Assembly (NCBI GenBank): GCA_951813535.1
Contig: OX638345.1
Location: 1,067,029-1,131,028, forward strand
Length of the DNA stretch: 64,000 bases
Direction of reading: 5' to 3'
DNA from: an uncultured Dehalococcoidia bacterium
Lineage (GTDB): Bacteria; Chloroflexota; Dehalococcoidia; Lucifugimonadales; UBA3495
In this document: piece after piece, positions 1 through 64,000 of the stretch
Layout of the letters: each line of letters begins with the position of its first letter
How positions within the stretch are numbered: the first letter of the stretch is position 1
The notes under the pieces: model-generated
Database searches by the model: none
Seen by the model: the letters and a program-made list of their open reading frames with translations, nothing else
Told to the model about the DNA's origin: nothing
Program-made: the position numbers and the translations under genes

Positions 1-219
1 GGTCTTGACGTAGACCGTATAGGGAGCGCGGACGGGTGGTTCCAGTTCCGTGATCGAACTCGCTGGCGGCATTGTATTGAAATGGCCCCAAACCCCTTTG
101 TTCCTTTCCCGGGCGGCAGCCGGGCCATGTATGGCATCGAGTGGCGGCTGCCTCCAGGTCGTAGAGCCACATGACGATTTCGTCCACGACCGGGACCTCA
201 ATAGAGAGGCGCGTCTTCT

Positions 220-1446
220 GTGGCGGCTACAATGGCGGTCATGTCGACGTTCATCCGGCATCCCGACGTCAAACTCGGCTTCCTACTGGTGGTGGCCTCC
301 CTGCTCCTGGATATGGGGTCCTCGGGCAGCTCCTGGACTTTGCCTGTTTCTGACCAACTCGACCGTTCGCCTATCGCGCACGGTTTGCTCGGCCTCGTGG
401 TCGGTCTCGGGAGTTTGTTCGTGGTGTTGGCAGCCATCTGGGTGGACCGCCGACCTTCCCACGGAATGATGGCAGTCGGCGCCGGAATCCTCTCCGTTGG
501 GATCGTCTTGGTGACCCTCGCCGGCAGCTTCTGGCCGGCCGCCGCCGGCTTGTTCCTGGTCGGAGCCGGTGGGTCTGCCTTCGCCTCCTTGATCTTCTAC
601 GCGATTGTCGTGAAGGGCTACGCCCGGTTCAGGGGAACGCTCATCGGCGCCCTCGGCTTGGTGTTCGGGGCCAATGCGGGGGCCGCAGCAATCCGCAACT
701 GGGATTCTGACATCCCCACCGGGTGGTTCGCGCTTGTGCTGGTCCTTATAGGCGGGATACTCCTCTACGTATTTCTCCCTCGGTGGTTCAGGGTTAACTA
801 TCAGCCAGGTCCGACGCTCCGGGAGACCATCGCATTCCCGGGCGTCAAGGCCCGCTTCGCTTCGGCCGCCGCCGTCTACCTGCTCGCAGCCACTGTCTTG
901 GCCGCGGGCTCGATCTATCTTCGGTGGGTTACGGCGGCAGCAGCGGCGGCAGTTGGCGCCGATTATTATGCCTGGTACCAAGCAATGGCCCTGGCTGGAG
1001 GAATTGGCGCTTTGGTTTGGGGCGTGGCGGCCGACTTCTTTCCAGTACGCTGGCTGATCATTGCTCTGGCGGCGCTTTCTCTGCCGGCCGCGGCATGGGT
1101 CTGGCTGTCTGATGACCCGGTCGGAGCCGCGCTGCTCCTGTCGTTGGTCCGGGGCGGCCTGATCTGCCTCCCCTGGGTGTTGATGGCGGATCTACTTCCC
1201 AAGCGGCATTTCGCCAAGCTCGCTCTGGCCGTGACCCTGTTGGGCACGTTGGGCGGATTTTTGGGTCCACTCTATTGGGGTGCGACAATTGACGTGTGGG
1301 GAGCGGGATCGCTCATCTGGATCGCCGTTATCGAAAGCGTTGTGCTCGTGGTGGTGGTCGCCTGCCGGCCGACTGATAGAGGGATTGGCGGGCTGATAAG
1401 GTGGCGGAACAAGCCGCCTCGGTGCGAAGACCGGGGGCTAGAATGA
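220..1446 (+). CDS. MFS-family membrane transporter
   Basis: A 408-residue polytopic membrane protein made of about ten to twelve hydrophobic helices separated by short loops, with a charged central loop near residues 190-205 and a basic, Arg-rich C-terminal tail. This is the layout of major facilitator superfamily carriers, which move small solutes across the cytoplasmic membrane by an ion gradient. No substrate can be read from the sequence. Three in-frame starts lie together (GTG 220, ATG 232, ATG 241); none has a strong Shine-Dalgarno, and 232 is a reasonable alternative to the longest frame. No same-strand gene abuts it closely. Confidence 0.75.
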   Translation: MAATMAVMSTFIRHPDVKLGFLLVVASLLLDMGSSGSSWTLPVSDQLDRSPIAHGLLGLVVGLGSLFVVLAAIWVDRRPSHGMMAVGAGILSVGIVLVTLAGSFWPAAAGLFLVGAGGSAFASLIFYAIVVKGYARFRGTLIGALGLVFGANAGAAAIRNWDSDIPTGWFALVLVLIGGILLYVFLPRWFRVNYQPGPTLRETIAFPGVKARFASAAAVYLLAATVLAAGSIYLRWVTAAAAAAVGADYYAWYQAMALAGGIGALVWGVAADFFPVRWLIIALAALSLPAAAWVWLSDDPVGAALLLSLVRGGLICLPWVLMADLLPKRHFAKLALAVTLLGTLGGFLGPLYWGATIDVWGAGSLIWIAVIESVVLVVVVACRPTDRGIGGLIRWRNKPPRCEDRGLE

Positions 1447-1642
1447 GGCGGCCGAGAGCAAGAGTGGTGGCCGGATATACAGGCAATGGGCAACACCGAT
1501 GGTCAAACCCGACAGTGAGTATGTCTGCGTCAGCAGCGCGTGGTCCCGACCGGACATCCCATTATGAAGCGTATCTATCAGATTGGTGTCCTCGGCCCTG
1601 CCCGCCTGATGCTCATACCGAGGCAATGGACTGGCCACAGCG

Positions 1643-2089
1643 ATGATGTTCACTCCATGCGCGGTCAATGAGATCAAGCAACTGGCGTTTTTCTCCTTTT
1701 TCGCCATCGCGTTTCTTACCGGTCCGGCGACCGGGTTGGCAGTCTGTTGGTCACTCGGCTGGGTCCAGAAACTGAAAGGCGTGGCAGTTGGCTCCGCCGT
1801 AGGGGTGTTGGCGGTGGTGGCCTTGGCCTTTATGGTTGACGCCACGGGCAGGGGCAGTGACCTGACGCCAGTGTCCGGCGAACTCATCCGGTATACATTT
1901 CCCTGCGGGCCACCGGACTTGTCCGGTAATGTCACCCTGGGTTGGGCCATGTTGTACGTGGTGAAGGTGGCGGCGATAATCCTGACCACGAAATTCGCCA
2001 CTACCTCCCTGTTGTCCATCGGCTCGATAGTTATGCGTTCAGCAATGCGGTTGGGACGGGAACTGCGCCAGGGGGACAGTCCGGAATGA
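1643..2089 (+). CDS. Small membrane protein of unknown function
   Basis: A 148-residue protein with about three hydrophobic segments (roughly residues 11-34, 44-66 and 98-120) and a short charged C-terminus. I do not recognise a family. Its stop codon overlaps the ATG of the serpin-type lipoprotein that follows (ATG at 2086), so the two are probably cotranscribed and translationally coupled. The start is one of two adjacent ATG codons at 1643 and 1646. Confidence 0.55.
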   Translation: MMFTPCAVNEIKQLAFFSFFAIAFLTGPATGLAVCWSLGWVQKLKGVAVGSAVGVLAVVALAFMVDATGRGSDLTPVSGELIRYTFPCGPPDLSGNVTLGWAMLYVVKVAAIILTTKFATTSLLSIGSIVMRSAMRLGRELRQGDSPE

Positions 2090-3458
2090 AGCTCCGTATC
2101 TGGTCGGTGGCCGCGGCTTTGTTCCTGTTTGCGGGCCTTGCTGGTTGCGGGGAGGACATCCCCGCGGTCGTTTCTCCGACGGCGTAGGCACCGACTGAGG
2201 CAGCCTTGACCACCTCCGTCCTTCCAGCTCCAACGGCGGCGGAACTGCACTCGGACAAGGACCGGTCTGTTCCATCCGTCGGACCTGCGGATCTGGGCGA
2301 GCTGGTGCGGGGAAACAACGCTTTCGCTTTCGACCTGTATCACGCCCTGAGCGGTCGTGAAGGCAACCTGTTCTATTCCCCCTTCAGCATCTCCCAAGCC
2401 CTCGCCATGACCGCCGCTGGGGCCAGGGGGGAGACACTGAGCCAGATGGAGACCACGCTTCACCACAGGCTTCCGCAAAGCGAACTGCATCCGCATTCAA
2501 CGCCTTGGACCGGACCCTTGCGTCGAGAGGCCAAGAGCCAGGGGGTGTGCCCAACGACGCGGGAGAAGCCAGACAGTATTTTCGCCTGAACATCGCCAAC
2601 GCACTCTGGGGCCAGCAGGGCTATGAATTCCTACCCGACTTTCCGGACGTGCTGGCCACGAACTACGGGGCCGGCATGATGGCCGCGGACTTCGCGGGCG
2701 CGCCGGAGGAGGCTGGCGTCAGGATCAACGACCGGGTCGCTGAAGAAACCGAAAGCAAGATCAAGGATCTCGTGCCGACGGGGATCATAGACGAATCCAC
2801 GCGGTTGGTGCTCACCAACGCCATCTATTTCAACGCCTCGTGGCTCTGGCAGTTCAACCCGAGGGATACCGAGGTGCGTCCGTTTAATCTGGCCGGAGGC
2901 GGAACGGTGGCAGTCCCGATGATGACGGAGACCACAAAGGATTTCTACGGCTACGCCAGGGGCCACGGTTACCAGGCGGTTGACCTGCCGTACTCCTGGG
3001 GGGAGCTGTCCATGACGATCCTGCTGCCCGACCAGGGTAGGCTGGAAGAATTCGAAGGCTCGCTGGACACGGCAATGCTTGACCGGATCATCGATGAGAT
3101 CGAGATTGACTACATCACCCTCACGATGCCGTTGTTCGAGTTCGAATCGGAGTTTGACTTGGGAGATACCCTGGCTGGAATGGGGATGGCCGACGCCTTC
3201 GCCAGCGGCGCTGACTTTTCAGGCATGACCAGGTCCAGGGACCTGTGGATTCGCGCAGTAGTGCACAAGGCGTTCGTCTCAGTGGACGAAGAGGGGACAG
3301 AGGCGGCCGCCGCCACTGGGGTTGTCATGCTTACGTCAGGTCCCAGCAAGGAACCCATTCCGATGACGGTCGACCCGCCTTTCATATTCCTCATCCGCGA
3401 CGCCGGCACCGGCACGATCCTGTTCCTGGGCCGCGTGTCGAATCCCAATCCGGAATGA
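2086..3458 (+). pseudogene. Serpin-type lipoprotein, disrupted by an in-frame TAG and a frameshift
   Basis: The first 34 codons encode a lipoprotein signal peptide with a lipobox (LAGC near residue 20) and then an in-frame TAG at 2185-2187. The same frame continues as the serpin N-terminus (hinge region NLFYSPFSIS, near 2370). One base is missing near 2493, after which the remaining serpin continues in another frame to 3458. The C-terminal part keeps the inhibitory hinge EEGTEAAAAT and the family signature PPFIFLIRD, so the ancestor was an inhibitory serpin that traps serine or cysteine proteases outside the membrane. Either the gene is decaying or the assembly has two errors here. Confidence 0.8.
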
Positions 3459-4117
3459 GGCAGCTGAGCATCGCGGACCGCGGCCCGAGTGCCCGCCCCA
3501 AGCTCTCTGCGCGGTCGTCCTGGGGATTCGTTCGTCTCCATAGCTTGAAGTGCGCCCGGACATCGGGTTGTTTCCCGTCTGCAGGGCGATCTCCCACCGT
3601 CGCTAGCTTGACCAAACCGACGTAGTGCCACCAGTTTGACGGCAGGAATGGCGACGGTCTGCCTCGCCGGCCTGACCGGCGACGGCTGGCGTCCCGTCGC
3701 GACAGTCCTTACCATCGCGGCTATCAGCGGCGTGCGAGGCTGGCGCAGGGTGGCAGCGTACACCTCATCAGCGCTGGCGGGGCCGGTCGTGCTCGACAGG
3801 GGCGCTCGTCGGGGCATGGCCGCCACTGGGCCGGCGCCGGGCTTGATCTCGCCGATGACGCCGGCGGCCACCGCGCTCCTGATGACGTGGTGGCGGCAGT
3901 AGTCCTGGCCAGCGATGCGGTAAAGGGTCTTCGCGTAGCCGGCGAGCGTGTCGATCCAGCGGTTCTGTTTCCGTTCTACAAGCGACGCAGGTTAGCGAAC
4001 GTGTTGTCCGACGTAATGGATGTTGGGCGAACCAACGCGAGTGCCGTTAAACCCAGAAGCACAGGAACGCGTGCTTATCCACCCCGCCACGACACGTCCC
4101 CTATCCGTGGACTGTGG
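3459..4117. other. Stretch without a confident gene
   Basis: No intact gene is supported between the serpin and the PQQ-type gene. An open frame on the minus strand from about 3995 down to 3600 has protein-like composition at its start (residues reading TLYRIAGQDYCRHHVIRSAV near 3872-3930) but loses that character quickly and has no ribosome site. It may be a remnant of a deleted gene; I cannot assign it. Confidence 0.4.
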
Positions 4118-5467
4118 CTAAGGAAGCTGCGGGATTCTGCTGCCGGGTGGAAGCAAATGATACTCTACGACGGTCTCTTCCTGAGTCAGAGTTTCCACGC
4201 CTTCGCAATCTATCCGGTAGGTGGAGCGCCGCAACAGCAACGGCGCGTCTTTCACGAACTCCCGCTCCCACCGGGTCTTCCTCGAATCCGACCAACCTTC
4301 ATAATAAAGGGTGGCTCTCCCGTACAGTTCGCCGATGCCCTTGAGCTCAAAATCAGGGTACGAGCGTTCGTCGCCGGCAGAAACGTACACCACGTCGTCA
4401 ACTACGACCGGACGGGAAGCATCGCCGGTGGTGCGATATTCCCACAACAGACGACCGGTGCGGGCATCAAGAGCGCTTACGCAACCGTGGTGCCGGATCC
4501 GTTCCAGGTCCGCCCCCTGCCGATAAGCGTTGGAGAAGTCCCGATTGGCGGTGGCGTAAACGACGGCGTCCGCGACAACGAGTAAGGACCAGCGGTGAGC
4601 GTCCCTCGTATGTCGCCACCGCAACTTCCCCGTCGCGGTGTCCAGCGCATGGAGGTGTGGGTCCCCGGGGCCCTGGTACACCAAACCGCCCGCAACGACC
4701 GGTCCCACCCATAACTCCCCCGCGGTCTCGTAACGCCAGCGCGGGTCGCCCGTGGCCGCATCCAGGGCATAGACGTGTTGATCCTTCGAGCCGAAGTACA
4801 CCGTGTCCTGGACCACGACCGCCAAGCAGCGGATCACGTCGCCGGCCGCAAAGCTCCAACGCAGTTCCCCAGTGACGGCATCAAGGGCATGCATTCGGCC
4901 ATTGAAAGAGCCGACGTACACCATGCCACTGGCCAGAACCGGGTCGGCCCACAATTCGTTCCACGATCCGCGGGGGATGTCGTACCTCCACAACTCGTCC
5001 CCACCGGAGGCATCGAGGGCAAACACGACCCCTGTCCTGGGTGTGTGCTCGTCCCAAAACTCGCCGCTGACGTATACCACGCCATCTACGACCAGAGGCG
5101 GTGCGGAAGCCACACCCAGAACCTCGCGGAGCCAGCGGAGTTCGCCGGTGGCCTTTTCCAGGGAATACACCTGATTGATCCCGGTGGCAACGAGCAGCGA
5201 ATCGCCGGCCAGGTCAGGGGAGAAATCGGAGCCGACTTCGCTTTGGTAGCTCCATAACACCTCGGGCGTGGGGGCCATGGCATACTCTTCCGGCCTGTTT
5301 TCGCCCGGAGCCATAGGCGAACAGGTGTTGGTCGGCTCCGACCGTTACGGAGATGCAACCCCGCTCAAGCCCGCTGACGCGCACGCCAGGATCATCGTCA
5401 GCACGGTAAGACAGGCACCCAACGTTGACAGGGCAGCAATGGTCGGGCGGTGGGGAGATCGCATCAT
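4118..5467 (-). pseudogene. PQQ-repeat beta-propeller lipoprotein with in-frame TAA after the signal peptide
   Basis: From ATG 5467 the frame encodes a typical lipoprotein signal peptide (lipobox ILAC near residue 28), then meets TAA at 5347-5345 (codon 41). The same frame continues for about 400 residues of PQQ-type propeller blades with repeated motifs such as VYALDAATGDPRWRYET and DGVVYVSG, as in BamB-like and quinoprotein propellers. These bind partner proteins at the cell surface or act as enzymes with PQQ; no calcium or PQQ ligands are obvious. If translation restarts at ATG 5314 the product would stay in the cytoplasm. The stop falls in a low-complexity linker between anchor and propeller. 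Confidence 0.75.
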
Positions 5468-5705
5468 CTTGGTAGAGAACGGCGCCAAACACGCCCACGA
5501 TAGACCGAGAATGTTGATCAGGAATGGGGGGTGGCAGCAATGACCTGGAATGGTAACGTTTGGAGCTCACGAATTGCCTGCATGGAGAGAGCCGCCGACA
5601 ACGTGAATTTCGCGGCAATCACAGCAATGCAGCGGGCGCCGTTCGATAGAACTGCCGGTGGCGCGTTGCAAAAAGCTCAAGTTCTGGGAGGCCGACCGCC
5701 GCCGC

Positions 5706-6905
5706 ATGCATAAGCATAACTCAAAACCGACAGCCAAGCCCGGAACGATTTACGCGCGCCGGCCGCTCCCCGACCGTATCTGCCCAGTGCTGCTCGTAAC
5801 ATTTGGCGCATTGCTTATCGTCTTCGGCTCCGGCTGCAACCTGGCGCCGCCAGCCAATCCAGGATATCTCAGGGTGTCCGACGAACGGTCCAGCCGAATG
5901 ATCACCTTCGACGCCGATACCTTTGAGATCCACCGCAGCGTCAAATTCCCACCGTCGTATACCCACCACGCCCACCGGTTGGAAATGGATCCCTGGGGGC
6001 GGATCTGGGCGGGATACGTCGAACCGTGTCCGGATTGGATCGGATGCTGGCCGTGGGATCAACGTAAGGGTGTATCGATATTCTCCCCACAGGGCGGTCT
6101 GTTGCACTCCCGGGAGCTGCTGTGCGGCGCCCAGGGCGGCATCGCCTTCGCCAATGGGTACGCCTTCATCGGGTGTGCGAGGATCGTGGACGTTGTGGAC
6201 GTCGAAACCCTCGCCGTGGTCAAGCGCATCGAATATGAGGTTCCTCCCAGCGATAGGCATCGCGAAGGTCATTGGGGCACGACCGCCATCAAGGAGATCA
6301 ACGGGTCGATTCTCGTGATCATGCGCGGACCTGCGCCAGAGGGATACGGGGGTCTGAGCGACTTCGGCGTGGCGAGCGTGGGCGTGATCGATCCCGAGAC
6401 GCTCACGTTCAGGGGCTATCTGAACAGTCTGGAACCAGGGTCGCGGATTTCGGACGCTGTGGAGGTGGACGGCAAGGCGTGGCTGTTCAACGAACTGAGT
6501 CACATCGTCGCAAGGCGGCCTCGGATGGACGTCTACGTGATGGACCCGCAATCCCTGGAGATCGTGGATGGTTTCAATCTGGAGAACCCATTCCCGAAGT
6601 GGGCGCGCCAGCACGCCGACGGTTCCGTGTACATTTTTCACAGGGTATCGGGCGACCGGTCGCGAAGGGCCGGGTTCAGAAGCGGCGTCACTCGACTGGA
6701 TCCAGTGACACGAACGGAGGAGTTCATCGCCACTCCGGACAGTCTGAGCGCCGACGGCCTGGATGTGCATCGAGGGCGTCCGTGTCTGGCTGAGGCACAG
6801 GGCGAGGACCGCGGTCTATGGTGCATGAACGAGGACGGAGAACCGGAGCTTCAAATTCCCGGGGAAGTTGCCACGGGTGTATTGTTCAGACCGCCTGGAT
6901 CGTGA
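5706..6905 (+). CDS. Beta-propeller lipoprotein of unknown function
   Basis: A 399-residue protein starting at ATG 5706, chosen because it gives a proper signal peptide: basic start, hydrophobic core VLLVTFGALLIVF and lipobox GSGC. The frame is open upstream to 5658. The mature part has repeated strand motifs (DERSSRMITFDADTFEI, VDVVDVETLAVVKRIE, VGVIDPETLTFRGYL, VYVMDPQSLEIVDGF) typical of a seven-bladed YVTN/NHL-like propeller on the outer face of the membrane. Unlike the two neighbouring lipoprotein genes it is intact. Confidence 0.7.
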   Translation: MHKHNSKPTAKPGTIYARRPLPDRICPVLLVTFGALLIVFGSGCNLAPPANPGYLRVSDERSSRMITFDADTFEIHRSVKFPPSYTHHAHRLEMDPWGRIWAGYVEPCPDWIGCWPWDQRKGVSIFSPQGGLLHSRELLCGAQGGIAFANGYAFIGCARIVDVVDVETLAVVKRIEYEVPPSDRHREGHWGTTAIKEINGSILVIMRGPAPEGYGGLSDFGVASVGVIDPETLTFRGYLNSLEPGSRISDAVEVDGKAWLFNELSHIVARRPRMDVYVMDPQSLEIVDGFNLENPFPKWARQHADGSVYIFHRVSGDRSRRAGFRSGVTRLDPVTRTEEFIATPDSLSADGLDVHRGRPCLAEAQGEDRGLWCMNEDGEPELQIPGEVATGVLFRPPGS

Positions 6906-6962
6906 TATGAGGGCCGCCAGGAAAGGCTTGCGGGTGGTGAAAGTCGCCGGTACCCTGATTGG

Positions 6963-7405
6963 CTAGCATATAGTCAAACTTGTATCGGCATATGGAAGAA
7001 GAAACCGGCCATGGTGGCTACCGTGAGTGGCAAACAGCGGTGCGGGAGGTGCGGCAGCCATGGCTCAAGAGAAACTTGCAGTACGGTTATCAGCAGAAGA
7101 TCGGGCCCAGCTAGAGGGGTTGATCCGTCGGGGCCAGCACTCGGCTCGGGTCATCAATCGGGCGCGCATCCTGCTGAAGACTGATGAGGGCTGGAGCGCG
7201 TCCCAGGTGGCAGCGGCCCTGGACACGTCGCAGCGCACGGTGTTCCGCACCAAGCGGCGGTACGCCGAGGAAGGATTGGACGGTGTGCTCCACGACCATC
7301 CCCAGGCCAACCGGTATCGCAAGCTGGATAATTGTGAGAAAGCCCATCTGATTGCCCTGGCGAGCAGCGACGCTCCCGAAGGCCACGACCATGGGACCCT
7401 GCGCC
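6963..7405 (+). mobile_element. IS630-family element, 5' fragment
   Basis: The left end and first 115 codons of an IS630 transposase (ATG 7060) are nearly identical to the complete copy at 9499-10720. The match begins at the CTAG left end and stops abruptly near 7405, inside the winged-helix region, where an inverted IS1380-type gene fragment begins. The catalytic DDE domain is missing, so the fragment cannot transpose by itself. Confidence 0.8.
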
Positions 7406-8116
7406 TATCTGGCGGCAGACGACGGCGACGATGGCGTGGTTGTAGAAGCCACTGTCGGCCCGCACGGTGAGTTGACCCGTGGCTCCGGCGTAGCGCACGC
7501 GGCTCACCGTCTCCCGCAGGAAGTGGGCGGCACCCCGGGCCGTGTTGGCTCTGCCCTTGCGCAGACGGACCATCAGCACGTCGCCGGTGCCCGCAGTGAC
7601 GGCGAGGAGCGGGTGGTAGCCGCGCTGACCGGCGTAGTTGTGGCGCTGCGCACCCTCCTTGTCCAGTCCAAAGGTCTCGCAGACGGTGGAGTCCAGGTCG
7701 ATGGTCAACGGATCATCGCCCGGTCCGGCCCCAGCCGCCCAGGCCCGAGCCAGCGACTCCCGGCTCACCCGATCCAACTGGCGGACATGGCCCCACCGGA
7801 AACTCCGCAGGAAGGTGCCCAGCGTGGATGGTGCCTTGACCGCGCAGACCAGCACCTGCTCACTCTCGCCAGCCCGCAGCGCGTTGGCGTCATCGATGCA
7901 GTCGCCACCGGCCAAGGCCGACGCCACCAGGGGCAGCAGCTTGTCGCCGGCATTGGCCCGACCCGGCGCGTCTCCCAGGTCACCGTGGTGGTCCACCAGT
8001 TCGCCCAGTCCCAAATGATGGGCCAGCGTGATTGGCAGGATCAGTCTAGCGTTGGCCACCAGGCGGTGATCGTCAAAGGCGATCTGGATACGATCGAGGT
8101 CATTGCGTGGTAGCAT
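7405..8116 (-). pseudogene. IS1380-family transposase, C-terminally truncated
   Basis: About 235 residues of a DDE transposase starting at ATG 8116. The first catalytic Asp block (LTIDLDSTVCETFG) and the second (LTVRADSGFYNHA) are visible with the family spacing and the intervening GYHPLLAV segment. The third acidic region and C-terminus are lost at the junction with the IS630 fragment near 7405; beyond it the frame reads antisense IS630 sequence. A recombination between two elements, or insertion followed by deletion, is the simplest explanation. Confidence 0.7.
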
Positions 8117-8204
8117 CCGATTCAGGGCTCGGAAAGGAGGTTTGCCATGGTCTGATTACCCGCGCCACCGTTCCCACGACGGCCGTTTCTGTCGGAGACT
8201 TATC

Positions 8205-8732
8205 ATGGAAAGAAAAACGACGCTCTTCGCGGGCGTCCTGCTGGCCCTTGTGCTGGCGGTCGCCATTGTGGGCGCTACGATGGCCTCCGGCTCCGGCCAG
8301 GACAACGCACCCCCACCGCCTCAAGGTCTGCCAGACGACACACAGTACCCGGCTCCGACCCCGGTCAAGACATTGGAGGAAATTGATGCCGAGGTCAAAG
8401 CGGCGCAACTGGCGTGGGAGACCCATGAGCCCCTGGTGGCGGGCAAAAAACTCACCATGCCCGACGACGCCAAATTGGACACGCGGGTAGACCGTAGAGG
8501 CCCCTCAATATACCACCACGATAAATTGGAGCCTTTGGACTTGCCCGTTTACATCATCGTCAGGGACAGGGAAGTCGCTTCGGTCTCGATCGATAACGGC
8601 GAATTTCAAATTGGCGAGAAGCATAAATCGACATTCCAGTTTTTGATCGACCAACTTGGAGAAACAAACATGCAACTGATCCCAACGGATTTTTACGAAA
8701 AACGCTGGGCTCCCTTCCGCCCCAAAGACTGA
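8205..8732 (+). CDS. Secreted or membrane-anchored protein of unknown function
   Basis: A 175-residue protein with an N-terminal hydrophobic segment (residues 6-26) that looks like an uncleaved anchor or signal peptide, followed by a Pro-rich linker and a mixed alpha/beta C-terminal half. ATG 8205 is preferred over the longer open frame because it has a GGAG site nearby and places the hydrophobic segment at the N-terminus. I recognise no family. It sits between two remnants of mobile elements and is followed by a very short secreted-peptide frame. Confidence 0.55.
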   Translation: MERKTTLFAGVLLALVLAVAIVGATMASGSGQDNAPPPPQGLPDDTQYPAPTPVKTLEEIDAEVKAAQLAWETHEPLVAGKKLTMPDDAKLDTRVDRRGPSIYHHDKLEPLDLPVYIIVRDREVASVSIDNGEFQIGEKHKSTFQFLIDQLGETNMQLIPTDFYEKRWAPFRPKD

Positions 8733-8742
8733 TGATACGACG

Positions 8743-8853
8743 ATGATGTGGAAATTATTGGTCATACCCTTACTGCTGATAGCAACGGCTGTGGTGGTTC
8801 CCAACGACGCTTGGGCAACGCACCACACGTACATTCAGGAGAACGCCGCATGA
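8743..8853 (+). CDS. Short peptide with a signal sequence, probably truncated
   Basis: Thirty-six codons from ATG 8743 encode a clean Sec signal peptide (hydrophobic core LLVIPLLLIATAVVV, then an Ala-x-Ala-like site near DAWA) and about a dozen further residues before a stop close to the edge of the IS21 remnant. It starts 10 nt after the preceding gene and is probably the 5' end of a second secreted-protein gene cut by the transposon junction. Confidence 0.4.
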   Translation: MMWKLLVIPLLLIATAVVVPNDAWATHHTYIQENAA

Positions 8854-9592
8854 GCAGGGATACACCCCTCCTCTACCGCCAAGCGTGCACAGGCGTTCAG
8901 CTTACCCCGCGCCAGCAGGGGCCGACCTTGGGTGGACAGTCGGCGACATCGGCGGAGCGGCCGCCCACCGGCTGGCGAGGGTGGGTCTTGATGAGCTGGC
9001 CGCGTTGGTAGATGCGCACCAGCTTGCTGTCCACCCTGACCTCCACCTTCTGGCCGGGTCGGCAGAGGTGGGACGGCACCGAGTAGAGGGCGTCCAGGCA
9101 TTTGATGTGGAAATCTTGATGGACGGTGTTGGTGCGCCAGTTGGCGATCTCGTAGGGTATGCCGTCCCAGGGGATCAGGGTGCGGCGCTCCTCGTCCTGA
9201 AATACCACCGGGGGCTGCTTGTGGGTGGTGCCGTGGATGTGCATGCCGGCCACCTCCAGGCACCATTTGGGCGCGGCGGCGCGGACGTGGGTGAAGTTGT
9301 CGAAATCGGCACCCTTGTAGAAGCGCCCTCTGGCGTAGGGCACCTTGCGCTCGACTTTGGGTTTGTCCTGCGGGTGGCCCTTGCGGGCCTGGTCGGGGAT
9401 GAAGCCCCGGTGCTGGGCGCACTCCAAGAAGCCCCTGGTGAGAATGAGATTTAGGGGATCGGTGCTGACCACCGCGGCGGGGAAATTGTCGATGACTAGT
9501 ATTCGGTCAAACTTGTATCGTCATATGGAAGAAGAAACCGGCCATGGTCGCTATCGTGAGCGGCAAACAGCGGTGCGGGAGGTGCGGCAGCC

Positions 9593-10716
9593 ATGGCTCA
9601 GGAGAAATATTCGGTACAGTTGTGCACGGAAGATCGGAGCCAACTGGAGCGTTTGATCCGTAGCGGTCAGCATTCGGCGCGAGTCATCAATCGGGCGCGC
9701 ATCCTGCTCAAGACCGATGAGGGCTGGAGCGCGTCCCAGGTGGCGACGGCCCTGGACACGTCGCAGCGCACGGTGTTTCGCACCAAGCGGCGGTACGCCG
9801 AGGAGGGATTGGACGGCGTGCTCCACGACCATCCCCAGGCCAACCGGTATCGCAAGCTGGATGATCGTGGCGAAGCCCACCTGATCGCCCTGGCGTGCAG
9901 CGACGCTCCCGACGGACGCGACCATTGGACCCTGCGCCTGTTGGCTGACAAGGTGGTGGAGTTGGGCGTGGTGGAGAGCCTGTCATACGAGACGGTCAGG
10001 CTCCGGCTGAAAAAAACACCCTCAAACCCTGGCAGAAACAGCAGTGGTGCATCCCCCGGATGAACGGGGAGTTCGTCGCCGCTATGGAGGACGTGCTGGA
10101 CCTGTATGCCGAGCCCTACAACCCCAGCCGGCCGGTGGTGTGCTTCGACGAGACCTCCACTCAACTGTTGTCTGATGTCAGAGAGCCGTTGCCCGTCCAG
10201 CCGGGACGACCCCGACGTCAGGACTACGAGTACCGACGCGGTGGCACCCGAAACCTCTTCCTGTTCTGCGAGCCACTGGCGGGCTGGCGCCATGTGGCTA
10301 TCACCGAACGCCGCACCATGGTGGACTTCGCCTATCAGATGCGGTGGCTCGTAGACGTGGCCTACCCCGACGCCACCGTCATCCGCGTGGTCCTGGACAA
10401 TTTGAACACTCACCGCATGGCTTCACTGTACGAGACCTTCCCTGCCCCCGAAGCCAGGCGCATCGTGAAACGTCTCGAGTTTCACCACACTCCCAAGCAC
10501 GCCAGTTGGCTGAACATGGCGGAGATTGAGTTCAGCGCGTTGAGCCGCGCCTGTCTCAAAGGGAGAAACCCTGACGCCGACGCTCTCCAACGCGCCATCA
10601 CGGCCTACGAGACCCGGCGCAACGCCGCGCGCATCCCGATCAACTGGCGCTTCGGAACCGATGACGCCAGGATCAAACTCCATCGCTTCTACCCATGCCC
10701 TTCCAACGTTGACTGA
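9593..10716 (+). CDS. IS630 transposase made by -1 frameshifting
   Basis: Two frames cover one transposase: an N-terminal DNA-binding part (9593-10063, with helix-turn-helix EGWSASQVATALDTSQRTVF) and a catalytic part reading on from 10010. The second frame holds the DDE residues in VVCFDETST, VVLDNLNTH and HASWLNMAEIE. The change of frame is -1 at a run of seven A followed by C, after which the -1 frame continues without stops into the catalytic domain. This organisation is common in the IS630 family, so the element is probably intact and active rather than broken. Confidence 0.85.
10010..10017 (+). promoter_or_regulatory. Programmed -1 frameshift slippery site
   Basis: Seven A residues followed by C at the junction of the two transposase frames. 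The frame shift from the first to the second frame is -1, matching slippage of tandem Lys-tRNAs on A-runs. Known as a regulatory device in many IS families; efficiency here is inferred. Confidence 0.7.
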
Positions 10717-11469
10717 CTACTAGGTACTTGGGCATGCCGCCGAAGAAAGCCCACGCCGCCTCCAGGCCGGCGATCACGTCCGGAAGCTTGTGCTGCTGCA
10801 TGGGCCAGACAAAGCAGTGGCGGGAGTGATCAATCACGATGACCATGGCCCAGACTGCCTTGCGCTTGCCGGTGGCTAGGTCGGTGATCATGCCCAACCG
10901 GCAGAAATCAGCCTCAGCCACCTCACCGGGCGGCGTGTCCGCCATCCGCACCGTGGTCTTGCTGCGCTTGCGCCAGTTGCGGTTCACAATGAAACGGCGC
11001 TGCGACGGGTACGACACCTGGCAACCCCGCACGGCCAGCAGTTCGTGGATGCGGGTCATCTGCAACCGGTCTTTGGTGATCCACTGGTAGATCTGGTCCG
11101 ACCACGGCTCCAGCAGGTCCTGCCGGGGCGTCTTTGCTGCACGTGGCCCCAGCCAACTGATCGTCGCCAGTCGGCTCAGCTGATCCTCGGTGGGAGCCGG
11201 CCCGCCTTGGGCGATGCCCTCAGCCTGCGCCGCGGCCAGATACTTCCGTACCGTGTCCCGCGACAATCCGGTGCTCGCCGCGATCCGCCGCTGACTGTTT
11301 CCCGCCTGCCAACGGCGGATGATCTCTTTGATCTCCATCCTGGGAACCTCTCGATACGCCATCGCTGCACCTCGACATCGAAGTGCGCCAATGGTCGCCG
11401 ATGTGGCTCCCAATGTGGCCTAATGGCCTTGAAAATCCGAACGGCCTATAGTCCCTGACAATTTTCGCG

Positions 11470-11775
11470 ATTTACCGGACCAAAAGATCCTGAAATTTGA
11501 TTGGCTTACTGGGGCGGTTTCCAGTAGTGGATGGGAGCAGCCACAGGCCGTTGCGGAAACTGATGTTTGCCTCGTGGATGATGCCTTCTGGCAGGGTGTG
11601 AGCGAGTTTCACGGAGCCGAGGTAAGCGAGCTTGATGCGGCTTTTGCCGTCGTAATGGATCCCGCGTACTGCGCCGGCGGCGCGGAAGGAGTCGGTGCCC
11701 GTGAGGCGTTTCTTCTTGTCAGAGTGGCAGAGTTTGCGCACAACTTTGCCAACCGCTCTTTCTCTGGACCTTGGC
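11470..11775 (-). pseudogene. tnpB: TnpB (IS605 OrfB) fragment
   Basis: A frame of about 100 residues contains RIKLAYLGSVKLAHTLPEG followed by ANISFRNGLWLL, which matches the N-terminal beta-barrel region of IS200/IS605 OrfB (TnpB) proteins, RNA-guided nucleases ancestral to Cas12. The RuvC catalytic region and zinc finger are absent, so this is a remnant. A palindromic unit overlaps its 5' end, and related palindromes recur near 17.8 kb. Assignment rests on motif similarity alone. Confidence 0.45.
11725..11751. repeat. Palindromic unit, copy 1
   Basis: Arms TGGCAGAGTT and AACTTTGCCA around a 7-nt loop TGCGCAC; one mismatch in the arms. Related to copies at 17762-17788 and 17848-17874. It overlaps the 5' side of the TnpB remnant. 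Confidence 0.6.
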
Positions 11776-11918
11776 GGTAGGGCTGAGGCCAGCCAGCCGC
11801 GTAGTTTCGGGCGGGGGAGTATCGGCCAAGTGTATCAGGCTGCCAACCGCAGCCGTAGGTCGCAGGGAGAACGGCCGCGGTGGCGCGATATCGCTGAACA
11901 GAGTGGGTTGTAGGTTCG

Positions 11919-13343
11919 TCAGTCGCTGACGCGTGCGGGATGAGGGCAGTCTTGGCCGTAGGTGAAACCGAGGGTAGGATCGTGCATGGATCGTGATTCG
12001 TCGATGTATTGGTTCAACTCTGCGGCGCGCTGGGTGTACTCAGCGGATTGGTAAAAATCCTCGGGGCAAAAGCCTGGGCAAATTTGCCGATTGAAATATT
12101 CGTGGGCGCGAGCGGCGATTGATCGGTGGGTGGGATTGGCGGCTGGGGCGAAGTCGGGGTAGTGAAGGCCGAATCGGCTGAGGGGGTTTGTGTGGAAGTC
12201 CAGGGTGGCGTCGATGTGGTCGGCGCTTGATATCGCGATGCGGAATCCCTCTTTGTCGCGTGCGCAGTCGATCATGTATGCGACGTTTTCGATGTCGATG
12301 CCGATCAGGTTTGTGGGTGCCGGCGCGGGGGATTCCGGCAAGACGGTTTCCTCGGCTTCTATGACTGGTCTGCCGATCATGATGGGCTCGGAGTCCGGGT
12401 CTGTGGGGTCGACGGAGTAGACGGCGGAAACGTATATGGGTCCCCATTTGTGGACGACGTTGCGGGGTTTGCCTGGGTTGAGCATGAGGGTGTTGCGGAA
12501 AACTGGGGGGGTTGCTGAGAGCTGCTCGAATTGGTGGAAATGGACGTTGTAGCAGCCTTGATCGGGCTCGGGCTCTCCGTGGGGGTGGCAGAGAACGAAG
12601 CCGGAAAGGCGAGGTTGGACCTAGTCTTTGATGAACGCGTACGTGAACTCGGCGTATGCGTTGGAGGTGGGAGTTGTTTTGTCGGCGGCGTAAAAGTAGC
12701 GGTGAACAATTCCGAATGCTGATCGGACGTAGGACGCGGGAGAGGCGAGTCTGCCTGTGCTTGGGTTGCCTGGGAAGTGGCGGTCTAATGTGAAATTCCG
12801 GGTACTGAATGAAGCTTGTCCGCGGGTTGCCGGGATATGTCCGATGGTCCAGAACTCTGGCGCTGTGACGTCGATGACTCTGTCACCATGGTCGTAATTG
12901 TACTCGACCCAATCCCTGTGGTTGATCCACGTGATGGGTTCGCCTTGTCGGAACTGGAAGGCTGAAAGGTCAGCGACCAAGTCTTCGGGAAGCGGCGTGG
13001 GCGTGGGTTCCTGGGTAACGGGCGCCAGGGTTCCCAGTGCGATCTGGGTGGCGACCGGTAATGGGGTATTGGTGGGGATGGGCGTCCTGGTGGGTAGGAC
13101 AACCTCGGGCGTGGCCAGGCCACCGGCCGGTTCGGCGGTCTCCACTGGTTGGGAGGAGGTGGCCGCGGGCGCGGCTGCCGCGTTGTCGTTTGGGGCCGGC
13201 AGCGGAGCGCTGGTAGGCGCGGGCGAGCCGCAGGCAGCGGTGGCAAGGATCGCGAAAGCGGCAACGGTCGCAGCGGCGGGTTTGGCCCACCGGTGGTAGC
13301 GGGCGGGGTTCAGCAGGGTGAAGCTGATCATGATGTTCTCCAT
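11919..13343 (-). pseudogene. Secreted lipoprotein with an in-frame TAG at codon 241
   Basis: From ATG 13343 the frame gives a lipoprotein signal peptide (lipobox ATAAC), a Pro/Thr/Ala-rich linker (repeats like PTRTPIPTNTPLP) and a globular region. TAG at 12623-12621 interrupts it, but the same frame continues with protein-like sequence for 233 more codons to a stop at 11919, including a tail rich in Tyr and Phe. No family is recognised. Readthrough, a point mutation or a sequencing error would all explain it; a decaying gene is most likely given similar damage in other lipoprotein genes here. Confidence 0.7.
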
Positions 13344-13360
13344 TGCCGATTTATCGGCAA
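13343..13360. promoter_or_regulatory. Perfect hairpin at the start codon of the lipoprotein gene
   Basis: TTGCCGAT and ATCGGCAA are separated by two bases and form an 8-bp stem ending on the first base of the minus-strand ATG. It could hide the start region in the transcript or be an operator. Two more stems follow toward the plus-strand frame at 13439 (arms ACCCGG/CCGGGT and GGCTCC/GGAGCC), so the whole gap 13343-13438 may be a structured leader; this is inference. Confidence 0.4.
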
Positions 13361-13438
13361 ACCCGGCGAGAGTCCGGGTGATAGTTTGGGGCTTGGCTCC
13401 TCGGGAGCCGGCTGCGGACGCGGCGGAGGCGCGAGCTT

Positions 13439-13765
13439 ATGAATGACATGGCATACGGGTCGTACGACTCTCCGACCTTCCTGGGCCGTCAGGACAAGCT
13501 GATGATGGGGCTTTCCCTCATGCAGATGCTGATGGTGATGGGGACGTTCGCGGGCGCGGAAAACTGGTCGCGGCGGCGAGTGCCTGTGCTTCGCCGCCGC
13601 TGGGGCTGGGTGCCTGGGCCGGTTACTTCGGCCCAGGCACTGAAACTGAGGTCGAGTGCGACAGCATCCGGTCGTCGAAAGTGCAGATGGCCCCTGCCGC
13701 GCCGCAGTCGGTGGTCTCCGGCAGGGTCAGTGTCACTGCCCCGGTGTGGTCATCGTCTACCTTGA
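13439..13765 (+). CDS. Possible truncated membrane-associated protein
   Basis: The first 40 residues (DSPTFLGRQDKLMMGLSLMQ then a Met-rich hydrophobic run) look like a genuine N-terminus, and a GGAGG site precedes ATG 13439. The start resembles small inner-membrane proteins of PrgI/VirB3 type, but this is weak. From about residue 45 the frame becomes Arg-rich and then runs antisense to the large secreted protein gene, so the real gene was probably cut short. Confidence 0.25.
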   Translation: MNDMAYGSYDSPTFLGRQDKLMMGLSLMQMLMVMGTFAGAENWSRRRVPVLRRRWGWVPGPVTSAQALKLRSSATASGRRKCRWPLPRRSRWSPAGSVSLPRCGHRLP

Positions 13766-16700
13766 CCGTGATGGTCCAGACCCGATTCCGGTCGTCGCCC
13801 TGTGGGTGCGTTCGGCGGGCCGCGGTGATGTCGGCCTCGTCCAGGGTGAATGCGTGGTCGCGGATCTTCCGGAAGCCGGCCTTGACGTTCTCGCTGAACG
13901 TGAGGGTGAACGTGAAGTTGGCGCCGGTGTGGCTGTCGGGCACTCCCGAGAAGGCGGCGGTGAGCAACACTGGCCTGGGCGTTACGGCTTTGGTGGCGGC
14001 GCTGGTGAGGCTCTCGCTGTTGCCCTGGTCGTCGTCGAAGTCGACCTTGACCTTGATGGTCTTGCCCTGCTGGCTGGTGGTGAGTGTCAGGCTCGAACCG
14101 GTGGCGCCGGAGATGTCGGCGCCGTCGGCGATCCACTGGTACTTGTAGGAGACGTTGGTGAGGCCGTCGGGGTCCTTGATGGCGGATGTGTCGGCGGTGA
14201 GGGTTTCCTCCACCTGGGGCGTTCCCGAGATCGTGGGTGCGCCGGTGGGCGCGGTGTTGGTGTCTTTGGCTGCGCTGTCGTCTTTCGCGGTTTGCTCGGC
14301 GGCGGCTCCGGTGGCCTCGGTTGAGTGGGGACCGGTGCCCTGGCCGTTAGTCGCCGCGACGCGCACCGAGTACCGGGCGCCGGCGGTCAGCGCGGTGATC
14401 GTATGGCTGGTGGCCGTGGTTGAGGCTTGGGAGACGTCTGCTGAGGTGTCCCAGCTGGCGGTGGCGGCTTTCCACTGTACCTGGTATGAGGTAATCGAGC
14501 TTCCGCCGTTTGAGGACGGCGGTTGCCAGGTTGCGGTGAGTTCGCCGGAGGCTGAGCCTGCGGCAACGGCGGGTCGGCGGGGAGGGGTGGGCGTGGTCGC
14601 CTGGATCACGGTGGTGGGCTCGCTGGTGCGGCTCTCTTCGTTGGAGGCGTCGTCCGAGAAATCGACGGTGAGGCGTATGGTCTTGCCGGCGTGGTCGTCG
14701 GCTAGGTTGAGAGTGGCGCCGGTCTGGTCGGGTATCTCGGTCTCGAGGTCGCCGTTAACGGCGAACCAGCGGTAGGTGAAAACGGCGTTGTCGATGCCGT
14801 CGGCGTCCGCAATGGCCGATACGTCGGCGGAGAGTGTCTCTCTGACCTGGGGCGTACCGCTGATGGTGGGCTCGCCGTTGGCCGGGGTATTGGCCTCGGG
14901 CGTGGTCAAAGTGACGGCGATGTCGTCGTCCGCTGACCAGTCGAGGTCGTGGTCGTTCCAACGGAACTGGTACAGGTAGGCGCTCTCCCGGTTGGTGGCG
15001 TCCTTGGACGAGAAAGAGGCGTCGCCCAGGTTGAGCGTGAAGTCGGCGGTGGTCTTGGGCCGCAGGGTCATGATCAAGGTGCCCTTGAGAATGCCGAAGG
15101 CGCTGATGGTGTGAGTGGCGCCGTCCAGTTGGAAGGTGTCCGGGGACAGGGTTCCGGTGGGCACGGGCTTGCCGTTCCTGGCGTTGTAGATGGTGTAGCC
15201 GAGGAAGTCCGTGGCGGAGCCGAGGTTGAGCGTTGCGGTCCAGACCGGGACGGGGCTGGTGTCCTGGGTGATGACCGGGGTCGGGACCGTGGCGCGGATC
15301 TGTTCTTGGCCATCCGAGTCGGTGTACTGCACTGCGGCCATGATGGACTTGCCGATGTCGTCGTCGGTGACGGTGTAGGTTGTGTCCGTGGAACTCTGGA
15401 GCACCGTGTAGCCATTGTCGTTGGGGGTGAGCCAGGCGATGGTCATGGCGTCGCTTTCGTCGGCGTGGCCGTGGGCTGTGGGGTCGTGCGGCTGCGGGTC
15501 CCGGTAGGAGGCGCAGGCTTTGTTTTCGGGCTGGAGCATGGCAAGAGTCGCCGCCAGGGAGACGTCGACGCTCATGCTCTTGCTGGTCCTGGTATTGGTG
15601 TCGGCGGCGGTTTCGCCGTCGTCCTTTTGCACCTCGAGTTGGGAGGTGTCGATGGATAGGGTCTTGCCCACCATGGGGAGTCCCTTGATGCTGATGCCAT
15701 CTTGTTGCTGGCTGCTGCCCTTGGGACTGCTGGGGGAAACCTTGTGGCTTGCCGCTGCCGGAAGGCCCGCGTACGTGAGGTCGGCTGGGTTGTTCCGGCC
15801 GTCTGGGTTAGCGCGGTCCAGTATGGTAGAACCGTTGAGGATGATGGGGTTGGCGGGTATGGATATTCCGTCGGTGTCCTCGTCGTCGGGACGTACGGTG
15901 TACGAGAAACCGAGGGTTGTGCCGCTGACCGTCCTGAAGGTAGCGGCTCTGGTGTTGTCGCCGAGGGTCAGCGCGACGGCCGGGATGCGGCCGCTTTCGA
16001 TGCCTCCGTTGATGGTTAATAGTTCGGAGAACGTGACCTGGATCATGATGGCGTCGCCGGGACCGTAGGTGTTGTCGTCACCGGCGTCGGAGGTGATGGC
16101 GATGGATGAGATGGTGGGTCCCACGGCATCGATGATGCCGCGGGGATCGTCGGCGACGGCTGCGTGGTCCAAGTTGGCGGTGTTGCCGGCCGCGTCCTTG
16201 ATGGCGCCGCCGTTGAGGCTGACGGCGTTGGCTGGGATGGCGAAGCCGTTGGCGTCGTGGTCGCCCTCGGCGACGATATAGGAGAAATTGGTGAGATGGC
16301 CCTGGCGGGTGCCGGGGGTGAGCATCTGCAGGCAGGGTATATTGGGGTCGCGGTCGGGTCCGCCGCAGGGGTTGTGGGCCAGAAGGAAGGCGGCGGTCTT
16401 ACGACCGTTTTGGAGATCGAGCGCAAGTTGCGGTGCGCCTGTTACCAGGACTTCCTCGGAGAAGTTGAGGTTTACGACGATCTGGTCGCCGGTGACGTAT
16501 ATGTCATCGGCGGACCCTCCCGAGGTGTGGGCGACGGTGTTTATGATGGGCCTGACGCCGTCCACGGTGTGGGAGGCCTGGTCGGACACGGCGTTGTGGG
16601 TGAGGGTCGCGGTGACGCCGCCGGCGCTCTGTATGGTGCCGCCGGCTTCGCTGAGCTTGTTGGCAGCTATGGAGACGCCGTCATCGTCCTGATCGTTTTC

Positions 16701-17024
16701 GGCGACGGTGTAGGTGAAGAGGACGTCGGTCCCGGAGTGGGACCGGTAGACGGCGTCACGGGCGTTGCCGCCGACGTCGATTTCGATTTCCGGCTTGCCG
16801 GTCACCGATATGTTCTCGCTGAACGTGACGGTAACCGTGATGTCATCGTCGATGGCGTAGACGTTGTCGCCGGCGTCGCTGGTGAGGGCGACTGCGGATA
16901 CCTGGGGGGTGGTCAGGGATTGGGCCAGGGTTGGGGCCGCAGGCGCTGACGTGATGACGATGATGGCGATGAGCGCTGCGAGCGCAGCCGGGGCCAAAAT
17001 TGGCGTAATGAATCGGTGGAGCAT
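13623..17024 (-). CDS. Large secreted protein with Ig-like and fibronectin type III repeats
   Basis: ATG 17024 is chosen because it follows a GGGAAGG site and begins a signal peptide (hydrophobic run ending TLAQ); the frame is open 90 bases further upstream. The 1,133-residue product carries at least three repeats with the pattern VTVTFSENI, ... VAENDQDDDGVSI, typical of SwmB/cadherin-like surface domains, then domains with YRWFAVNGD and an Fn3 domain (ASGELTATWQPPSSNGGSSI). Such proteins are extracellular adhesins or structural surface proteins. It has no anchor at its C-terminus. The gene is intact despite damaged neighbours. Confidence 0.75.
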   Translation of the reverse strand: MLHRFITPILAPAALAALIAIIVITSAPAAPTLAQSLTTPQVSAVALTSDAGDNVYAIDDDITVTVTFSENISVTGKPEIEIDVGGNARDAVYRSHSGTDVLFTYTVAENDQDDDGVSIAANKLSEAGGTIQSAGGVTATLTHNAVSDQASHTVDGVRPIINTVAHTSGGSADDIYVTGDQIVVNLNFSEEVLVTGAPQLALDLQNGRKTAAFLLAHNPCGGPDRDPNIPCLQMLTPGTRQGHLTNFSYIVAEGDHDANGFAIPANAVSLNGGAIKDAAGNTANLDHAAVADDPRGIIDAVGPTISSIAITSDAGDDNTYGPGDAIMIQVTFSELLTINGGIESGRIPAVALTLGDNTRAATFRTVSGTTLGFSYTVRPDDEDTDGISIPANPIILNGSTILDRANPDGRNNPADLTYAGLPAAASHKVSPSSPKGSSQQQDGISIKGLPMVGKTLSIDTSQLEVQKDDGETAADTNTRTSKSMSVDVSLAATLAMLQPENKACASYRDPQPHDPTAHGHADESDAMTIAWLTPNDNGYTVLQSSTDTTYTVTDDDIGKSIMAAVQYTDSDGQEQIRATVPTPVITQDTSPVPVWTATLNLGSATDFLGYTIYNARNGKPVPTGTLSPDTFQLDGATHTISAFGILKGTLIMTLRPKTTADFTLNLGDASFSSKDATNRESAYLYQFRWNDHDLDWSADDDIAVTLTTPEANTPANGEPTISGTPQVRETLSADVSAIADADGIDNAVFTYRWFAVNGDLETEIPDQTGATLNLADDHAGKTIRLTVDFSDDASNEESRTSEPTTVIQATTPTPPRRPAVAAGSASGELTATWQPPSSNGGSSITSYQVQWKAATASWDTSADVSQASTTATSHTITALTAGARYSVRVAATNGQGTGPHSTEATGAAAEQTAKDDSAAKDTNTAPTGAPTISGTPQVEETLTADTSAIKDPDGLTNVSYKYQWIADGADISGATGSSLTLTTSQQGKTIKVKVDFDDDQGNSESLTSAATKAVTPRPVLLTAAFSGVPDSHTGANFTFTLTFSENVKAGFRKIRDHAFTLDEADITAARRTHPQGDDRNRVWTITVKVDDDHTGAVTLTLPETTDCGAAGAICTFDDRMLSHSTSVSVPGPK

Positions 17025-17761
17025 CTGGGTGCCTTCCCTTCGCGACGTGTGAGAAACCCACACATCGGCGGATTGTGGTCGCGTCTCTGGGATTGACTGG
17101 GTCTGACCGGGCATGGACTGTGCCCGTCGGGTGGGCGCTATCCGGAGATTCCGGTGCCCGGAAGTACCGATGAGACTGCTCGTGCGGGGTATCGTATCAC
17201 ACGTGATTGATAGTCTGATATAGGATTTAATTCGGTGGATTTCCGTCTGGAAACCACGGGATGCCTATGTTTGGCTGATGTTTATAATATTCTATAACGT
17301 GCTGTTCAATGACTATCATGTGCGTTAATGTTCGTTACGCACAGTCTTGTCGGTAACGCGCGACCCTGGGCTCGAGCCAACCTGGTCTTCTTGCCGAAGC
17401 GACCCCATGGCCGGAACGATTGGAGTCGCCTGCGGTCGAATTTGCGGGTCTGGATTTCCATTCACCGGTGTGAACCGGCGTGGTCAGTGATCGAAACGGC
17501 GTGAGGGGAGTGCGTTTACCACGAGCAGAAGGGTTCGTTTGTAATGTTGTCGGCCATGGTTGGTGGTAGAGCGGGCGGTGGAGCTGGACGATGAGACGCA
17601 GGAGGACATGAAGTCCGGGCTGCGGCTGGTGGCGGAGCTCTCCCGGTCGGCGATGTGGGAGCTGGGGCATCCCATAGACGGCGGGCAGGTCTTCCGTGGC
17701 GAGGAGCTGGGACAGGTCCTGGAGTCCCGCGGCGCGACCTTCGGGTCGACTGATGATGTGA

Positions 17762-17788
17762 TGGCAGAGTTTGTGCACAACTCTGCCA
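17762..17788. repeat. Palindromic unit, copy 2
   Basis: Perfect 10-bp arms TGGCAGAGTT and AACTCTGCCA around loop TGTGCAC. Best-preserved member of the small family also seen at 11725 and 17848. Confidence 0.7.
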
Positions 17789-17847
17789 CTTCTGGCCCGC
17801 CGGCCGCTGCCGTCGTTCGGGGTTAAACTGCCGACCGGGCGGCCTTT

Positions 17848-17874
17848 TGGCAGAGTTCGTCTATGTAATCTGCC
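17848..17874. repeat. Palindromic unit, copy 3 (degenerate)
   Basis: Begins TGGCAGAGTT and ends ATCTGCCA; the centre has diverged from the other two copies. Confidence 0.45.
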
Positions 17875-17964
17875 ACCCTGGAAGTTCCCCGCCATTGGAC
17901 TGCCGACCGGCACAGCGTTTCCTGGACGCGCCGTCGGCCCACCACCGGCACCAGGCCCGCACCG

Positions 17965-18105
17965 GTGAACGCCGTGGCCTACGCCCGCTACACCGCGGTA
18001 AGCGCCATGCGCACCCGCAACGAGACCCAGGAGACCCTCGATCTGACTCCCAGTCCCGGCGCCATCATCACGCCGGGACCGGCTTGGATACGGGCCCGTC
18101 GCTGA
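17965..18105 (+). pseudogene. Truncated duplicate of the 23.8-kb hypothetical gene
   Basis: GTG 17965 starts a 46-residue frame whose first 27 residues (pattern VNAVAYARYTAVSAMRTRNE) match the start of the protein at 23814 (VNTMTYARNTTVSAIRTRNE). After that the reading departs and stops. It overlaps the 3' end of the NYN gene on the other strand. It is best read as a remnant of a duplicated gene. Confidence 0.5.
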
Positions 18106-18913
18106 ACCCCAGCGCACGCCGCACCGTCTCGCTGGCGCGCACCAGCCGTATGGCGGACGTGGGCCAATCGGGATTGTGGTGGTTGGCCACCTCGTGGCGT
18201 TCCACGATCCCCGCGTCCTGGTATTGGTCGATCAGCCTCCGACACTCCTGCTCGTTCCACCCCATCCCCCATTCCAGCATCCACTGGTTGCACAGCATGC
18301 TGTACCCCACGAAGTTCAACCGACCCTCCAACTGGTTCATCTCCCGGACGAACCGCTCCAGCACGTCGTCAGTGTCTGGGTCGTCGACCTCTGGGACCAC
18401 GGAGAGTGTCACGTTGACGTCGCCGTGCTCCGCCGTCCGAATGCCCAGCTCAGCCTCAAGCGGGAAGAACGGCGCCGTGGCCAGCATGTCAGCAGACACC
18501 GACCGGCTGAAGGCGCACAGCACGATGCGCCGCCCGTGGACCCGGGCCCGGTCCACCAGGACCTGGTGGCCGGCGTCGCCCGAGCCCAGGATCACCGTGC
18601 CGCAGTCCTCACGGTCCCTGATCCACTCGTAGACCTCCAGCAGGATGGCCGGGTCCGACAGGTCCTTGCCGGCGCGGCTGCGGGGAGCGTGATACAGCGC
18701 GATGTCCTGCTCGGTGAACTCCCGCCCGTCATCGGCCTGGAGCGACCAGTCGCCGAAGGCCTTGCCGCCCGCCACCTCTCCGAAGATGCGGCCCACGTCC
18801 TGCATGGCCCGGCACAACTCGGCCGGCCCGACGTCGCGCTGGTAGAGCTGCGCACCGCGCCGGATGTTCTCCCAGTCGATGGCGATCAGGACGCCCCGGG
18901 GTTCCTGGCTCAT
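18068..18913 (-). CDS. NYN-domain (PIN-like) ribonuclease-type protein
   Basis: A 281-residue protein from ATG 18913 (the frame is open to 18976, but this Met begins the conserved block). The N-terminal half has the NYN/LabA pattern: an acidic residue in VLIAIDWENIRRG, DLSDPAILLEVYEW, then VILGSGDAGH, the metal-binding acidic positions of PIN-like nucleases. The C-terminal third looks like a winged-helix module (EQECRRLIDQYQDAGIVERH). Such proteins process or degrade RNA. It stands alone on the minus strand. Confidence 0.75.
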   Translation of the reverse strand: MSQEPRGVLIAIDWENIRRGAQLYQRDVGPAELCRAMQDVGRIFGEVAGGKAFGDWSLQADDGREFTEQDIALYHAPRSRAGKDLSDPAILLEVYEWIRDREDCGTVILGSGDAGHQVLVDRARVHGRRIVLCAFSRSVSADMLATAPFFPLEAELGIRTAEHGDVNVTLSVVPEVDDPDTDDVLERFVREMNQLEGRLNFVGYSMLCNQWMLEWGMGWNEQECRRLIDQYQDAGIVERHEVANHHNPDWPTSAIRLVRASETVRRALGFSDGPVSKPVPA

Positions 18914-19375
18914 GAAGTCGGCTCTCGTGCGAACGGTGTGTGGGTGCCGGATCAGGTCAGGTCGGGGGCATCCCATTTGTGACCCGCAGGGTGCGCCAGC
19001 ACTTCGCCCGGAAGCGAAAACGTCAGGTTGGCCACCGCCTGTTTCAACAAGCCCTCACCGGCTGCCTCATGCCGAAGATGGACGCCGCAGAGTCCACGAT
19101 GCGCTCGGTGGCGTGGCCCTGCACCTGCCTGAGGATCAACGACGAGAGCAGACGCTGCAGGGGGAAATGCAACCTGGTCCGGTTGTCCACTGCGGGCAGA
19201 CGGCGGTTCGTCGGCCGCGCTGCCCGCAGCGGTGAAACCATTGTATCGGCCCTCCCCGCGCCGGCGTAAGGCCCGAGTGTCATCAAAATGCGAACCACTG
19301 ACCACGGATCAGCCGGGAAACCGCGGCCGTGAAGTACAATTGCCCGCGCCATCCCCTTCCCAGGAGCTGTCAACG

Positions 19376-19540
19376 ATGACCACCCCATCCGCGAGCGTTG
19401 AGATCTACTGCCTCAAGTGCAGGGCCAAGACCGCCTCGAAAGACATCGAGGCCGTCACCATGAAGAACGGCCGTCCCGCCACCCGCGCCGTCTGCGTGGA
19501 GTGCGGCACGAAGAAGTTCCGCATCGGCGTCCTGCCCTGA
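19376..19540 (+). CDS. DUF5679-type zinc-ribbon protein
   Basis: A 54-residue protein with the pattern YCLKCRAKT ... AVCVECGTKKFRIG: two CxxC knuckles that should bind one zinc. ATG 19376 follows AGGAG. Function of the family is unknown. A paralogue is encoded at 29519-29677. It ends 22 nt before the nurA start on the same strand. Confidence 0.75.
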   Translation: MTTPSASVEIYCLKCRAKTASKDIEAVTMKNGRPATRAVCVECGTKKFRIGVLP

Positions 19541-19841
19541 CCGACTTATTCATCCCACCGTCATGGCGCTGGACCTGAGTCTGACCACTCACCAGCTGCT
19601 GTCCACGCTGGACGGCGTGTTGTCGGGCGCGCATACCCGCGGCCAGCGCCTGCACGATGCCGTCGACCGTGCTCTAAATCGAAGCCAAGGTGAAATCTAC
19701 ATTTGCAGGCCGGAGAGGGTTGGCTTGGGTGCTGCCAATTAATTCGTAGGCCTTTGCTTGCAGCACGGCTCGGCAGCGATGTTCTTCTTGCATCGGTGCG
19801 GATGCGCGTCTGTTTGTGCCGTCTGGTTGAGGTTGCTTTGA

Positions 19842-21344
19842 TTAGAAGAGCAGCAGGAAGGTAGACAGCGGGACCGCGACGATGTTGGAGCCTTCTGGGG
19901 TGGCGACGTCGGTTCGCGTGATGACTATGCCGAAGGTGGCGCGGTTGGCGGGCTCGGCGATGAATTCCCGAAGCGCGCGGGTATCACGATCGAGGTCCAC
20001 GTTGCGCTGGTACTTGACCTCTACTGGTACACGGTGGTCGCCCACTCTGATTATGTAGTCGATTTCGGCGGTTGAGCCGCGCTGGGGTTGGTGGTGGATC
20101 GACAGGCTTGGCGCGTCGGCGAGGGCGGCGCCGAAGGTACTCTTCGCCAGGTGGCCTGCGATGGTCGCGAGGTTGGGGTCGTCGGTGAGCTGGCCGGACG
20201 CCAGGGGTACTGGCTCGTCCAGTTGGGTAGCGCGTATCGTGTGGTCGGCGAGGCAAATCTTGGGGCGCTGTTCAGTATGCTGGAGACGGAACGCCAGCGG
20301 GTGGATCAGCCGGACGATCATAGTGTTGTCCAGGAAGTCCATGCAGTTGGCGACCTGCGGGGCGTCGACGTCGTCGAAGGGCCGGTTGACCTGCTTTGCC
20401 AGGGAGCTGTAGGACGGCGCCTGGCCGGCGTAGCGGCAGGCCAGGCTGAAGACCAGGCTGAGGAGCTGGGGGTCGAGGTCCGGGTGTAGCAGGCTCTCCT
20501 GTAGGTCGTGGCGTAGCATGCGCTGCACGACGTTCTCGTTGATTCGCTCGTTCAGGGACGTGAGGTCAGTGTGCGGCGTGTTGTGGGCGAAGGGGTATCC
20601 GCCGTACTGGGAAAACAGCCGGAAGGCTTCGTCGCGGGCATCGGCGTGGTCGCGGCCGTGCTGGGCCAGCTGCTGCCAGAATCCTTGGTGCCGCAGGCTG
20701 GCGTATCCGTTGTCGTTCAGGAAGGGCTTGAGGGGCCCGATACCTCGGAAGCGGGCTATTTCGGAAAGAGACAGGATGGGCGCGTTGACGGTGTGGATGC
20801 GTCCGGCGAGGCTATCGCGTCCGCGCTCGATACGCAGCGCGGAACTGCCGGTGATGACCACCTTGACGGCGGTGGTGTCGACGAGGAATTTGAGCTGTTC
20901 CGACCAGTTCTCGATGTTCTGAGCCTCGTCGAAGAAGATGTAGACGGGACTGCCCGCGTTGGCGAGGGCGTTGATTTGACGGTGCGCGACGTTGTGCTCG
21001 AACCACTGGACGATTTGCAGGATGGGCTGCTCGACTGGGTTGGCATAGGTGAGTTCGTCGAACTGGACGCGCATGATGTGTCGGGGCGGTACTCCCTCGT
21101 CGAGGAGGTCGGAGATGACCTGGAGCTGCATGGTGGACTTGCCGACCTGGCGTGGGCCGCGGATTGCGACGATGGGCGCGATGTCTGCGTCGATGCGGCG
21201 GCGAATGCGCTGGACGAGGTTACGTCGGGTCGGAGGAGTCTGCGGGAACTCGCGGTCGTTCCACCATGGGTTGTTGATGTTGAGGTTGTTGACCAGGGTC
21301 TGGGGAAGCACGGGAGGCACGTAGCCGGTGTTGCCGTTGGTCAT
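19842..21344 (-). CDS. AAA ATPase with C-terminal DUF4143-like domain
   Basis: A 500-residue protein with a P-loop (GPRQVGKST, residues about 63-71), a Walker B-like region YIFFDEAQNIENW and a sensor segment VVITGSSALRIERG, followed by a winged-helix part and a C-terminal PD-(D/E)xK-like region (TAEIDYIIRVG ... VPVEVKYQRN). This is the usual layout of AAA_14/DUF4143 proteins, common in prokaryotic genomes with unclear role. It is intact and sits inside the TIR element that splits nurA, so it is likely cargo of that element. Start ATG follows a purine-rich stretch. Confidence 0.8.
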   Translation of the reverse strand: MTNGNTGYVPPVLPQTLVNNLNINNPWWNDREFPQTPPTRRNLVQRIRRRIDADIAPIVAIRGPRQVGKSTMQLQVISDLLDEGVPPRHIMRVQFDELTYANPVEQPILQIVQWFEHNVAHRQINALANAGSPVYIFFDEAQNIENWSEQLKFLVDTTAVKVVITGSSALRIERGRDSLAGRIHTVNAPILSLSEIARFRGIGPLKPFLNDNGYASLRHQGFWQQLAQHGRDHADARDEAFRLFSQYGGYPFAHNTPHTDLTSLNERINENVVQRMLRHDLQESLLHPDLDPQLLSLVFSLACRYAGQAPSYSSLAKQVNRPFDDVDAPQVANCMDFLDNTMIVRLIHPLAFRLQHTEQRPKICLADHTIRATQLDEPVPLASGQLTDDPNLATIAGHLAKSTFGAALADAPSLSIHHQPQRGSTAEIDYIIRVGDHRVPVEVKYQRNVDLDRDTRALREFIAEPANRATFGIVITRTDVATPEGSNIVAVPLSTFLLLF

Positions 21345-21404
21345 GCGTGGCCTCCTGCCGGTGTGGTCGGTGGATTGGCGGACGGGTCATTATGCCCGTC
21401 GTGG

Positions 21405-21646
21405 TGTGGTGTAGAAAGGCGCGGGTCGGCGTACTTCACCACAAAGGCTTCCCGTTACACCGGGTCCGCCTTGACCAACCGCTTCCTCAGGTTCTTCAGC
21501 ACAACCCCCAACCTGTGCAAGTAATTCAGACAACTGCTCCGGCCCAGCGTAGAGCCAGGATGTTGCTGCATATATTGGCGCATGGCGTTCCCGTTGGACA
21601 GACTGATGCCCGCTTGTGACGGCAAACCCTTTTGCCTGCCACCCAC
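21405..21646 (-). pseudogene. IS630-like transposase remnant
   Basis: The frame from 21646 reads a winged-helix end, LGVVLKNLRKRLVKADPV, then a stop, then REAFVVKYADPR in the same frame. This matches the linker before the DDE domain in IS630 transposases (RKRLVKADP.KREAF). No catalytic residues remain. It lies just inside the right end of the TIR element and is likely what is left of its own transposase. Confidence 0.6.
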
Positions 21647-22742
21647 CTCAATGGCGTCTAATTCTGCCCGTCCTTGATGCGGGTTTCACCTTGGCTTCGG
21701 TTTAGACATACCCGCCGACGAGGCCGCCTTCCGCACCGCCGCGGTGGGCCGCCGTCCCTACATCTCCGCCCGCACCGGCTCCGAGGGCCTGCTGGGCACC
21801 CTGCCACCGCCGGAGGTTCTCGCCGACTGGACCGCGCTGTGCGTGGACGGTTCCCACACCGACGTGGACCGCCACCTTCCCCTGCGCTGCCACCTCATCA
21901 ACCTGGGCGGCTGCGTCATCACCTATGGAGAGGATTTCGGCTGCCGGTTGTTCAGCGAGCCCGCCCTGGCCATGGAGGACGCTGATCTTTACCTACGGTC
22001 TCCCGACGATCGGCCGGTACTCGCCCTGCTGGACGGCACCCTGGCCTTCTGGGACCTGCAGCGAGGCCAGTACCCCCGCTACGTCGCCGATACTCTCATC
22101 GGAGAGCGCCTGCAGCCCGCCCTGGCCCGTCTGCGGGCGGCGTCCACCGATCGGCGTCCGGTGGCCGTGGCCGCCTACACCTCTAGGCCCCGCACCACCG
22201 AGGTAAGTGGCGCGCTGCACCTCGTGCTCTGCGACCAGGGCGACGCCGACTGCAACCGGCTCTGCACCGCCCGCCGCTCCGACCTGGCGTGCTGCGACCG
22301 CGCCGCCGGCTTCGACGACCGGGAGGTGTTCGAGCTGTTGCTGGAACCGGGCCACCGCTCGCGACTGTACCGGTCCAGCCACCTGGCGGCCCAATTCGCC
22401 CTGGGTCTGGCCACCGGCCAGGAGTGGAGCCACTTCTACTACCTGAACGGCGGCTCCGAGATCGCCCGCGTCGAGGTTCCCGACTGGCTGGCCGACGATC
22501 CCGAGCTGCTGGCTTTCAGCCACGCCATACTGGTGAAACAGTGCCAGCTGGGCCTGGGCTATCCGGTCGCCATCTCCGAGGCCCACGAGCAGGCGGTCAT
22601 CACCGGCCACGACCGGGAGGAGTTCCGCCGCCTGACCCTCATGCTCCTGGAACAGCGCGCCTGCCCACCACTGAATCCGCCAAGGCATTCTCCAAGCGCC
22701 GACCCTGGGTGTAGCAGCCATCCGCAGCGGCATTGTTGCCGG

Positions 22743-22958
22743 TCAACCGCACAATGGTTCAGCCTCGAACATGGCGGCCGGGGTGCGCATGCTTCCCGCC
22801 TCGCGCAGGAAATCCATGGCCAGCGACACGTCCCGATACACATCGCTCAACGCGCGTTCCACCACGCCAGCATCCACCGGCTCCCGGACGGCTTCGTCCA
22901 GGTAACGGCGCCAGTAGATATGTACGTCATCACGATCCGTGCGTCGGTCGTCTTCCAT
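22743..22958 (-). CDS. Small acidic protein of unknown function
   Basis: Seventy-one codons with a normal amino-acid mix and a predicted helical centre (ERALSDVYRDVSLAMDFLRE). No family recognised. It lies downstream of the VapBC-type pair on the same strand, about 30 nt after the PIN gene stop, and could be part of that transcript. Confidence 0.4.
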   Translation of the reverse strand: MEDDRRTDRDDVHIYWRRYLDEAVREPVDAGVVERALSDVYRDVSLAMDFLREAGSMRTPAAMFEAEPLCG

Positions 22959-22987
22959 AGGGTGCGGCGCTCTCCGTCAGCAGAGTT

Positions 22988-23446
22988 TTACCGGTCCCTC
23001 GGCGCGCTCATTGCAGCCGCCCAGCCGTCAACGTCCACCGGGTCCAGTCTCTCCACCTCCGGCAGTCGGTCAAAGTCGGTGTCCGCCGTGACGATGCGGC
23101 TCACCCCCGCGCGCTCCATCACCGCCAGGTGCACCAGGTCCCGGGCGCTCACCACCGGATTGTCGTCGGCCAATCGCCCCGCTCGCCTGACGTCCTCTCC
23201 ATGCACCGGCTCCACTCGGCCGTGCATCAGTTCCGCGAAATCCTCCAACACCTTCCGGCCCAATGACCATCGCCCGCTGGACACATACCGATGCACCAGC
23301 TCCTGCAGCACCTCGGCATCGGTCACGAACGCCCCCGGATGCTCGGCGACCATCATGAGAATGCGGCCGCAGGGTCCCTTGTACCGATGTTCCCGGCCGG
23401 CCGCGTAGATGGGCACGTTGGCGTCAATAAAGACCACCCGGTTCAT
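22988..23446 (-). CDS. vapC: PIN-domain toxin, VapC type
   Basis: A 152-residue PIN-domain protein from ATG 23446. The metal-binding acidic residues are visible in VFIDANVPIY, the EVLQELVHRY segment, VVSARDLVHLAVM and VTADTDFDRL. VapC toxins are ribonucleases that cut tRNA or rRNA and are held in check by the cognate VapB. The start overlaps the 3' end of the upstream antitoxin frame by 23 nt, the usual coupled arrangement. Confidence 0.8.
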   Translation of the reverse strand: MNRVVFIDANVPIYAAGREHRYKGPCGRILMMVAEHPGAFVTDAEVLQELVHRYVSSGRWSLGRKVLEDFAELMHGRVEPVHGEDVRRAGRLADDNPVVSARDLVHLAVMERAGVSRIVTADTDFDRLPEVERLDPVDVDGWAAAMSAPRDR

Positions 23447-23675
23447 GCGCCCCCTCCAGCTCCCGCGACAACTGGGCGGGTTCTGGCGGCTCCTCAATCT
23501 CCAATGCCGCCAGGCGCCGCGCCGCTGCCCGGCGACGCTCCCGCATCACGTCCTCATACGCGTCGTCGATCAGGCCTCGCACCACCTCGGAGATGGGCAG
23601 GCCCCGCACCTCGACGATCTCGTCCAGGCGGCGCCGCTGTTCGTCGGCCAGCCGTACATCCAACCTCGCCATCAC
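23424..23675 (-). CDS. vapB: Ribbon-helix-helix antitoxin, VapB type
   Basis: An 83-residue protein with an N-terminal ribbon-helix-helix pattern (MARLDVRLADEQRRRLDEIV then SEVVRGLID) and a long charged C-terminal tail suited to wrapping around the PIN toxin. ATG 23672 is equally good as GTG 23675. It overlaps the vapC start. Its own promoter region contains repeated CTGTACGT boxes, the expected site for autorepression. Confidence 0.75.
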   Translation of the reverse strand: MMARLDVRLADEQRRRLDEIVEVRGLPISEVVRGLIDDAYEDVMRERRRAAARRLAALEIEEPPEPAQLSRELEGAHEPGGLY

Positions 23676-23683
23676 TCTCCTCT

Positions 23684-23705
23684 CTGTACGTGATATTCTG
23701 TACGT
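23684..23705. promoter_or_regulatory. Candidate VapB operator
   Basis: Two direct copies of CTGTACGT start 14 nt apart just upstream of the antitoxin start, with GTAC palindromic cores. Spacing of one and a third helical turns suits cooperative binding of ribbon-helix-helix dimers. Binding is inferred. Confidence 0.4.
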
Positions 23706-23813
23706 AGCTGAGTATCCGGCACAGGCGCGCCGCAGTCAACTCCGCGGTCCATCCATCGCGCATGCCACCCGCGCTACACCTCGTCCCAACTGAGCGGCGC
23801 CATATCCTGCCCG

Positions 23814-24326
23814 GTGAACACCATGACCTACGCCCGCAATACCACCGTCAGCGCCATACGCACTCGCAACGAGATCGAGGAAACCCTCGAGAGGTACGGC
23901 GCCGACGGCTTCGCCTACGCCGCCCAGGGCAACCTGGCTACCGTCATCTTCGCCATGGAGAACCGACGCATCCGCTTCGTCCTGGAGCTGCCCGATCCCG
24001 GGGACTTCCGCCACACCAACCACAGCCCGCCCCGGGAACGCAGCGACCGGGCCCAGCGGGAAGCCTACGACCAAGCCTGCCGCCAACGCTGGCGAGCCTT
24101 GCTGCTGGTGATCAAGGCCAAGCTGGAGGCGGTCACCGCGGGCATCTCCACCGTCGAGACCGAGTTCCTGGCCAACATCGTGCTGCCCGACAACACCACC
24201 GCCGGCGAGTGGATGCTGCCCCAGATCGAACGGGCCTACCGCACCGGCGCGATGCCGCCCCTGCTGCCGGCCGCCGGGAACTCTGACCCTCGATCCTCCG
24301 GCCCCATTCCACTGCCGCCTGCATGA
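23814..24326 (+). CDS. Hypothetical protein, partly duplicated at 17.97 kb
   Basis: A 170-residue soluble protein, starting with GTG 23814. It has an alpha/beta N-terminal half (VIFAMENRRIRFVLELPDP) and a helical region rich in Arg and Gln (REAYDQACRQRWRALLLVIK). Its N-terminal 27 residues recur as a truncated copy at 17965. Sequence features suit a protein that handles a helper role for DNA or phage/plasmid replication, but I recognise no family. Confidence 0.55.
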   Translation: MNTMTYARNTTVSAIRTRNEIEETLERYGADGFAYAAQGNLATVIFAMENRRIRFVLELPDPGDFRHTNHSPPRERSDRAQREAYDQACRQRWRALLLVIKAKLEAVTAGISTVETEFLANIVLPDNTTAGEWMLPQIERAYRTGAMPPLLPAAGNSDPRSSGPIPLPPA

Positions 24327-24469
24327 GCGACTTCTGCGACGGAGACTGCGGTGAAATCCCCGCCGTTGGAACGGGCGTGCCGTTGTGCGACAATTACCCC
24401 GGCGGGCCGGTTGTCGCCCGTGGGCACGATGGGTGATGCACTGCAGGGCCTTCCGCCGGCGAGGAGCCC

Positions 24470-24730
24470 ATGGTTGAACAACAGAAGCCTATCGTAACTG
24501 AGCTGGCTCTGGCCGACGCCCTGGATCGGCTGGTGAACCTCATCGAGGAACTCAGGGCAGATGCGGACCTCCGCGTTGAGATTACTATTGATGAGACCTC
24601 CCTTGTGAAACTCGCCTTCTCCGGCACCCCTGACGCGGGCTTCGCCATGCGGCGTGAAATCCGCGACGTTCCCGGCGAGGTTATCCGCCGCATCTGGAAC
24701 GAGGGCCTGCGCGACTACGACACCGTATAG
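24470..24730 (+). CDS. Small hypothetical protein
   Basis: Eighty-six codons from ATG 24470, preceded by GAGGAG. The product is acidic with a helical N-terminal half (ELALADALDRLVNLIEELRA) and a beta-rich middle. No family recognised. It converges with a helicase remnant on the other strand. Confidence 0.5.
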   Translation: MVEQQKPIVTELALADALDRLVNLIEELRADADLRVEITIDETSLVKLAFSGTPDAGFAMRREIRDVPGEVIRRIWNEGLRDYDTV

Positions 24731-24732
24731 GG

Positions 24733-25050
24733 TCACAATACCTGACGGCCCGGTGCAAGGCAGCGCCGGTCAGCGTTGGCAGCCCGCCATGATTTGCTGG
24801 CAAACCTGGGACCCAAAAACCTGACAATCACCCGCCTCTTGCGGGCTTCATCCGACGTGATGAAGGTTACCGCTACTTCGGAGCAACCCATGTGGCCCAT
24901 CCTCCCCACCCGGTGGGTGAAGAGTTGACCGCTCTCCAGCGGGTCATAGCCGATGACCTGGCAATACACGTCCCTTCCGGCAAGGAGATGCGGGATCGAC
25001 CCATATTGAATGGGCGGGGGCTCCCAGATGCATTCCTCGAACCTGGCCAT
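24733..25050 (-). pseudogene. DEAD-box RNA helicase remnant
   Basis: The frame contains VIGYDPLESGQLFTHRVGRM followed by GHMGCSEVAVTFITSDEAR. This is the end of the second RecA domain of DEAD-box helicases, where intact proteins have HRIGRTGR (motif VI); here the second Arg pair is degraded to HRVGRMGH. Motifs I-V are missing. It is a decayed 3' fragment. Confidence 0.6.
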
Positions 25051-25387
25051 AAGCAGTCTCCATATTCAAGGATGGCATCTAAACCTTGAACAAAGAGCTA
25101 GCTTATTCCTACCCCGCGTTGACGGTCCGGCCGATATCGGCATTCTCGTCAGATCTGCGCAGTACGGTGAACGCCGAAAACGGGACACCAAAACACGTCG
25201 CTCTTCGTCCGTGTTGGGCACCTCACAGCTTCAGCCCCTCTCCTTGCGGTGATACTGAGCCAGTCTCCGGTGTCAATAGCAAGTCAGATCTGACCCAGGT
25301 GTAGCAAGTTGGACCTGACCCACCTGTGTGATCTGCGTTGTTTAGCAAGTTAAAACTGACCCGCCTGGATAGTGCTCAGCGATTCTG

Positions 25388-27431
<2,044 letters not shown>

Positions 27432-27541
27432 TCCCACCGTTAGCAAGGTCGCTGCGGCACCTCCGCGAAAAGTCCGCAGATGATGCCACTACCACCCGGT
27501 GGGTCAGTTCCACTTTGCTACTTTTGCACATTTTAAAGTTG

Positions 27542-28207
27542 CTAGTGACACCGGCCGGTGAGCGCGGCCGACCGCTCATCCACCAGCACGCCGGTCATGA
27601 CGTTGTGCTCCCGCAGCTCAGTCATCTTCATGCGAAACCCGCCTTGGCCCTGGGTTCCCTTCACCCGGTTGCAATAGGAGCACAGCAGCTGCCAGTTCCG
27701 CACCTGGTCCTCACCATCGTCGCTGAGCGCCAGGATGTGGTCCACGTCGAAGCGAAGGTAGTGCGGCAAATGGATGCCGCATCCTGGGCAGATGCCGCGC
27801 TGGACGGCGTACAGGCACATCCTCATTTCGTCGGGAACCTGGCGCCGGTCAGGCCCAGCCCGACGCCGACGAGGTGGACGCTTCTCGTAGACCTCCGTCG
27901 GCTCCAGATACTCCTCCAGCAGCGCAACGTCCATGGGACGGTCCGGTTCGCGGTAGATGTAGCGCCCTCGGCCTACCCTGGTGATCAACTTCGGAGATGG
28001 CTTGCTGTGGGCCTGGGTGGTGCGGCCGGCTAGGTCGCTGAGCTCCCGGTTCACCAGGTTTCGGTCGCGCTTGGCTCTGGGGTCAAAGCTGGCCACGCCC
28101 AGTGCGGCCACCCGCTCGTAAATCTCCTCGGTGGCCAGGATACGGCCTGGGTTGGCCGCCATCACCTGCACGATGTGAGGGCGCAGGCTTGTCGCTGCCT
28201 TCGCCAA
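27542..28207 (-). pseudogene. HNH endonuclease-type protein, 3' end displaced by IS21
   Basis: Start TTG 28207 is chosen because AAAGGAGG lies 7 nt upstream. The C-terminal half has an HNH signature with zinc cysteines: CLYAVQRGICPGCGIHL, RFDVDHILALSDDGEDQV, NWQLLCSYCNRVKG. Such proteins nick or cut DNA in mobile elements and defence systems. The N-terminal part resembles a winged helix (ILATEEIYERVAALG). IS21 entered after codon 218, and translation now ends TGRCH inside the transposon; the original C-terminus survives at 25231-25270. Only about a dozen residues are lost, so the enzyme may still work. Confidence 0.75.
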
Positions 28208-28372
28208 TGTCGCGCCTCCTTTCGTGTCATTCTCTGGAAAACCCATGTTACTTACCATCGTTAGCCCGACCCCGCACGCTACGCGTCGCTGGTCTGTTGC
28301 CGGCCAATCTCCAGTTGATAAGGACCGACCTGGCGACGACGCCTCGGCACGAATAGGTCCTTGCAATTCTGC

Positions 28373-28384
28373 AAACCTAGGTTT
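28373..28384. promoter_or_regulatory. Perfect 12-bp palindrome after the RHH gene
   Basis: AAACCTAGGTTT abuts the stop of the small partition-associated gene (28385). Could be a centromere-like or operator site of the ParA module; function is inferred from position. Confidence 0.3.
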
Positions 28385-28618
28385 CTATCGTTCTATGTAA
28401 GCCGTCAGGGCGCGGATGCACCAATCGCGTACGGCTATGTCTTCCTGAGCAGCGAGCACCCTGATCTGCCGGTGGAGCTGAACAGGTACCGCCACGTTTA
28501 ACTGCCGCGTTTCCTCCTGCTGTACATCGGTGCGCAACGGATCCGCCGTCGCCGCATTTGACCTTCGTCGGTTGGAACGGTCCGGCGTCATGCTCAGATC
28601 GGGGTCACTCGTCGTCAT
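28385..28618 (-). CDS. Small DNA-binding partner of ParA
   Basis: A 77-residue basic protein with a disordered N-terminus and a C-terminal ribbon-helix-helix or short helical pattern (RQLNVAVPVQLHRQIRVLAA then VRDWCIRALTAYI). It starts inside the last codons of parA (14-nt overlap), the usual arrangement for a ParA ATPase and its centromere-binding ParB/ParG-like partner. Confidence 0.65.
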   Translation of the reverse strand: MTTSDPDLSMTPDRSNRRRSNAATADPLRTDVQQEETRQLNVAVPVQLHRQIRVLAAQEDIAVRDWCIRALTAYIER

Positions 28619-29249
28619 TCAACATCTCCTTGATTTCCTCGTGCATCGCCTCGATCTCACGCCGAGCGGTGGTGGGCCGGCCGTCGAACACGGTTTTCCC
28701 CTGTGCGGCCGTGGTCGCGTAGGCCACCCTTTGAGTCGTGCCGGAAGACAACACCGGCAGGCTTTGCTGCGACAGAGCTTCGGACAGGGAACGCTGCAAC
28801 GTCGTGTTGGATATTGCCCTGGACACCACATACGCCGCCAAGGGCTTTCCCTGCGTCGCCTCTTGGCGAGCCTTGATCAGATCCACGATCGCATGCGTGG
28901 ACCAAACGTCGAACGGGCTGGGCTGAACGGGGACCAGCACCAGGTCAGCAACACGGATGGCTGCAGAACTCGGCTGCGCGTATTGGGGTGGACAGTCGAC
29001 AATTATCACGTCATGGATTTGCCTTAGCGCCCGTGCCTGGCGGAGAAGATCGGAGCGTTCGATCTCCCGCACATCAAACGCAGGGCCCGAGCCCAATGCG
29101 ATCGAACGCCAATCCGAGGCGCTGCCCTGCGGATCCATATCCAAAAGCAACACGTCCTTGCCGTTGGTCGCGAAGGCCTGGGCCAGGTTGATGGCGATGG
29201 AGGTCTTGCCGCACCCGCCTTTCTGATTGCAAATCGCGATGATGGCCAT
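28605..29249 (-). CDS. parA: ParA-type partition ATPase
   Basis: A 214-residue deviant Walker ATPase: ICNQKGGCGKTSIAINLA (with the signature Lys at both ends of the P-loop), VLLLDMDPQGSASDW and VIIVDCPPQ. ParA proteins move plasmid or island DNA to daughter cells with a small DNA-binding partner, here the overlapping 28385-28618 gene. Presence of a partition pair suggests the region derives from a plasmid or plasmid-like integrative element. Two palindromes lie directly upstream. Confidence 0.9.
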   Translation of the reverse strand: MAIIAICNQKGGCGKTSIAINLAQAFATNGKDVLLLDMDPQGSASDWRSIALGSGPAFDVREIERSDLLRQARALRQIHDVIIVDCPPQYAQPSSAAIRVADLVLVPVQPSPFDVWSTHAIVDLIKARQEATQGKPLAAYVVSRAISNTTLQRSLSEALSQQSLPVLSSGTTQRVAYATTAAQGKTVFDGRPTTARREIEAMHEEIKEMLNDDE

Positions 29250-29267
29250 GTCGATCTGACTATCTGC

Positions 29268-29296
29268 CTATTTAAATAGAAGCCTACGAACGTAGG
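29268..29296. promoter_or_regulatory. Palindromes upstream of parA
   Basis: CTATTTAAATAG (29268-29279, perfect) and CCTACGAACGTAGG (29283-29296, 5-bp arms) lie 19-47 nt before the parA start. Likely an operator or partition site for the ParA module; not proven. Confidence 0.4.
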
Positions 29297-29518
29297 ATAA
29301 CAAGCGAGGACAATCTCCTTTGAGAACTGTCACGCCAACTTTTGACGACTTTCCAGCGCCGGGGGCCTCGGGTATTTGGGCGAAATTATGTGCCCATCCC
29401 CCGCGATGCCGAATGCTCGAGAGTGGATGAACCATATGCGCCCAAATCGGTACTCACGTTTGTCCAACCGGTCGACATCAAACCAGGGATGGGCGATTTC
29501 CGTAGATGGACATTTCGT

Positions 29519-29677
29519 CTACCGGCCGATTCGAAACTTCTTGGTTCCACATACGGCGCACGTCGCCCTCGTGGCGGGTCGACCGCTCTTGGTGGCCACT
29601 GCTTCCGCTTCGCCGTTGTCAGTCTTGACCTTGCATTTCGCACAGTAAATCTGACCGGCGCTATCAATTTTCGTCAA
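29519..29677 (-). CDS. DUF5679-type zinc-ribbon protein, second copy
   Basis: Fifty-two residues with YCAKCKVKT and CAVCGTKKFRIG, closely matching the 19.4-kb protein. TTG 29677 is preferred because AAGGAG lies 9 nt upstream; the frame is open further. The two copies differ in their N-termini but keep the zinc knuckles and the GRPATRA linker. Confidence 0.7.
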   Translation of the reverse strand: MTKIDSAGQIYCAKCKVKTDNGEAEAVATKSGRPATRATCAVCGTKKFRIGR

Positions 29678-30186
29678 TTCTTCTCGCTCCTTGTGGGTGC
29701 AGCAGTTATGGAGCACTTGCCGCGTGCGCACTTAGATTCGTGCGGCGTGCGTAGCGCTTTCTACTCGAACGTCTCAGAGGTCAAGTCTGTCTTCCGGGTT
29801 CGGGTACGGTTCTACACGCCTTATCCAAACGCCAGTCCCTTCGGATTCGACAAGCGGTATCTCCATTTCGTAGTCAGTTGGATTACAGGTTTCATGCACG
29901 TCCCGAGGGAACTCCAGAAAGCCCCTCTATGGCCGCCGCGTGACCGTTTCCTTTTGGATCCGGTCTGTCATTCTGTTGCCTAACTCAAAGCCGAGCGAAC
30001 GCAAAGCCCAGGGCGTTTGTGTGGTCCAAGTCAGCGCCGGCTTTATCGTTGAGTCGGCCCACGGCAAAGGAGCCTACTGAGTTGGTCCACCGCAGGAATC
30101 CGGTTGCCGAGCAGGACCCTCATCGCAGCGACGGAAGTGCGGACCAGTTTTTGAAGTTAAAACCATGGCGATAGAAGCGCTTTTCG
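29678..30186. other. Stretch without a confident gene
   Basis: A 213-codon frame on the plus strand crosses this region but begins antisense to the zinc-ribbon gene, lacks a ribosome site and has no recognisable motif. I see no RNA gene or strong repeat. Confidence 0.5.
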
Positions 30187-30777
30187 TCAGCGCATCGCGG
30201 CAGGCGCCTGTTTCCGGTCCCCGGTTTCCCGGCGTGCCACTTGGTACGCCCTGAGCATGTCCAGAGGGGACTGCTCATCCAACCCGGGTCTGATGAATAT
30301 GCCTATCTGGCGGGAGTACACCCAAGTGCATTTTCCTGAGTCGCCTGTGCAGTAGAAAATGTCATCCCCGGTTTTGGCGGCCTCGCGTACCAAGCTCGGC
30401 ATTATCGTCCTCCGGCGCAAGAATGCTTCGGGATGGTTCGGACATTGATCCGGCTCCAGAAGCTGTTCACTGACCTCTGGGACCACCGTAGGTTGGTCTG
30501 CCGGCACGCTGGCAACTCCAGGCATAGCCCGGTACTCAATGCGCCAGCCCTCACCACATATTTCGGCCAAAGCCTCTTGCGCCATGGCGAGGTGCAATGG
30601 CTTGTTCAGCCAGTCGACCGCAAAGGCGCTGGGAGCAGCCACAACCAAGGCCTCGTTTTCCCATTCATGACCAGCGCAGGATCGGACGAATCGGTCGAAC
30701 ATTGTCTTGGGCACGGATTGCTCTAGGCGATCCGAAATCGCTTGCCAAGAGCACCGAGAATCTCTCGAGTTTTCCAC
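30187..30777 (-). CDS. DnaA N-terminal-domain-like protein with a Cys-rich tail
   Basis: GTG 30777 is used because AAAGGAG precedes it by 6 nt; it overlaps nothing and follows the methyltransferase by 22 nt. Residues 5-80 (WQAISDRLEQSVPKTMFDRF then LVVAAPSAFAVDWLNKPL) match the DnaA domain I fold, which in DnaA binds DnaB helicase. There is no AAA+ or DNA-binding domain. The tail has CPNHPEAFL ... FYCTGDSGKCTWVYSRQIG, a likely zinc-binding end. In island context it may help load replication proteins. Confidence 0.65.
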   Translation of the reverse strand: MENSRDSRCSWQAISDRLEQSVPKTMFDRFVRSCAGHEWENEALVVAAPSAFAVDWLNKPLHLAMAQEALAEICGEGWRIEYRAMPGVASVPADQPTVVPEVSEQLLEPDQCPNHPEAFLRRRTIMPSLVREAAKTGDDIFYCTGDSGKCTWVYSRQIGIFIRPGLDEQSPLDMLRAYQVARRETGDRKQAPAAMR

Positions 30778-30799
30778 GAGTAGCTCCTTTCGCCGCGGA

Positions 30800-32353
30800 T
30801 CATGCGGCGCTCGTTTGCATGGCGCCGGCGGGATGACCGCACAACAGCTGATGTTGGCGATCCCATTTGTCGTTATAAAGGCGATAAAGTTCCGGCATCC
30901 GCTTAGGCGGCTCACCAACCTGGGTTATCACGCCCAGATCTCTCGACGCGACCCAGGAACAGCTGAGTTCGCAGCATAGCCCGATGCGGTCATCACGGTG
31001 CAACATCAGCTTGTGCCCGGCGTGGAGCGGGCAGTCCAGGTCGCCCGGGCCCGGGCCCGGGTCGTAGATCCTGTTTTTAGCGTTGAAGTCTTTGACCTGA
31101 AGTGGCCCGGGCCCGGGCCCGGGCGCGAGTTCACTCGTTGTAAACGCGGGTGTTGTGACACTTTCTTTCGGCGGGGGGGCCCCTGTTGTGCCAGTCCGGG
31201 CGGTGTCATTCGCGGGTGTTGTGACATTTTCTTTCGGCGTGGGGGCCCCTGTTGTGCCAGTCCGGGTGGTGTCATTCGCGGGTGTTGTGACACTTTCTTT
31301 CGGCGTGGGGGCCCCCGTTGTGCCAGTCCGGGCGGTGTCATTAGCGGCTGTTGTGACAGCCTTCGGTGGTCGTCGGATTTCGTAGGTGCTGTGGCGGCTG
31401 TGCCGGTCGATCCGGATCATTCCGTAATCGTCCTGCAGCTGCTTCACTGCTCGTATCACGGTTCGCCGGGCGATACCAAGGCTGTCTGCGATCTCCTGTT
31501 GGTCGATGGCAGTCGGCTCCCACCCGTTGCTTGCCACCGCGTCCCAGATGTAACGGAACACTATCTGTGTGCTGCCGCGGGAAGGGAGGTTCCCCATCAC
31601 GACAGGGAGCCATTCCTCCAGAGGGATCGAAGGTGTTCCGATCTCCGCATCAACCGTGGTCATCTGTAGCTTGGCTGCCTGGCAGTACCTTTGACTCTGT
31701 TCGATCCCGATGTAGGAGCGACCTTCCAGCACCGCCGCTTCTGCGGTGGTGCCGCTGCCAATGAATGGATCCAGTACCACCCTGGCGGCGCTTGCCCGGA
31801 TCGCCCTTCGCGGCAAGGCCGTGGGGAAACACGGTATTTCCTCGATCCAGGGGTGCCGTTCTTGCGGTATTTCCCAAACCGTGCCGGCACTGCTATCGCA
31901 CAGGCGGAACCGCCGCTTGGCGATCATATAGATGATCTCGTGTGTCGGCACGAAATACCCGGGATTATGGTTTTGTCCTCCATCTCGTTTCCAGATGATG
32001 TGCTGCCGTACTGGGAATCCTTGCAGGATGTCGTGTGGAGACAACAGTGTTCCGTTCTGCACCCGTTCGCAGTGGTTGTAGAAAATGGCGCCATGATCGG
32101 GAATGAGCCGCATCATCTCCTCGATGCATTCGCGCTGCCAAGCGACGTAGTCACCGTGAGGCATATCGTCCGAGTGCCCCTCGTAACCGGGCCACCCGCG
32201 CCGGCCGCCACCGGAGCTGCTCCGGATATTGTATGGAGGGGACGTAAATACGAGGTCAACGCAGCCGTCGGGCAGGTGCCTCATCATCTCGAGGCAGTCA
32301 CCCTGATGGATCTGGTCGAGCCATTCCGCTAAAGCCAAAATAAAACCCCGCAC
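30800..32353 (-). CDS. DNA methyltransferase fused to a winged helix and a repeat linker
   Basis: Residues about 1-205 form an N4/N6 amino-methyltransferase: TSPPYN (catalytic motif IV) and VLDPFIGSGTTAEAA (motif I), order typical of the beta class. A winged-helix domain follows (QQEIADSLGIARRTVIRAV), then three 22-residue repeats (VTTPANDTARTGTTGAPTPK), two Pro-Gly runs and a Cys/His tail (CPLHAGH ... CELSCSWVASRDLG). The GTG start overlaps the terminator of the upstream gene; TTG 32338 is an alternative. No restriction enzyme is adjacent. The fusion is unusual and suggests a regulatory or replication-linked methylase. Confidence 0.8.
   Translation of the reverse strand: MRGFILALAEWLDQIHQGDCLEMMRHLPDGCVDLVFTSPPYNIRSSSGGGRRGWPGYEGHSDDMPHGDYVAWQRECIEEMMRLIPDHGAIFYNHCERVQNGTLLSPHDILQGFPVRQHIIWKRDGGQNHNPGYFVPTHEIIYMIAKRRFRLCDSSAGTVWEIPQERHPWIEEIPCFPTALPRRAIRASAARVVLDPFIGSGTTAEAAVLEGRSYIGIEQSQRYCQAAKLQMTTVDAEIGTPSIPLEEWLPVVMGNLPSRGSTQIVFRYIWDAVASNGWEPTAIDQQEIADSLGIARRTVIRAVKQLQDDYGMIRIDRHSRHSTYEIRRPPKAVTTAANDTARTGTTGAPTPKESVTTPANDTTRTGTTGAPTPKENVTTPANDTARTGTTGAPPPKESVTTPAFTTSELAPGPGPGPLQVKDFNAKNRIYDPGPGPGDLDCPLHAGHKLMLHRDDRIGLCCELSCSWVASRDLGVITQVGEPPKRMPELYRLYNDKWDRQHQLLCGHPAGAMQTSAA
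31044..31061. repeat. Triple CCCGGG palindrome, copy 1
   Basis: An 18-bp perfect run of three CCCGGG units in the part of the methyltransferase gene encoding the C-terminal Pro-Gly run. An identical run lies 62 bp away. Confidence 0.8.
31106..31123. repeat. Triple CCCGGG palindrome, copy 2
   Basis: Second identical 18-bp run of CCCGGG units, encoding the first Pro-Gly run of the same gene. Possible self-methylation target; untested. Confidence 0.8.
31155..31352. repeat. Tandem 66-bp repeats in the methyltransferase gene
   Basis: Three units of exactly 66 bp, each beginning GTGACA (31155, 31221, 31287, with the next GTGACA at 31353), with only a few substitutions between them. They keep the reading frame and encode a Thr/Pro-rich linker. 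Near-identity suggests recent expansion or homogenisation. Confidence 0.85.
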
Positions 32354-32366
32354 ATGTTATGCGGGG
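32346..32366 (-). terminator. Rho-independent terminator of the excisionase-like gene
   Basis: On the minus strand CCCCGCA and TGCGGGG arms around a 7-nt loop are followed by TTTTATTTT. It lies 29 nt after the stop at 32396 and overlaps the possible GTG start of the methyltransferase. Confidence 0.75.
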
Positions 32367-32395
32367 CTAAGGGTAAATTAGTCGCTAACGGTTGG

Positions 32396-32824
32396 TCAAT
32401 AACGGTTTTCCCGTGGCCTGCCCCCTTTGTTTTTGGGAGCAGCTAACCACGCCTCTAGTTCCGCTCGGTTAACGACCACGTAACCCCCTGGGGCGGCGCC
32501 TTTCTGGCGTCCCATCCTGCGCACTTTTCCGTTGCGGACGGCTTGCCGCAGGGTTCCCACGGGGCGACGATATACCTCCGCGGCAGCAGGCAAGCTAATC
32601 AGACCCGGCGGCAGGTCGCCGGGCTCGTACAGAGTGTCCCCCGCGCCTGCTGACACGGTATCCGCGGCCAGGCGATCATCGACCGGATGGCGCATGTCGA
32701 TGCGTTCGGCAACCATGTTGGCAAAAGTCTCAGCGTCCAAGCCGGCGTCGATCGCCTGGTCAATGATGCTGATGAGGTCCTCTTTCAGTGCGATGTTGCC
32801 CAATTCTACCATAGCGGATTCCAT
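32396..32824 (-). CDS. Excisionase/MerR-like DNA-binding protein
   Basis: A 142-residue protein whose C-terminal half carries a helix-turn-helix with a wing (LISLPAAAEVYRRPVGTLRQ then RRMGRQKGAAPGGYVVVNR then AELEAWLAA), the pattern of phage and island excisionases (HTH_17). The N-terminal half is acidic and helical. It is the island gene nearest the tRNA-Leu 3' end, where integration/excision factors usually lie. No integrase gene is present in the window. Confidence 0.6.
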   Translation of the reverse strand: MESAMVELGNIALKEDLISIIDQAIDAGLDAETFANMVAERIDMRHPVDDRLAADTVSAGAGDTLYEPGDLPPGLISLPAAAEVYRRPVGTLRQAVRNGKVRRMGRQKGAAPGGYVVVNRAELEAWLAAPKNKGGRPRENRY

Positions 32825-32935
32825 GATTGGCCGATCCCAAAGCGCCGATCCACATTGGAGCTTGTCCTAGATAGACCGGCGTTTTGGCGGGTTCGGATGG
32901 AGGTCAGTTTTTTCGTTGCTCCGTCCAATATTTCT

Positions 32936-33022
32936 TGGTGCCGAGGGAGGGACTCGAACCCACACACCTCCGGGAGGTAGCGGATTTTAAGTCCGCCGCG
33001 TCTGCCGTTTCGCCACCTCGGC
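32936..33022 (-). tRNA. tRNA-Leu (UAA)
   Basis: Cloverleaf with long variable arm, GCCGAGG acceptor pairing with CCTCGGC, anticodon loop CTTAAAA giving UAA, T-arm GGTTCGAGTCC and encoded CCA. The 3' end faces the island, the classic integration point for mobile elements. Confidence 0.95.
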
Positions 33023-33131
33023 ACGAATCAAACCAAAACGCGCAACGCCTCATCAAGTCAAAGCGCTGCGCCGGTATTCTTTGGCCTCGCGGGCCGTTCA
33101 GGTGATGACCGTTTATTTATTGCTGAGGATG

Positions 33132-33207
33132 TGGAGGCGACGGGCGGATTCGAACCGCCGAATAGAGGTTTTGCAGACCTCCGCCTTAACCACTTGGCTA
33201 CGTCGCC
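33132..33207 (-). tRNA. tRNA-Cys (GCA)
   Basis: Acceptor GGCGACG pairs with CGTCGCC, discriminator T, encoded CCA, anticodon loop CTGCAAA with GCA, T-loop TTCGAAT. Standard length. Confidence 0.95.
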
Positions 33208-33263
33208 TCGTTTCTGCGCTGCGCCGTCTTGATCATCGCCACGTTGCTTTTATGCGACGATGT

Positions 33264-33350
33264 TGGTGCCGAGGGCGGGACTTGAACCCACACGAGCGAA
33301 AGCCCACGGCCCCCTCAAGACCGCGTGTCTACCATTTCCACCACCTCGGC
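33264..33350 (-). tRNA. tRNA-Leu (GAG)
   Basis: Acceptor GCCGAGG, long variable arm, anticodon loop CTTGAGG with GAG, encoded CCA. Third of a run of tRNA genes on this strand. Confidence 0.95.
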
Positions 33351-33532
33351 TAGCGCATACCGGAGTATAGCACAAGCACTGAAATGGCTGTCAAACAGAA
33401 TGGGATTGGGACAGCCGCTCATGCCCGGTCTGTACCCATATCACGTTGCCGGCACCGACCGATTTCGAGGATGTGACCGGCGCTGCCGCGACCTCGGGCA
33501 AGGTCAATCGGCTTGCTTGAACTGCAAACAAA

Positions 33533-33563
33533 AGGCGGGCCGGAACGTCGCTCCGGCCCGCCT
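33533..33563. terminator. Bidirectional terminator after the hypothetical gene at 33.6 kb
   Basis: Twelve-base perfect arms AGGCGGGCCGGA and TCCGGCCCGCCT around a 7-nt loop with T-rich sequence on the plus strand and a run of T on the minus strand. It ends the minus-strand gene at 33582. Confidence 0.8.
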
Positions 33564-33581
33564 TTCTTCCGAGCTCAGTGG

Positions 33582-33914
33582 TTAGTTGACCTGATGTTCC
33601 TGGTTCAGGAGTTCCTTGGCCGCGTCGCCGATGTTCGCTTCCATGCAATCTCGCAGCGCGGAGTAGATGGAGCGCTTGATGGCGTCCATCATCCAACCTT
33701 CGAATTCGGGCGCCGTCTGGTATTCGTTCTTCACCGCGATCAGTTGTCGCAAAGTTTCCAGATAGTGCGACTGAAGCGGTGTCATCGCCTCCGTTTCGTA
33801 TTCCTCTACCTCAGGGCCTGCCTGCTGTTCCACGCCTATTGGCGCGGCGTTCACCACCGATTGTTCGTTATCCAGATCCGTAACTTCTGTATTATCTCTT
33901 TGTGATGCGCTCAT
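33582..33914 (-). CDS. Hypothetical protein near the heat-shock operon
   Basis: One hundred ten residues from ATG 33914 (GGGAGAAG upstream), acidic at the N-terminus and helical later (SHYLETLRQLIAVKNEY then MMDAIKRSIYSALRDCMEANI). No family recognised. It ends at a strong terminator. Confidence 0.6.
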   Translation of the reverse strand: MSASQRDNTEVTDLDNEQSVVNAAPIGVEQQAGPEVEEYETEAMTPLQSHYLETLRQLIAVKNEYQTAPEFEGWMMDAIKRSIYSALRDCMEANIGDAAKELLNQEHQVN

Positions 33915-34163
33915 TGCACTTCTCCCAATGTCCGGCGAGGCGGCACCCGCAGCGGATGGTGAGCTCAACGTCATTATAGCACTTCTGCCAGCGCTCGAAT
34001 ACGACGTTGGCCTAGTTTACAAGGGATTTACGGTTTGGCAAGCCCTCCGACTCGCCGGAGCCCGCGTGGAAACCCGCTGCGAAAGAGGTCGGGCGGAAGC
34101 GATGACAGGCCCCTCGAGTATCACAACCTGCATGGGCGGTTTGCGATCGGTTTCCTGGAACCG

Positions 34164-34196
34164 AAGCGGGGACGAGCGCAACACTCGTCCCCGCTT
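34164..34196 (-). terminator. Terminator of the dnaK operon
   Basis: Thirteen-base arms AAGCGGGGACGAG and CTCGTCCCCGCTT around a 7-nt loop, 17 nt after the dnaK stop. Strong stem usable on either strand. Confidence 0.75.
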
Positions 34197-34213
34197 GGAA
34201 AAATCCGGCACGT

Positions 34214-36106
34214 TCAGACTTCGCGGAACTCGCCTTCCACCGTGTCGTCGGGACCGGTGTTGGCGTCTCCGGGAGCGGCGCCCGGTCCGCCGGACCCAGG
34301 CTGGGAATATACGGCCTGGCCCACCCGTTGCAGGGCTTCGTTCAACTCGTTCATCGCCGTCTGCATCTGGGCCACGTTGTTGGCCGCGATGGCCGATCGG
34401 AGCGCCTCCAGCTTGCCCTCGGCCTCGGCCTTCAGGTCGGCAGGCAACGTCTCGGCGTTTTCGGTCAGCAGGCGCTCGGCTGAGTAGGCCAGGCTGTCAG
34501 CCTGGTTGCGGGTCTCGATTTCGGCGCGCCGTTGCCGGTCGCTCTCTTCGTTGGCCTCGGCCTCGGACATCATGCGCTCGATGTCTTGGTCGGAAAGGCC
34601 GCTGCTGGTCTGGATGACAATGCGCTGCTCTTTGCCGGTGCCCTTGTCCTGGGCGGACACGCTCAGGATGCCGTTGGAGTCGATGTCGAAGGTGACGTCG
34701 ATCTGCGGCACGCCGCGGGGAGCCGGCAGGATGCCGTCCAGCATGAAACGGCCGATGGTCTTGTTGTCGGCCGACATGGGCCGTTCGCCCTGCAGCACGT
34801 GGATGTCCACGCTGCCCTGACCGTCGGCAGCCGTGGTGAAGGTCTCGGTCTTCTTGGTCGGAATGGTGGTATTCCGGGGAATCAACGCGGTGGTCACGTT
34901 GCCCAGGGTCTCGATGCCGAGGGTCAGCGGGGTGACGTCCAGCAGGACGATGTCGCCCACGTCGCCGCCCAGCACGCCGGCTTGGATGGCCGCGCCCAGC
35001 GCCACCGCCTCGTCCGGATTGACGGAGCGGGAAGGCTCCTTGCCGAATATCTGCTGCACCTTGGCCTGGACGGCCGGCATGCGGGTCATGCCGCCGACGA
35101 GGATGACGTCGTTGATGCTGCCCGCGCTGACGCCGGCGTCGGAGATTGCCTGGCGGCACGGCCCTGCGGTCCGGTCAATCAGGTTAGCCACCAGCTGCTC
35201 CAGTCGGGAACGGCTCAGGGGCTTCACCAGGTGCTGCGGGCCGCTGGCGTCGGCGGTAATGAACGGGAGGTTGATTTCCGTTTCCAGGGTGCTGGACAGC
35301 TCGATCTTGGCGCGCTCGGCCGCGTCGCGCAGCCGCTGCAGGGCCATGCGGTCCTGGGACAGGTCGATCCCGGTTTCCGCCCGGAACTCCGTGACCAGCC
35401 AGTTCAAAATGGCTTCGTCGAAGTCGTCGCCGCCGAGGTACGTGTCCCCGTTCGTGGACAATACTTCGAAGACCCCGGCGCCCAGGTCGAGGATCGTGAT
35501 GTCGAAGGTGCCACCGCCCAGATCGAACACGGCGATCTTGGAATCGGTCTGCTGCCGGTCGATGCCGTAGGCCAATGCGGCGGCGGTGGGTTCGTTGATG
35601 ATGCGCTTCACGTCCAGGCCGGCGACCTTGCCGGCGTCCACCGTCGCCTGACGCTGGGAATCGTTGAAGTAGGCCGGCACGGTGATCACGGCCTCGGTGA
35701 TGCGTTCGCCCAGCTTGGCCTCGGCGTCCTGGCGGATTTTCTGCAGGATCATGCTGGAGATCTGCGGTGGGGCGTAGTTCTGCCCCGCCATCTCCACATG
35801 GGCATCGCCGTTGTCGCCAGCGGCGATCGTGTAGGGCAGACGCTTGGAGGCGTCCTGCACCTCGGGGTCGCTGAAACGCCTCCCCATCAGCCGTTTCACG
35901 GAGAAGATGGTGTTGTCGGGGTTGGTAACCGCCTGTCGCTTGGCCGTTTGCCCCACGTACCGTTCGCCGCTGCGGGCGTTGACCGCTACCACGGAGGGCG
36001 TGATGCGGCTTCCCTCGGCGCTCTCAACCACATCAGCCTCACCGGCTTCGATCACCGCAGCCACCGAATTGGTCGTGCCGAGGTCGATGCCTAGAATCCT
36101 TGCCAT
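34214..36106 (-). CDS. dnaK: Chaperone DnaK (Hsp70)
   Basis: A 630-residue Hsp70. ATG 36106 is preferred over the longer frame because GAGGAG precedes it and the product starts [14 protein letters not shown]. The ATPase signatures ([30 protein letters not shown]) and the substrate-binding domain ([13 protein letters not shown]) are intact. It folds and protects proteins with GrpE as nucleotide exchanger; a DnaJ gene is not in the window. It is the third gene of hspR-grpE-dnaK. Confidence 0.97.
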
Positions 36107-36215
36107 TGTCGTGTCTCCTCGATGTGTTTTGACGTGCAGTTTATGCTTTGCCCGCAAACCGTTACCGGTGAGTTGCAGGCTTTATTGGTCCGTCCGGGCA
36201 GCGCGGCTGGCCGGA

Positions 36216-36842
36216 TTACTGGTTGACCACCACCTGGGCCACCTGCACGACCCGGTCGTGCAGGCGATAGCCCTGTCGCAGTACCTCGACGATGCTGCCC
36301 GATGCAGCGTCGCCGACCTGGGCCAAACCCACCGCCTCGTGCAATTCGGGGTTGAAGGGTTCACCCAGGCAGTCGATGCGGGCTACGCCCTGGGATTCCA
36401 GGAAGGTAGCCAGTTTGCGCTGTATTAATCGTACGCCTTCGGCCCAGGAGTCCGAAACGTCCGCCGTCGACGCTGTGGAGCCGCTTTCGAGATGGTTAAC
36501 CGCCAGGTCCAACTCGTCCACGATGGGCAACAGACCGACCAGCAGACGGCTGTTGGCCTGCCGCTGGATGTTGAGCCGTTCCTCATCGTGACGGCGGCGG
36601 GCGTTGGCCAGGTCGGCGTGACCGCGCTGGACGGCGTCAGCCTGGCGAGCGATCTCCTCGTTGGCCTCCGCCAACGCCGCACGGAGCATCGCTGCCTCCT
36701 GTTCCGGCGTCATCGGACGCGCGCTCTCAGAACCTTCCTCCGGCGAGGACGATCCGGCAGCGTAGAAGTCCGACGCCAGCGTGCCCGATTCGAGATCGTC
36801 GGGCTGCGTTGCGTCGGAAGATTGGGTTTCATCAATTGCCAT
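36216..36842 (-). CDS. grpE: Nucleotide exchange factor GrpE
   Basis: A 208-residue protein with an acidic N-terminal tail, a long helix (EANEEIARQADAVQRG ... RLLVGLLPIVDELDLAVNHL) and the GrpE beta-domain end (NPELHEAVGLAQVGD ... VVEVLRQGYRLHDRVVQVAQVVVNQ). It releases ADP from DnaK. It lies between hspR and dnaK in the same orientation. Confidence 0.9.
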   Translation of the reverse strand: MAIDETQSSDATQPDDLESGTLASDFYAAGSSSPEEGSESARPMTPEQEAAMLRAALAEANEEIARQADAVQRGHADLANARRRHDEERLNIQRQANSRLLVGLLPIVDELDLAVNHLESGSTASTADVSDSWAEGVRLIQRKLATFLESQGVARIDCLGEPFNPELHEAVGLAQVGDAASGSIVEVLRQGYRLHDRVVQVAQVVVNQ

Positions 36843-36887
36843 TTACACGTTCCTGCATTGCGATTTCAGTTGTGATTCCGCTGGAGA

Positions 36888-37421
36888 TCAATCCGGGGCG
36901 GGCAGGCTGAGGCTGCTGCACAACTGTGCGATCTCTTCGCGGATGTTTTCGACCACCGTGGCGTCATCGGTGGCACGGGCCAGCCGGCGGGAGAATACGC
37001 TGAGGTTGCTGACCAGTTTCAGCGCGAATTCGACCCCGGCGAGGTTGAGTCCAAGGTTGTCCATCAGATGGCGGATGAGCATCACCTTGCGCAGGTCATC
37101 CTGCGAGTAAAGACGCAGCATACCGACGGTGCGCACCGGCTGGATGAGGCCCAGGCGCTCGTACTTGCGCAGGGTCTGAGGATGCATCTCCAACAGGCGG
37201 GCGGCCACCGAAATGATGTACACGCCTTCCAGTTCCATGTTCGGACCCGCGGCGTTCCGGTCCAACCCGGCCGCTTCGGGCGTTGTCGGACTGCCCGGCC
37301 CGCGAACACCCGTCGGGGATATCCCTTCTGGCCAGGCCGTCGGCGCCTCTACACTCGGGGCCGGATACGGCTCCAGGCGAGTGCCGCGGGTCTGGTGGCG
37401 GTTGGTCCATCGCTGTTGCAT
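36888..37421 (-). CDS. hspR: HspR-type heat-shock repressor (MerR family)
   Basis: The C-terminal 115 residues match HspR: YIISVAARLLEMHPQTLRKYERLGL (MerR winged helix), then a dimerisation helix. About 60 Pro/Gly-rich residues precede it. HspR represses its own operon by binding HAIR operators and is released when DnaK is busy. A HAIR-like site is found at 37478-37498. Usual for Actinobacteria and some Chloroflexota. Confidence 0.85.
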   Translation of the reverse strand: MQQRWTNRHQTRGTRLEPYPAPSVEAPTAWPEGISPTGVRGPGSPTTPEAAGLDRNAAGPNMELEGVYIISVAARLLEMHPQTLRKYERLGLIQPVRTVGMLRLYSQDDLRKVMLIRHLMDNLGLNLAGVEFALKLVSNLSVFSRRLARATDDATVVENIREEIAQLCSSLSLPAPD

Positions 37422-37467
37422 CTGGGTGACGCTCCGTGCGTGAATTATATCACATTGCTACGGAACC

Positions 37468-37507
37468 AATATAAGCCCTTGACACGGTCTGTGTCAACAT
37501 GTATCAT
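37468..37507. promoter_or_regulatory. Divergent promoters built around a HAIR-like operator
   Basis: The inverted repeat CTTGACA-N7-TGTCAAC (37478-37498) follows the HspR consensus CTTGAGT-N7-ACTCAAG. Its arms supply TTGACA -35 boxes on both strands: on the plus strand TTGACA with a 17-bp gap to TATCAT (37502-37507), on the minus strand TTGACA with an 18-bp gap to TATATT (37473-37468). One HspR dimer could therefore block both hspR-grpE-dnaK and the zinc-ribbon gene. Confidence 0.75.
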
Positions 37508-37673
37508 CCTGTCCAACGGAGGTACCAGCGACCACAGGCAACGCAATTTTCACTGACAGGCACTCCCAAACCGGACATCCGACCAAACGTTTATCTCGTA
37601 TAAGAGACGATCAAGCACCCAAGGCGATACACCAAAATTTGCAGATAGCAAAATTTTCGGTCAGGAGGTAATC

Positions 37674-37883
37674 ATGAGACTGAAGTTCAACGCCTGTCCC
37701 AAGTGCTCCGGCGACTTGGAAATGCGGCGCGACATCTACGGCATGTTCGTCAGCTGCCTCCAGTGCGGATTGCAGAGAGATCTGGACGCTCCCAACCAGG
37801 CGGTCGAATTGTCCAAGCCGAAGCAGTCCACCTCCACCGCGACGACGCGAGCCGCGCGCAAGGAACTGCTCAAGGCCGCGTAG
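37674..37883 (+). CDS. Small zinc-ribbon protein, likely heat-regulated
   Basis: Sixty-nine residues with CPKCSGDLE and CLQCGLQRD, two CxxC knuckles of a zinc ribbon, and a basic tail. AGGAGGTAATC precedes ATG 37674. It is transcribed from the promoter shared with hspR, so heat control is inferred. Similar small ribbon proteins interact with RNA polymerase or ribosomes, but no function can be claimed here. Confidence 0.7.
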   Translation: MRLKFNACPKCSGDLEMRRDIYGMFVSCLQCGLQRDLDAPNQAVELSKPKQSTSTATTRAARKELLKAA

Positions 37884-37906
37884 CGACCGGATCGACCGAC
37901 AGCCGA

Positions 37907-37929
37907 GGGGCGGGTTCAACACCCGCCCC
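37907..37929 (+). terminator. Terminator of the zinc-ribbon gene
   Basis: Arms GGGGCGGGT and ACCCGCCCC around TTCAAC-type loop, followed by TTATTTT. It lies 24 nt after the stop. Confidence 0.8.
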
Positions 37930-37957
37930 TTATTTTGTCATTACTCGGTTCCCGGCG

Positions 37958-38614
37958 TCAGCGCGTCAACTCGGGCCAGAACCGTTCCTCCTGCCAGGGA
38001 TCGGCGTTGTTGTTGTAGCCCCGCTGCTCCCAGAATCCGGGGGCATCCTCGGCCATCAGCTCGATGCCGTTGACCCACTTGGCCGACTTCCACCCGTAGC
38101 GGCTGGGGATGATCAGACGCAGGGGCCAGCCGTGATCCTTGCCCAGCTCGGCGCCATTCTGCCGGTGAGCCAGGAGACCCTCGGAAAGGGCCAGGTCCAG
38201 CGGCACGTTGGTGGTGTAGTCGCCGAAGCAGTGCGCCATGATGTGCTTTGCATCGGGTGAGACGCCCGCCAACTCCAGCAGATCCGACACCAGTACGCCC
38301 TCCCAGGTCTGATCCAGCGCCGACCACTGGGTCACGCAGTGGAAGTCGGCGTCCATGACCACCTGGGGCAGGGCGCAGAACTGGGGCCAGTCCAGCGTGA
38401 CCTCGCGCTCGACGAGACCCCAGACCCGTAGGGTCCAGGTGGACAAGTCGACCTGCGGCGTATCCCCGTAGGTGAGCACGGGGAAGGTCTTGGCGACGAA
38501 CTGCCCCGGCGGGACCTTCTCGCCGCCCGGAGGGGCGATCTTGATCTGGTCGGGGCGCTTCAGGCCGAACTCCGGCTGGACGCCCGTCGTCTGCTGCTGG
38601 TTGGATGTGGTCAT
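37958..38614 (-). CDS. Molybdopterin-dependent oxidoreductase, sulfite oxidase type
   Basis: A 218-residue oxidoreductase molybdopterin-binding domain. The single Cys ligand of the Mo cofactor is in DFHCVTQWSA (about residue 93), and GWPLRLIIPSRYGWKSAKWV follows, as in YedY/MsrP and sulfite oxidases. It lacks a signal peptide and the dimerisation domain, so it is likely a cytoplasmic single-domain enzyme. The selD stop is 19 nt upstream; the three genes from the acyl-CoA dehydrogenase on form one operon. Confidence 0.8.
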   Translation of the reverse strand: MTTSNQQQTTGVQPEFGLKRPDQIKIAPPGGEKVPPGQFVAKTFPVLTYGDTPQVDLSTWTLRVWGLVEREVTLDWPQFCALPQVVMDADFHCVTQWSALDQTWEGVLVSDLLELAGVSPDAKHIMAHCFGDYTTNVPLDLALSEGLLAHRQNGAELGKDHGWPLRLIIPSRYGWKSAKWVNGIELMAEDAPGFWEQRGYNNNADPWQEERFWPELTR

Positions 38615-38633
38615 GGGAAAGCTCCGCGTTGGT

Positions 38634-39689
38634 TCACTTGGCGGCGTGGATGGTTCCTGCGAGCCCGTCGGTGATGCGTCCGACCACGGCGGCGCAGGGC
38701 GCTCCCTCCTCGCGGAGGGCGGCCACCAGGGCGTCGGCGCGGGCGGCTGGAACCGACATCAGCAGGCCGCCGGAGGTCTGCGCGTCGCAGAGCAGCAGCC
38801 GGTCCTCGTCGGTCAAACCTTCGTCCCAGGTCACCACGTCCTCGACGCTGCTGAGGTTGCGGTGGGTGCCGCCGGGAGCGACGCCCCGGTCGAGCAGTTC
38901 CCTGGTACCGGCCAGCACGGGAATGGCGCCCAGGTTCACCTCGGCGGCAACGCCGCTGCCCTTGACCATGCTCTTCAGGTGGCCCATCAGGCCGAAGCCG
39001 GTGATGTCGGTCGCCGAGTTGACGCCCACCCGCTGCATGGCCACCGCGCCGGGCTTGTTGAGCGCGGCCATGGTCTGGACGGCGCCGGCCATAACGTCGG
39101 GGTCGACCACGCCCTGCTTGCCGGCGGTGGTGATGATGCCGGTGCCGATGGGCTTGCTGAGGACCAGGACGTCGCCGGGCCTGGCTCCGGCGTTGCTGAC
39201 CTGCTTGCCGGGCTCGACCACGCCGATGACGGACAGGCCGTACTTGGGCTCGGGGTCGTCCACGGTGTGGCCGCCGACGATGAGACACTCGGCCTCGGCC
39301 GCCTTGGCGTAGCCGCCCTGCAGGGTGCGCCCGAGGATTGACTTGTCCAACGATGCGGGGAAGCCGACCACGTTCAGGGCGATGAGCGGCTTGCCGCCCA
39401 TGGCGTAGACGTCGGACAGGGAGTTGGCGGCGGCGATGGCTCCGTACTCATAGGGGTCGTCGGTGATGGGCGGGAAGAAGTCGACGGTGACGATGAGCGC
39501 GGTCTCGTCATTGATGCGATAGACCGCGGCGTCATCGCCGGTCTCCGCACCCACCAGCAGGTCGGGGTGCGAGAGCAGCGGAACATAACTCAGGACCTGG
39601 CCCAGGTCCTCAAGGCTCAGCTTGGCCGCTCAACCCGCGCAGTGGGACAGTTCGGTGAGGCGGATGGGTGGGGTATCGAGTTGGGTCAT
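38634..39689 (-). CDS. selD: Selenide, water dikinase, itself a selenoprotein
   Basis: The frame starts at ATG 39689 (AAAGGAAT upstream) and reads CAG-UGA-AAK at codons 17-23: the UGA at 39632-39630 is codon 20 and occupies the catalytic Cys/Sec position three residues before Lys. SelD makes selenophosphate from selenide and ATP. The rest has GDDAAVYRI, DVYAMGG and GGHTVDDPE, normal for the family. A 7-bp hairpin follows the UGA. Translation from the internal start at 39554 would lack the active site, so Sec insertion is needed. Product 351 residues. Confidence 0.9.
39592..39610 (-). promoter_or_regulatory. SECIS-like hairpin in selD
   Basis: In the mRNA AGGACCU and AGGUCCU form a 7-bp stem with loop GGGCC, starting 19 nt after the UGA. 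Location and G-rich loop fit a bacterial SECIS, which is read by SelB. Confidence 0.65.
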
Positions 39690-39698
39690 GCTATTCCT

Positions 39699-40874
39699 TT
39701 ACAGCTGGTACTCGGGGCGACGCAGGAGCTGGCGGGCGATGACGAGGCGCATGATCTCGTTGGTGCCTTCGCCGATGATCATCAGGGGCGCGTCGCGGTA
39801 GTAACGCTCCACGGGGAAGTCCTTGGTGTAGCCGTAGCCGCCGTGGATGCGCATGGCCTCCATGGACACCTCGCCGCAGATCTCGCTGGCGAAGAGTTTG
39901 GCCATGCCGGACTCCAGGTCGATGCGCTCGCCGCTGTCCTTCTTGGTGGCGGCGTCGTAGACCAGGAGGCGGGCGGCCTGGATCTTGGTGGCCATGTCGG
40001 CGATCTTGAGCTGGATGGCCTGGTGCTGGCTGATGGGGACGCCGAAGGTCTCGCGCTGCTGGATGTAGCGCATGGAGGCGTCCAGGGCGGCCTGGGCGAC
40101 GCCGACGGCGCGGGCGCCCACGTTGATGCGACCGGTTTCCAGGCCGCTCATGACCTGGCCGAAGCCGACGTTCTCCTCGCCTCCGATGAGGTTCTCGGCG
40201 GGGATGCGGAAGTCCTCGAAGAAAAGCTCGCAGGTGTCGAGGCCGCGATAGCCGAGCTTGTCGAGATGACGGCCGACCTTGAAGCCGGGAGTGCCATCCT
40301 TCTCGATGACAAAGGCGGAGAGGCCGCGGTGCTTGAGGGAGGCGTCGGGATTGGTGCGGGCCAGCAGGCAGAAGGCGTCGCCGGACTCGGCGTTGGTGAT
40401 GAACATCTTGGAGCCGTTGACCACGTACTCCTCGCCATCCTTGACCGCGCGGGTTTCGAGGGCTCCGACGTCGCTGCCGCCGCCCGGCTCGGTGAGGGCC
40501 AGGCCGCCGCGGATCTGACCGGTGGCCAGGCGGGGGAGGAACTGATCCCGCTGCTCCTGGGTGCCGTAGTGGGTGAGCACGTAGGTCAGGATGTGGTGGG
40601 TGCCCAGCGCGCCGGTGAGCGCCATGTAGCCCTTGCTGATCTCCTCGAAGATCATGGCGAAGGTGGTGTAGTCGAGGCCCATGCCACCGTACTCTTCGGG
40701 CACGTTGATGCCGAAGAGGCCGAGCGCCTTCATCTGATCGATGAGCTCGTAGGGGACGGTGTCGTTGGCGTCGTGGTCGGCGGCGGCGGGCTCGACCTCG
40801 CGGCGGACGAAGTCCCGCACCATGCTGACGATCTGGTTGCGGGCTTCCTCGGGGGTCTTGGTGATGGTGGTCAC
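39699..40874 (-). CDS. Acyl-CoA dehydrogenase
   Basis: GTG 40874 is chosen because AGGAG lies just upstream; the frame is open further. The 391-residue protein has the FAD site ALTEPGGGSD (126-135), ANTFGVPISQHQ-like segment QRETFGVPISQHQAIQ, and the catalytic Glu in IIGEGTNEI (about 369), so the enzyme is probably active. It oxidises acyl-CoA to trans-2-enoyl-CoA in fatty or branched-chain acid breakdown. selD starts 9 nt after its stop. Confidence 0.9.
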   Translation of the reverse strand: MTTITKTPEEARNQIVSMVRDFVRREVEPAAADHDANDTVPYELIDQMKALGLFGINVPEEYGGMGLDYTTFAMIFEEISKGYMALTGALGTHHILTYVLTHYGTQEQRDQFLPRLATGQIRGGLALTEPGGGSDVGALETRAVKDGEEYVVNGSKMFITNAESGDAFCLLARTNPDASLKHRGLSAFVIEKDGTPGFKVGRHLDKLGYRGLDTCELFFEDFRIPAENLIGGEENVGFGQVMSGLETGRINVGARAVGVAQAALDASMRYIQQRETFGVPISQHQAIQLKIADMATKIQAARLLVYDAATKKDSGERIDLESGMAKLFASEICGEVSMEAMRIHGGYGYTKDFPVERYYRDAPLMIIGEGTNEIMRLVIARQLLRRPEYQL

Positions 40875-40990
40875 GGGGGCTCCTGTGCTGTCCCTATATA
40901 TGATGCGAGTCAGTCTATCCCAGCGCATGGGGAGGCGCAACTTGGCCGCGTCGGGCATCGTCCGCGGAGGCATTTCGACCCGGCACCAAA

Positions 40991-41010
40991 AAGCCCGCCG
41001 GAGCGGGCGT
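40991..41010 (-). terminator. Terminator of tRNA-Gln
   Basis: On the minus strand GCCCGC and GCGGGC arms around a 4-nt loop are followed by TTTTT, 16 nt beyond the tRNA 3' end. Confidence 0.75.
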
Positions 41011-41025
41011 CAGGCGCAAAAGGAA

Positions 41026-41099
41026 TGGCTGGGGATACAGGATTCGAACCTGTGATACCTGATCCAGAGTCAGGCGTCTTACCACTAGACTAATCCCCA
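41026..41099 (-). tRNA. tRNA-Gln (CUG)
   Basis: Acceptor TGGGGAT pairs with ATCCCCA, anticodon loop CTCTGGA with CUG, T-loop TTCGAAT, discriminator G and encoded CCA. Confidence 0.95.
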
Positions 41100-41884
41100 G
41101 CGACGTATTGATTTTAGCAGGGGATGGCCGCGTTTATCAACGCGGGCATCGGCATGCGGCCAAAGCAGCCCATGGTGACCCTGAGGTTGAGGGCGGCCGT
41201 GTGGTAGGCCGATGCCGGCGACGGCGGCGATGGATCGTGTTTCGCTCCGGTGGAACGGAAGATCGGGTTCAGGGTTCGTGCATTCTGGTGGTCTCCGGGA
41301 AGGTGGCTGGTTGCTGGCGGTGGTCAGGTGATGATCGATCAATGAGTGCCAGAGCCGGATGGTCGTTCGTTAGCCCCACGGCCGGGGGTGGTACGCATGG
41401 GTTTTTACTGCCAGGATCGACGGTTGCGGCATGACGCCGGCACGTCCAGGAAGGCAGCTGCTCCTGTGGCCATTTGGACTACGCGCTGAGTTGTTGGGCC
41501 GACGACAGTCCCGGGTGGTTCCCATGGCCGGTTATGCGATTTTGATGCTAACGAATGGCCGTAAACGACCTCGCGGCTCTGGCAAAAGTATCTGACCTGA
41601 CGGAGACCATTATGGAACAGACGTTCGTGTCGTGTCAAGGGGAGGGTATCGCTCCGAGGAGATTTTGCTACTCGAGATTTGACTGATCGGTGCATGAAAT
41701 CAGTCAAGGCACCAACGAATATCGTTCCGTCACTATGGCGGTTGCAACAGACATTTGTTTGTCCGACTATGGACCTGCGAATCTTCATCTTCCACGGCCT
41801 GTCATTTAAGCCATCGGCAGACGGCCGTAACCCAACTGTCCCGTATTATTGAGAGTAAGACGCACCGAAATCGGACGAATCACC
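41100..41884. other. Stretch without a confident gene
   Basis: Open frames here are short, lack ribosome sites, and show no domain motifs. No tRNA or strong repeat is visible beyond the tRNA-Gln upstream region. Confidence 0.5.
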
Positions 41885-42691
41885 ATGGAAACACTCAACA
41901 AATTGAAACCTGACATTCAGGCAATCCGGATCGCGCGGCAGATCCACGAAGTGGCCAACGCGCAGCAGACCTTTCTGTTTGGCTCACGGGCCCGGGGGGA
42001 CTACCGCCCGAACTCTGACATTGACGTGCTAGTCATCAAGGGAGAACCACAGCTGGAATCTTGGCTGGAAAGCCTGCGACAGCACGCTCGTGACGTACAG
42101 AAGACCCAGATGCCAGAGGCTTCAGGCATCGACATCATCTGCATGACGGAACCCGAATTCACTAAAGGCCGCGTCCTGAGAAATCACATGGCGAGCATCG
42201 TCATCAAGGAAGGACATCCCATCATGGCCGACGAACGCGTTGGATACGGAACCGACTACGAAGACGAACGCATTGACTGGGACGATGTCGACAAGAAGAT
42301 CACGGACGCAACCGGAGCGGCCACCTGGATCAACGCCATCCAGGACGCCGGAATCATAGACGTGGGCGACGACCTCCAGTTGGGGCGCGTGGCTCAAAAT
42401 GCCCTCGAATTCGCGTACAAAGCCGTCTTGGGAGCCTACGGATGCGAATACCCCGTCAGCGGACGCGATGGACACAATCTGAGGATCCTGACGGACCTCC
42501 TCAGGGAAAATCAAATCATACGCGCGAACGAACCGGCGCCAGGTGAAAACCACCGATACCTGACCGAGTTCGGGGGAGCAGCAGTTTACGCCGATGAGCA
42601 CCCCCCACTGGATAGACGGCTTATCGCCAATGAAATACCAGAAGCAGTCGACCAGCTGCGGGCCATGGTGGACGGCACCCGAGAGAGTTGA
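41885..42691 (+). CDS. MNT nucleotidyltransferase fused to HEPN-like domain
   Basis: ATG 41885 begins a 268-residue protein. The N-terminal half is a minimal nucleotidyltransferase with GSRARGDYRPNSDIDVLV (about residues 33-50), including the catalytic GSx..DxD motif. A helical C-terminal half (LQLGRVAQNALEFAYKAVLG and RDGHNLRILTDLL) resembles HEPN domains. MNT and HEPN are usually separate genes of a toxin-antitoxin pair in which MNT modifies HEPN. Here both are on one chain, so self-control is possible. No canonical RxxxxH motif is evident. Confidence 0.75.
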   Translation: METLNKLKPDIQAIRIARQIHEVANAQQTFLFGSRARGDYRPNSDIDVLVIKGEPQLESWLESLRQHARDVQKTQMPEASGIDIICMTEPEFTKGRVLRNHMASIVIKEGHPIMADERVGYGTDYEDERIDWDDVDKKITDATGAATWINAIQDAGIIDVGDDLQLGRVAQNALEFAYKAVLGAYGCEYPVSGRDGHNLRILTDLLRENQIIRANEPAPGENHRYLTEFGGAAVYADEHPPLDRRLIANEIPEAVDQLRAMVDGTRES

Positions 42692-42806
42692 CCGGAAACC
42701 GCACCAAAAAAACGGGCACAGCCCGGAAAAACGAATTCCGTGACGGAGACGAACTCATTCGTCACCAGCCAAACCGTTTTAGAGTAGCGAAATTTCCTCA
42801 TCGCTC

Positions 42807-42968
42807 CATGCGTACCCAGTTTGCTGGCGGGGAAACGTCAGAATCAGGATTATCAGGATTCAGGGATTGCCCGGATTGAGACCATTGGCGCAGAGCCTTC
42901 GTAATCCTGACAATCCATAAATCCGGCAAATCCTGATTCTGACAAACTGCCCATACCGGGTACGCATG
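42807..42968. repeat. MITE with CATGCGTACCC ends (outer)
   Basis: The left end CATGCGTACCCAGT is matched by the right end, reverse complemented, CATGCGTACCCGGT. A second palindromic repeat (42837-42943) sits inside, so the outer element contains a nested one. Related ends are at 51176 and 54385-54637. Confidence 0.65.
42837..42943. repeat. MITE with GTCAGAATCAGGATT ends, copy A (nested)
   Basis: Terminal repeats GTCAGAATCAGGATT and AATCCTGATTCTGAC enclose 107 bp. Same family as 44750-44857. Lies inside the outer MITE. Confidence 0.7.
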
Positions 42969-43048
42969 AGGAGGGTGTCGGGTTTTTGATGGGATGACGG
43001 GGTGGCGATGATAAAATGGGTTCGTACATATGTTGACGGAGAAATGCC

Positions 43049-43429
43049 TTGTCGATGTTCAAGGTGGATGTAGGAGTCGGCAATCTGGACGGCGGCGTGC
43101 TGGCGCCGGTGCAGCCGGTGGTGGACACCGGAGCGGCGCATTCGACGCTGCCGGAGTCTTTGATGACCGAGTTGCGCGTCGAGCCGCAGCAGCAACTCGG
43201 TTTTATCCTGGCGGATGGTAGCCGGGTGAAATACGGCTACGGATTCGCCCGTTTCAGAATTGGCGACTACGAACGACCGTGCCCGGTGATATTCGGGCCG
43301 GAAGGGAACTACCTGTTGGGCGCGTCGACGCTGGAAGCTTTCAATCTGGTTGTGGACCCGGTGGCAGAGCGGCTCGCGCCGGCGGAATGGTTGTCGCTGG
43401 GTTGGGGTGGATCGACCGATGGTCCGTAG
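43049..43429 (+). CDS. Retropepsin-like aspartic protease
   Basis: A 126-residue protein with VVDTGAAHSTLP near residue 25, the Asp-Thr-Gly active-site motif of clan AA aspartic proteases, and a second Gly-rich flap region (LLGASTLEAFNL, matching the ILG motif). A monomer would dimerise. TTG 43049 is preferred because GGAG lies 7 nt upstream; ATG 43055 is an alternative. Its substrate is unknown. Confidence 0.7.
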   Translation: MSMFKVDVGVGNLDGGVLAPVQPVVDTGAAHSTLPESLMTELRVEPQQQLGFILADGSRVKYGYGFARFRIGDYERPCPVIFGPEGNYLLGASTLEAFNLVVDPVAERLAPAEWLSLGWGGSTDGP

Positions 43430-43538
43430 TAAATTGGCACCGTCTTGGCGGGCTGGGCAACTATCGTCTGTGTAGCCGTTATTGACACCCCCAACCGTTG
43501 TTGATAGCCTGAATCTGCGTTCCGGCGCGCGATGGTTT

Positions 43539-43614
43539 GGCCCGCTAGCTCAACTGGCAGAGCAGCTGACTCTTAATCAGCAGGTTCTCGGTTCGACCCC
43601 GAGGCGGGTCACCA
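43539..43614 (+). tRNA. tRNA-Lys (CUU)
   Basis: Acceptor GGCCCGC pairs with GCGGGTC (one G-T), anticodon loop CTCTTAA with CUU, T-loop TTCGACC, encoded CCA. Confidence 0.93.
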
Positions 43615-43667
43615 TTTTTCATTTAATCGTTGCGTGGGCCGGCGCATTTGGCCACGGCAACGGTCGC

Positions 43668-43752
43668 GGGGAAGTGTCGGAATTGGCAGACGAGCATGAC
43701 TTAGGATCATGTGCCCTTGGGCGTGCGGGTTCGAGTCCCGCCTTCCCCACCA
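43668..43752 (+). tRNA. tRNA-Leu (UAG)
   Basis: Acceptor GGGGAAG pairs with CTTCCCC, long variable arm, anticodon loop ACTTAGGA with UAG, encoded CCA. Third tRNA-Leu in the window. Confidence 0.95.
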
Positions 43753-43767
43753 CTGCGCTCCGAGACT

Positions 43768-44127
43768 TCAGTCGTCTTCCCCCTCGTATGGGTCCAGCCA
43801 GCCGAACCGGCGGAAGCTGATTCGGTCGGCGTCGCTGAACTCGACGCCCTCTTCTTCCAGCAGTTCGCGTTGGAGCAGGGCGCCCAGGCCCTCGCCGCGG
43901 GGGCTGATTTTGCCCTGGGCGTTGATGACCCGCTGCCACGGGATTTCTTGGCGCTGCTCCTCGGGATATCTGCCCAGGGACGCCAGGCAGAAACCGACCA
44001 TGCGCGGCGTGCAACCGCCGACGATCTGGGCGATCTGGCCGTAGGTTGCCACCTGGCCGTGGGGTATCTGGCGCACCACCTCGAGGACGCGCTCGTACAC
44101 CGGCGGCAGGTCTGGAGCAGCGTCCAC
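43768..44127 (-). CDS. Alkyltransferase-like (ATL) DNA-repair protein
   Basis: A 119-residue protein of the MGMT fold: helix-turn-helix VATYGQIAQIVG, then IPWQRVINAQGKIS. In MGMT the active-site motif is PCHRV with the alkyl-accepting Cys; here Trp replaces the Cys (PWQRV), the mark of alkyltransferase-like proteins that bind O6-alkylguanine and pass the lesion to nucleotide excision repair. It lies 7 nt after the stop of the upstream membrane protein gene. Confidence 0.8.
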   Translation of the reverse strand: MDAAPDLPPVYERVLEVVRQIPHGQVATYGQIAQIVGGCTPRMVGFCLASLGRYPEEQRQEIPWQRVINAQGKISPRGEGLGALLQRELLEEEGVEFSDADRISFRRFGWLDPYEGEDD

Positions 44128-44134
44128 GTCGGGG

Positions 44135-44743
44135 TCACTCCGTGGAGGCAGTACGGGCTATGTTGGCCTTGTTGGCGACGGCGGCCCAGGTCAGCTCGGT
44201 GAGCATCCGCACCGGGTCCAGGACCATCCACAGCACTTCGATGCTGAGGAAATACGCGTTGGCGAAGACCACGGCTCCCAGGGCAGCCGGTACCGCCGCT
44301 CCCACCTTTCCGGCCGCGCATCCGCACCGCCACAGCGCCACCGCGGCGACGCTGCACGAGGCGATGAACAGCGGGTTGACCGTGCGCCAAACGTCGCCCC
44401 AGTAGTCGCCGAAGAGGCCGGTGTATCCGTTGACGAAAACCATCAGCGCCAGGACCGCCAGGGCGAGGCTGCGCACCCAGGCGACTCGGCGGGTGCTCAG
44501 CCAGAACCACCAGGCGCCGGCGAACCCCATCACCAGCGGGCCGATCTGCCACAGTTTCCATCCCCAGTCCACGTGGCCGAGGTCGTGCGGGTCGGCTAGG
44601 TCCGTGTTCACCGTCCAGGCGAAGATGGCAAAGATGATGATCGCCGCCGCAGCAAGGGCAGAGATCGGGTCAAGGTCACGGGGGGCGAAGGGTTTGAACA
44701 CGGTGGAACGCTTTGCGATTGGTCGCGACGTCTTGCTGGACAA
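44135..44743 (-). CDS. Membrane protein of unknown function
   Basis: A 202-residue protein with five to six hydrophobic segments from residue 28 on and a basic N-terminal tail. I recognise no family. It is upstream of the ATL gene on the same strand. A MITE lies directly beside its start. Confidence 0.55.
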   Translation of the reverse strand: MSSKTSRPIAKRSTVFKPFAPRDLDPISALAAAAIIIFAIFAWTVNTDLADPHDLGHVDWGWKLWQIGPLVMGFAGAWWFWLSTRRVAWVRSLALAVLALMVFVNGYTGLFGDYWGDVWRTVNPLFIASCSVAAVALWRCGCAAGKVGAAVPAALGAVVFANAYFLSIEVLWMVLDPVRMLTELTWAAVANKANIARTASTE

Positions 44744-44749
44744 TAGTTG

Positions 44750-44857
44750 GTCAGAATCAGGATTTACCGGATTAGATGATTATCTGGATTGGGAAGGTCT
44801 TACCGTAAATGGTCTCAATCCTGTCAATCCCAAACTCCCGGAAATCCTGATTCTGAC
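44750..44857. repeat. MITE with GTCAGAATCAGGATT ends, copy B
   Basis: Ends GTCAGAATCAGGATT and AATCCTGATTCTGAC, 108 bp apart, with interior related to copy A at 42837. It lies between the membrane protein gene and the monooxygenase gene. Confidence 0.7.
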
Positions 44858-44866
44858 GGTTCTTTC

Positions 44867-45205
44867 TTACCAGTTGACCAGGCCGGGCTTCTGCGCCTTC
44901 CAGCCGGCGTCGGAGGGGAAGACGGTCTCCATCTCGACGCGGCCGAGGTCGCCCTCGAACATGTGCTCAACGGCGGAGCGCCAGGCGACGTAGTGGGGCT
45001 GGTCGCGGTGGGTGGCGTGGGCCTCGCGGTTGGCATACACCTCGTAGAGATAGAACTGGTTGGGGTTGTCGGGGCTGCGCAGGATGTCGAAGCGGAAGCA
45101 GTTTTCCTCGTCGCGGACGCTGCCCTGGCCGTCGCCGAGGCTCGCCTTGGAGAACTCGTCGGCGTAGCCGTCCTTGATGTTGATGGTGACGAAAATCGCG
45201 TACAT
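44867..45205 (-). CDS. Antibiotic-biosynthesis-monooxygenase-type (ABM) protein
   Basis: A 112-residue ferredoxin-fold protein with NIKDGYADEFSKASL, FRFDILRSPDNPNQFYLYEV and EAHATHRDQPHYVAW, the pattern of ABM-family cofactor-less oxygenases and signal-degrading proteins such as LsrG. A role in detoxifying a quinone or signal is plausible but not shown. Directly next to a MITE. Confidence 0.75.
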   Translation of the reverse strand: MYAIFVTINIKDGYADEFSKASLGDGQGSVRDEENCFRFDILRSPDNPNQFYLYEVYANREAHATHRDQPHYVAWRSAVEHMFEGDLGRVEMETVFPSDAGWKAQKPGLVNW

Positions 45206-45313
45206 GGTCGGGATTCCTCCTGTGGATTGAGGCGGCGAGAGGCCGTTCGGGTTGGCCGCCGGGCGAAATTATAGCAGGCGGCCCCGTGCTAAAATGCCGC
45301 GAGGAGACTGCCC

Positions 45314-46195
45314 ATGCCCACCCCCAACGACTGTTTTATCGACCTGCGCGGATTGCCCTTTCACTACCGTGACTGGGGCGGTGACGGACGGCCGGTGCTG
45401 CTGCTGCACGGGCTGGCGTCAACCTGCCACATCTGGGACCTGGTGGCGCCACTGCTGGCGGAGGAGTTTCGCGTCGTGGCGCTGGACCAGCGGGGCCACG
45501 GCCAGTCGGCGCAAGTGGACGAGGGCTACGACTTCGCCACGGTGTCCGGCGACGCGGCTGCGTTCATCAAGCACCTGGGATGGGAGCGACCCATCGCGGC
45601 CGGCCACTCGTGGGGCGCGGACGTGGCGTTGGAGCTGGCGGTCGCCCAGCCGGGTATGACGTCGGGCCTGATCTTCGTGGACGGAGGCACCATCGAGCCG
45701 TCGGCGCGGCCCGGCTGGTCGCCGGAGCAGGCTCGGGAGGACATGGCTCCGCCCATCTTCACGGGATTCACGCCGGAGATGATGCGGGAACGTGTCGTGT
45801 CCGGCGCGCGCTTCGGGCCGAATCCCTCGGAAACGGTGGTCGAGGCGGTGCTGGCCAACTTCCGCGTGCTGGAGGACGGCACCATCCAGTCCAACCTGCG
45901 CCGCGAGAACCACCTGCGGATCATCGACGCGCTGTGGGACCACAAGCCGTCGCAGCTCTACCCGACGCTGCAGTGCCCGGTGCTGATGCTGCCGGCGCGG
46001 CAGTCCACGCCCGACGCCATGGACCGGCGGTTCCGGCGCGAAGAATCGATGGCGCGGGCGGCGTCGCTGATGCCGGTCAGCAAGACGGTCTGGCTGGAAG
46101 ACAGCATCCACGACGTACCATTGCAACGCCCCGGACTGGTGGCGAACACCATCCGGGAGCACATCAACAACGGGTTCTTCGACCGCAAAGCGTAG
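45314..46195 (+). CDS. Alpha/beta hydrolase
   Basis: A 293-residue hydrolase with oxyanion-hole HGLAS, nucleophile elbow GHSWGAD (about residue 97) and a late His in DSIHDVPLQRP, the canonical catalytic triad order. Similar to haloalkane dehalogenase/esterase-type hydrolases; substrate not assignable. ATG follows GAGGAG. The propeller gene starts 55 nt downstream. Confidence 0.8.
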   Translation: MPTPNDCFIDLRGLPFHYRDWGGDGRPVLLLHGLASTCHIWDLVAPLLAEEFRVVALDQRGHGQSAQVDEGYDFATVSGDAAAFIKHLGWERPIAAGHSWGADVALELAVAQPGMTSGLIFVDGGTIEPSARPGWSPEQAREDMAPPIFTGFTPEMMRERVVSGARFGPNPSETVVEAVLANFRVLEDGTIQSNLRRENHLRIIDALWDHKPSQLYPTLQCPVLMLPARQSTPDAMDRRFRREESMARAASLMPVSKTVWLEDSIHDVPLQRPGLVANTIREHINNGFFDRKA

Positions 46196-46249
46196 ATACC
46201 GCACATTTCGCCAGATCGTCACAGCTCACAGCGACACAGGAGGCTGATC

Positions 46250-47125
46250 ATGACCACCGTAGGCTCCGGCAAGTACACCTACACCCTCGAAGAAAACTGG
46301 GCCCGCCTGCCCGAGGGCATGACCATGGGCAACGCCTCGGCGGTGGCCACCGACTCGCAGGACCGGGTCTATGTGTTCCAGCGCAAGGACCCGCCGGTGC
46401 TGATCTTCGGGTCGGGCGGCAACTACCTGGGCTCCTGGGGGGTCCGCGCCATCGACGAGGCCCACGGCATCTACATCCAGGACGACATCGTGTACATCAC
46501 CGACCGCACCGACTCGGTGTGCGTCATCTTCACGCTGGACGGGAAGCCCTTGCAGGTCATCGGCGACCGGGGCGTGCACTCCGACACGGGCTGCGAGGTG
46601 CCCGGCGAGGTCTGCCCGCGCTCAGCCGGCCCGTTCAACTATCCCACCGAAATCGTGCCCGCTCCCAACGGCGACCTGTACGTCTCGGACGGATATCGGA
46701 ACGCTCGCGTGCACCGCTTCTCCCGAGACGGGCAGCTGAAGCAGTCGTGGGGCGAGCCGGGCAAGGGCGGGCCGGGCGAGTTCCACCTGCCCCACAGCAT
46801 CGTGGCGCATCCCAACGGGAACCTCTACCTGTGCGACCGCGAGAACAACCGGATGCAGATCTATTCGCCCGACGGCGAACACCTCGCCATGTGGGAGGAC
46901 ATGCGGCGGCCGCTGGACATCTCCATAGACAGCGAGGACAACCTGGTGATCAGCGAGGGCGGGGCCAATGGAATGTCGCCGCGGGTGAGCATCATGGACC
47001 CGGACGGCAACGTGCTGGCCCGCTGGGACTCGCAGTCGGCCCACGGCAGCTGGGTTGACGCCCACGGCAACATCTACATGGCGCTGGGGGCGCAGGAGCG
47101 CGTGGACAAGTACGTGCGGCAGTAG
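46250..47125 (+). CDS. NHL-repeat beta-propeller protein
   Basis: A 291-residue cytoplasmic protein (no signal peptide) with six propeller repeats such as DSQDRVYVFQRKDPPVLIF and PNGDLYVSDGYRNARVHRF. AGGAGG precedes ATG 46250. Related to peptidyl-alpha-hydroxyglycine lyase and other 6-bladed propellers. It follows the hydrolase on the same strand and may work with it. Confidence 0.75.
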   Translation: MTTVGSGKYTYTLEENWARLPEGMTMGNASAVATDSQDRVYVFQRKDPPVLIFGSGGNYLGSWGVRAIDEAHGIYIQDDIVYITDRTDSVCVIFTLDGKPLQVIGDRGVHSDTGCEVPGEVCPRSAGPFNYPTEIVPAPNGDLYVSDGYRNARVHRFSRDGQLKQSWGEPGKGGPGEFHLPHSIVAHPNGNLYLCDRENNRMQIYSPDGEHLAMWEDMRRPLDISIDSEDNLVISEGGANGMSPRVSIMDPDGNVLARWDSQSAHGSWVDAHGNIYMALGAQERVDKYVRQ

Positions 47126-47253
47126 GACGATATCACCTGGTTGTCGCCAGCGTTGTAAATCGGCGATGCGTCCCCAACACAATGTTGTTGCGGGGCGCGT
47201 CGTTCTGTTCCTGGATCGTGTAAAGAGTTGTTGCAGCCCAGGAGTCGGCTAGT

Positions 47254-47853
47254 ATGGAAACGCCAACCCAATTTACGCAGGATCCGGACAAGGTGATCGA
47301 AGCGGTCATCTACATGGCCGAACAATCCAAGGCTGACTCTTACTTCGGCGAACGCAAAGTGTATAAGCTGCTGTACTACGCCGACTGTGAAGCGTATAGG
47401 CAGCACGGTGCGCCCATCACCGGCACCATGTACGTCCACTATCCCCACGGCCCGTTTCCTGAGAACTGGCAGACGTTGAAAAAAAAGATGCTAACGGCCG
47501 GCGATGTGCAGATATTTGGCAGTCACCCTCGGGAGGGTCGTAAGGATCACGGACGCAATTTGATTTATCCTCAACGGTCGGTCAGGGAGGGCGTCCTAAC
47601 CCGGGAAGATTGCGCGATTCTGGCAGCGCAGGTAAAACGATTCGCCGGCTTCAACTTCGCGGGGATTGAAGAATACGTGCAGGAGGAAGCAGGATGGTTT
47701 ACGACGGATGACGGCGACACGATTCCGTATGAGGCGTCCGGAATTTCAGCCCCACCGTTGAGCGCGGACGGAGTTAGGAGGGGGAACAGCATTGCTGAGA
47801 GACGTGCCCGGCAACAGGCCCCCGTACGAAGTCCGGGAGACCACCCAGTTTGA
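47254..47853 (+). CDS. Panacea-domain antitoxin candidate
   Basis: A 199-residue protein with the Panacea/SocA pattern (KLLYYADCEAYRQHGAPITG then YVHYPHGPFPENW), known as the neutralising domain of a large toxin-antitoxin superfamily. The last part is a disordered basic tail. A gene overlapping its 3' end encodes a RelE-like protein, fitting a PanA-toxin pair. Start ATG 47254. Confidence 0.7.
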   Translation: METPTQFTQDPDKVIEAVIYMAEQSKADSYFGERKVYKLLYYADCEAYRQHGAPITGTMYVHYPHGPFPENWQTLKKKMLTAGDVQIFGSHPREGRKDHGRNLIYPQRSVREGVLTREDCAILAAQVKRFAGFNFAGIEEYVQEEAGWFTTDDGDTIPYEASGISAPPLSADGVRRGNSIAERRARQQAPVRSPGDHPV

Positions 47854-48091
47854 TGCTGACTGGCGCAGAGAAATTCAGCTGGGAAATCTAAATCCGATGG
47901 TGGCGCCCTCTGATTTGCTGTTCATCAAAATGCTGCTGGCGCAGCAACCTTACTCGGGCAGGTGGCAGCCCAGTATGCCTTACGATAGTCGCACCATAGC
48001 ACTCGCCCGGGTCTTCGAGATTGGATATTACGTGGTCGAGGATGACCGAGCCGTTTACCTGGACAGCATCAGCTTTATCGGCGGGAACTAA
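47792..48091 (+). CDS. Candidate toxin of the Panacea pair, RelE-like
   Basis: Ninety-nine residues: TTG 47792 is preceded by GGAGGGGG at good spacing and lies inside the upstream gene (62-nt overlap). The sequence (TTQFDADWRREIQLGNL, FEIGYYVVEDDRAVYLDSI) suggests a RelE/ParE-like beta-sheet, with conserved Arg and Tyr possible for RNA cleavage. I cannot exclude another fold. The order antitoxin-toxin is unusual for RelE pairs but common for Panacea. Confidence 0.55.
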   Translation: MLRDVPGNRPPYEVRETTQFDADWRREIQLGNLNPMVAPSDLLFIKMLLAQQPYSGRWQPSMPYDSRTIALARVFEIGYYVVEDDRAVYLDSISFIGGN

Positions 48092-48204
48092 ATCGGGGCT
48101 GCAGGTAGTGCTTGTGATACAATGTTCTGCGCCACTCGCTGCTCATGCAGCGGAAGGGTTGGCTCGTCGTCGATACAAAATTCACTGCAAAGCTCGGATT
48201 CAAC

Positions 48205-48564
48205 ATGAAAGCATCTGAACTCGTTCCCCCGGAAGTCAACGAAAACATCCCTGAATTCGGTCCTGGCGATACGGTCCGCGTCAACTTCCGCATCCGCGAG
48301 GGTGCACGGGAGCGGGTGCAGGCCTTCCAGGGGGTTTGCATCCGGCGGACGCACGGGACCGGGCCGGCCGCCAATTTCACGGTGCGCCGCATCACCGCGG
48401 GCATAGGGATTGAGCGCGTGTTTCCGCTGCACTCCCCGCTCATCGAGTCGCTGGAAGTCACGCGGCAGGGCAAGGTGCGTCGGGCCAAGCTGTACTACCT
48501 GCGAGGGCGGCAGGGACGCGCCGCGCGCATCAAGGAACGGACGACCTACCGCACCAATCGGTAG
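48205..48564 (+). CDS. rplS: Ribosomal protein L19
   Basis: One hundred nineteen residues, with [18 protein letters not shown] and [21 protein letters not shown], typical of L19 at the 30S-50S interface. ATG 48205 is preferred to the longer frame at 48145. The start is close to the Panacea pair, which reads the same way but probably has its own promoter. Confidence 0.92.
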
Positions 48565-48689
48565 ACTACATTCGCGAAACGTCAGCCGCCGCCCGCAGCC
48601 TTTACCGGCGCGGTTGCGGCGGTTTTGCATTATCACATCCTGCGACTCACGCCGGTTCCGACCGAAGGGGTGGAAAACGAGGTCGCACC

Positions 48690-51140
48690 GTGAACTACGC
48701 CGATGTCGCCATAGACGCTGACTGGGTCCCGCCGGGCAAGACTTTCTCGTATCGCATACCCCGTCATCTCCCGGTGGAACCCGGGCAGCTGGTGTGGGTC
48801 CAATTTGGCCGCAACGTAGTCCAGGGTGTTGTCCTGGGCCTGGCGGACGCGTCGGCGGTGTCGGAGGAGGAGACGCGGGACATCCTGCACCCGGTGGAGC
48901 CGTCTCCCCTGGTCGGTTCGCTGGGGCTGGAGTTGGCGGAATGGCTCGGGCAATCCTACCGATGCTCGCCCTTTGAGGCCGTCGCGCCAATGCTGCCGCC
49001 CGGCTTTCGTGCGCATCAGCGGTCACGATTGACCGCGATCTCCGGTCCTGAGGATGCCGGAGAGTTGGCGTCTTTCCGCGAACCGACGCGTGCCGCGTGG
49101 GGGGAACTGGTCGACTCCCCGGGAGCGTGGGAGGAAATCACGTTCCTGAAACGGATCGATCCAAACCGGGCCAACGTTGCCCGCCGGGAACTGCAACGGT
49201 TGGTGGCGCGTGGCCTGGTGCGCAAGGAGGTCAGCCTGCCGAGACCGCGATCCCACCGGTATCGTCGATTGCTGATCCCGGGCCACCATCCCGATTCCGG
49301 CGAGGATAGCGTGACCGCTACGCAGACGCGAGGCGTGCGCCAGGAGGAACTTCTGGCAGCGGTGCGAGAGTCCGGCCTCGGCTATGACACCACCGGAAAC
49401 GCCGGCCGGGTCGGACCCGCAGCCGATGCTCTCCTCCAGCGTGGACTGGTGGCAGAGGAATGGCAGCGGGTGGAACCCGAGGTCCCGTCGGGCGTGGCTC
49501 CCCTCAACCCGCCGCCGGACCAGCTGACAGTGGAGCAGCGGGAAGCCATAGCCGGCATCGCCGCCGCCCTGGACGACCCCGGCCTCCTGCCGCGCAGTTT
49601 TCTGCTCCACGGCGTCACCGGCAGCGGCAAAACCGAGGTGTACCTGCGGGCCATCGCCCATGCGATCGGGCAGGGCAAGCAGGCCATCTACCTGGTGCCG
49701 GAGATCGCGCTGACGCCGCAGACGGTGGGAGTCGTGAATGACCGTTTCCCCGGTCGCGTCGCCGTCCTGCACCATCGGTTGACCGAGCGGCAACGGTTCG
49801 AGGAGTGGTGGAATATTCGCGACGGCCTCGCCGACGTGGTCGTGGGACCCCGCAGCGCGCTGTTCGCTCCGGCGGCAAACCTCGGCATCATCATCGTCGA
49901 CGAGGAGCACGAACCGGCATACAAGCAGGAGGACAATCCTCCCCATTACCACGCCCGCGACTCCGCCCTGGCACTGGCCCGCCGCTCCGGGGCGGTGGTG
50001 GTGATGGGCTCGGCCACTCCCGACGTCGGCACGTATTACGAAGCGACGCGGGGGCGTCACCACCTGCTGCGGTTGCCGGAGCGCATACCTGGTCCCGACG
50101 GACGCGCGACGCCCTTGCCCGACATCAGCGTGGTTGATATGCGCCGGGAGCTGCGGGAGGGCAACCGCAGTGTCTTCAGCCGGGATCTCACCGAAACGCT
50201 GGACGCCACCTTGCGAGCCGGTCGACAGGCCGTCCTGTTCCTCAACCGCCGCGGCAGTGCGGCGTTCATGCAATGCCGGGACTGCGGCTGCGTCGTCAAT
50301 TGCAGTCGGTGCTCCGTTTCCTACTCCTTCCATCGCGAGTCGGGGCGACTGATCTGCCACTATTGCAATCGGCAGCGGCGGTTGCCGCGGGCCTGTCCGC
50401 AATGTCGCGGCGGCCGCATTCGTGAGATGGGCGCCGGCACCGAGGCGGTCACTTCGCAGTTGCAGCAGCGCTATCCGGGCGCAACCATCGAGCGATGGGA
50501 CTCGGATTCGGTTAGAAATCCGGCGCAGTTGGAAGCGGCGATGGGTCGTCTGGCCAGCGGCGAGGCGCAGATCCTGGTCGGAACGCAGATGGTGGCTCGA
50601 GGCCTGGATCTGCCAAACGTCACGCTGTCAGCGGTGCTGCTGGCCGACCTGGGATTGAATCTGCCGGATTTTCGCGCGGGTGAGCGGGCGTTCGCCTTGC
50701 TCTGCCAGGTGGCCGGCCGGGCCGGCCGGGGCCGCGAGCCCGGCCGGGCGATCATCCAAACCTATCAACCCGACCACTACGCCATTGCCGCAGCCGCAGA
50801 GCAGGACTATGCGGCGTTCTACGCCATTGAGATTGAAGCCCGGCGTCATCAGGGAAATCCGCCATTCAATCGCCTTGCCCAGGTGATTTGCGCGGATCTC
50901 AGCGTTCGCACGGTGCAGGAAACGTTGGGGGAGTTGGCCGAGTCCTGGCGCCAGCAGACCGCGCGCGAGGGCCGGGCGGACGTTGACATAATCGGGCCGA
51001 CACCCTGCCTGCCGGAACGCGTGCGCGGCCGCTACCGCTGGCGATTGCTGCTGCGCGGCCGGAGGATTTGGCAATTCCTGGAGGGGCGCACCATCCCGAG
51101 GAACTGTCGGATTGACGTCGACCCGGTGAGGCTGGACTGA
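48690..51140 (+). CDS. priA: Primosomal replication helicase PriA
   Basis: An 816-residue helicase with Walker A HGVTGSGKTEVYLRA (about residues 307-321), the DEEHE box, and the eight zinc cysteines (CRDCGCVVNCSRC, CHYCNRQRRLPRACPQC). Motif V/VI is in LVGTQMVARGLDLPNV and QVAGRAGRG. It restarts stalled forks by loading DnaB. GTG 48690 is the start. Full length and intact. Confidence 0.95.
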   Translation: MNYADVAIDADWVPPGKTFSYRIPRHLPVEPGQLVWVQFGRNVVQGVVLGLADASAVSEEETRDILHPVEPSPLVGSLGLELAEWLGQSYRCSPFEAVAPMLPPGFRAHQRSRLTAISGPEDAGELASFREPTRAAWGELVDSPGAWEEITFLKRIDPNRANVARRELQRLVARGLVRKEVSLPRPRSHRYRRLLIPGHHPDSGEDSVTATQTRGVRQEELLAAVRESGLGYDTTGNAGRVGPAADALLQRGLVAEEWQRVEPEVPSGVAPLNPPPDQLTVEQREAIAGIAAALDDPGLLPRSFLLHGVTGSGKTEVYLRAIAHAIGQGKQAIYLVPEIALTPQTVGVVNDRFPGRVAVLHHRLTERQRFEEWWNIRDGLADVVVGPRSALFAPAANLGIIIVDEEHEPAYKQEDNPPHYHARDSALALARRSGAVVVMGSATPDVGTYYEATRGRHHLLRLPERIPGPDGRATPLPDISVVDMRRELREGNRSVFSRDLTETLDATLRAGRQAVLFLNRRGSAAFMQCRDCGCVVNCSRCSVSYSFHRESGRLICHYCNRQRRLPRACPQCRGGRIREMGAGTEAVTSQLQQRYPGATIERWDSDSVRNPAQLEAAMGRLASGEAQILVGTQMVARGLDLPNVTLSAVLLADLGLNLPDFRAGERAFALLCQVAGRAGRGREPGRAIIQTYQPDHYAIAAAAEQDYAAFYAIEIEARRHQGNPPFNRLAQVICADLSVRTVQETLGELAESWRQQTAREGRADVDIIGPTPCLPERVRGRYRWRLLLRGRRIWQFLEGRTIPRNCRIDVDPVRLD

Positions 51141-51175
51141 GGTTGCCCGCCGTGGGTGGGTCAGAGGCGAGCGCT

Positions 51176-51312
51176 CTCACGCGTACCCGGTTTGGTGGTG
51201 GATGGCGAAGAGGAGGTTTGGCGGGTCCGGCGTGGCGAGACGGTATTCGTAACCCGGGTTCAGGATGCCCAGTTTTCCTCGGGAGCAGACCTGCCTACGG
51301 AAAGTCTGCGAT
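51176..51312. repeat. MITE-related repeat, one end (copy 1)
   Basis: Starts CTCACGCGTACCCGGTTTGG and is nearly identical to 54385-54520 for about 135 bp; the right inverted end is missing. Its edge coincides with the truncated lipoprotein gene. Confidence 0.75.
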
Positions 51313-51612
51313 GCTCGCAGTCCAGCCGCCCTGCACAGGGTCCAGCGGGCTGTCCAACCAGATAACGCCGGCTTTCGGCGTGGGCCGATCCAGGACATTG
51401 GCGGCGGCTGGTGCGGCCTGCCGTGGCGCGTCAGGTGATCGCTCAGATCGATGGGCCGGAGTGGCAGTTACAACCGCTTGCTGGGGCATTGCAGCGGCCG
51501 GCGCGGTTGGCCCCGGATCGCTGCCGGTCGCGGACTGAGTTGTTCCGCTGGGCGCGGCGGGAGCCCCGCAGGCTAGCGCCAACAGCAGCACAAGACCAAA
51601 CCCCGCGGCCAT
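51295..51612 (-). pseudogene. Lipoprotein gene truncated by a repeat element
   Basis: From ATG 51612 a signal peptide and lipobox (LALAC) are followed by a Pro/Ala linker; the frame then enters repeat sequence at about 51312 and stops there. The remnant has 105 residues. A GATA-N3-TATC motif precedes the gene, like one before the cobW gene, so it may have been a zinc-responsive binding lipoprotein (inference). Confidence 0.6.
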
Positions 51613-51623
51613 TTTACATTTGC

Positions 51624-51634
51624 GATAACATATC
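51624..51634. promoter_or_regulatory. Candidate zinc-regulator site at lipoprotein gene
   Basis: Palindrome GATA-ACA-TATC, 12 nt before the ATG. A related GATA-TGAGG-TATC lies before the cobW gene. Zur-type sites share GATA..TATC arms; assignment is tentative. Confidence 0.25.
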
Positions 51635-51780
51635 AATACATTTTACATTGCCGTCCTCCAGGACGTTGCGGTGGACTGCCGGTGAACACCACCGTTCCGT
51701 GTGTTCACGGTTGCTTTCGAGTCACGCCTGGCACGGTCTCGAGCGCACCAGGTGTGATCGCTCGTTGGGTGGGCGGAGGG

Positions 51781-52881
51781 TCAGCCGCTGCCCGAACCGG
51801 GGGGCTGCTCGGCGCGGGGGCGGCTGATTCGGCCCTTTACTGGTCCAATCCGCCAAACCGTAACGCCACCCCGCGCGTCGAGGGCGGCAAGCCCGTCCCC
51901 GTCAGGCCGCCAGTACAATTCGGCCACTGAGTCCCCCACATCTTCGGCCCCGATCGGGCTGCCGTTTCCGTTTCTCAGTAGCGACCACACAACCACGGCA
52001 CCATCGCGCGCGCCCGATGCCAGGCGCCTCGCGCCGGGCGCGAATGTTAAGGTCGTTATGGGCTCATGATGAAACTCCAGAACGCCGGGCTGCGTGCCTT
52101 CAGGCCCCTTTCTCCGGAAGCTCCAAACCGTGACCGCCTCTCCACCACCGGTGGCCAAAAGGGTGCCGGCGCTATCGAAAGCCAGGGCCGACGGCTTGCC
52201 AGGATATCCTGACATCATGGAGTCCCGTTCCGTGGATCGACGCCAGAAGTGCACCGTGTTGTCCTGGCTACCGCAGACCACGATATCCCCGTTCGGGCTC
52301 AACACCATCGACACCAGGGACCCCTGCCACTCCATTTTCTGGCGAAGCGAGTCGGTGGAAGGGTTGAAGAACGACACTCGGCCGTAACAGGCCGTGGCCA
52401 GCTCATCTGCGCTCGACCAGGCGATGGCGCTGACGGTGCTGGGGTGATCGTCGGACCGCCAGACCTCCGCTCCGTCCGCGTCATACGCACAAACCTGCCG
52501 GGAGCACGAGGCCGCCAACAATTGGCCGTCCGGCGACCACGATACGTTTTCCACCCAACCGCTGCCGACGTCGATAGAACGGGTTACCTGACCTTCGGCG
52601 GCGCTCCAGATCAAGACTCGCCCGTCCTGGCCGGCAGTAGCGAAGGCGGTCCCGCTCGGGTGGATCGCCATCCCGAGCACACCATCTTCATGAACCTTGT
52701 GCCGCTCCCAGACGGCCGCGCCGGATTTGCCATCGAAGCCGTACACGCCACCCTCGGCATCGCCGACCACCAGCGCCTCACCGCCCAAGACCCAACCACC
52801 GGCGATAGCGTAGTCGCCGACCGCCGCAGACCAGCCTCGGTCAAGAACGCCGGTTGGGCTGCCGGCATTTAGATCAGACAT
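51781..52881 (-). CDS. WD40-repeat protein coupled to the CobW GTPase
   Basis: ATG 52881 follows GGGAGGAG and overlaps the 3' end of the cobW-type gene by 13 nt, indicating translational coupling. The 366-residue product has WD40 repeats (DGVLGMAIHPSGTAFATAG, HPSTVSAIAWSSADELATA, GAVVVWSLL) and no signal peptide. WD40 proteins are often found with COG0523 GTPases in zinc-limitation loci and may hold a client metalloprotein. A role in metal delivery is inferred. Confidence 0.8.
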   Translation of the reverse strand: MSDLNAGSPTGVLDRGWSAAVGDYAIAGGWVLGGEALVVGDAEGGVYGFDGKSGAAVWERHKVHEDGVLGMAIHPSGTAFATAGQDGRVLIWSAAEGQVTRSIDVGSGWVENVSWSPDGQLLAASCSRQVCAYDADGAEVWRSDDHPSTVSAIAWSSADELATACYGRVSFFNPSTDSLRQKMEWQGSLVSMVLSPNGDIVVCGSQDNTVHFWRRSTERDSMMSGYPGKPSALAFDSAGTLLATGGGEAVTVWSFRRKGPEGTQPGVLEFHHEPITTLTFAPGARRLASGARDGAVVVWSLLRNGNGSPIGAEDVGDSVAELYWRPDGDGLAALDARGGVTVWRIGPVKGRISRPRAEQPPGSGSG

Positions 52882-54287
52882 GCTTCGAACTCCTCCCGCA
52901 TACTCTGTCCATCGAGGTTGCGGCCGATGAAGACGAGCTGATTGCGCCGGGGCGCGTCCCCCCATTCGCGGTCCGGCTGGCCGTCAAAGAGCATGTGAAC
53001 GCCCTGGAAGACGAAACGACGCGATTCTCCCGCAACACTGATGAAGCCCTTCATTCGGAAGATGTCCACGCCACGCTCGCTGAGCAGTTTGCTAAGCCAC
53101 GCGTTGAGCTTTTGGGGATCGCAGTCGCCGTCTACCTCGATAGAGATCGATCCCACCTCATCGTCGTGCTCGTGCTGGGCGACCCAGGTTCGCTCAGCTT
53201 CGACAGGAACCAGCGCTCCCTTGATGCGTGGTGTCTCCTCTGTGCAGGCCGGCTCGGAGCAAAAATTGCCCCCCAGCTTGAAAGCCTCTCCATCCGCGTT
53301 CTTCAGTTGGAGATCGAATTCCTCCGCGAGGTGCTGGGCATAGAGGCCAACCCGCCCCGGCGCATCAACCTCAAAGAAGAAGGACTTGCGCCCTGGAGAA
53401 TCAAGCCGGAGGCTCACATGCTTTCCGGCAGGAATCTCCTCCCCGGGATGAATGATCTCCGCAGGTTCAGCGTATTGCCGTACACACCACTCGGCGCCCT
53501 CTCGAAGGGCAGCGTCATCCGTGCCCTGGCCCGACACGACGACGAGCGACATCGCCGGATCAGGTCCATCGGCAAGGTTGAGTTCGTAGCGGCCGGTATC
53601 GAGCGAATAGACTCCCGTCCATTCGAAGGGGTACTCCGGCTCGAGGAAAGTGGGACGACGCTCGAGCACCTGGTCCAAGTCGAAGGCGCTGAGGTCGAGT
53701 ACCGTATCGACGGGTACGTTCGCCCGCTCGCTGCGCACGACTCGCGCCATTCGGTTCATGCCGCGGAGGCGAGCTTCCAAACCGTCGAGGGTATCGCCGT
53801 TGACGAGGTCCGTCTTGTTGAGGACGAGAACGTCTGCGAACGCGATTTGCTCCGTGCTTTCGTCGCTTCGGCCGAGCTGCTGCTCGATGTGGGCCGCATC
53901 GACCAGCGTGACGATCCCGTCAAGCGAGTACTCCGCGCGAAGCTCGTCGTCCATGAAGAAAGTCTGAGCGACCGGACCCGGATCGGCCAGCCCCGTGGTC
54001 TCCACCAGCACATAGTCGAACTTGTCGCGGCGCTTGTTGAGATTGTTGAGTACGCGAATCAGGTCTCCGCGCACCGTGCAGCAGATGCAACCGTTCGACA
54101 TTTCGAATACCTCCTCGTCAGCGTTGATGACGAGGGCCTGATCGATGCCGACCTCCCCATACTCGTTCTCGATCACGGCGATGCGCTTGCCGTGCTCCTC
54201 CGTCAAAATCCGGTTGAGCAGGGTCGTCTTGCCAGATCCGAGGAACCCAGTGAGGATGGTGACGGGTACTTTGCGAAACGTGTTCAT
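52869..54287 (-). CDS. COG0523/CobW-type GTPase, metal chaperone
   Basis: A 472-residue GTPase with Walker A GFLGSGKTTLL (residues 14-24), the CxCC metal site CICCTVRGD (about 68-76), Walker B region YVLVETTGLADPG and NKTD. The long C-terminal half carries a HxHDDE segment (QHEHDDEVG) usual for zinc or cobalt transfer. RBS AAAGGAGGACC precedes the start. It is probably cotranscribed with the WD40 gene and regulated by zinc status. Confidence 0.85.
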   Translation of the reverse strand: MNTFRKVPVTILTGFLGSGKTTLLNRILTEEHGKRIAVIENEYGEVGIDQALVINADEEVFEMSNGCICCTVRGDLIRVLNNLNKRRDKFDYVLVETTGLADPGPVAQTFFMDDELRAEYSLDGIVTLVDAAHIEQQLGRSDESTEQIAFADVLVLNKTDLVNGDTLDGLEARLRGMNRMARVVRSERANVPVDTVLDLSAFDLDQVLERRPTFLEPEYPFEWTGVYSLDTGRYELNLADGPDPAMSLVVVSGQGTDDAALREGAEWCVRQYAEPAEIIHPGEEIPAGKHVSLRLDSPGRKSFFFEVDAPGRVGLYAQHLAEEFDLQLKNADGEAFKLGGNFCSEPACTEETPRIKGALVPVEAERTWVAQHEHDDEVGSISIEVDGDCDPQKLNAWLSKLLSERGVDIFRMKGFISVAGESRRFVFQGVHMLFDGQPDREWGDAPRRNQLVFIGRNLDGQSMREEFEACLI

Positions 54288-54312
54288 ATAGGGTCCTCCT
54301 TTAGACCTTATT

Positions 54313-54325
54313 GATATGAGGTATC
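54313..54325. promoter_or_regulatory. Candidate zinc-regulator site before cobW
   Basis: GATA-TGAGG-TATC imperfect palindrome, 26 nt upstream of the start. The surrounding TATTGATATG resembles the site at the truncated lipoprotein gene. Zur binding is only inferred. Confidence 0.3.
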
Positions 54326-54384
54326 GATATGGAAAGAAGCCAGCCTACACCGCCGACGCCGTTGTTGTCAATCAGGCGAATTGA

Positions 54385-54637
54385 CTCACGCGCACCCGGT
54401 TTGGTGGTGGATGGCGAAGAGGAGGTTTGGCGGGTCGGGCGTGGCGAGACGGTATTCGTAACCCGGGTTCAGGATGCCCAGTTTTCCTCGGGAGCAGACC
54501 TGCCTACGGAAAGTCTGCGACGCGGTGATACCAGGGCATGGTCGGCCTCCTCGGGCAGAAACGGAGTCTGATAACCCGTTCCTTGCCTGGAGAGGCCGGC
54601 CTTTTCAACCCCTCAACTCAAAGCGGGTACGCGTGAG
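54385..54637. repeat. MITE with CTCACGCG ends (complete)
   Basis: Left end CTCACGCGCACCCGGTTT, right end reverse complemented CTCACGCGTACCCGCTTT, 253 bp apart. First 135 bp match 51176-51312. Ends also resemble the CATGCGTACCC family at 42807. Confidence 0.75.
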
Positions 54638-54740
54638 GTAAGCGCTATATTGACAACGTGAACGATTTTGGTGTATCAAATTGCCACTGCTTGCGTCCGC
54701 CAATTTCTACATTGGCAGCCTTGCCACGGAGGAGGAAACC

Positions 54741-54992
54741 ATGCCTGACATTTATTACGCTCGACCGAGCAACTTCCTGTCTGATCCACGGGATCGCACG
54801 GTCATCATCGGTGAGTCCGAGGACGAAGTACTCGAAAAGATGATTGAGTACCTGAGGAGCCCGGAAGCGCAGGCCCGCTACCCCGGCGTCGACGACCCGA
54901 CGGAGCTGGAGAACAACATCCGCACGTGCATCTTCAAGAAGGGCACGAAGGCGATTCACAACCGCCCGCCGGATGCCGAGCCGGTGAAGTAA
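54741..54992 (+). CDS. Small hypothetical protein
   Basis: ATG 54741 follows GGAGGAGG. The 83-residue soluble protein is acidic, with a helix-rich middle (EDEVLEKMIEYLRSPEAQAR) and one Cys. No family recognised. A good terminator follows. Confidence 0.6.
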   Translation: MPDIYYARPSNFLSDPRDRTVIIGESEDEVLEKMIEYLRSPEAQARYPGVDDPTELENNIRTCIFKKGTKAIHNRPPDAEPVK

Positions 54993-55018
54993 ACGGATCC
55001 CGCACGGTTAGTCACCTG

Positions 55019-55046
55019 AACCCCCGTTCCCACCGAGCGGGGGTTT
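55019..55046 (+). terminator. Terminator of the 54.7-kb gene
   Basis: Arms AACCCCCG and CGGGGGTT around an 11-nt loop, then TTCGCTTTT. It lies 27 nt after the stop. Confidence 0.75.
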
Positions 55047-55095
55047 CGCTTTTCCAGGTTGCTGTACGGTCGACCCGTGGTTATACTGCGGCATC

Positions 55096-55785
55096 ATGGC
55101 GATCAATCCCGACGATTTCCCACCGGGAACCTACCAAGAACTGTCGCTGTTCCCTCTGAACAACGTGGTTCTGTTCCCCGGCATGCCCCTGCCGCTCCAC
55201 ATTTTCGAGGAGCGGTACAAGGCCATGATCGGCGACTGCGTCGAACGGGATGAACCGTTCGGAGTGCTCCTCATCAAGGAAGGCAACGAGGTGGGCGAAC
55301 CGGCGGAGCCGCATTCCGTTGGAACCACCGCTCGCGTTTCGCAGGTTCAACGCCTGCAGGAAGGTCGCCTGAACATCCTCACCCGGGGTGAGACCCGGTT
55401 CGAGTTGCTGCAAACAGTGCGCACCGTGCCCCATCTGGTTGGGTTGGTCCGCTTCATGGAAGAGGACGAGGGAGACGTTTCCGCGACCGCATTGGCCGGC
55501 GTGCGCGAACAGTTTGTCCAACTGCAGCGTCAACTCACCGCGATAGCCGGCGGCTGGGACCGGGAGGTCACGGTTCCCGATGAGCCCATCGCCCTGGCCC
55601 GCGTTGCCTCGGCCACTTTGGCCGTCAGTCTGCCCCTGCCGCCCGATGTGCGGCAATCCCTGCTGGAAACGCCCACCGCCGGCGGACAGTTGGAAAAGCT
55701 GCAAACCCTGATGCGGCAGGCGAATCGCATTGTGGCCGAACAGGCAGAGCAGAACACGCCGTTCAAGGGGCCGCGCCTCAACTAA
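55096..55785 (+). CDS. LON-domain substrate-binding protein
   Basis: A 229-residue protein matching the LON N-terminal (PUA-like) domain: LSLFPLNNVVLFPGMPLPLHIFEERY, then GTTARVSQVQRL and a helical bundle. There is no ATPase or protease domain, so it is the stand-alone class that may select substrates or sense unfolded proteins. Start ATG 55096. Confidence 0.85.
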   Translation: MAINPDDFPPGTYQELSLFPLNNVVLFPGMPLPLHIFEERYKAMIGDCVERDEPFGVLLIKEGNEVGEPAEPHSVGTTARVSQVQRLQEGRLNILTRGETRFELLQTVRTVPHLVGLVRFMEEDEGDVSATALAGVREQFVQLQRQLTAIAGGWDREVTVPDEPIALARVASATLAVSLPLPPDVRQSLLETPTAGGQLEKLQTLMRQANRIVAEQAEQNTPFKGPRLN

Positions 55786-55951
55786 CGCGCCAGCGGCGTA
55801 ATCCCCGGGATTCCTTTTCGCAGAACGCGCCAGGAGACGCACCGGCGTCCTCGAGGCGCGAGTTCGACGCCGACGCGGTTCGCCCCACGCCCGGTAGCGC
55901 GAAACGATCCGCCAGCTACCGGGTCCCGAGGTTCCGCGTCAGCGGGTTCCC

Positions 55952-56884
55952 TTAACCAGTTTGCCCGGCTCCGTAGATTCGGCGCGCTCCCGCCTCGGGG
56001 ATCATCCCGGAGAAGAGCTCGGGATGGATCACCTCGGCGAGTATCTCCAGACCGGTAACGAGCCGGGGACCGGACCGGCTGGTGTAGTTGCTGGCGTCGA
56101 TCACGTACACACGATCGTTCTGCACTGCCGGCAGGGAGGCCCATCCCTCTTTTTCGGTGAGCAGCGGGAGGTCCTCCATGGCCCGGGGGACCTCAAAGCC
56201 ACACGGCATGACCACGATCACCTCCGGTTGGCTCTCGACGACCGCGTCCCACTCCAGCGGGAAAGAACCCATCTCCTTGTCGCCGAAGGAGTTGGTTCCC
56301 CCGGCGAGTTCCACCATTTCCGGGACCCAATGGCCGCCGCACATCAGCGGATCGGTCCATTCCAGGTGCAGTACCCGTGGATGGTTGTCGGCCAACGCGG
56401 CGCGCTGGGTCACAGCATCGATACGACCCTGCATCCGGGCTGTGACCTGCTCGGCAACGGATTCGGAGGCCGTGGCGCGGCCCACCCGGCGCACGTCTTC
56501 CAGCACGTCGCCAAGGTATTGGGGATCCAGCGAAATAACCTCGGGCTGCTTCTCCATGTTGGCGGTGGACTCGGCGACCTGCCGAGAGGACACCGCTCAA
56601 ACCTCGCAGATGGCCTGGGTCAGCAGCAGATCGGGGTTGGCCGCGTCCAGTATCTCCTGGTCGATGTGATAGATGCCGAGACCCTCGGCCAGCCGCTCGG
56701 ATATCACGCGGCTGATCTCGCCACTGCTGGGTTGTGTGCCCTCGAAAACGCTGCGGACCACCCAAGGCTTGTTTTTGGCCTGGGCCGGGTAGTCGCACTC
56801 GTGGGTCACGCCGTAGAGTTGGTCCTCCAGCCCCAACGAGTAAACGATCTCGGTGGCGGAGGGGAGAAATGAACAAATTCGCAT
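55952..56884 (-). CDS. BtuF-like substrate-binding protein with selenocysteine
   Basis: The frame from ATG 56884 reads MRICSFLPSATEIVYSLGLE and continues through an in-frame UGA (56599-56597, codon 96) in QAIC-EV-UGA-AVSS to a stop at 55952. The usual homologues have CDVCAVS here, with the second Cys replaced by Sec. Family: periplasmic-type cobalamin/iron binding proteins (COG0614), but no signal peptide is present, so it is probably cytoplasmic. No permease or ATPase is adjacent. It follows the CPA2 antiporter in the same direction. Product 310 residues with Sec. Confidence 0.85.
56570..56586 (-). promoter_or_regulatory. SECIS-like hairpin in the BtuF-like gene
   Basis: In the mRNA CUCGGC-AGGUC-GCCGAG starts 10 nt after the UGA. 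The E. coli fdhF SECIS has an AGGUCU loop at an 11-nt distance, so both sequence and position agree. Confidence 0.8.
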
Positions 56885-56940
56885 CGTGTCGCCTGCCTGA
56901 TAATGACTGGGCGCATTGTAGCACTGTGCCGGGGGCGACC

Positions 56941-58935
56941 CTAATCCGCCTCCCGCTGGGCGGCCGGTTCCGCGCCTTCAGCCGGTGGCGCTGGTGCCGG
57001 GCTGAAAAGCTCGATGCGTTCCTCCAGGAAACGCCACAGGTCTTCGGTCGAGTCTTCGTCGGCCTGGGCGGCGGCGGCGCGCACCTGCTGGACCGGTTGC
57101 GCGTCCGGGTCGGCCCAGTGGTTGAAGGCCGGGCTCTCGACGTCCATTGCCTCGAAGGCGCTGGAGACTGGCGGATCGGTACGTCGGGGAGCCGGCGGAG
57201 CAATGAACGTGTTGCGGAAAACTGGTCGCAGGACGCGGTGAACGTGGAAGCCGGCAAACACCAGGGCGCCGGCTGAAGCCAGGAGCAGGAACAGGGACAG
57301 CGGAACCGACAGGCTTCCCAGAGAGAACAGCTGGATTATCAGGGGGATCATCAGCAGGACGCCGACGAGCAAGAAGGCTGTGGCCATTCCGTCGCGCAGC
57401 AACGTGCGCAGGGTGTATCGCGCCGGCTGACCCGCGGTATCACGCACCGTCGCGCGAACAGTGAGGCTGGCGACCACCCGCAATTCACGCCAGATGGCAA
57501 TGGCGGCCGGCAGGTTGATCCCCACCGTGGCGCCGCCGAGGATTACGCCCAACAACGCATGGGACACCGAATCGGGATCGGCCAGCAGGTCGGGCAGGGT
57601 GTACACCGCTGCGGTGCCTATGGCGGTTAGCACCGCAATGATGCAGATGTCAATGATGATGCGGCGAACCGAGTTTTTCAGCAGGCGTCCAGTCTCCCCG
57701 GGGAGGGAGAACGCGGCCCAGAACGACTGTATGCCCAGGAAGATGACCAAGTTGACGGCCAGGACGGCCGGCGGGGCGCGGCGCTCCAACCAGTCGTAAG
57801 TGGGCGTCGCGATCTTCGAGGTCAGTGGGGCGAATACTGCCGTGATCGCGGTGGCGATTGCCAGCACTGGCGCTACTACGGGGCCGACCGCCGCGTTGGT
57901 GGCGCTGAGATGACCGATCGCCAGCGAAAACTCGCCCATCTGCGGCATTGTCATACCGACCTGCGCCGCGGTGCGCGACCGGCGTCCCGCCAGTACCGCC
58001 CCTATGGTGTTGGCCACGATCTTGCCGCCCATGAACACACCCACCACCACCAGGGCCGGCACGATGTGGTCGTCCAGCGTTCGATAGTCGATCAGCATCC
58101 CGATGGAGAGGAAGAACAGCGCGCCGAACATGTCGCGCACCGGGTTGACGAGCCGCGTGACCCGGCCGGCCGCGTCGGTGTCACCGATAACCACGCCGAT
58201 CAGGAAAGCGCCGGCCGCCGCCGACAACCCGAGAAACTCAGCTCCCAACGCCAGTCCGAAGCAACAGCCCAGCGAAGCCACCAGGAGAGTTTCATCGGAT
58301 TGCATCCGCGAGAGGAAGCGCATCAGGCGGGGCGCCAGCAGCGCGCCGAAAGCCAGGGCCGCGATGCAGAAGATGCCCAGCTTCGCAGCCAACCACCCCA
58401 CGTCCGCCAGGTCGGTGGAACCCGTGGTCGCAAGCCCGGCCAACAGGGTCAGCAGGATGACCGCGGCAAAGTCTTCCACCAGGAGGATGCCAACGATGGT
58501 TTGCCCCCATCCGGAGCGGAGGTTGCCGCTGTCCCGCAAACCCTTCAGCAGTATCGCCGAACTGCTAATGGCCATGGCGCCGCCCAGGTACAGGGCGTTA
58601 GCCCCGGAGATGCCCAGGACTTTGTCAGCGATCAGCACACCCAGGTAGGTCAAGGTGGAGATCTCCACGACGCCGATTACCAGCACTCGCAGACCGATTT
58701 CCCGGATACGCCGCCAGCCCAACTCCAGGCCGATTCCGAACAGCAGGAGTATGAGCCCCAGCTCGGCAAGTAACTCGATGGTGTCCAGATTACTGATCAC
58801 CGGGTGCGGCAGAGTGTACGGCCCAATCAACAACCCGGCGATGAGATAACCGAGTACGGGCGGTTGCCAGACGAGACGGGCCAGCGCCAGCCCTACGGCG
58901 GCGATGGCCATCGCGATGGCAAAGTCTTTCAGCAA
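56941..58935 (-). CDS. CPA2-family cation/proton antiporter
   Basis: A 664-residue membrane protein with about 12-13 transmembrane helices, the CPA2 signature LLGYLIAGLLIGP-like (PPVLGYLIAGLLIGPYTLP), and the conserved Glu/Asp helix VGILLVEDFAAVILL. The acidic C-terminal tail after residue 560 is soluble. These exchange K+ or Na+ for protons (KefB/NapA-like). The BtuF-like gene begins 56 nt downstream on the same strand. Confidence 0.85.
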   Translation of the reverse strand: MLKDFAIAMAIAAVGLALARLVWQPPVLGYLIAGLLIGPYTLPHPVISNLDTIELLAELGLILLLFGIGLELGWRRIREIGLRVLVIGVVEISTLTYLGVLIADKVLGISGANALYLGGAMAISSSAILLKGLRDSGNLRSGWGQTIVGILLVEDFAAVILLTLLAGLATTGSTDLADVGWLAAKLGIFCIAALAFGALLAPRLMRFLSRMQSDETLLVASLGCCFGLALGAEFLGLSAAAGAFLIGVVIGDTDAAGRVTRLVNPVRDMFGALFFLSIGMLIDYRTLDDHIVPALVVVGVFMGGKIVANTIGAVLAGRRSRTAAQVGMTMPQMGEFSLAIGHLSATNAAVGPVVAPVLAIATAITAVFAPLTSKIATPTYDWLERRAPPAVLAVNLVIFLGIQSFWAAFSLPGETGRLLKNSVRRIIIDICIIAVLTAIGTAAVYTLPDLLADPDSVSHALLGVILGGATVGINLPAAIAIWRELRVVASLTVRATVRDTAGQPARYTLRTLLRDGMATAFLLVGVLLMIPLIIQLFSLGSLSVPLSLFLLLASAGALVFAGFHVHRVLRPVFRNTFIAPPAPRRTDPPVSSAFEAMDVESPAFNHWADPDAQPVQQVRAAAAQADEDSTEDLWRFLEERIELFSPAPAPPAEGAEPAAQREAD

Positions 58936-59202
58936 TCCGGCTGATGTGTCAGTCAGTCCGGCTGCGAATATGGTCAGCGGGAACTCTATCTCAGATCTCC
59001 CTGCTATAAATGTATCGGGCGAGTAGGTCCTGTGTTTCAGCGTGTTTCGGATGCTGGAGCAGGCGTGCGCTGAGCGAATATCCTCTCATCGCAACGCTTG
59101 ACAGGCGCGCCGCAATTTGCAGCCCCCGGCGCTCCAGCGCGATCCCGCCGGCGCGACGGGGGCCCATGTTTCGCCGGCAAGCGGCGGGAAATATGTCTAA
59201 CG
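58936..59202. other. Intergenic stretch
   Basis: No gene or clear hairpin is seen between the antiporter and the OsmC gene beyond short frames; probably promoter region of the antiporter. Confidence 0.5.
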
Positions 59203-59664
59203 CTACGCTGCGCGGCCGGCGTGCTTCTGGCGCGACTCGGCGACGAACTCGGCGGTGACGGAAGTGCTGGGGGTCGCCACGGCGACCGAACCATAGAGGG
59301 GTCAACGCTTCTTCCACGTATCGACCAGATAGTTGCCCTGGTCGTCGTCCACGCCCCAGATCTTGAAATGGATGCGCACATCGGCGTAAAGGCTGACGTC
59401 ACTGGGGGTTGCTTCCGGATCCCTGAAGGCCTCGGCGGTTACTTCCATGAAGTCCACCGGAGCGTCGTCAGTCAGGGCGATGCGCTCCACCATGTTGACG
59501 GCGCAGGCGGTGATGCCGGAGAGGAACAACTCCCCGGCTCCGACCGCATCACCGCCGCCGTCATCGGCAACCCAGTGATGCGTGCGGGCGTTGCAGATTG
59601 CCCTCCCGTGGGTTCCCGAGCTGTACGTTTCCACGTGATAGGCCATTTCCAATGCAGCCATCAT
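59203..59664 (-). CDS. OsmC-family peroxiredoxin with selenocysteine
   Basis: ATG 59664 begins a 153-residue frame: FLSGITACAVNMVERIA carries the first active Cys, and an in-frame UGA at 59304-59302 (codon 121) is followed by PLYGSVAVATPSTSVTAEF to a TAG at 59205-59203. Homologues have RCPLYG-type sequence at this place, so the UGA takes the place of the second, resolving or peroxidatic Cys. OsmC proteins reduce organic hydroperoxides. Sec-containing OsmC-like proteins are a known selenoprotein family. Confidence 0.85.
59272..59287 (-). promoter_or_regulatory. SECIS-like hairpin in the OsmC gene
   Basis: GGUCGC-CGUG-GCGACC hairpin starts 14 nt after the UGA in the mRNA. Position and G-containing loop fit a bacterial SECIS. 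Confidence 0.7.
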
Positions 59665-59762
59665 GCCCCCTTTGGCGTAACGCGCTCCGCGGATGTTCCC
59701 TTGGCGTTATATTGATCCCTACTGGGGCTAAATCATAAACTATGGGGGCTTGAACGCCAAGC

Positions 59763-60488
59763 GTGCAGATTTTTGGGGCGAATTATAAATTGAGCAACAC
59801 CAAACGCGAGACGTCCGACGATCTCCTGGGCGTTGTCGTGGTTGCCGCCGGACGCAGTTCCCGCATGGGCGGCACCGACAAGACCTTCGCTGACGTCCTC
59901 GGAACTCCCCTGATTGCGCATACGCTGCGGCGCATCGCCGCGTCGGACGCGGTGGACCGCATGGTGTTGGTGGTTGCCGCCGACGCGGTGCCCGACGGCG
60001 AAGCGATCGTGCGGGATCTGGATATTCCCAAAATCGCCGCCGTGTGCGCCGGGGGCGCCCGCCGCCAGGATTCGGTTTTGGCCGGGCTGCTGGCCATGGG
60101 CGAACGGCGTTGGGTCGCCGTTCACGACGGGGCCCGGCCGTGCGTCTCGGGAGACGTGCTGGAGCGCGCGCTCGACGAAGTTCGGGGATCAGGGGCCGCA
60201 ATCGCCGCGGTACCGGTCAAGGATACAATCAAGGTGGTCGGCGACGATCTGGCGATTTCAGATACGCCGGATCGTGCGACCCTGTGGGCGGCGCAAACCC
60301 CGCAGGCTTTCGATTATCAAACGCTGGTCGATGCTCACCGCGCGGCGGAGGTCGAATACACTGACGACGCGGCCATGGTCGAAGCGGTGGGTCACCGGGT
60401 CACGATTTTCCGGGGGGATTACAATAACCTGAAGGTGACGACGCCAGAAGACCTGGATATGGTTAAATTGATCCTGGGTCGGGGATAA
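59763..60488 (+). CDS. ispD: 2-C-methyl-D-erythritol 4-phosphate cytidylyltransferase
   Basis: A 241-residue nucleotidyltransferase starting at GTG 59763, with VVVAAGRSSRMGGTDKTFADV (CTP-binding loop) and HDGARPCVS. It makes CDP-methylerythritol in the MEP isoprenoid pathway. ispF lies 0.65 kb downstream with one membrane-protein gene between. Confidence 0.93.
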   Translation: MQIFGANYKLSNTKRETSDDLLGVVVVAAGRSSRMGGTDKTFADVLGTPLIAHTLRRIAASDAVDRMVLVVAADAVPDGEAIVRDLDIPKIAAVCAGGARRQDSVLAGLLAMGERRWVAVHDGARPCVSGDVLERALDEVRGSGAAIAAVPVKDTIKVVGDDLAISDTPDRATLWAAQTPQAFDYQTLVDAHRAAEVEYTDDAAMVEAVGHRVTIFRGDYNNLKVTTPEDLDMVKLILGRG

Positions 60489-60645
60489 CCCGAAACTGCC
60501 ATAAATGGCGTGCCGGTTTGCTTGCAACGGCACGGCTGATTTGCATACGATGTTTCATGTCGTCCCTTGTCACGCATGGGCGCGCGCATAAGGAAGTTAA
60601 GAATCGCGCGTTTGGACAAAGGGTTTCGACAAGCGGAGGATCACA

Positions 60646-61092
60646 ATGGTTGCCAGCACCGTCAACCGTCGCTCCCGTTACCGGGAGTATGCTCAATTCC
60701 TGCGGGTGAGCGCTGACCGGCTGGACATGGCGGTTGCGCCGGCTCGGCTGGAGCATCTGCGCTCGAAGGTAAATACCGAGCGGCATACGTTCCTCGCATG
60801 GGTCGTCATCTGGTCCGTCCTGGCGTTGATCTGCGTGGCCCCGTTGGTGATGCTCCTGGTCGCCCACGTGGGATTGCCGGCGCCCGCGTTCATCGCGGCG
60901 CAAAGTGATGTCCTGTACTCCCAACTCAGAATCGGCGACGAGCCCACCAACGCGGACTTCGTCGCGTCCGGGTCGGCATTGGCGTTCCTCACTGCGATCG
61001 TTATCGGTTACGCGCCGATCATAGCCTACGGCGGTCCGCTGAGCGACATCGAGCACGCGCACCAGACTCTCAAGTCCATCGAGCGCGGGTAG
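60646..61092 (+). CDS. Small membrane protein between ispD and ispF
   Basis: A 148-residue protein with two hydrophobic segments (about residues 50-75 and 107-127) and a basic N-terminus. No family recognised. Same direction as ispD and ispF, so probably cotranscribed. Confidence 0.55.
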   Translation: MVASTVNRRSRYREYAQFLRVSADRLDMAVAPARLEHLRSKVNTERHTFLAWVVIWSVLALICVAPLVMLLVAHVGLPAPAFIAAQSDVLYSQLRIGDEPTNADFVASGSALAFLTAIVIGYAPIIAYGGPLSDIEHAHQTLKSIERG

Positions 61093-61133
61093 AAGCTGAG
61101 CCCGGCCGGCAGCCCGCTCCAGCGAGACCTTCG

Positions 61134-61613
61134 ATGCGGTATCGAGTGGGCACTGGAGCCGACGCGCATGCCCTCACCGCCGGGCGCCCCCTGGCGCTGG
61201 GCGGCGTGGTGATTCCCCATCCCACGGGCCTGGCTGGCCACAGCGATGGCGACGTGCTCAGCCACGCCGTGATCGACGCGCTGCTGGGCGCTGCCGGCGC
61301 CGGCGACATCGGTATGCACTTCCCTCCCGGAGACCCTTCCCTGGCCGGCATCAGCAGCTTGATCCTGTTGGAGCGCACGGCCGCAGTGTTGGCGGAGGGT
61401 GGTTGGTGCATCGCCAACGTTGATGCTACAATGCTGGCGCAACGTCCCCGGTTGTCGTCTCACGTGCCGCTGATGCGCCAGAACATCGCAACCGCTCTGT
61501 CCGTGGAACAGCCGCAGATCAGCGTCAAAGCCACCACCACCGATTACCTGGGGTTCACCGGACGGGAAGAGGGCATCGCGGCAGTAGCCGTGGCCCTGTT
61601 GTGCCGGACCTGA
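61134..61613 (+). CDS. ispF: 2-C-methyl-D-erythritol 2,4-cyclodiphosphate synthase
   Basis: A 159-residue protein with the metal motif GADAHAL, GGVVIPHPTGLAGHSDGDVL and TTDYLGFTGREEGIA, all family signatures. Cyclises CDP-ME 2-phosphate in the MEP pathway. cysS begins 52 nt downstream. Confidence 0.94.
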   Translation: MRYRVGTGADAHALTAGRPLALGGVVIPHPTGLAGHSDGDVLSHAVIDALLGAAGAGDIGMHFPPGDPSLAGISSLILLERTAAVLAEGGWCIANVDATMLAQRPRLSSHVPLMRQNIATALSVEQPQISVKATTTDYLGFTGREEGIAAVAVALLCRT

Positions 61614-61664
61614 CACCACGAGATATCGAACCCGGCTCAAGCGCCGTCGTCCAACGATTTTAGT

Positions 61665-63038
61665 ATGAAGCTCTACAACACCCTGAGCGGACAGGTCGAG
61701 GAGTTCGTTCCCTCCGACGGCAACCGGGTCAAGATGTACGTGTGCGGAGTGACCCCCTATTCCTCCACTCACGTCGGACACGCCCTTAGCTACGTGGTAT
61801 TCGATACTTTGCGCCGGTATCTGGAGCACAAGGGCTACGAGGTCCGTCACGTTCAGAACTTCACCGACATCGATGACAAGATAATCCAGCGAGCGCAGGA
61901 GTCGGGCGTCTCCGAGGACGAGTTGGTCGAGGAGTTCATCGGCGATTACTTCCACACGATGGATGCGCTGAATATCCAACGGGCCTCCGAATACCCCCGC
62001 GCCACGCGCGAAATTCCACGGATCATCGACGCCATAGCCGGCCTGATTGACCGCGGCCACGCCTATCCCGCCGCCGGCGACGTCTACTTCCGCGTGACCA
62101 GCAAGGACGATTACGGCAAGCTCAGCCACCGCACTCTGGACAGCATGATTGCCGGGGCGCGCATCCAGGTGGACGAGAACAAAGAGCACCCCATGGATTT
62201 CGTCCTGTGGAAGGGCGCCAAACCCGGCGAGCCTTCGTGGGAGAGCCCATGGGGACCCGGCCGGCCCGGCTGGCACATAGAGTGCACGGCCATGTCGCTC
62301 GAGTACCTTGGCGAACAGCTCGACATCCACGGCGGCGGACAGGACCTCGTGTTCCCCCACCACGAAAATGAGATCGCCCAGAGCGAATGTTACACCGGCG
62401 CCAGGCCCTTCTCCCGCTACTGGATGCACAACGGACTCCTGCAATTGGGATCCGACAAGATGAGCAAGTCGCTGGGCAACCTGGTGTCCGTGGTGGAGGC
62501 CCTGGAACGCTTCAGTCCCGACGCCATCCGGCTTTATTTCCTGAGCAGCCACTATCGCAGTCCCCTGGCCTACAGTGACGAAGGCGCCGCCGCAGTGGAG
62601 CGGAGCCTGGAGCGGGTGCGGCGCGCGCTCATACCGGGCAACGGAACCGGACCCCAAGTTGAAGCCGACTCCCATCGTTCCAGGTTCACCACGGCCATGG
62701 ATGACGACCTCAACACTCCCCAGGCAGTGGCCGCGCTCTTCGACCTGGCCCGCGACATCAATCGCGGCCGGGATGCCGGCCAGCGTATCGACTCCGGTCA
62801 GGCCGCCTTGCAGGAGTTGGGAGGCGTGCTGGGCCTGACTTTCGAGGATCGTCCGTCCCCGGAGGCCGACCTGGCTGCGGCCCCATTCATCGACCTGCTG
62901 GTGTCAGTACGTACCGAACTGCGAGCCGCCCGCCAGTTCGCCCTGGCCGACCAGATCCGGGATGGCCTCGCCGAGCAGGGCGTGACCCTGGAAGACGGCG
63001 CCCAGGGTACCCAGTGGCAGCGGCAGACGACGGAATAG
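61665..63038 (+). CDS. cysS: Cysteinyl-tRNA synthetase
   Basis: A 457-residue class I synthetase with MYVCGVTPYSSTHVGHALSY (first zinc Cys and the HIGH-like THVGHA) and KMSKSLGNLV (KMSKS). The zinc ligands and the anticodon-binding C-terminal helices are present. ATG 61665. Charges tRNA-Cys, whose gene is at 33.1 kb. Confidence 0.95.
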   Translation: MKLYNTLSGQVEEFVPSDGNRVKMYVCGVTPYSSTHVGHALSYVVFDTLRRYLEHKGYEVRHVQNFTDIDDKIIQRAQESGVSEDELVEEFIGDYFHTMDALNIQRASEYPRATREIPRIIDAIAGLIDRGHAYPAAGDVYFRVTSKDDYGKLSHRTLDSMIAGARIQVDENKEHPMDFVLWKGAKPGEPSWESPWGPGRPGWHIECTAMSLEYLGEQLDIHGGGQDLVFPHHENEIAQSECYTGARPFSRYWMHNGLLQLGSDKMSKSLGNLVSVVEALERFSPDAIRLYFLSSHYRSPLAYSDEGAAAVERSLERVRRALIPGNGTGPQVEADSHRSRFTTAMDDDLNTPQAVAALFDLARDINRGRDAGQRIDSGQAALQELGGVLGLTFEDRPSPEADLAAAPFIDLLVSVRTELRAARQFALADQIRDGLAEQGVTLEDGAQGTQWQRQTTE

Positions 63039-63065
63039 ACCCCGCCACGCAGCAGACGGGTCTGG

Positions 63066-63419
63066 ATGGCGGTGTTTCAAATGCTTGATGCAACGATAAT
63101 TGGTGCAGGAGCGTTGCTGCTGTCAATCCTTGCGTTGGTAGGAGGCAGTCTGTTCCGCCTGGGTCGGCTCACCGCGCAAGTCGACCAACTGGACAAGCGG
63201 GTTGAAAGGTTGGAAGGGCGCGTTGAACAAGTTGCCCAGGAGGTGCGCGCCGTTCGCGACGAGTTGCTCGGGGAGATGCGTGAGATGCGTGAGGAAATGC
63301 GCGGGGAGATGCGTGAGATGCGGGAGGAAATGCGACGCAATCATGAGCAGTTGCTGGCGGTCCTGGCCAGCCACCGCCACGATGAAACGGGCGAAGCCAC
63401 GTTCCGTAACCCGCTGTGA
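63066..63419 (+). CDS. Membrane-anchored coiled-coil protein
   Basis: A 117-residue protein with one transmembrane helix (residues 12-32) and a long coiled coil (VDQLDKRVERLEGRVEQVAQ then repeated GEMREMREEM). The Met/Glu/Arg repeat is partly tandem at the DNA level. Function unknown; scaffold-like proteins of this type are common. Confidence 0.6.
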   Translation: MAVFQMLDATIIGAGALLLSILALVGGSLFRLGRLTAQVDQLDKRVERLEGRVEQVAQEVRAVRDELLGEMREMREEMRGEMREMREEMRRNHEQLLAVLASHRHDETGEATFRNPL

Positions 63420-63492
63420 TCCCCACTTTCCATTCCATCATCATTCCGTTTTCACTCCCGCCGCTTCCGCACCCCACCGGGACGTTCCGACG

Positions 63493-64000
63493 TTGGGCGA
63501 CTTAGCCGCTAGTCTGGCCCAAATCGTTGGGCCAGAACACGTTCTCGCTGAACCGGCCGAGCTGGACCGCTATTCGGCGGACGCGCTCACGCCGTATCGA
63601 GCCTATTACGCCGACGCCGCGTTTGATCGCCTGGCCGACGTCGTCGTGCGGCCGGCGGACACCGCACAGGTGTCCCAGGTTGTTGCCTTTGCCCAGCGGA
63701 ACTCGATACCGGTGATCCCCTACGGCGGAGGCACCGGCGTGATGGGCGGGATATTGCCCGTTCAAGGCGGCATCATCCTCGACCTGGGTCGGCTCAACCG
63801 GGTGCTGCGCGTCGACACCGTATCGCAGACTGCGGAGGTCGAGGCTGGGTTGATCCTGCAAGACCTGTACGACGCGCTCGAACCCCACGGGCTGATGCCG
63901 GGGCACGACCCGTACAGCGTGCCCATCGCCAGCGTGGCCGGCACCATTTCGACCAACGGCGTGGGCTACCGCGCCGCCGCTTTCGGCCCCATGGGTGACC
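63493..64000 (+). CDS. FAD-linked oxidase, glycolate oxidase subunit GlcD type (partial)
   Basis: The frame runs off the window end. TTG 63493 is a likely start; the frame is open further upstream. The first 169 residues show the FAD PCMH fold: VIPYGGGTGVMGG, SQTAEVEAGLILQDL, SVAGTISTNGVGYRAAAFG. It oxidises 2-hydroxy acids with an FAD cofactor. Confidence 0.85.
   Translation, partial: MGDLAASLAQIVGPEHVLAEPAELDRYSADALTPYRAYYADAAFDRLADVVVRPADTAQVSQVVAFAQRNSIPVIPYGGGTGVMGGILPVQGGIILDLGRLNRVLRVDTVSQTAEVEAGLILQDLYDALEPHGLMPGHDPYSVPIASVAGTISTNGVGYRAAAFGPMGD

Follow-up and report, generated by a model that had tools for sequence, protein, structure and literature searches.

The question raised by this locus is whether a UGA codon inside a gene for a BtuF-like binding protein is read as selenocysteine (Sec) and, if it is, what such a protein does. 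The window, the 64,000-nucleotide stretch of DNA analyzed here, comes from a marine or sponge-associated Chloroflexota bacterium whose relatives are known from assembled genomes. The UGA, in the context TQAICEV-U-AVSSRQ, is the sole interruption of a 310-codon frame running from 56884 to 55952; the sequence-only reading of this DNA had described the same frame with UGA at codon 96 (IC-EV-U-AVS), and its positions were reproduced. In the standard-code list of open reading frames (ORFs), the two halves of the gene appear as separate ORFs. In a profile search of the whole genome, the locus was the best of four Peripla_BP_2 matches, with an open frame of 341 amino acids containing one TGA, and the gene product matched PF01497 with 79.9 bits (cut-off, 27.5). 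The CxxU motif (C93-x-x-U96) lies inside this BtuF-like domain. The features of the locus are listed in Table 1.

Table 1. Features of the predicted selenoprotein locus and related genes in the window
Feature	Position	Strand	Remarks
Predicted selenoprotein gene	55952..56884	minus	310 codons plus stop; Peripla_BP_2/BtuF-like fold; leader peptide absent
In-frame UGA, codon 96, predicted to be read as Sec	56597..56599	minus	Always UGA or Cys among 95 aligned relatives
Codon for Cys93, which opens the CxxU pair	56606..56608	minus	Invariant in the alignment
Predicted SECIS hairpin, CUCGGC-AGGUC-GCCGAG	56570..56586	minus	6-bp stem; AGGUC loop at 56576-56580
Na+/H+ exchanger-type antiporter gene, upstream	56941..58935	minus	PF00999; 56 nt away, same strand
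LON substrate-binding domain gene, downstream	55096..55785	plus	PF02190; convergent
CobW/COG0523 GTPase gene	52869-54287	minus	Carries a GCICCT metal motif; separated from the selenoprotein gene by about 1.7 kb
WD40 protein gene	51781-52965		After the CobW/COG0523 gene
SelD (selenophosphate synthase) gene, decoding machinery	38634..39689	minus	In-frame UGA at 39632-39630, CAG-U-AAK

The SECIS hairpin and the decoding machinery

The hairpin proposed by the sequence-only reading was found where that reading had placed it, with its stem starting 10 nt and its loop 16 nt past the UGA. Folding of this RNA had been suggested as a check; the 46-nt region has a folding energy of -22.1 kcal/mol (z score of -3.2 against shuffled sequences). 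In a single gene, given the encoded amino acids, such a hairpin is not unusual (P of about 0.15), and the case for a SECIS element therefore rests on its conservation across relatives. All 36 distinct sequences have an AGGUN loop and keep the four loop-proximal pairs, and 33 of them keep the two outer pairs; the last loop base varies freely (U in 15, G in 9, C in 8, and A in 4). Compensatory double changes were found at three of the six pairs (pairs 2, 4, and 5): pair 4 changed from G-C to A-U in L013 and, separately, in L133/L134, and pairs 5 and 2 underwent double changes that preserve pairing in L132. Loss of the hairpin in relatives, which would have counted against the proposal, was thus not seen for the inner pairs.

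The same stretch is the most synonymously frozen of the whole gene, with the wobble base in the loop being free. All 15 divergent representatives share codons 101 (CGG), 102 (CAG), and 104 (GCC), and 13 of the 14 Glu codons at position 105 are the same codon. Residues 101 to 105 (56584-56570) read RQVAE or QQVAE in nearly all Sec proteins and vary in the Cys proteins, which indicates that the SECIS RNA constrains the protein sequence. In E. coli fdhF, the SECIS element lies directly after the UGA and carries AGGU in its apical loop. The hairpin described here resembles it in both respects and differs in stem sequence and host protein; an fdhF-like SECIS element, as had been proposed, is strongly supported. 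A bacterial SECIS model (PMC13188914) has a G at loop position 1 or 2, a loop 16 to 37 nt after the UGA, and an energy of -7.5 kcal/mol or less, and the AGGUC loop, its distance, and the energy given above agree with all three. At gathering scores, Rfam matched only tRNAs in the 64-kb window, and its SECIS entry was not matched. Judged by its sequence conservation, the predicted hairpin is a genuine bacterial SECIS element. Sec rows use GUU as the codon just before the UGA (56602-56600) in 37 of 42 cases, and all 13 Val codons among the representatives are GUU. This is well above the usual synonymous conservation and is possibly an effect of UGA context.

The genome, a single contig that is 99.8% complete, encodes SelB (354.8 bits; cut-off, 242), SelA (542 bits; cut-off, 268), and SelD (TIGR00476, 370 bits; cut-off, 125), with one TGA in the SelD frame. 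Covariance matches to tRNA-Sec were unspecific, with 14 of 14 control genomes matching and 5 of them above the cut-off; the tRNA-Sec gene, with anticodon UCA, was therefore confirmed by ARAGORN. SelD in the window is itself predicted to be a selenoprotein, and an 8-bp hairpin with the loop GGC lies 27 nt after its UGA. Elsewhere in the window, a SECIS-like hairpin of 9 bp with the loop GTC follows a UGA at 34481 on the plus strand, in a long frame (536 codons downstream) that probably only shadows another gene.

Conservation of the UGA and origin of selenocysteine

The protein was searched against 60 related genomes, the named relatives being Dehalococcoidia, SAR202, and other Chloroflexota metagenome-assembled genomes, and then against 250 genomes of the same order, which is of the Dehalococcoidia/SAR202 type. 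Matches at an E value of <1e-80 were found in 74 genomes, and 47 of these carry an in-frame TGA. Of the 47, 45 belong to one family, and the other two, G038 and G109, represent two further families; the remaining families of the order have open frames without TGA. In a 393-genome sample of the class, no TGA-bearing match was found outside that order. The UGA-bearing relatives that the sequence-only reading had proposed to look for therefore exist. Column 96 of the alignment (95 rows) contains UGA in 42 rows, Cys in 53, and no other residue, which bears out the expectation that relatives carry CxxC here and leaves no row with a different sense codon. Substitutions among close relatives are mainly in third positions on both sides of the UGA, which indicates that the downstream part is selected as coding sequence.

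A tree was built with the UGA and SECIS columns removed, 31 Sec rows kept, and the root assumed among the Cys rows. A branch with a bootstrap of 99 and an SH-aLRT of 94 separates the Sec rows from all others, and their clade joins Chloroflexota Cys rows at 96/85; they also form one clade in the full 95-row set. Since the Sec rows are a single clade nested in Cys relatives, one Cys-to-Sec change is indicated, and Sec most likely arose once, in place, at the second Cys of CxxC in one Dehalococcoidia order, as judged from this phylogeny. A second, diverged gene copy with UGA (L135, L136, L061, and L034; 61 to 66% identical) is present in G017, G018, and G022 and possibly in G023, which indicates that the selenoprotein was duplicated after Sec was gained. 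The genome studied here also encodes two Cys paralogues, each with an apparent IS-type transposase gene, recognized by eye, close upstream (L143, about 5395-6531; L144, about 3426-4679).

With the UGA aligned to a fixed Cys, a covarying SECIS element, and a full decoding set, a bacterial selenoprotein gene of the SelB/SECIS type is a well-supported prediction, and the replacement of the second CxxC Cys by Sec, as first proposed from the window, is strongly supported. It is highly improbable that the UGA is a real stop, whether through pseudogenization, a sequencing error, or a division into two proteins with the second starting at the GTG at 56593 (213 amino acids). The two frames in the ORF list would fit such a stop, but the exact UGA is kept in 47 genomes with mainly synonymous changes on both sides, which excludes a sequencing error, and the SECIS covariation and a fold that is continuous across the site also contradict it. 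A variant code reading UGA as Trp or another residue would account for the open frame alone, but it has next to no likelihood, given that 53 homologues have Cys and never Trp at this position, that tRNA-Sec (UCA) and SelA, SelB, and SelD are present, and that a SECIS element is needed for Sec only. Sequencing error, pseudogene, two ORFs, and a Trp-type code were accordingly rejected.

Fold, cellular location, and gene neighborhood

The AlphaFold model has a pLDDT of 93.7, with the fold continuous across codon 96. Among solved structures, heme- and B12-binding proteins come closest to it, with Z scores of 24 to 25; one of them is E. coli BtuF (1N4A, 1N2Z), which shares the two-lobe class III fold (Z score of 24.8 and 2.4 Å over 240 residues for 1N4A). 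In the alignment, C30, Q90, C93, C/U96, W186, and C228 are invariant and E175, W176, D178, and H185 are nearly so. The Cys, Sec, and His residues among them lie in loops after strands 23-27, 86-89, 180-182, and 222-225, in both lobes. In class III binding proteins, loops at such strand ends line the cleft. The strand ends of the model and the alignment thus suggest a cleft that would be lined by Cys30, Cys93, Sec96, His185, and Cys228.

Six aromatic residues of E. coli BtuF contact the corrinoid: Y50, W66, W85, F162, F168, and W196 (PMC5269720). When the MG1655 sequence was aligned to the family, all six were found to be replaced, by E29, I71, Q90, E175, M181, and S207, respectively, with the placements of W66 and W196 being less sure. 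The loss of these contacts argues against B12 binding in the manner of BtuF. C30 adjoins the Y50 site, and CxxU lies within an insert, 3 and 6 residues past the W85 site. The NCBIfam equivalog for BtuF (NF002894) scored 34.6 bits, below its cut-off of 234, and no dedicated NCBIfam model was found above cut-off. No leader peptide was seen on inspection: a conserved MRICSF stands at the start codon, strand 1 spans residues 3 to 5, the mature fold begins at residues 1 to 3, and the frame upstream of the start codon is closed by a stop. The genome gave a single match to FecCD (the BtuC-type permease) at 21.8 bits, under the cut-off of 26.5, whereas 13 of 14 control genomes matched. E. coli BtuF is periplasmic, works with BtuCD, and binds B12, whereas the protein described here has neither leader nor permease. 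Together with the replaced aromatics, these absences make a periplasmic BtuF role unlikely; the protein is likely cytoplasmic, and the label of a B12 importer subunit is doubtful. The absence of a signal peptide and a redox site possibly facing the cytoplasm, both put forward in the sequence-only reading, are in line with these results. Its description of the protein as BtuF-like stands for the fold and not for the features of an importer subunit. Taken together, selenoprotein identity and cytoplasmic location are very probable.

Of 35 Sec loci, 22 have the antiporter gene next to the selenoprotein gene, and the two are perhaps co-transcribed. The LON-domain neighbor recurs in 26 of the Sec loci and in 7 Cys loci of Chloroflexota, and its presence beside both Sec and Cys orthologues indicates that the locus is vertically inherited. 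Two cobalamin riboswitches, one of which lies shortly before a corrin/porphyrin-methylase gene, indicate that the organism uses corrinoids. Among the Cys relatives of other phyla, CobQ and TonB receptor genes follow the gene in L067, a cobalamin adenosyltransferase gene follows it in L111, and DUF71 with an ENGEFH motif occurs in five loci. That DUF71 signature has been assigned to a B12-salvage group (PMC3541065). In about 11 Dadabacteria-type loci, the gene for the CxxC protein precedes genes for a PF01497 protein with a leader, an ABC ATPase, and FecCD; several of these loci also have a TonB receptor gene upstream. One such operon, L074 (4001-7645), encodes a leaderless CxxC protein, a PF01497 protein with a leader-like N terminus, an ABC ATPase, and a FecCD permease, and both types of binding protein thus coexist in it.

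Possible roles and significance

The likeliest role, held tentatively, is that of a cytosolic protein handling cobamides or a metal (cobalt), in which CxxU would serve either as ligand or as redox pair. This reading draws on the genes for cobamide uptake and salvage that neighbor the Cys relatives. The neighbors of the Sec clade are the antiporter and the LON-domain protein and not cobamide genes; since the close neighbor is a cation/proton antiporter, we infer the cobamide role of the Sec proteins by extension. It is only slightly less likely that the protein serves a cytoplasmic response to soft metals or oxidants and has no cobamide role, its Cys3-Sec-His cleft binding Zn, Hg, As, or Cu or acting as a thiol-disulfide relay and its BtuF fold being merely inherited. 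Such a response agrees with the invariance of C30, C93, C/U96, and C228 and the near-invariance of H185 across both lobes, with the lost corrinoid aromatics, and with the monovalent-cation antiporter beside the Sec loci. Against it, Cys relatives of several phyla have genes for the uptake, adenosylation, or salvage of cobamides as neighbors. Export by an unusual route could make the protein a true periplasmic BtuF that feeds a B12 importer. This would explain the PF01497 match and the presence of E. coli BtuF among the closest folds, but it is very unlikely given the missing leader, the FecCD score below cut-off, the low NF002894 score, and the six replaced contact residues. In addition, the CxxC protein of the Dadabacteria-type loci has a second PF01497 protein as its neighbor, and that one carries a leader-like N terminus.

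If the protein handles cobamides or cobalt, the two-lobe BtuF fold would be used in the cytoplasm and would not serve a BtuCDF importer as its periplasmic subunit. The selenolate/thiolate pair of CxxU would act as a ligand of the metal centre, reduce it, or remove its upper ligand, and Cys93 and Sec96 could cycle via a selenylsulfide. A Cys thiolate serves BtuM as a cobalt ligand in the decyanation of B12 (PMC6072759). BtuM is a precedent for thiolate chemistry on B12 by analogy only, being a membrane protein with an unrelated fold. The most specific form of this proposal is more doubtful: a BtuF fold turned cytosolic selenoenzyme, in which CxxU together with Cys30, Cys228, and His185 would act on a corrinoid or metal centre in cobamide salvage through ligand removal, reduction, or transfer. 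To our knowledge, such a chemical role has not been described for the BtuF fold or for any selenoprotein.

The belief of the sequence-only reading that this family was not known as a selenoprotein fails, since a "cobalamin-binding protein BtuF" (cd01144, CxxU) is a selenoprotein entry in Table 1 of PMC9312934 (2022; RUA21600.1) and in a table of PMC13188914 (2026; MDE0719563.1). The latter credits Peng et al. 2016 (PMC5029168), whose main text does not name BtuF. The catalogued entry has the fold family, CxxU, and predicted Sec in common with the protein described here, and domain and motif suggest orthology; in both reviews it is one table line without analysis. To that entry are added here the SECIS covariation, the clade and its single origin, the missing permease, the lost corrinoid contacts, and the neighbors. 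What appears to be new is the evidence for a cytoplasmic protein with a cleft rich in thiols and selenol and not an ordinary vitamin B12 transporter subunit. SaoB and SaoX (Haft and Gwadz 2023) are likewise ABC-type substrate-binding proteins with Sec; they have other NCBIfam models and motifs (CUxxT and UxP; PMC13188914), and those models did not match the protein described here.

The protein is one of few selenoproteins on a substrate-binding fold. Most catalogued selenoproteins are thioredoxin-like redox proteins. With 47 UGA-bearing genomes and close Cys sisters, the value of Sec over Cys can be tested directly in one protein. The BtuF relatives that lack a permease and a leader and lie beside cobamide genes point to an uncharacterized step by which archaea and bacteria handle cobamides or metals, and they suggest that many proteins annotated as "cobalamin-binding BtuF" are misnamed.

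Follow-up and report, generated by a model that had tools for sequence, protein, structure and literature searches.

An OsmC/Ohr-fold protein with a predicted selenocysteine at the second active-site cysteine position in a marine SAR202-type Chloroflexota

Does the UGA that interrupts an OsmC-family gene of an uncultured Dehalococcoidia bacterium end the protein, or does it encode selenocysteine (Sec) at the second of the two active-site cysteines? The gene lies in a stretch of 64,000 nucleotides, here called the window, which covers positions 1,067,029-1,131,028 of a genome made up of one contig of 4.38 Mb; among named relatives the nearest, with a 99% identical protein, is a SAR202 cluster MAG, and the host is a marine SAR202-type member of the Chloroflexota. 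The coding sequence occupies 59203..59664 on the minus strand, from an ATG at 59664 to a TAG at 59205-59203, and its translation, supported by Pfam, orthologues and an AlphaFold model, gives 153 residues with Sec at 121. The UGA (codon 121, 59302..59304) coincides with the second, resolving Cys of OsmC/Ohr proteins, in the context K-K-R-UGA-P-L-Y-G, and is followed by 32 further codons; the first (peroxidatic-type) Cys, Cys54 of the central helix, is encoded at 59503..59505 on the same strand. The protein reads MMAALEMAYHVETYSSGTHGR...LSGITACAVNMVERIA...WKKR-UGA-PLYGSVAVATPSTSVTAEFV..., and in a profile search the OsmC family PF02566 spans the UGA, covering residues 36-130 with 35.7 bits, above the cut-off of 27.5. 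An earlier note on this DNA had pointed out the OsmC frame, its UGA in R-UGA-PLYG and the 32 codons beyond, all of which are present on the minus strand; the name peroxiredoxin that it gave to the product is a misnomer, OsmC/Ohr being a separate peroxidase fold.

Comparison with relatives speaks for decoding of the UGA. The gene was found in 53 of 147 relatives, with an in-frame TGA in every one, and in all 51 order-level orthologues that were read the UGA is in register, directly before PLYG, PIYG or PLYK, which excludes its occurrence by chance. Among 80 named loci from several phyla, a set partially overlapping with those 51, the position is TGA in 78, TGC in one and TGT in one. A search for Cys at this position in relatives, which had been suggested as a check, returned it in L118 (TGC), L119 (TGT), L168, L185, L187 and L189, the first two from Acidobacteriota and the others from Chloroflexota; these Cys forms belong by sequence to the same subfamily, and in the absence of the UGA they have also lost the apical GU of the hairpin described below and a Val-Ala-Val stretch. 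On a tree built from 125 columns at least six changes between Sec and Cys are required, of which well-supported branches force only two. The tail past the UGA, which would be unrelated to OsmC if the proposal were wrong, is OsmC-like and conserved, and within the genus codons +12 to +28, beyond the hairpin, have a dN/dS of 0.11-0.17 with third positions varying most; by this pattern of substitution, purifying selection acts on the reading frame past the UGA.

The hairpin GGUCGC-CGUG-GCGACC, noticed earlier 14 nt past the UGA, is found at 59287-59272 (59272..59287 on the minus strand, apical GU at 59280-59279) and has the form of a bacterial SECIS stem-loop. Folded as a single sequence, the region is only moderately better than its shuffles (z -1.5), so the hairpin alone proves little and comparison carries the case. 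Numbering starts with the U of the UGA as 1; on this count the stem is formed by 18-23 and 28-33, and a further pair, 24-27, closes the loop that holds the apical GU (25-26). Across 93 distinct sequences the six stem pairs are standard in 100%, the apical pair 24-27 in 99%, and the GU is present in 93/93. Corrected mutual information, compared for every pair of columns between 4 and 60, is highest for three pairs, 24-27 (CG, GC and AU), 18-33 (GC, CG, AU and UA) and 21-30 (CG and UA), for which 11, 5 and 4 double substitutions, respectively, were counted on the protein tree. Pair 24-27 joins the third bases of an Ala and a Val codon and hence covaries silently, and synonymous change is halved in the SECIS stretch (pS 0.25 against 0.49 upstream). 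Judged by this covariation, the hairpin is a SECIS element. Rfam at gathering thresholds reported only tRNAs across the whole window.

Could the UGA nevertheless be a real stop, giving a 120-residue product followed by a decaying or untranslated tail? Translation table 11 formally closes the frame there, and Sec insertion is often in competition with termination. Against this, the UGA, the frame past it and the covarying SECIS are all conserved across several phyla, which makes a plain stop very hard to believe. We consider instead that the gene almost certainly encodes a real selenoprotein with Sec at codon 121; the earlier proposal, which put Sec at the second of the two active-site Cys residues of an OsmC protein, has strong support, the OsmC match, the orthologues and the Cys-containing relatives being in agreement.

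The genome also carries what Sec insertion demands. Matches were obtained for selA (542 bits), selB (354.8 bits) and selC, a tRNA-Sec with a UCA anticodon (66.4 bits), and selD, encoding selenophosphate synthetase, lies in the window itself (38634..39689, minus strand) and contains Sec in its turn, at codon 20 (39632) in CAGUAAK; SelD with the motif UxxK is listed among known selenoproteins (PMC13188914). This selD closes with a UGA as a true stop, so that both meanings of UGA occur inside one gene. Within the order SelB exceeded the cut-off in 130 of 147 genomes, and its co-occurrence with the OsmC gene is for that reason of little weight there; it was not found in 4 of the 53 genomes with the gene, all four being drafts that are 73-85% complete. 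Of 20 tested genomes with Sec forms from various groups, 19 had SelB above the cut-off and the 20th a match of 229 bits. Both Acidobacteriota genomes with Cys forms have SelB, thus their Cys did not arise from loss of the whole system. A further alternative is a genome-wide reassignment of UGA, or its reading by some other tRNA, without selenium; no support for it was found, and it is contradicted by the complete Sec machinery and by the linkage of the recoded UGA to a SECIS. Since UGA doubles as a normal stop, at the end of selD in the window and in the same-genus orthologue L015, we regard this reading as excluded for practical purposes, with even less to be said for it than for the plain stop.

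The contrast between Sec and Cys forms provides a natural control on how far the hairpin shapes the protein. Residues +6 to +8 after Sec are Val-Ala-Val in 101/101 Sec forms and in 0/9 Cys forms, a small sample of partly non-independent members which includes the in-family L118, L119, L168, L185, L187 and L189 as well as the distant L162, L191 and L192. The Cys forms show VAA twice, LAA, LSK, VVK, VAQ and others at these places. That the stretch is kept in Sec forms and absent in Cys forms is best explained by RNA rather than by protein function, and it appears from these alignments that the SECIS RNA dictates a Val-Ala-Val stretch in the protein.

The AlphaFold model of the protein (pLDDT 89.5) was compared with known structures, and its best 33 matches are all OsmC/Ohr, with Z scores of 10-15 and up to 14.8. 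The model places Cys54 inside helix 43-65, and residue 121 falls at the junction of helices 107-120 and 122-130. Both positions are invariant in alignment A2, as are R21, E45 and Pro122, and Cys54 is present in 100/101 Sec forms, the single exception being a truncated match. The fold is shared with Ohr of Xylella fastidiosa (4XX2) and P. aeruginosa (1N2F) at Z about 11-13, and the two active-site residues follow the same order on the helices; however, identity is about 12-19%, Sec takes the place of Cys125 and the NPEQLF motif is missing. R21 and E45, possible counterparts of the catalytic Arg19 and Glu51 of Ohr, do not align with them in exact register, the invariant E45 being 9 residues before Cys54 whereas Glu51 is 10 before Cys61. 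According to the model, the protein is a member of the OsmC/Ohr fold that has both active-site positions, with Sec replacing the second Cys.

The Ohr cycle starts with attack on the peroxide by the N-terminal Cys, which sits on the central helix; the C-terminal Cys then resolves the product as a disulfide, for which lipoylated proteins are the reductants (PMC5962072). In the window gene, as sequence comparison supports, SelB with Sec-tRNA(UCA) would bind the stem-loop via its invariant apical GU and the ribosome would read UGA 121 as Sec, which would replace the C-terminal resolving Cys of OsmC/Ohr, the N-terminal Cys54 being retained. Family membership suggests that the product is most likely a dimeric organic-hydroperoxide reductase in which Cys54 would attack an organic peroxide and Sec121 would resolve the Cys54 sulfenic acid to a Cys54-Sec121 selenenylsulfide, to be reduced by a thiol donor such as the lipoylated proteins that serve Ohr. 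Selenium at the resolving position would quicken resolution and recycling and would guard Cys54 against over-oxidation. We lean towards this division of labour, in which Cys54 attacks and Sec121 resolves. Selenoperoxidases usually carry Sec at the attacking position, and this, together with the invariance of Sec121 and Pro122 in A2, would suit reversed roles, with Sec121 attacking the peroxide and Cys54 resolving. However, the peroxidatic residue of Ohr is its N-terminal central-helix Cys (PMC5962072), the subfamily of the window protein retains Cys54, its helix and the invariant R21 and E45, and the other Sec-OsmC kind, with motif UxxT, has Sec on the first Cys; role reversal, the main rival, is thus rather unlikely.

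That other kind was reported in 2005 and 2008 (PMC1088965, PMC2398784). The statement in the earlier note that Sec-containing OsmC-like proteins are known from metagenomes holds in that such proteins exist, but they are of this UxxT kind. Both kinds have the OsmC fold with Sec in the active-site pair; the UxxT kind, modelled as NF041052 (OsmC_like_Se), has Sec at the first Cys, where the window protein has the ordinary Cys54, with its own Sec at 121. The same genome encodes a UxxT-kind protein, L002 (1324-1851 of its locus, G000:C1:1408682-1409209, plus strand), which reads SSIAF-U-EMT, has Cys at NGCWV and matches NF041052 with 159.5 bits; the window protein scores 16 bits, below the curated cut-off of 95. 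As U78 of L002 aligns with Cys54, the two kinds carry Sec on different residues of the Cys pair, and the two proteins are mirror images within one genome. A third OsmC-family gene, L001 (G000:C1:4171835-4172143, plus strand), has Cys at the first position only; the ORF after it has the look of a rhodanese sulfurtransferase.

An inventory of 2026 counts 119 families and subfamilies of prokaryotic selenoproteins, sets up a separate subfamily when the position of Sec differs, and holds a single OsmC entry, UxxT (PMC13188914). Its AhpD-like CxxU and Prx-SUH CxxU proteins likewise have Sec at the second redox residue, but they are of other folds with the pair adjacent in sequence, whereas in the window protein the pair is 67 residues apart. 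The literature searched, mostly without subscription papers, contained no description of Sec at the second Cys of OsmC, an unlisted GenBank annotation being possible, and the arrangement is apparently an undescribed subfamily. It is missing from both the inventory (PMC13188914) and NCBIfam despite its wide spread among phyla; standard annotation would end such genes at the UGA, and databases thereby lose the second redox residue. A single fold now offers Sec at either of its Cys positions, with Cys forms interspersed among those with Sec, and so allows a direct test of what Sec contributes at each position of a peroxidase.

By the titles of MAG records, Sec forms occur in Chloroflexota (SAR202/Dehalococcoidia and other classes), Acidobacteriota, Pseudomonadota (Betaproteobacteria), Myxococcota and Candidatus Binatota (from records titled Deltaproteobacteria or Binataceae), Actinomycetota and Armatimonadota. 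On these titles, where mis-binning may affect single records, the second-Cys arrangement is present in at least seven bacterial phyla. No match to a betaproteobacterial member was obtained in the PLSDB plasmid collection.

The minus-strand order in the window is the Sec-OsmC gene, an antiporter gene and a BtuF-like gene. The antiporter, of the CPA2 family (KefB/KefC-like cation:proton antiporters), is co-directional and downstream (56941..58935, minus strand; start codon uncertain) and scores 159.5 bits against NCBIfam TIGR00932, below the cut-off of 238.3. The BtuF-like gene (55952..56884, minus strand) has an in-frame UGA at codon 96 (56599) in CEVU, a catalogued selenoprotein type, BtuF CxxU (PMC13188914). 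Together with Sec-OsmC and selD it makes up the three Sec genes within 21 kb that had been noted before, and all three are there at the sequence level. Within the SAR202 group, the antiporter neighbours Sec-OsmC at 19 loci and the BtuF-like gene does so at 31; outside this group neither was seen beside it, and a search for conserved neighbours there found hardly any. A function shared by the three is possible.

The antiporter adjoining the gene in 19 loci also bears on whether the protein is a peroxidase at all, as the Cys-Sec pair might act as a general oxidoreductase or a metal/electrophile binder, perhaps with the KefB/KefC-like antiporter. OsmC is a broad family, and for FTN_1133, a relative involved in hydroperoxide resistance, a lack of thiol peroxidase activity has been reported (PMC4069020). 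Essentially every member nevertheless retains the two active-site positions of the peroxidase fold, and we judge a selenoprotein of non-peroxidase function improbable, more so than role reversal. The reading that best explains the whole, an OsmC/Ohr-fold selenoprotein with a SECIS-read Sec121 and a Cys54-Sec121 peroxidase cycle, is in our view quite probable, on the strength of alignments and of analogy with Ohr. A further-reaching version, in which an uncatalogued, widespread subfamily has Sec and Cys swapped, SAR202 holds both mirror forms, Sec attacks or gives OsmC new chemistry, and the SECIS fixes three residues that are freed on loss of Sec, is doubtful as a whole and may be entertained tentatively. 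Elsewhere in the window, a CobW/YjiA-type GTPase gene (52869-54287, minus strand) also matches NF041053, the model of a CobW-related selenoprotein, with 71 bits against a cut-off of 180.
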